Below, piece after piece: positions 1-14,363 of a stretch of 14,363 nucleotides of DNA. The stretch covers positions 1-14,363 of the forward strand of contig JADHLS010000040.1 in the NCBI GenBank assembly GCA_016780605.1, given 5' to 3'. Position 1 is the first letter of the stretch. Every line of letters begins with the position of its first letter. Made by a program: the position numbers and the translations under genes. The DNA is from Reyranella sp. Its GTDB lineage: Bacteria; Pseudomonadota; Alphaproteobacteria; Reyranellales; Reyranellaceae. The notes below the pieces were generated by a model that saw only the letters and a list, made by a program, of their open reading frames with translations, searched no databases and was not told where the DNA came from.

Positions 1-2074
1 ACGGATAGCCGTGGAAGGCGAAGATGATCGGCTTGTCCGTGGTGAACAGGGCGTCGAAGTCGGCGTCGTTCAGCCCGTGGGGGTGCTCGCTCGGCGTCTG
101 CAGCGTCATCAGGTTCACGACGTTGACGACGCGCACTTTCACCTCGGGCGCATGCTCGCGAATGAGCTCGACCGCCGCCAGCGTCTCCAGCGTCGGCACG
201 TCTCCGCAGCAGGCCATCACGACGTCGGGCTCACCGCCGCGGTCGTTGCTGGCCCACTCCCAGATGCCGAGACCGGCCTGGCAGTGGCTGATTGCCTGAT
301 CCATGGTCAACCATTGCGGCGCCGGCTGCTTGCCGGCGACGACGACGTTGACGTAATTGCGGCTGCGCAGGCAATGGTCGGTGACCGACAGCAGGCAGTT
401 GGCGTCGGGCGGCAGATAGACTCGCACGACCTCGGCCTTCTTGTTCACGACGTGGTCGATGAAGCCCGGATCCTGGTGGCTGAAGCCGTTATGGTCCTGG
501 CGCCAGACATGGCTCGACAGCAGATAGTTCAGCGATGCGATCGGCCGTCGCCACTCGATGTGATTGCATACCTTCAGCCATTTGGCGTGCTGGTTGAACA
601 TCGAATCGACGATGTGAACGAACGCCTCGTAGCACGAGAAGAAGCCGTGCCGGCCCGTCAGCAGGTAGCCCTCCAGCCAGCCCTGGCATTGATGCTCGCT
701 CAGCACTTCCATGACCCGGCCGTCGGGCGCGAGGTGGTCGTCCCACGGCTTGATCTCGGCGGCCCAGGCGCGGTTGGTGACGTCGAGGACGTCCTGCCAG
801 CGATTGGAGTTGTTCTCATCGGGACTGAAGAGCCTGAAATTGCGCTGGTCGCCGTTGAGTTTCATCACATCGCGCAGAAAGCCGCCCATGACCCGCGTTG
901 CCTCGGCGTTGACCGAGCCCGGCTGTGGCACCTTGACCGCATAGTCGCTGAAATCGGGCAACCGAAGGTCGCGTAGCAAGGTGCCGCCGTTGGTGCGGGG
1001 ATTGGCGCTCATGCGACGAGCGCCCTTGGGAGAAAGATCGGCGATCTCGCGGCGCAGGCGGCCGCCATCGTCGAAGAGCTCCGCCGGCCGATAGCTTTGC
1101 ATCCACTGCTCGAGAATGCGCACGTGTTCGGGATTGGTGTGCATCTCCCCCATCGGCACCTGATGCGCGCGCCAGTAGCCTTCGGTCCGCTTGCCGTCGA
1201 TCTCCTTCGGACAGGTCCAACCCTTCGGTGTCCGCAGCACGATCATCGGCCAGCGCGGACGCACGCCGGAGCCATGCTGCCCCTTTGCCTTGATGTCGCG
1301 GATTTCGCTGATGACCGTGTCGAGAGTGGCGGCCATGAGCTGATGCATCTTTTCCGGGTCGTCTCCCTCCACGAAATGCGGCCTGTAGCCGTAGCCACGG
1401 AAGAGCTGCTCCAGCTCCTCGTGGCTGATGCGCGCCAGGATCGTCGGGCTGGCGATCTTGTAGCCGTTGAGATGAAGGATCGGCAGGACGGCGCCGTCCG
1501 TCGCCGCATTCAGGAACTTGTTCGAATGCCAGCTCGTCGCCATCGGCCCGGTCTCGGCCTCGCCGTCACCGACGACGCAGGCGACGATCAGATCGGGATT
1601 GTCGAAGGCGGCTCCATAGGCGTGCGACAACGCATAGCCCAGTTCGCCGCCCTCGTGGATCGAGCCCGGCGTCTCCGGCGCAACGTGGCTGGGTATGCCG
1701 CCGGGAAACGAGAACTGGGTGAACAGGCGCTTCATTCCCGCCTCGTCGGCGGAGACGTTGGGATAGACCTCGCTGTAAGTTCCTTCGAGATAGGCGTTCG
1801 CCACCATGGCCGGACCGCCGTGGCCCGGACCCGCGACGTAGATCATGTCGAGATCGTACTTCGTGATGATGCGGTTGAGGTGGACGTAGACGAAGTTCAG
1901 GCCGGGCGTCGTGCCCCAATGGCCGAGCAGCCGGGGCTTGATGTGGTCCTTGGACAGCGGCCGCTTCAGCAACGGGTTGTCGTAGAGGTAGATCTGACCG
2001 ACCGACAGATAGTTGGCCGCGCGCCAGTAGGCGTCGATCAACGCTCGTTCCTTGTCCGACAAGGCGTCCGCCAT
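1..2074 (-). CDS. xfp: Phosphoketolase, 3' end cut by the window edge
   Basis: Thiamine-diphosphate enzyme that splits xylulose 5-phosphate (and in some members fructose 6-phosphate) with phosphate into acetyl phosphate and a shorter aldose phosphate; cytosolic. The frame stays open from the ATG at 2074 to the window edge. Visible family motifs are [11 protein letters not shown] (residues 51-61), [20 protein letters not shown] (79-98), [20 protein letters not shown] (122-141) and the ThDP/Mg motif GDGEAETGP (169-177). The last residues in the window read [11 protein letters not shown], typical of the C-terminal third. About 691 codons are present; the family is usually near 790-800, so roughly 100 are missing. 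AGGAGG five bases before the ATG fixes the start. It lies 88 bp downstream of a same-strand VOC gene. Whether it prefers xylulose 5-phosphate only or both substrates cannot be told here. Confidence 0.96.
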
Positions 2075-2131
2075 GCTTGCCTCCTGCGGTCCCGAGCGAC
2101 ATTAGGCGAAGCGGTCGGCAAGTCGAGAGAT

Positions 2132-2152
2132 GGCCTGCGGATGTCACAGGCC
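2132..2152 (-). other. Small inverted repeat in the VOC-phosphoketolase gap
   Basis: GGCCTG and CAGGCC form a perfect 6-bp stem around a 9-base loop in the 88-bp space between the VOC stop and the phosphoketolase start. No U-run follows on the minus strand, so it is not a convincing intrinsic terminator. It may be a weak attenuator or mRNA-processing hairpin, or chance in GC-rich DNA. Confidence 0.25.
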
Positions 2153-2162
2153 GGTAACGCGT

Positions 2163-2666
2163 TCAGAATCTCGGCGTCGGATCCTGGTTCCAGTCGGGAT
2201 CGCTCGACGGGCTGAGCGGCTTGTCACCGACCAGCAGGCCCTTGCCGGGGATGAAGTTCACTTCCAGGCGGATGCCGTCGGGGTCCTCGAACACGATGTA
2301 GTAGTAGCCGGGCGCCCAATCACCGAGCATCGGGCCGCGGTCGATATGGGCCCCCATCTCGCGCAGCTTGGCGGCGACGCGATCGACATCCTCGCGCGTA
2401 CGCGCGCGGATACAGAAATGATGCAGCCCGATGCGGTTGGCGACGAAGCGCTCGCCCTCGTGCTCGGGGGCACAGCGCTGGATGCCGACCGCGGTGCGGC
2501 CGCCGACGTGATAGAGGAAGTTGTTGCCGTCATAGACCTTGGTGAGGCCGAGAAACGGCAGCAGCTCGCTGTAGAAGGCGTGCGCCTTGTCCCACTGGCT
2601 GACCGTCAGGATGACGTGCGCCATGCCGTTGATTTCGATCGTGTCGTCCTCTGTCGCGTTCGCCAT
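2163..2666 (-). CDS. VOC (glyoxalase/dioxygenase fold) family protein
   Basis: A 167-residue single-unit member of the vicinal-oxygen-chelate superfamily, which covers metal-dependent glyoxalases, epimerases, extradiol dioxygenases and fosfomycin-type resistance enzymes. Two beta-alpha-beta-beta-beta halves are recognisable: the first starts at GMAHVILTV (14-22), the second at GLHHFCIRA (80-88). Probable metal ligands are H17, H82 or H83 and E135 in the EDPDGIRLEVNF segment (127-138). The final 25 residues are proline/aspartate-rich and look disordered. GGAGG five bases before the ATG supports the start. It precedes the phosphoketolase gene on the same strand and is divergent from the MDR oxidoreductase gene across 103 bp. 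Substrate unknown; the family is recognised with confidence, the reaction is not. Confidence 0.88.
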   Translation of the reverse strand: MANATEDDTIEINGMAHVILTVSQWDKAHAFYSELLPFLGLTKVYDGNNFLYHVGGRTAVGIQRCAPEHEGERFVANRIGLHHFCIRARTREDVDRVAAKLREMGAHIDRGPMLGDWAPGYYYIVFEDPDGIRLEVNFIPGKGLLVGDKPLSPSSDPDWNQDPTPRF

Positions 2667-2769
2667 CCGAACCTCCGCCGCCCAACCTCGGCTGCTGGTC
2701 GAGAATAGCGTCCCGGCTCGCCGGATGTGCTAACAAAGGATTCATGCACCGATTAGCGGGAGGACGACG

Positions 2770-3900
2770 ATGAGCACAACCACGGGACTGCAACTGCGCT
2801 CGCGCATCAGCAAGGGCGGTGAGCTCGAACTGTCGCTCGCCGAGGTCACCACACCGGAGCCGGGGCCCGACCAGGTCGTGATCAAGGTCGAGGCGACGCC
2901 GATCAATCCGTCCGATCTCGGCCTGCTGCTGGGACCGGCCGACATGAGCACCGCCAAGGCCTCGGGCAGCGGCGCGGGCGTCAAGATCACGGCGAAGGTG
3001 CCCGAGCAGGCCCTGCCCTTCATCACCGCGCGCCTCGACCAGGCGATGCCGGTCGGCAACGAGGCGGCCGGCACCGTGATCAAGGCGGGCTCCTCCGAGG
3101 CGGCGCAAGCCCTGCTCGGCAAGACGGTGTCGGCGGTCGGCGGCGCGATGTACGCGCAGTACCGGCTGCTCAAGGCGACCGACTGCCAGCCCCTGCCCGT
3201 CGGCACCACGGCGGCCGAAGGCGCCTCGTGGTTCGTCAATCCGCTGACCGCGCTCGGGATGACCGAGACGATGAAGGCCGAAGGCCACAAGGCGCTGGTC
3301 CACACGGCGGCCGCCTCCAACCTCGGCCAGATGCTGAACAAGATCTGCCTCGAGGACGGCATCGGCCTGGTAAACGTCGTGCGCAGCGCCGAGCAGGCGA
3401 AGATCCTGAAGGACATCGGCGCCAAGCACGTTGTCGATTCGACCTCGCCCAAGTTCATGGACGAGCTCACCCAGGCGCTGGTCGAGACCGGCGCCACCAT
3501 CGCCTTCGACGCGATCGGCGGCGGCAGGCTTGCCAGCCAGATCCTGACCTGCATGGAGATCGCGCTGAACAAGACCGCGAAGGAATACAGCCGCTACGGC
3601 TCGACGACGCACAAGCAGGTCTACATCTACGGCAGCCTCAACACCGGCCCGGTCGAGCTGGTGCGCAACTACGGCATGGCGTGGGGCGTCGGCGGCTGGC
3701 TACTGACGCCGTTCCTGCAGAAGATCGGGCGCCCGGGCCAGACCCGCCTGCGCGAGCGCGTGGTCAACAACCTCAAGACGACCTTCGCCAGCCACTACAC
3801 AAAGGTGGTGTCCCTGCCCGAGGCCCTCGACCTCAAGAACATCGCGATTTATGGCAAGCGTGCGACCGGCGAGAAGTTCTTGATCAATCCGAACAAGTAG
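2770..3900 (+). CDS. MDR-superfamily NAD(P)-dependent oxidoreductase (quinone-oxidoreductase-like)
   Basis: A 376-residue member of the medium-chain dehydrogenase/reductase superfamily. A GroES-like N-terminal domain (about 30-150) contains NPSDL (46-50) and GNEAAGTVIKAG (97-108). A Rossmann nucleotide-binding domain (about 165-310) carries ALVHTAAASNLGQM (175-188), then VNVVRS (201-206) and AKHVVDS (218-224). The structural-zinc cysteine cluster and the catalytic cysteine of zinc alcohol dehydrogenases are not visible, so it is more likely a zinc-free quinone reductase or enoyl reductase type. About 35 residues (60-95) form an insertion in the N-terminal domain compared with short quinone oxidoreductases. 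GGGAGGA lies about seven bases before the ATG. It stands alone on the plus strand, divergent from the VOC gene; electron acceptor unknown. Confidence 0.88.
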   Translation: MSTTTGLQLRSRISKGGELELSLAEVTTPEPGPDQVVIKVEATPINPSDLGLLLGPADMSTAKASGSGAGVKITAKVPEQALPFITARLDQAMPVGNEAAGTVIKAGSSEAAQALLGKTVSAVGGAMYAQYRLLKATDCQPLPVGTTAAEGASWFVNPLTALGMTETMKAEGHKALVHTAAASNLGQMLNKICLEDGIGLVNVVRSAEQAKILKDIGAKHVVDSTSPKFMDELTQALVETGATIAFDAIGGGRLASQILTCMEIALNKTAKEYSRYGSTTHKQVYIYGSLNTGPVELVRNYGMAWGVGGWLLTPFLQKIGRPGQTRLRERVVNNLKTTFASHYTKVVSLPEALDLKNIAIYGKRATGEKFLINPNK

Positions 3901-3927
3901 TCGAGTGCCGGCGGATGGTTCAGGACA

Positions 3928-3947
3928 GTGTGGCAGCTCGGCCACAC
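3928..3947 (+). terminator. Hairpin after the MDR oxidoreductase gene
   Basis: GTGTGGC and GCCACAC form a perfect 7-bp stem with a 6-base loop, 27 bp after the oxidoreductase stop codon. There is no T-run after it, so it is a weak intrinsic terminator candidate or a 3'-end stabilising hairpin. Its position between two plus-strand genes fits an end-of-transcript role. Confidence 0.35.
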
Positions 3948-4040
3948 CTCGATGCGTCGGCGCCGGACGCGATGTAAGGCGCGCGGAACCACAACCTCCG
4001 TTGACCGTTGTACGGCGCAACGAGTCACGAGGAGGCATTC

Positions 4041-4259
4041 ATGTCGCGCGTTGTTTCTCTTGTCGTTCTTGCCGCACTGGCGATCGCCACGGCGGCCTGC
4101 GGTGAGAGGCCGGTCGATCGCGCGCTGACCGGCGGCGCCATCGGCGCCGGCGGCGGCGCCCTGGTCGGCGCGGCCGCCGGCAATCCGGTGGCCGGCGCCG
4201 TTGTCGGCGGCCTGGGTGGTGCCGCCATCGGCGCCGCTACCGCTCCGCGTCAGTACTAA
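4041..4259 (+). CDS. Small glycine-zipper lipoprotein-like protein
   Basis: A 72-residue protein with a hydrophobic N-terminal signal (residues 4-19) ending in ATAAC, so Cys20 could be lipidated; the -3 position is Thr, so the lipobox is non-canonical. The rest is a run of GxxxG-type small-residue repeats (GGAIGAGGGALVG at 31-43, GAVVGGLGGAAIGA at 52-65), the signature of glycine-zipper envelope proteins such as the YMGG/OmpA-linked lipoproteins, ending in TAPRQY. AGGAGG seven bases before the ATG at 4041 decides the start; an in-frame upstream ATG at 4008 lacks such a site. It probably associates with the cell envelope. It converges with the minus-strand monooxygenase gene, 30 bp away. Confidence 0.75.
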   Translation: MSRVVSLVVLAALAIATAACGERPVDRALTGGAIGAGGGALVGAAAGNPVAGAVVGGLGGAAIGAATAPRQY

Positions 4260-4287
4260 CACCAAGTCACCGGCCCTAAGTCGTTGG

Positions 4288-4357
4288 CCTCAGGCGATCG
4301 CCGCCGCATCGTGCATGTAAAGCCAGCCGATGTTGGCGATCGAGCGATCGCCTGAGG
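4288..4357. repeat. 14-bp inverted repeat spanning the stop of the last FAD monooxygenase gene
   Basis: CCTCAGGCGATCGC (4288-4301) is repeated perfectly in inverted orientation at 4344-4357, with a 42-base loop. It lies over the last codons and the TGA of the FAD monooxygenase gene, and includes the palindrome GCGATCGC in each arm. On the mRNA it would form a strong stem at the 3' end of a long minus-strand transcription unit, facing the converging lipoprotein gene. No U-run follows. Confidence 0.6.
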
Positions 4358-5471
4358 ATGCCATCGCCTTGTCGCGCTCCTGCTGCTGAGCCCCATCGTG
4401 CAGATGGAAGCGCGTTCGGTTGGCGGCGCTGGCTTCCTGCAGGCGCGTCGCCCGCGGCTTGCGGATCTCCTCATAGCGTTTGAGGACGCCCGGCACGTCG
4501 CCGGGCGTCGCCTTGAGAAGCGCGGCGAGCGTGGCGCCATCCTCGATCGACTGCGCAGCACCCTGGGCCATGAACGGCAGCATCGGATGGCAGGCGTCAC
4601 CCAGCAGCGCGACAGGCCCGTCGCTCCAGCGTGGCAGTGGCAGGCGATCGTGCAGCGCCCAGACGAAGGTCTCGGGAAAGGCTGCGATCAGGCCGCGCAC
4701 CGTCGGATGCCAGCCTTCGTAGCGCTTCAAGGCGTCGGCGACCTCGCCCCGCGTCGTCCAGGATTCCTGCGTCCAGCTCCCGTGCTCGGTGACGCAGACC
4801 ACGTTCATGAAGCGGCCCGAGGCGACCCAGTAGTGCACGACATGGCCATCCGGCCCCAGCCAGTTGTGCGAGGCGACCTCGATGTCGAGATGGCGAACGC
4901 GGTCCGCCGGCACCAGGCCGCGCCAGGCGGTGCAGCCGGTGAAGCGCGGCTTCTCGGCGCCGAACAGCAGGTGACGCACCCGGCTGTGGATGCCGTCGGC
5001 GCCGACCACGAGATCGGCTTCGCTGGTCGCACCATTCTCGAAGCGCGCGAGCACGCGCCCGCCCTTTTGCTCGAGATCGACGAGCCTATGGCCGACATGC
5101 AGGCGCTCGGCCGGCACGGCGGCCCCTAACAGGTCAGCAAGATCGCCGCGGTGGAAATGATAGTACGGCGCGCCGAAGGCCTGCTCGACTTCCGCTCCGA
5201 CGGGTGCGCGTTGCAGGGTGCGCCCGTCCTGCCAACGCCGCTGATGCACGGCCAGCGGACGCACGCCGACACGGTCCATCGCCGGTTTCAGGCCCAGCCT
5301 GATCAAGAGGCGTGAGGCATTGGGACTGATCTGGATGCCGGCGCCGATCTCGCCGATGCGCGGCGCCTGCTCGTAGACCTGGACGTCGAAGCCCGCCCTC
5401 AGGAGATGCAGCGCGGCCGACAAGCCACCAATGCCGCCCCCGACGACGACGACGCGCAAAGCAGATGACAT
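4290..5471 (-). CDS. FAD-dependent monooxygenase, salicylate-hydroxylase-like (group A)
   Basis: A 393-residue class A flavoprotein hydroxylase, which inserts one oxygen atom into an aromatic substrate using NAD(P)H and O2. Diagnostic motifs are present in order: the FAD dinucleotide fold VVVVGGGIGGLSAA (7-20) with the ribose-binding acid E34, the DG motif VVGADGIHSRVR (155-166), and the GD motif ALLGDACHPMLPFMAQGAAQ (288-307). The length and the CHPMLPFMAQGA segment resemble salicylate 1-hydroxylase and 3-hydroxybenzoate 6-hydroxylase relatives. It begins only 3 nt after the glucokinase stop codon (TAA TCC ATG), so translation is probably coupled; only a weak AGGG precedes it. The true substrate cannot be read from the sequence. 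Its last codons lie inside an inverted repeat. Confidence 0.9.
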   Translation of the reverse strand: MSSALRVVVVGGGIGGLSAALHLLRAGFDVQVYEQAPRIGEIGAGIQISPNASRLLIRLGLKPAMDRVGVRPLAVHQRRWQDGRTLQRAPVGAEVEQAFGAPYYHFHRGDLADLLGAAVPAERLHVGHRLVDLEQKGGRVLARFENGATSEADLVVGADGIHSRVRHLLFGAEKPRFTGCTAWRGLVPADRVRHLDIEVASHNWLGPDGHVVHYWVASGRFMNVVCVTEHGSWTQESWTTRGEVADALKRYEGWHPTVRGLIAAFPETFVWALHDRLPLPRWSDGPVALLGDACHPMLPFMAQGAAQSIEDGATLAALLKATPGDVPGVLKRYEEIRKPRATRLQEASAANRTRFHLHDGAQQQERDKAMASSGDRSIANIGWLYMHDAAAIA

Positions 5472-5474
5472 GGA

Positions 5475-6467
5475 TTACCCTATCGCATCGAGTGAACGTG
5501 CTCGGACCTCGGCCAGATGGGCGAGGCCGAGGAAGGCCGGCATCGGATGCACGATCACGGCGGTCGGGATGCGCGTGAGATAGCTCGACAGGCGGCCCTT
5601 GGCCTCGAACCGCTCGCGAAAGGCCGAGCTGCGCAAGAAGTCGATGAAGCGGGGCGCGATGCCGCCACCGATGAACACGCCACCGCGCGCCCCCAGCGTC
5701 AGGGCGACATTGCCGGCGACACTGCCGAGGAAGGCGCAGAACAGCTCCAGGGTCTCGCGGCTGACATTGCAATCGCCGGCGAGCGCGTGGGCCACGATCT
5801 CGCCGCTGTCGCGCTCCGGCACGGCCTTGCCGTCGACCCGGGCGATGGCGTGGTAGAGCTGGATCAGTCCCGAGCCTGACAGCACGCGCTCGACGGAGAC
5901 ATGATGGAACTGCTGGCGCAGGGCGAGGATGATCGCGTCCTCGCGCCGATTCTCGCTCGAGAGCGTGGCGTGGCCGCCTTCGGTGACGAGGACGGCCTCG
6001 GCGTCACCGGCGAAGATCATGGCCGCGAGGCCAAAGCCGGTGCCCGGTCCCAGCACGGCCATCGTATCGCGCTCAGCGCCGTGCTCGCCCGCCTGCGGAG
6101 CGCCCAGCATCGCGATGCCCTCGGACGGCAAGGCCGGCAGGCACCAGGCGAGGGCTTCGAAATCGTTCAGCACCTGCACATCGGTCATCGCCAGGCCTCG
6201 GGCGATGCGCTGAGAGTCGACGATCCAGGCCGCATTGGTAAGGGCGACCCTGCCGTGCTCGACCGGACCTGCCGCCGCAATAAGCGCCTGCTTCGGGGCA
6301 TGGCCGGCGCCAGGTCCCGAAAGAAAGTCGCGCGCCGCCTCGATCGGCGAGGCGTAGTCGGCGACGGCATAGGTTTCCGACACCGTGACGTCGCCGCCTT
6401 CGAGGAGTGCGAAGCGGGCGTTGGTGGCGCCGATGTCGGCGATCAGGGCGGACGCTGATGAAGGCAT
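5475..6467 (-). CDS. glk: Glucokinase (Glk family)
   Basis: ATP-dependent phosphorylation of glucose to glucose 6-phosphate, in the cytosol. The 330-residue protein shows the hexokinase-fold motifs of the bacterial Glk family: phosphate-1 LIADIGATNARFAL (8-21), catalytic VLNDFEALAW (99-108, with D102), GPGTGFGLA (140-148), TEGGHA (162-167, glucose-contacting E163 and H166), LSGSGL (196-201) and GGVFIGGGIAPRF near 285. The length matches the E. coli type, not the ROK type. The Shine-Dalgarno site is poor (GAGG about 13 bases up). It sits 35 bp after one FAD monooxygenase gene and 3 bp before another, an unusual setting, since glk more often neighbours edd/zwf or sugar transport genes. Function is secure; the operon partnership is unexplained. 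Confidence 0.95.
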   Translation of the reverse strand: MPSSASALIADIGATNARFALLEGGDVTVSETYAVADYASPIEAARDFLSGPGAGHAPKQALIAAAGPVEHGRVALTNAAWIVDSQRIARGLAMTDVQVLNDFEALAWCLPALPSEGIAMLGAPQAGEHGAERDTMAVLGPGTGFGLAAMIFAGDAEAVLVTEGGHATLSSENRREDAIILALRQQFHHVSVERVLSGSGLIQLYHAIARVDGKAVPERDSGEIVAHALAGDCNVSRETLELFCAFLGSVAGNVALTLGARGGVFIGGGIAPRFIDFLRSSAFRERFEAKGRLSSYLTRIPTAVIVHPMPAFLGLAHLAEVRARSLDAIG

Positions 6468-6502
6468 GGGGGAAGCAACGCCTCACGAGCCGCGCGGCTG
6501 CA

Positions 6503-8068
6503 TCAAACCAGGATCTGCCGCCAGACCGCGCGGCCGTCGGCACAGGCATTGCCGCGCCAGGCGACGTGCGTATCGGGCCGCACCAGCACCAGCTTGGCCT
6601 CGTAGATCGGCGCTACCGGATCGTCGATCATCACGATATCGAGCGGCGCCCGCGCGGCATCGATCAGGGGCGACGGATCGGCGTTGCCGAAGACGAGGAG
6701 TGTAAACCACGGACCGAGCCGATCGTAGAGGGCGCTGCCGTCGCGCAGGAAGGTGCTGGGCAATCGGGCGCCGGGCGCCGTGGTCGGCTCATACCGCAGG
6801 GGATCGGGCTCGACGCCATCGTAGCGATAGCCGAACTCGATGCCCCAGCTCTCATTCTCGGCATTGCCCAGTACGGCGATCTCGCGCGCGAGCCGCTCGG
6901 GATCGGCGATGCGCTCGTAGAGCTCGCCGATCTTGATGCGCACGCCGGTGTGGCGTTCCGAGGCGAGGCGATTGCGATAGCCGACCGGCCGGCGCTCCGC
7001 TTCGTAGGAGGCGAGCAGGCCCGCGCCGGCACCGCTCTTGAGGGTCGCGGCAAGCTTCCAGCCGAGATCGACGGCATCGCCGATGCCTGTGTTCATGCCG
7101 TAGCCGCCGGTCGGGATGTACTGATGGGCGGCGTCGCCCGCCAGGAAGACACGGCCGCTCTGGTAGCGCTCGGCCAGCAACAGGTGCGTGAACCAGGGGT
7201 TGGCGACCAGTATCTGGCGCTCGAACGGTCGCCCGACCCAGGCCTCGAGCACGGCCTCGGCGTCGAGGTTCGGCACGTCGACCGCGGGCGGCGGCCGTGT
7301 CTGCAAGGTCCAGGTGTCCTTGTCGTCCTGGGCGATCAGGGTGCCGCGCGCGGTCTGGTAGTGCCAGGCGATGCCGAAAGCCTGCAGGACATCACGCGCC
7401 TCGGAGCGGAAATGGATCATGTAGCGATGCGCCACGGCGGCCTTGCCGTCGAGCCCGATACCGAGCTTCTCGCGCACGATGCTGGAGCCGCCGTCGCAGC
7501 CCGCGAGGAAGTCGCAGCGCACTTGTTCGGTGCTGCCGGTCTCGACGGTGCGCAGCGTCGCCGTCACGCCCTCGGCATCCTGCTCGAAATCCTCGAAGGC
7601 CACGCCCCAGCGTGCGTCGACCAGCGGATCGTGGTCGATCGCGGCCTTGAGCACCGGCTCGATCATGACCTGGCTGACCCGCATCGCCGGCTCGCGCGGC
7701 TGGGTGCCGTCGTTCCTGGCTAAAATCTCGGCGCGTTTCTCCACGACACTGGGATAGCGGAAGCGGTGCAGCTCGCGCCCGCCCTTCTCCCTCGTGAGCG
7801 AGGTGATCCAGGAGACGTCGAAGTTGTTCTCCTCCGGTACGGCGACGACGCGCAGCTTGCCGGCGAGACCGAGCCGCCGGAACAGTTCCATCGAGCGGCC
7901 GTTGGTGATGTCCATCTTGGGATGCCGCGTGGTCGAGGCGTTGCGCTCGACCATCAGGCAGCGGATGCCGAACGAGGCCAGCGTGCGGGCCAACGTCATG
8001 CCGACCGGCCCGCCGCCGGCGATCAGGACGGGAATCTTGCCGGACCGCGGGCCTCCAGGCCCGCTCAT
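6503..8068 (-). CDS. FAD-dependent monooxygenase, PheA/TfdB type, with element-derived N-terminus
   Basis: A 521-residue flavoprotein monooxygenase with the phenol-hydroxylase layout: FAD fold VLIAGGGPVGMTLA (14-27) with E41, DG motif FLAGCDGGSSIVR (187-199), GD motif VFLAGDAAHQYIPTGGYGMN (307-326), and a C-terminal thioredoxin-like domain (about 430-521) ending with LVRPDTHVAWRG. It should hydroxylate an aromatic or polycyclic ring using NAD(P)H and O2. The first eleven residues, MSGPGGPRSGK, are encoded within the 34-bp terminal repeat of a 166-bp palindromic element; the conserved fold begins right after it. The GAGGAAGG before the ATG also lies in the element. In relatives the FAD strand usually starts within 5-10 residues of the start codon, so this extension is probably recent. 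The gene follows the luciferase-like gene by 133 bp. Confidence 0.9.
   Translation of the reverse strand: MSGPGGPRSGKIPVLIAGGGPVGMTLARTLASFGIRCLMVERNASTTRHPKMDITNGRSMELFRRLGLAGKLRVVAVPEENNFDVSWITSLTREKGGRELHRFRYPSVVEKRAEILARNDGTQPREPAMRVSQVMIEPVLKAAIDHDPLVDARWGVAFEDFEQDAEGVTATLRTVETGSTEQVRCDFLAGCDGGSSIVREKLGIGLDGKAAVAHRYMIHFRSEARDVLQAFGIAWHYQTARGTLIAQDDKDTWTLQTRPPPAVDVPNLDAEAVLEAWVGRPFERQILVANPWFTHLLLAERYQSGRVFLAGDAAHQYIPTGGYGMNTGIGDAVDLGWKLAATLKSGAGAGLLASYEAERRPVGYRNRLASERHTGVRIKIGELYERIADPERLAREIAVLGNAENESWGIEFGYRYDGVEPDPLRYEPTTAPGARLPSTFLRDGSALYDRLGPWFTLLVFGNADPSPLIDAARAPLDIVMIDDPVAPIYEAKLVLVRPDTHVAWRGNACADGRAVWRQILV
8035..8068 (-). repeat. Terminal inverted repeat, copy within the FAD monooxygenase start
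   Basis: On the minus strand it reads ATGA, a 7-bp stem with TGGA loop (GCGGGCC/GGCCCGC), GGTCCGG, CAAGA. Its first three bases are the start codon of the FAD monooxygenase. It is identical over 34 bp to the inverted copy at 8167-8200. Confidence 0.85.
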
Positions 8069-8130
8069 CGCCTTCCTCTTCCGAACAGCGCGTCGCGGGC
8101 CGCGGTAAACCTCGACCTACCCGCGTGCTC

Positions 8131-8164
8131 ATGAGGCGCGCGAGGACGCGCGCGGTCCGGAAGA
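8131..8164 (+). repeat. Diverged internal copy of the small hairpin unit
   Basis: It reads ATGAG, then GCGCGCG (8136-8142), loop AGGA (8143-8146), CGCGCGC (8147-8153), then GGTCCGG (8154-8160) and AAGA. The flanks match the unit at 8167-8200, which lies directly behind it in the same orientation, but the stem bases differ while pairing is kept, so structure is more conserved than sequence. Confidence 0.6.
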
Positions 8165-8166
8165 AC

Positions 8167-8200
8167 ATGAGCGGGCCTGGAGGCCCGCGGTCCGGCAAGA
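8167..8200 (+). repeat. Terminal inverted repeat, copy next to the luciferase-like stop codon
   Basis: Exact reverse complement of 8035-8068. It contains stem GCGGGCC (8171-8177), loop TGGA, stem GGCCCGC (8182-8188) and GGTCCGG (8189-8195). The final A at 8200 is one base from the TGA of the luciferase-like gene on the minus strand, so in that transcript this arm is the first thing after the stop. Confidence 0.85.
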
Positions 8201-8201
8201 G

Positions 8202-9434
8202 TCATGCGCGCTTCTGGGCCGCTTCCTTCTCGGCCATCTTGGCCTTGAGCTGCTCGGGCGTGAGGCGGACGATGTGCTCGTTCTGGTGGCTGTAGATATC
8301 GTAGTTCTGGACATCGAGGTCCTCGAGCACGATCTCGCGCGCCAGCACTTTGCGCTTCCATTCGACATGCTCGGCCTCGGCGGCGTGGAACTCGGGCATG
8401 ACCTCCTTGGCGAACAGCTCCAGCGAATCGCAGATATCCTGGTGGCTGGTCTTGCCGGCCTGGTTCAGCAGGATCACCTGATCGACGCGGCTCTGCTGAA
8501 ACTGCCGCAGCTTCTTGCGGATGGTCTCCGGCGAGCCGATCAGGCCCGAGTCCAGCGCCTTGCGCTCCTCCGGCCCGCCCTTCCAGCTCTGATATTCCTG
8601 CCAGAGATCGGACGTGCCCGGCGCATCGACGCCTTTGCGGCCGTAGTATGAGAGCGCGAAGATGAAGAACGTCCATCCCGCGGCCTTGGCCTCAGCCTCC
8701 GCATCGGTCGGTGCGCACATGAAGCCCGACACCATCGCGACGTTGGGATTGCTGGGATAGTCGGCGAGCTTCGCAGAGTTGTTGAGAAGGTTGTTGTAGT
8801 ACTTGTGCACCCAGGCGCGGGCCGCTTCGGGCGTGACGAAGGTGAAGCCGAGCGCGCCCATGCCCCACTCGCCCGCCTTGCCGATGGTCTGGATGTTGGA
8901 GCAGGCGACCCACAGCGGCGGATGCGGCTTCTGGTAGGGCTTGGGGATCACGTTGCGCGCCGGGAAATCGTAGTACTGGCCGTGGAACTCCCAGCTCTCC
9001 TTGGTGAACATCGGGATGATGGCCTTGACCGCCTCCTCCCAGCGCTCGCGCTTGTCGCGCACGCGGATGTTGAAGGGATGGAGCTCGGCCGGCCCCGCCG
9101 CCTCGCCCATGCCGAGATCGACCCGGCCGCCCGACAGCAGGTCAAGGGTGGCGATGCGCTCGGCGACGCGATGCGGCTGGTTGGTCGTGAGCTGCACCAC
9201 GCCATGGCCAAGGCGGATGTGCCTGGTGCGCTGGCTGGCGGCGCCGAGGAAGACTTCCGGCGCCGAGGAGTGCGAGTACTCCTCGAGGAAGTGGTGCTCG
9301 ACCTCCCAAGCGTAGTCGTAGCCCAATTTGTCCGCGAGCTCGATCTGGGTGAGCGAATCCTGCAGCAGCTGGTACTCGCTCTTGGGGCCCCAAGGCCGCG
9401 GCAGCTGGTGCTCGTAGAAGATGCCGAATTTCAT
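8202..9434 (-). CDS. LLM-class flavin-dependent oxidoreductase (bacterial luciferase-like monooxygenase)
   Basis: A 410-residue TIM-barrel flavoprotein of the luciferase-like family, which uses reduced FMN supplied by a partner reductase to oxygenate organic substrates. Recognisable segments are MKFGIFYEHQLPRPW (1-15), YDYAWEVEHHFLEEYSHSSA (about 39-58), the RHIRLGHGVV strand, HRVAERIATLDLLSGGRVDL (about 88-107), and PHPPLWVACSN at mid-barrel. An alpha-helical C-terminal tail rich in Glu/Lys (last 80 residues) extends beyond the usual barrel length of 330-350. The ATG at 9434 lies 2 bp after the hydrolase stop (TGACCATG) and the barrel starts immediately, so longer upstream starts are unlikely. 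The neighbouring hydrolase and FAD monooxygenase suggest a common catabolic route. The flavin reductase partner is not in this window. Confidence 0.92.
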   Translation of the reverse strand: MKFGIFYEHQLPRPWGPKSEYQLLQDSLTQIELADKLGYDYAWEVEHHFLEEYSHSSAPEVFLGAASQRTRHIRLGHGVVQLTTNQPHRVAERIATLDLLSGGRVDLGMGEAAGPAELHPFNIRVRDKRERWEEAVKAIIPMFTKESWEFHGQYYDFPARNVIPKPYQKPHPPLWVACSNIQTIGKAGEWGMGALGFTFVTPEAARAWVHKYYNNLLNNSAKLADYPSNPNVAMVSGFMCAPTDAEAEAKAAGWTFFIFALSYYGRKGVDAPGTSDLWQEYQSWKGGPEERKALDSGLIGSPETIRKKLRQFQQSRVDQVILLNQAGKTSHQDICDSLELFAKEVMPEFHAAEAEHVEWKRKVLAREIVLEDLDVQNYDIYSHQNEHIVRLTPEQLKAKMAEKEAAQKRA

Positions 9435-9436
9435 GG

Positions 9437-10321
9437 TCACTTGCCCTTGCAGAAAGCCGTGATGCGATCGATCAGCGTCGGGATCATGCCGGGCGGGAAG
9501 TCGTGGCCCCAGCCGGGATAGGTCTGGATCTCCGCACCCGGCACCAGCCGCGCGACATCGCGGCCACATTCGACCGGCAGCAGCGGATCGTCCTCCCCGT
9601 GCAGCACCAGCGTCGGCGCCTTGATCGTCTTCAGGAGCTCGACCCTGTCGCCCGAAGCGATGATCGAGAGATACTGGCGCGCACCGCCCTCGGGGTACCA
9701 GCGGCGGTCGACATTCTTCTCCACGAAGGCCCGCATCTCATCGGCGGGCGTGGGATATTTCGGGCTGCCGATGACGGTGCGCAGCTTGATGCCGTAGGCC
9801 ACGCGCTGCTCGCGTGACGGTCCCTCGGGCTGGGCCGTCAACATCGCCAATGCCTCGGGCTTGCCGACGGGGAGCCCGGGCCGGCCGCTGCTGGAATAGA
9901 TCGACAGCAGGGACCGCGTGCGCTGCGGCCAGAGCCCGGCGACGGTCTGGGCGATCATGCCGCCCATGGAAGCGCCGACGATGTGCGCCTTGTCGATGCC
10001 GAGCGCATCTAGCAGGCCGACGGCATCGCCTGCCATGTCCTTCACGTAATAGGGCGTGTCGACCTTCTTGCCGCTCATCACCTTGGCGATGGCGTCGGGA
10101 ATGTTGGCCTGGCCCCACGATCCGAAGTCGGTCGAGAGGCCGGTATCGCGATTGTCGAAGCGGATGACGAAGAAACCCTTGGCGGAGAGTCCCCGGAAGA
10201 ACGCATCGGGCCAGATGGTGAGCTGTGCGCCGAGACCCATGACCAGCAGCAGCGCGGGATCGGTCCTGTTGCCGGCGGTCTCGTACTCGATCTCGATTCC
10301 GTTTGCCTTCACTCGTGCCAC
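9437..10321 (-). CDS. Alpha/beta hydrolase
   Basis: A 294-residue alpha/beta-hydrolase-fold enzyme. The nucleophile elbow is GASMGG with S118, the acid is in HGEDDPLLP (241-249, D245 likely), and the base is H273 in GWGHDF; the oxyanion region is LVMGLGAQLTIW (26-37), and FDNRDTGLS (55-63) is typical of the family. This resembles ring-fission-product hydrolases and esterases of catabolic operons. The chosen start is GTG at 10321, ten bases after AGGAGG, giving VARVKANGIEIEYE; an upstream ATG at 10360 would add 13 basic residues without such a site. It ends 2 bp before the luciferase-like gene, so the two are translationally coupled. Substrate unknown. Confidence 0.9.
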   Translation of the reverse strand: MARVKANGIEIEYETAGNRTDPALLLVMGLGAQLTIWPDAFFRGLSAKGFFVIRFDNRDTGLSTDFGSWGQANIPDAIAKVMSGKKVDTPYYVKDMAGDAVGLLDALGIDKAHIVGASMGGMIAQTVAGLWPQRTRSLLSIYSSSGRPGLPVGKPEALAMLTAQPEGPSREQRVAYGIKLRTVIGSPKYPTPADEMRAFVEKNVDRRWYPEGGARQYLSIIASGDRVELLKTIKAPTLVLHGEDDPLLPVECGRDVARLVPGAEIQTYPGWGHDFPPGMIPTLIDRITAFCKGK

Positions 10322-10349
10322 GTTACGCCGACCTCCTCGATGTCTTGAG

Positions 10350-10463
10350 CTACTCTGCAAACCAGGCGACCGACGTTACCGCCGCCAGCAGCGCCGCCTC
10401 CTTCGAGCCATAGGCGGCGGCCGAAAAGTATGCAACCGGCGTCCAGGCGCCGGCATCCTCCAC
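10350..10463 (-). CDS. Possible 37-residue small protein between the phytoene-synthase-like and hydrolase genes
   Basis: This frame reads VEDAGAWTPV, AYFSAAAYGS, KEAALLAAVT, SVAWFAE, stop, in a GTG-started frame with GAGG about 12 bases upstream. It lies in the 156-bp gap between the two genes and ends 28 bases before the hydrolase start, close enough for coupling. The amino-acid mix looks more protein-like than the Arg-rich products of GC-rich shadow frames. It could equally be chance, or a remnant of an extended C-terminus of the preceding gene in another frame. No homologue recognised. Confidence 0.2.
   Translation of the reverse strand: MEDAGAWTPVAYFSAAAYGSKEAALLAAVTSVAWFAE
10436..10453 (-). 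terminator. Weak hairpin after the phytoene-synthase-like gene
   Basis: CCGGCG and CGCCGG pair around a 6-base loop, 24 bp past the TGA at 10478. On the minus strand the stem is followed by TTGCATACTTTTC, an interrupted T-rich tail. It may partly terminate transcription before the hydrolase gene. The stem is short and the tail poor. Confidence 0.25.
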
Positions 10464-10477
10464 GGGCGCGGCATGCC

Positions 10478-11122
10478 TCAGTATCGGCCGCGCCTCGCCG
10501 CCCACCAATAGGCGAGCGGCTTGCGCCACGCCCCGATACCGCCGAGCGAGAGGGCGGGCAGCAGGATGGGCAGCGCCGCGGGATCGACCTCGCGGCGCAA
10601 GCCCCGCGCCTCGGCGAGCAGCGCCTCGCGCTCCGGTCCCTCGCCCATCAGCCAAGCCGATGCGACCGCGCGCGCCGCGCGCCGGCTGGCATCGCTGTCG
10701 ACGCCCAGCACGGCAAGCTCGAGATCGGCCAGCGCATTCCCGGCACGCAGCACATCGAGAGGCCCGTCGATCTCCTCCTCGCGCGCATCGATCAGGGCGA
10801 CCAACCGCTCGGGCGCCAAATCATGCCGCCGGATCGTTTCGCTGAGCGATTCGACGATCGGCTGTGCGCGCGGCTTGCCGTTGCCGGCCGCTTCGCCCAC
10901 CGCCTCGCGCCACCATTCGAGGCGAATGCGAGCCAGCATCGGCTCCCGTGTCACGGCGCGGGTGCGCGCAAGCTCATGGTTGAAGGCGAGAACGGCAAGC
11001 AGATCGGAACGCGCGGGCTCGGAGGCGAACAGCGCACCGAGGAAGCGGTCGCGGTCGGCGTTGCGCACCAGGTCGAGCACGTAGGCATGCGATGCTGCAG
11101 GCGCGAGGTAGGACGAAGTCAT
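10478..11122 (-). CDS. Squalene/phytoene synthase family protein, NDUFAF6-like
   Basis: A 214-residue all-helical protein related to squalene and phytoene synthases. The hallmark stretch is LLAVLAFNHELARTR (41-55) followed by EPMLARIRLEWWREAV (60-75). In true synthases the first position carries a DxxxD metal-binding motif; here it is FNHELARTR, and the second acidic motif is also not visible, so prenyl-synthase activity is unlikely. The length (true synthases are about 280-360) and the RGRY C-terminus match the non-catalytic group related to mitochondrial complex I assembly factor NDUFAF6. The start MTSSYL at 11122 is chosen by fit to the family; no strong ribosome site is seen. It is divergent from the PuuD-like gene. 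In many alphaproteobacteria this gene directly follows secF and the Mth938 gene. Confidence 0.82.
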   Translation of the reverse strand: MTSSYLAPAASHAYVLDLVRNADRDRFLGALFASEPARSDLLAVLAFNHELARTRAVTREPMLARIRLEWWREAVGEAAGNGKPRAQPIVESLSETIRRHDLAPERLVALIDAREEEIDGPLDVLRAGNALADLELAVLGVDSDASRRAARAVASAWLMGEGPEREALLAEARGLRREVDPAALPILLPALSLGGIGAWRKPLAYWWAARRGRY

Positions 11123-11148
11123 CTGAGGAAAAGGTGCGCGGGCGGCCG

Positions 11149-11177
11149 TTGAATGCACGGCCCGAGCAGATTAGAAT
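11149..11177 (+). promoter_or_regulatory. Sigma-70-type promoter for the PuuD-like gene
   Basis: TTGAAT (11149-11154) and TAGAAT (11172-11177) are separated by 17 bp. Each matches the consensus hexamer at five of six positions. The start of transcription would fall near 11184, leaving a leader of about 47 bases with AAGGAG nine bases before the ATG at 11231. Confidence 0.55.
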
Positions 11178-11230
11178 GCGTCCAATCGGGATTCTCCAGT
11201 CCCGCCAACAAGATAAAGGAGACACCTGAC

Positions 11231-11827
11231 ATGGGTGCCATCTTCACATCGCCCGGTCGTACCGTCACTGCCGGCGTCGTGCTGATCATTGCCATCGTCA
11301 TCATCGTGGGCTTGGCCACCGGACACATGGTCAAGGTAGATCACTCTTACTCGACCTTCATCATGCGCTGGCTGCACGTGATCAGCGGCGTGCTGTGGAT
11401 CGGATTGCTGTGGTACCTCAACTTCGTGCAGGTGCCGACCATGCCGACCATCCAGCCGGTCGAGAGCCGCACCGCTATCACCAAGTTCATCGCGCCGAAC
11501 GTGCTCTTCTATTTCCGCTATGCCGCGCTGGCGACGGTGATCACGGGCCTGCTGCTGGCCTGGATGCAGGGCTACATCCTGCAGGCGCTGACCCTGCGTC
11601 CCGGGTTCGTCATGATCGGCATCGGCATGTGGATGGCGCTGATCATGGCGTTCAACGTCTGGTTCATCATCTGGCCGAACCAGCAGAAGATCCTGGGCCT
11701 CGTCGAGGCGACAGCGGAGCAGAAGGCGGCAGCCGCCAAGCCCGCGCTCTACGCCAGCCGCTTCAACACCATGTTCTCGATCGGCATGCTCTACTGCATG
11801 GTGGCGCAGCAGAACGCGCCGGTCTGA
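11231..11827 (+). CDS. PuuD-like (urate hydroxylase N-terminal domain type) membrane protein
   Basis: A 198-residue integral membrane protein. Helices are predicted by eye at about 12-30, 44-66, 92-112, 125-147 and 178-192. The segment MRWLHVISGVLWIGLLWYLN (45-64) with H49 and FVQVPTMP (65-72), FYFRYAAL (93-100) and FIIWPNQQKILG (145-156) match the membrane domain of the PuuD/urate-oxidase-N family. Database entries of this type are sometimes wrongly called antitermination protein NusG. The cytochrome c domain that true PuuD carries at its C-terminus is absent, and no CxxCH is present, so urate oxidation should not be assumed. AAGGAG nine bases before the ATG sets the start. The gene has its own promoter and terminator, so it is monocistronic. 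Confidence 0.8.
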   Translation: MGAIFTSPGRTVTAGVVLIIAIVIIVGLATGHMVKVDHSYSTFIMRWLHVISGVLWIGLLWYLNFVQVPTMPTIQPVESRTAITKFIAPNVLFYFRYAALATVITGLLLAWMQGYILQALTLRPGFVMIGIGMWMALIMAFNVWFIIWPNQQKILGLVEATAEQKAAAAKPALYASRFNTMFSIGMLYCMVAQQNAPV

Positions 11828-11850
11828 TCGGCTTCAAACGGATGTTGCGA

Positions 11851-11874
11851 ACGGGGCCTTGGGGCCCCGTTTTC
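11851..11874 (+). terminator. Intrinsic terminator of the PuuD-like gene
   Basis: ACGGGGCC (11851-11858), loop TTGG and GGCCCCGT (11863-11870) make a perfect 8-bp stem, followed by TTTTC. It starts 23 bp after the stop codon. Confidence 0.85.
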
Positions 11875-11921
11875 ATGTCCTGCAGGCATATCTGGTGGGT
11901 AGGCCCGGCTCTTACCCAAGA

Positions 11922-11942
11922 TATTGCCAATTTCCGGCAATA
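11922..11942 (+). promoter_or_regulatory. Operator-like palindrome overlapping the -35 box
   Basis: TATTGCC (11922-11928) and GGCAATA (11936-11942) are a perfect inverted repeat with a 7-base spacer. The left arm covers most of the -35 box TTGCCA and the right arm lies in the promoter spacer, the usual position for a dimeric repressor site. No regulator gene is in the window. Confidence 0.5.
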
Positions 11943-11952
11943 ATATTACAAT
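11924..11952 (+). promoter_or_regulatory. Sigma-70-type promoter for the tandem small membrane protein genes
   Basis: TTGCCA (11924-11929) and TACAAT (11947-11952) are 17 bp apart, each five of six to consensus, in a local AT-rich patch. Transcription would begin near 11959. Confidence 0.6.
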
Positions 11953-12026
11953 GGCCTTGTGGGCATTTGCCCGGCCACGAGCAGGCCCGCGCGTCCCCCT
12001 CGCGTAGTCGCGCACGCTTCCGCGTT

Positions 12027-12073
12027 TCAATCGTCGACGATTGAGTGAAGCGGGACTCCCCTCCAATCCCGCT
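12027..12073 (+). promoter_or_regulatory. Structured 5' leader with two stem-loops and a possible anti-Shine-Dalgarno
   Basis: TCAATCGTCGACGATTGA (12027-12044) is a perfect 18-base palindrome. It is followed by a 7-bp stem AGCGGGA (12049-12055) / TCCCGCT (12067-12073), whose 11-base loop contains CCTCC (12060-12064). That loop is complementary to the GGAGG (12080-12084) that serves the first small gene. This permits a switch between exposed and paired ribosome sites; it is a structural reading, with no known riboswitch family recognised. Confidence 0.4.
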
Positions 12074-12095
12074 CCAACCGGAGGAACAGCCAGTG

Positions 12096-12323
12096 ATGGA
12101 GATGTTCGACAAGGCCAAAGCCTGGATCCTCAAGATCACGGAATTGGGCCTTCTGCTGGTGGCCCTGGCCATCGTGCTGCAAATGCTGTTCGGCACCGCC
12201 GTGCCCTTCCTGGGCGGCGATGTCGTCGGCAACCTGCTCAAGCTCCTGTCGGCGCTGGGCAGCAACGGCGTCGTGGGATTGGTGGCGATCGCCATCATTC
12301 TCTACCTGTTCAATCGCAAGTAA
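12096..12323 (+). CDS. Small two-helix membrane protein, first tandem paralogue
   Basis: A 75-residue protein, not recognised by function. A short amphipathic start (MEMFDKAKAWILKI) leads into a hydrophobic helix (about 17-37, ending with LFGTAVPFLG), a polar-hydrophobic linker rich in Gly and Leu (38-53), and a second helix (about 54-71) closed by YLFNRK. It aligns without gaps with the next gene's product, 41 of 75 residues identical by hand, including LQxLFGxAxPFLG and the NRK end. The ATG at 12096 is chosen because the paralogue starts at the matching residue; GGAGG lies 11 bases upstream, so the GTG at 12093 is also possible. It likely sits in the inner membrane. Holin-like or stress-related roles are possible guesses only. 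Confidence 0.75.
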   Translation: MEMFDKAKAWILKITELGLLLVALAIVLQMLFGTAVPFLGGDVVGNLLKLLSALGSNGVVGLVAIAIILYLFNRK

Positions 12324-12377
12324 TCCCACCCAACGCGTACCCCCCCTCGAAAAGAAGAAACGACAAAGGAGATGGAT

Positions 12378-12605
12378 ATGGAATGGTTCGATCGCGGCAA
12401 GATGGTGATCCTGCGTCTGACGGATCTCGGCATTGCCCTGCTGGCGCTGGGCATCATCCTGCAGCTGTTGTTCGGCAATGCCATGCCGTTCCTCGGCAAC
12501 GACATCGCCGGCAACATCATGACCTTCATCAAGGGTCTTGGCGGGCAAGGCCTGGTCGGCCTCGTCGCCGTCGCGGTGGTGCTCTACATCCTGAACCGCA
12601 AGTAA
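12378..12605 (+). CDS. Small two-helix membrane protein, second tandem paralogue
   Basis: A 75-residue protein with the same layout as its upstream neighbour: MEWFDRGKMVILRLTDLG, hydrophobic helix to about 37 (LQLLFGNAMPFLG), linker, then a second helix ending VLYILNRK. AAAGGAG six bases before the ATG at 12378 selects this start over the in-frame ATG at 12372, which overlaps the site. The gene follows its paralogue by 54 bp, with no promoter seen between, and is closed by a strong terminator, so the two form one operon. The pair arose by tandem duplication followed by clear divergence; function unknown. It may form hetero-oligomers with the first protein. Confidence 0.78.
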   Translation: MEWFDRGKMVILRLTDLGIALLALGIILQLLFGNAMPFLGNDIAGNIMTFIKGLGGQGLVGLVAVAVVLYILNRK

Positions 12606-12630
12606 CAAGACGCGGCCCTGCCTGGAGGAA

Positions 12631-12662
12631 GCCTCGCCGTTCGCGGCGGGGCTTTCTTCTTT
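12631..12662 (+). terminator. Intrinsic terminator with a UUCG tetraloop
   Basis: GCCTCGCCG (12631-12639) and CGGCGGGGC (12644-12652) form a 9-bp stem with one G-U pair, closed by the very stable TTCG loop and followed by TTTCTTCTTT. It ends the two-gene small-protein operon and sits just before the converging Mth938 gene. Confidence 0.9.
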
Positions 12663-12667
12663 AGGGG

Positions 12668-13090
12668 CTACAGCGTGATCAGCGCCGCGGCGACGCGCCG
12701 GCTCTCGGCCAGCAGCACGTTAAAGATGCGGCACGCGGAGCCGGTGTCGACGACCTCCAGGGCCAGGCCGGCCGACTTCAGCGATGCGCGCAACGGCGGC
12801 GCCAGAAACACCGCGCGCGGGCCGCAGCCCACCACCAGCAGCTCGGTCGGCGTCGGTGCACTCATCAGCGCCGCCAGATTGTCGAGCGCGAGCTCCTCGG
12901 CGCGCGTAACAGTCCAGGCGACGGTCTCGGTCGGCATCACCAGCACCGGCGACTCCCATCGGCGCTCGCCGATCAGGAAATGGCCGGGACCGTAGCTGCG
13001 GATGAGCTGGACCTGCGCCGGATCCGGCGTCGGCAGGGTCTTGTCGGTCGGACCGCCCGCCCCCGTTCCCCCCGATTTGGGCGGGATCAC
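12668..13090 (-). CDS. Mth938-domain protein (NDUFAF3 family)
   Basis: A 140-residue protein of the Mth938/DUF498 fold. Typical segments are LIRSYGPGHFLIGERRWESP (29-48), VLVMPTETVAWTV (49-61), ELLVVGCGPRAVFLAP (83-98) and LEVVDTGSACRIFNVLLAES (111-130), ending in RRVAAALITL. Relatives include human NDUFAF3, a complex I assembly factor; the bacterial role is unproven. The first 20 residues are a Gly/Pro-rich tail. The start is GTG at 13090, whose GTGA overlaps the secF stop codon by four bases, so translation is coupled to secF. This secF-adjacent position is the classic conserved neighbourhood of the family. Confidence 0.85.
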   Translation of the reverse strand: MIPPKSGGTGAGGPTDKTLPTPDPAQVQLIRSYGPGHFLIGERRWESPVLVMPTETVAWTVTRAEELALDNLAALMSAPTPTELLVVGCGPRAVFLAPPLRASLKSAGLALEVVDTGSACRIFNVLLAESRRVAAALITL

Positions 13091-14265
13091 GCCTTGGCCT
13101 TCGCGGCCTTCTCCTCGTCGGCGCGCAGCTGCTCGGGCCTGAGGTTGAGATAGACCAGGCAAGCTCCGGCAACCCAGATCGAGGAGTAGGTGCCGACGAT
13201 GACGCCCCACAGCATGGCGATCGAGAAGCTGTAGAGGACGGGCCCACCGAACAGCACCAGCGCCAGCACCGCCACGAACACCGTGCCCGAGGTCATGAGC
13301 GTGCGCGCCAGCGTTTCGTTGATGCTGAAGTTCAGGAGCTCGATCAGGCCCATCTTCTTGTAGCGCCGCATGTTCTCGCGCACACGGTCGAAGATCACGA
13401 CCGTATCGTTGATCGAGTAGCCGGCGATGGTGAGCAGCGCCGCCAGCGCCGTCAGGCTGAAATCGAGCCGCAGCAGCACGAACAGGCCCACCGTGCACAG
13501 CACGTCGTGCAGCAGCGCCACCAGGGCGCCGACGCCGAACTGCCATTCGAAGCGGAACCAGACATAGATCGCGATCGCGGCCAGCGTCGCCAGCACCGCG
13601 AGGATGCCGTTGCGCATCAGCTCCTCGCCGATCTTGGGGCCGACCGATTCGGTGCCGCGCAGCTCGTAGTTGTTGCCGATCGTGTCCTCGACCAGCTTGA
13701 TGGCCACCTGCTGGCACCATTCGGCGCGCTGCTCGTGGGTCATCTCGATCTTGGCGGTGTTGACCGTGCCGCGCGGCAGCTGGCGTTCCTGGATGGTGAG
13801 GCCGACCCGGCTCACCGCGTCGCGCCAGTTGGCGCCATCCATCGCCTGCGGCGAGGCGAACTCCACGTCGCCGGTGTTGGCCGGTCCCGGCTTGACGCTC
13901 CAGCCGTCGCCGGCGCGCTTCTTCATCACGCGGTCGGCGTTGGCCACGCACTGGTTGTTGCCTTCCTGGCGCTGGACCCGGATCAGCGCGGTGCTGGGGT
14001 CGCCGAACTCCTGCAGCGAGACCTCGCCGACGCCGAGGTGGCCGAGGGTGGAGCGCAGGTCGTCGAGATGGACCGTGCCCTGCTTGGCGCGCACCTGGAT
14101 GGCGATGCCGCCCTCGAAGTCGATGCCGAAGTTCAGCCCGAACACGAAGACGCCGACTAGCGAGGCGACGTTGATCACCGTCGACAGGACCAGCGCGATC
14201 TTGCGCTTGCCCAGGAAATCGAAGTTGGGGCGGGCGCGGATGAGGTGGTGCGGTCTCCACAGCAT
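13087..14265 (-). CDS. secF: Protein translocase subunit SecF with enlarged first periplasmic domain
   Basis: SecF works with SecD and YajC to drive late steps of Sec export using the proton gradient, and sits in the inner membrane. The 392-residue protein has helix 1 (about 23-46), the FGIDFEGG motif (46-53), SVGPKIGEELMRNG (207-220), four to five helices from 220 to 375 with LLHDVLCTVG (251-260) and the conserved GYSINDTVVIFDRVRENMR (282-300). SecF is normally about 300-330 residues; the extra length lies in the periplasmic domain (about 100-195), which carries C106 and C184, possible disulphide partners. GAGG eight bases before the ATG; secD ends 9 bp upstream. C-terminal tail is Lys/Ala-rich. 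Confidence 0.95.
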   Translation of the reverse strand: MLWRPHHLIRARPNFDFLGKRKIALVLSTVINVASLVGVFVFGLNFGIDFEGGIAIQVRAKQGTVHLDDLRSTLGHLGVGEVSLQEFGDPSTALIRVQRQEGNNQCVANADRVMKKRAGDGWSVKPGPANTGDVEFASPQAMDGANWRDAVSRVGLTIQERQLPRGTVNTAKIEMTHEQRAEWCQQVAIKLVEDTIGNNYELRGTESVGPKIGEELMRNGILAVLATLAAIAIYVWFRFEWQFGVGALVALLHDVLCTVGLFVLLRLDFSLTALAALLTIAGYSINDTVVIFDRVRENMRRYKKMGLIELLNFSINETLARTLMTSGTVFVAVLALVLFGGPVLYSFSIAMLWGVIVGTYSSIWVAGACLVYLNLRPEQLRADEEKAAKAKA

Positions 14266-14274
14266 GGTGGCGCC

Positions 14275-14363
14275 TCAGATCGGCAATGCGGTCGGCCGCC
14301 GCCAGCGCACCCAGAGCGACAGCAGCATGCGGGTGAAGATGGTGGCGGTGAACAGATGGGTGA
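14275..14363 (-). CDS. secD: Protein translocase subunit SecD, C-terminal end only
   Basis: The last 28 codons plus stop are present, reading LFTATIFTRMLLSLW followed by VRWRRPTALPI. This matches the final membrane helix and the short basic RRPxxLPI tail common to SecD. It ends 9 bp before secF, in the standard secD-secF order. Most of the gene lies beyond the right edge. Confidence 0.9.
   Translation of the reverse strand, partial: THLFTATIFTRMLLSLWVRWRRPTALPI

Follow-up and report, generated by a model that had tools for sequence, protein, structure and literature searches.

How does a conserved enzyme gene come to carry its start codon inside a mobile repeat, and is that start likely to be used? 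The question is raised by a stretch of 14,363 nucleotides from Reyranella sp. (contig JADHLS010000040.1 of assembly GCA_016780605.1; hereafter the window), in which a palindromic element at 8035-8200 lies between a luciferase-like (LLM) monooxygenase gene and the FAD-dependent monooxygenase gene that follows it.

We report that a non-autonomous copy of a RAYT-associated element, placed at the LLM stop codon, probably fell on the opening codons of the gene that follows and gave it a new in-frame start. The case is one with empty-site relatives, in which a REP-type element holds the start of a conserved enzyme gene. Furthermore, it ties to RAYT transposases a family of Reyranella palindromes whose foot is ATGA, and thereby makes insertion beside stop codons and the rewriting of N-termini testable.

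The features to which we refer are these:

6503-8068, reverse strand: FAD-dependent aromatic-ring monooxygenase (PF01494, PF21274), 521 amino acids including the repeat-encoded N-terminus
8035-8068, reverse strand: outer terminal unit on the FAD monooxygenase side, made up of an ATGAG foot, a GCGGGCC-TGGA-GGCCCGC hairpin, GGTCC and the tip GGCAAGA, and reading MSGPGGPRSGK in frame
8066-8068, reverse strand: ATG that lies within the terminal hairpin's foot
8069-8166, no strand: inner part of the element, with an inner unit at 8131-8164 (ATGAG foot, GCGCGCGAGGACGCGCGC, GGTCCGGAAGA) and a degenerate stretch
8071-8078, reverse strand: GAGGAAGG, a weak to moderate Shine-Dalgarno-like stretch within the element
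8167-8200, forward strand: outer terminal unit on the LLM side, repeating 8035-8068 perfectly in inverted orientation, 1 base from the LLM stop codon
8202-9440, reverse strand: upstream LLM monooxygenase (PF00296), stop codon 8202-8204

Structure of the element and the N-terminus that it encodes

The first-pass annotation of this DNA had described perfect 34-bp terminal inverted repeats with further pairing between them and a repeat boundary on the monooxygenase ATG, and this description is borne out in full. The arms 8035-8068 and 8167-8200 are identical at 34/34 nucleotides and can be extended to 45 nt at 91% identity. They are the only perfect inverted repeats of at least 16 nt with arms no more than 200 bp apart in the whole window; in 20 first-order Markov sequences of equal length such repeats averaged 0.0. 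Each arm folds as a hairpin of its own, the inner unit forms one more between them, and the inner end of the arm 8035-8068 is the A of the ATG, at 8068.

The FAD-binding strand of the monooxygenase directly follows the element tip that faces this gene. Between the upstream in-frame stop and the FAD-binding motif the ATG in the arm is the sole ATG, GTG or TTG; an ATT lies 9 bases before the motif. Of the eleven codons previously attributed to the element, ten (MSGPGGPRSG) are coded by the repeat, and the eleventh, AAG, is ambiguous, in that it fits both the repeat tip GGCAAGA and the native MKKIPV found in R. soli and in the homologues P0008 and P0044. The MSGPGGPRSG N-terminus, which comes from this one assembly, occurs in none of the 120 homologues listed (of 1246), so that, within this list, the same residues were not met on unrelated DNA. 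The best protein match among the relatives searched is that of R. soli (G012), at 92%.

Two further groups were seen among the 120 listed homologues. In four (P0002, P0004, P0068 and P0115) the protein begins MLRSAQHD, followed by two residues and VLIAGGG, with no other Met before the motif, and here it looks as if a different repeat may supply the start of the same gene. Another five (P0016, P0017, P0094, P0103 and P0109) are annotated from an internal MTL and so lack the FAD-binding loop; they, too, may have lost the upstream start, or the gene call may be wrong.

A dispersed repeat family linked to RAYT transposases

The element had been called MITE/REP-like, with uniqueness in the host genome named as counter-evidence; it is in fact multicopy. 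The family was matched at no fewer than 40 places in its own genome, the window included (40 of 154 candidate places scored; our own count from 125 alignments), and it occurs in 29 of 61 genomes, namely its own, 27 of the 36 of the same genus and G041, the last with one weak match. It is thus of high copy number, and it is dispersed, intergenic and situated beside gene ends. Throughout the 40 loci the unit is laid out as an ATGAG foot, a hairpin and GGTCC, followed by GGCAAGA in outer units, the common tip in this genome, or mostly by GGAAGA in inner ones; 36 outer units have the form of 8035-8068. The pattern ATGA-N18-GGTCC has 33 distinct matches. In 14 of them 6-7 of the 7 pairs form, and at least five different stems are represented, the hairpin being kept through paired changes; the other 19 are without such pairing and look off-register or due to chance. 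A unique palindrome or a known regulatory RNA was considered and rejected, given the copy number and the absence of an Rfam match at the gathering score. A non-exhaustive search of the open-licence literature returned no published account of this family, and Reyranella does not appear in the main text of PMC12306157 or PMC6006769.

Y1 transposase matches were present in 22 of the 41 genomes searched. Of 34 matches listed, 30 had loci, and at 25 of these an inverted repeat of at least 24 nt lies within 900 bp of the centre of the RAYT domain (0 or 16 nt at the other five). The 126 control positions gave none with 24 nt or more, ten with 18 nt or more and a maximum of 20 nt; these controls were positioned on the centres of other gene loci, in some cases one locus counted twice, and are unmatched for intergenic setting. 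By reading, the arms at the 25 loci are of the GGACC/GGTCC type at 15, of a second type (GCGCGCCACT or a close variant) at nine and of a third type at one (contig C461 of the own genome). On contig 443 of G007 a RAYT open reading frame lies between inverted arms identical to those of the window, and on contig 275 of R. soli the inner-unit form occurs as a perfect 33-nt pair at a RAYT. All five RAYT frames tested pass the NCBIfam RAYT model NF047646, and one matches PDB entry 4er8, which is named TnpArep. In the window's own assembly (60.7% complete) no RAYT with the window's arms was found, its two Y1 hits having other arm types, and at the junctions inspected by eye, without a systematic test, no target-site duplication was seen.

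The identical arms around the RAYT of G007, together with the inverted repeats at 25/30 RAYT loci vs 0/126 controls, lead us to regard 8035-8200 as most likely a non-autonomous RAYT (REPtron/TIRtron) element. Assignment to either REP superfamily was rejected. The hairpin foot is ATGA(G) and not the GTAG of the first. The second, CGTC, is defined in excerpts of PMC3733652 by a CGTC tag, A/T first stem pairs and no linked transposase; the present units have the ATGA(G) foot, G/C stems and a GGTCC tail, and are RAYT-linked.

Element tips and stop codons

We recognised 58 outer ends at the 40 own-genome loci, of which 49 face a stop codon, eight face a start and one runs to a contig end. Counted from GGCAAG, 43 of the 49 stop-facing ends lie within 10 bp of the stop, and the remaining six are at -36, 13, 18, 20, 52 and 397. 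The ends were found with a motif for GGTCCGGC-type tips and a loop filter, so that own-genome copies with other tips are missed, and gene ends were taken from a codon-usage gene finder trained on seven genes of the window. The gene ends beside RAYT elements number 49; stops account for 38, and 20 of those stops lie within 15 bp.

Insertion by replacement of a terminator was considered here, with mixed results: at the locus L005 two convergent stops lie -4 to 23 bp apart, almost without spacer, in 18 of 29 relatives, and at L067 several relatives have, by eye, a terminator-like hairpin. Convergent gene pairs free of repeats, which served as a control, have a median gap of 7.5 bp (n=8, too few for a test), and very short gaps may just be a common feature of the genome. 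The gap at L005 and at the related loci L177-L180 holds three different repeat types, one in the window's genome, one in G033 and G014 and one in R. soli.

A general habit of donating starts is unsupported, since 8 of the 58 outer ends face a start, the window's included. At L009, L056, L057, L065 and L070 an ATG or GTG in the gene's frame stands 9-15 bp outside the tip, and at L064 and L074 the distance to the start of the called gene is 142 and 84 bp. The gene finder alone does not settle the start-facing ends, because it also puts the start of the window gene downstream of the element. The GTG of L009 is common to three of six relatives; for L065, with 12 of 20 loci viewed, four of 11 relatives have the ATG at the identical codon, and in most of the rest it lies at most a few codons away. 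In two orthologues of L065 (L273 of R. soli and L275 of G004) a repeat-derived in-frame ATG stands just upstream of the native one (MNSMSSDD and MNSMFSDD), possibly a repeat-encoded extension.

History of the junction

The orthologue set comprised 34 loci and the window (n=35). In the 13 that are free of any insert, the LLM stop lies 1-2 bp before the native start (12) or overlaps it (L099), so that an insertion at the stop hits the next start. Two others have a spacer of 22-23 nt, nine have another upstream gene and 11 have a repeat, which is of the window's family in three, a related single hairpin in one, a second RAYT-linked type in five (at two of which, L077 and L082, the LLM gene was not seen on the contig) and a third repeat in two. 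The native start is kept directly after the repeat in nine of the 11, the exceptions being the window and L080, and loss of the start at repeat-bearing junctions is exceptional in this set. The earlier proposal that the insertion had removed the old start therefore stands insofar as the native start is absent in comparison with orthologues; it would have been lost at the insertion or later.

In the sequence of events that we favour, a RAYT acting in trans would have placed the element immediately downstream of the LLM stop codon, and the far tip, in the absence of a spacer, would have come down on the first codons of the next gene; the start would have been hit because the tips of RAYT-associated elements lie at stop codons. 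The native ATG would have been lost then or afterwards. The terminal hairpin foot, ATGA(G), reads outwards in a frame in which stops are usually absent as far as the tip, and at the FAD monooxygenase this frame would have matched by chance; since it matched, the reading frame would have remained open, now with a new start and ten residues from the repeat.

In R. soli the same family stands at the same junction with the native MKKIPV right after the tip, which raises a second, less probable history, in which the insertion is ancestral and shared with R. soli and a small deletion later took ATG-AAG from the window's lineage. In a gene tree from a quick search, in which the window's place within its clade is unsettled, the three rows of the window's family cannot be explained with fewer than three label changes, and the partner of R. 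soli (support 92) is L076, which bears another repeat; replacement between repeats is conceivable. The synonymous distances, too, speak against the shared insertion, with a dS of 0.435 between the window and R. soli and 0.248 between R. soli and L076.

Some further observations concern these loci. L080 (contig C300 of G007) has a shorter dimer of the window's family at the same junction, with the LLM stop 82 bases before the motif, and its only in-frame start is apparently a TTG at the tip. In L076, L078 and L100 the repeats ahead of the FAD gene are nested, an outer GCGCGCCACT-type pair enclosing an inner pair of hairpin units. The MAG titles at L083, L098, L122 and L127 (Asaia bogorensis, Rhizobium, Bordetella parapertussis and Klebsiella pneumoniae) seem wrong for their content, and L083 and L098 fall among Reyranella-type orthologues in the gene tree.

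Likely use of the start and constraint on the gene

The insertion had also been credited with donating a ribosome site. The stretch GAGGAAGG does lie inside the element and scores -5.9 kcal/mol against an assumed 16S tail, tied sixth among the 36 own-genome outer units (median -3.5). The native starts of 14 repeat-free orthologues score -1.4 to -5.3, and four repeat-bearing orthologues with the native start retained range from -1.5 to -9.3, the best value being that of R. soli; falling within the range of other copies and orthologues, the site is unexceptional in strength. A 216-nt RNA spanning the junction has a folding energy of -151 kcal/mol (z -8.2), and its AUG is paired, so that efficient translation is not assured; the short start region folded alone is not unusual (z -0.7 and -0.4). 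In our reading the FAD monooxygenase would still be translated from the element ATG, though probably at a low level, because the AUG sits in a very stable fold.

The body of the gene has a dN/dS of 0.10-0.13 between the window and five close relatives and 0.06-0.11 among those five; against the more distant G007 the value is 0.24 for the window and 0.21-0.23 for the relatives. These ratios suggest a constrained, perhaps slightly relaxed, gene, and as pairwise values they are compatible with a function lost recently on the branch leading to the window. It is accordingly worth weighing whether the repeat silenced the gene, leaving a recently decapitated pseudogene whose in-frame ATG is coincidental and unused. 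The paired AUG would agree with this, a frame match would have about a one-in-three chance, and spacing longer by 162 bases would be expected to break translational coupling; moreover, of 124 unit matches, a figure that counts redundant and chance matches too, 117 have an ATG-foot frame free of stops for 33 nt, and an open frame is thus no evidence that the ATG is used. Against it are the intact 521-codon frame and the low dN/dS against the five close relatives, and we hold silencing to be unlikely.

A broader reading, to which we give little credence, sees in each terminal unit a latent outward start module, by virtue of the ATGA foot and the mostly stop-free path to the tip, and in the start of the window gene a hotspot that several RAYT families have reshaped; were it true, insertion beside stops in gapless operons would repeatedly rewrite N-termini. 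An assembly or consensus error, with a true sequence that keeps the native ATG-AAG as in R. soli (GGTCCGC-ATGAAGAAGATC), is very unlikely: the repeat is multicopy in a 515-contig draft, the tip GGCAAGA overlaps the native AAGAT, where a small indel could hide, and R. soli retains its ATG, but the tip is the genome's common form, one contig spans the repeat and both genes, and G007 has a comparable ATG-less junction.

Relation to known systems

The preferred reading, insertion of a RAYT-associated element at the LLM stop, can be set beside several known systems. As excerpts of PMC3733652 and PMC6006769 describe them, REPtrons and TIRtrons have a RAYT (TIRYT) gene with REPs, or with terminal inverted repeats that are in part self-complementary, on either side, and copies occur dispersed as well; in the former paper, REPs of other species lie mostly no more than 20 bp from the 3' ends of flanking ORFs. 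The Reyranella elements resemble these in having a RAYT gene between inverted hairpin units and dispersed, high-copy dimers, and differ, as far as those excerpts go, in a foot that is neither GTAG nor CGTC, in varying stems and in arms of ~33 nt with a GGTCC tail.

The first-pass annotation had drawn a parallel with the palindromic elements of Rickettsia, which proves loose. Rickettsia RPE elements and REPs at ORF N-termini are palindromic repeats read as part of a host protein, and R. conorii proteins with an N-terminal RPE-1 are said to be expressed (excerpts of PMC3733652); unlike these, as described there, the Reyranella repeat contains the start codon itself, judging by the empty-site orthologues. 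Closer is MITEAba12 of Acinetobacter, an outward-reading terminal repeat of which gives neighbouring genes their first residues, MQQS (excerpts of PMC6382973). The likeness is that a repeat end supplies the first residues of a neighbouring gene; by that partial account MITEAba12 is an IS-derived MITE with target duplications and outward promoters, whereas the Reyranella element is a RAYT-linked hairpin. The donation of a start by a small mobile repeat is thus already in print (MITEAba12, PMC6382973), as are, in the excerpts of PMC3733652, REPs at ORF N-termini and inverted repeats, some of them self-complementary, around RAYT genes. REPs within 15 nt of a stop codon stall ribosomes (Liang 2015, as cited in an excerpt of PMC12306157), and the window's hairpin likewise stands close after the upstream stop codon, a likeness in position.
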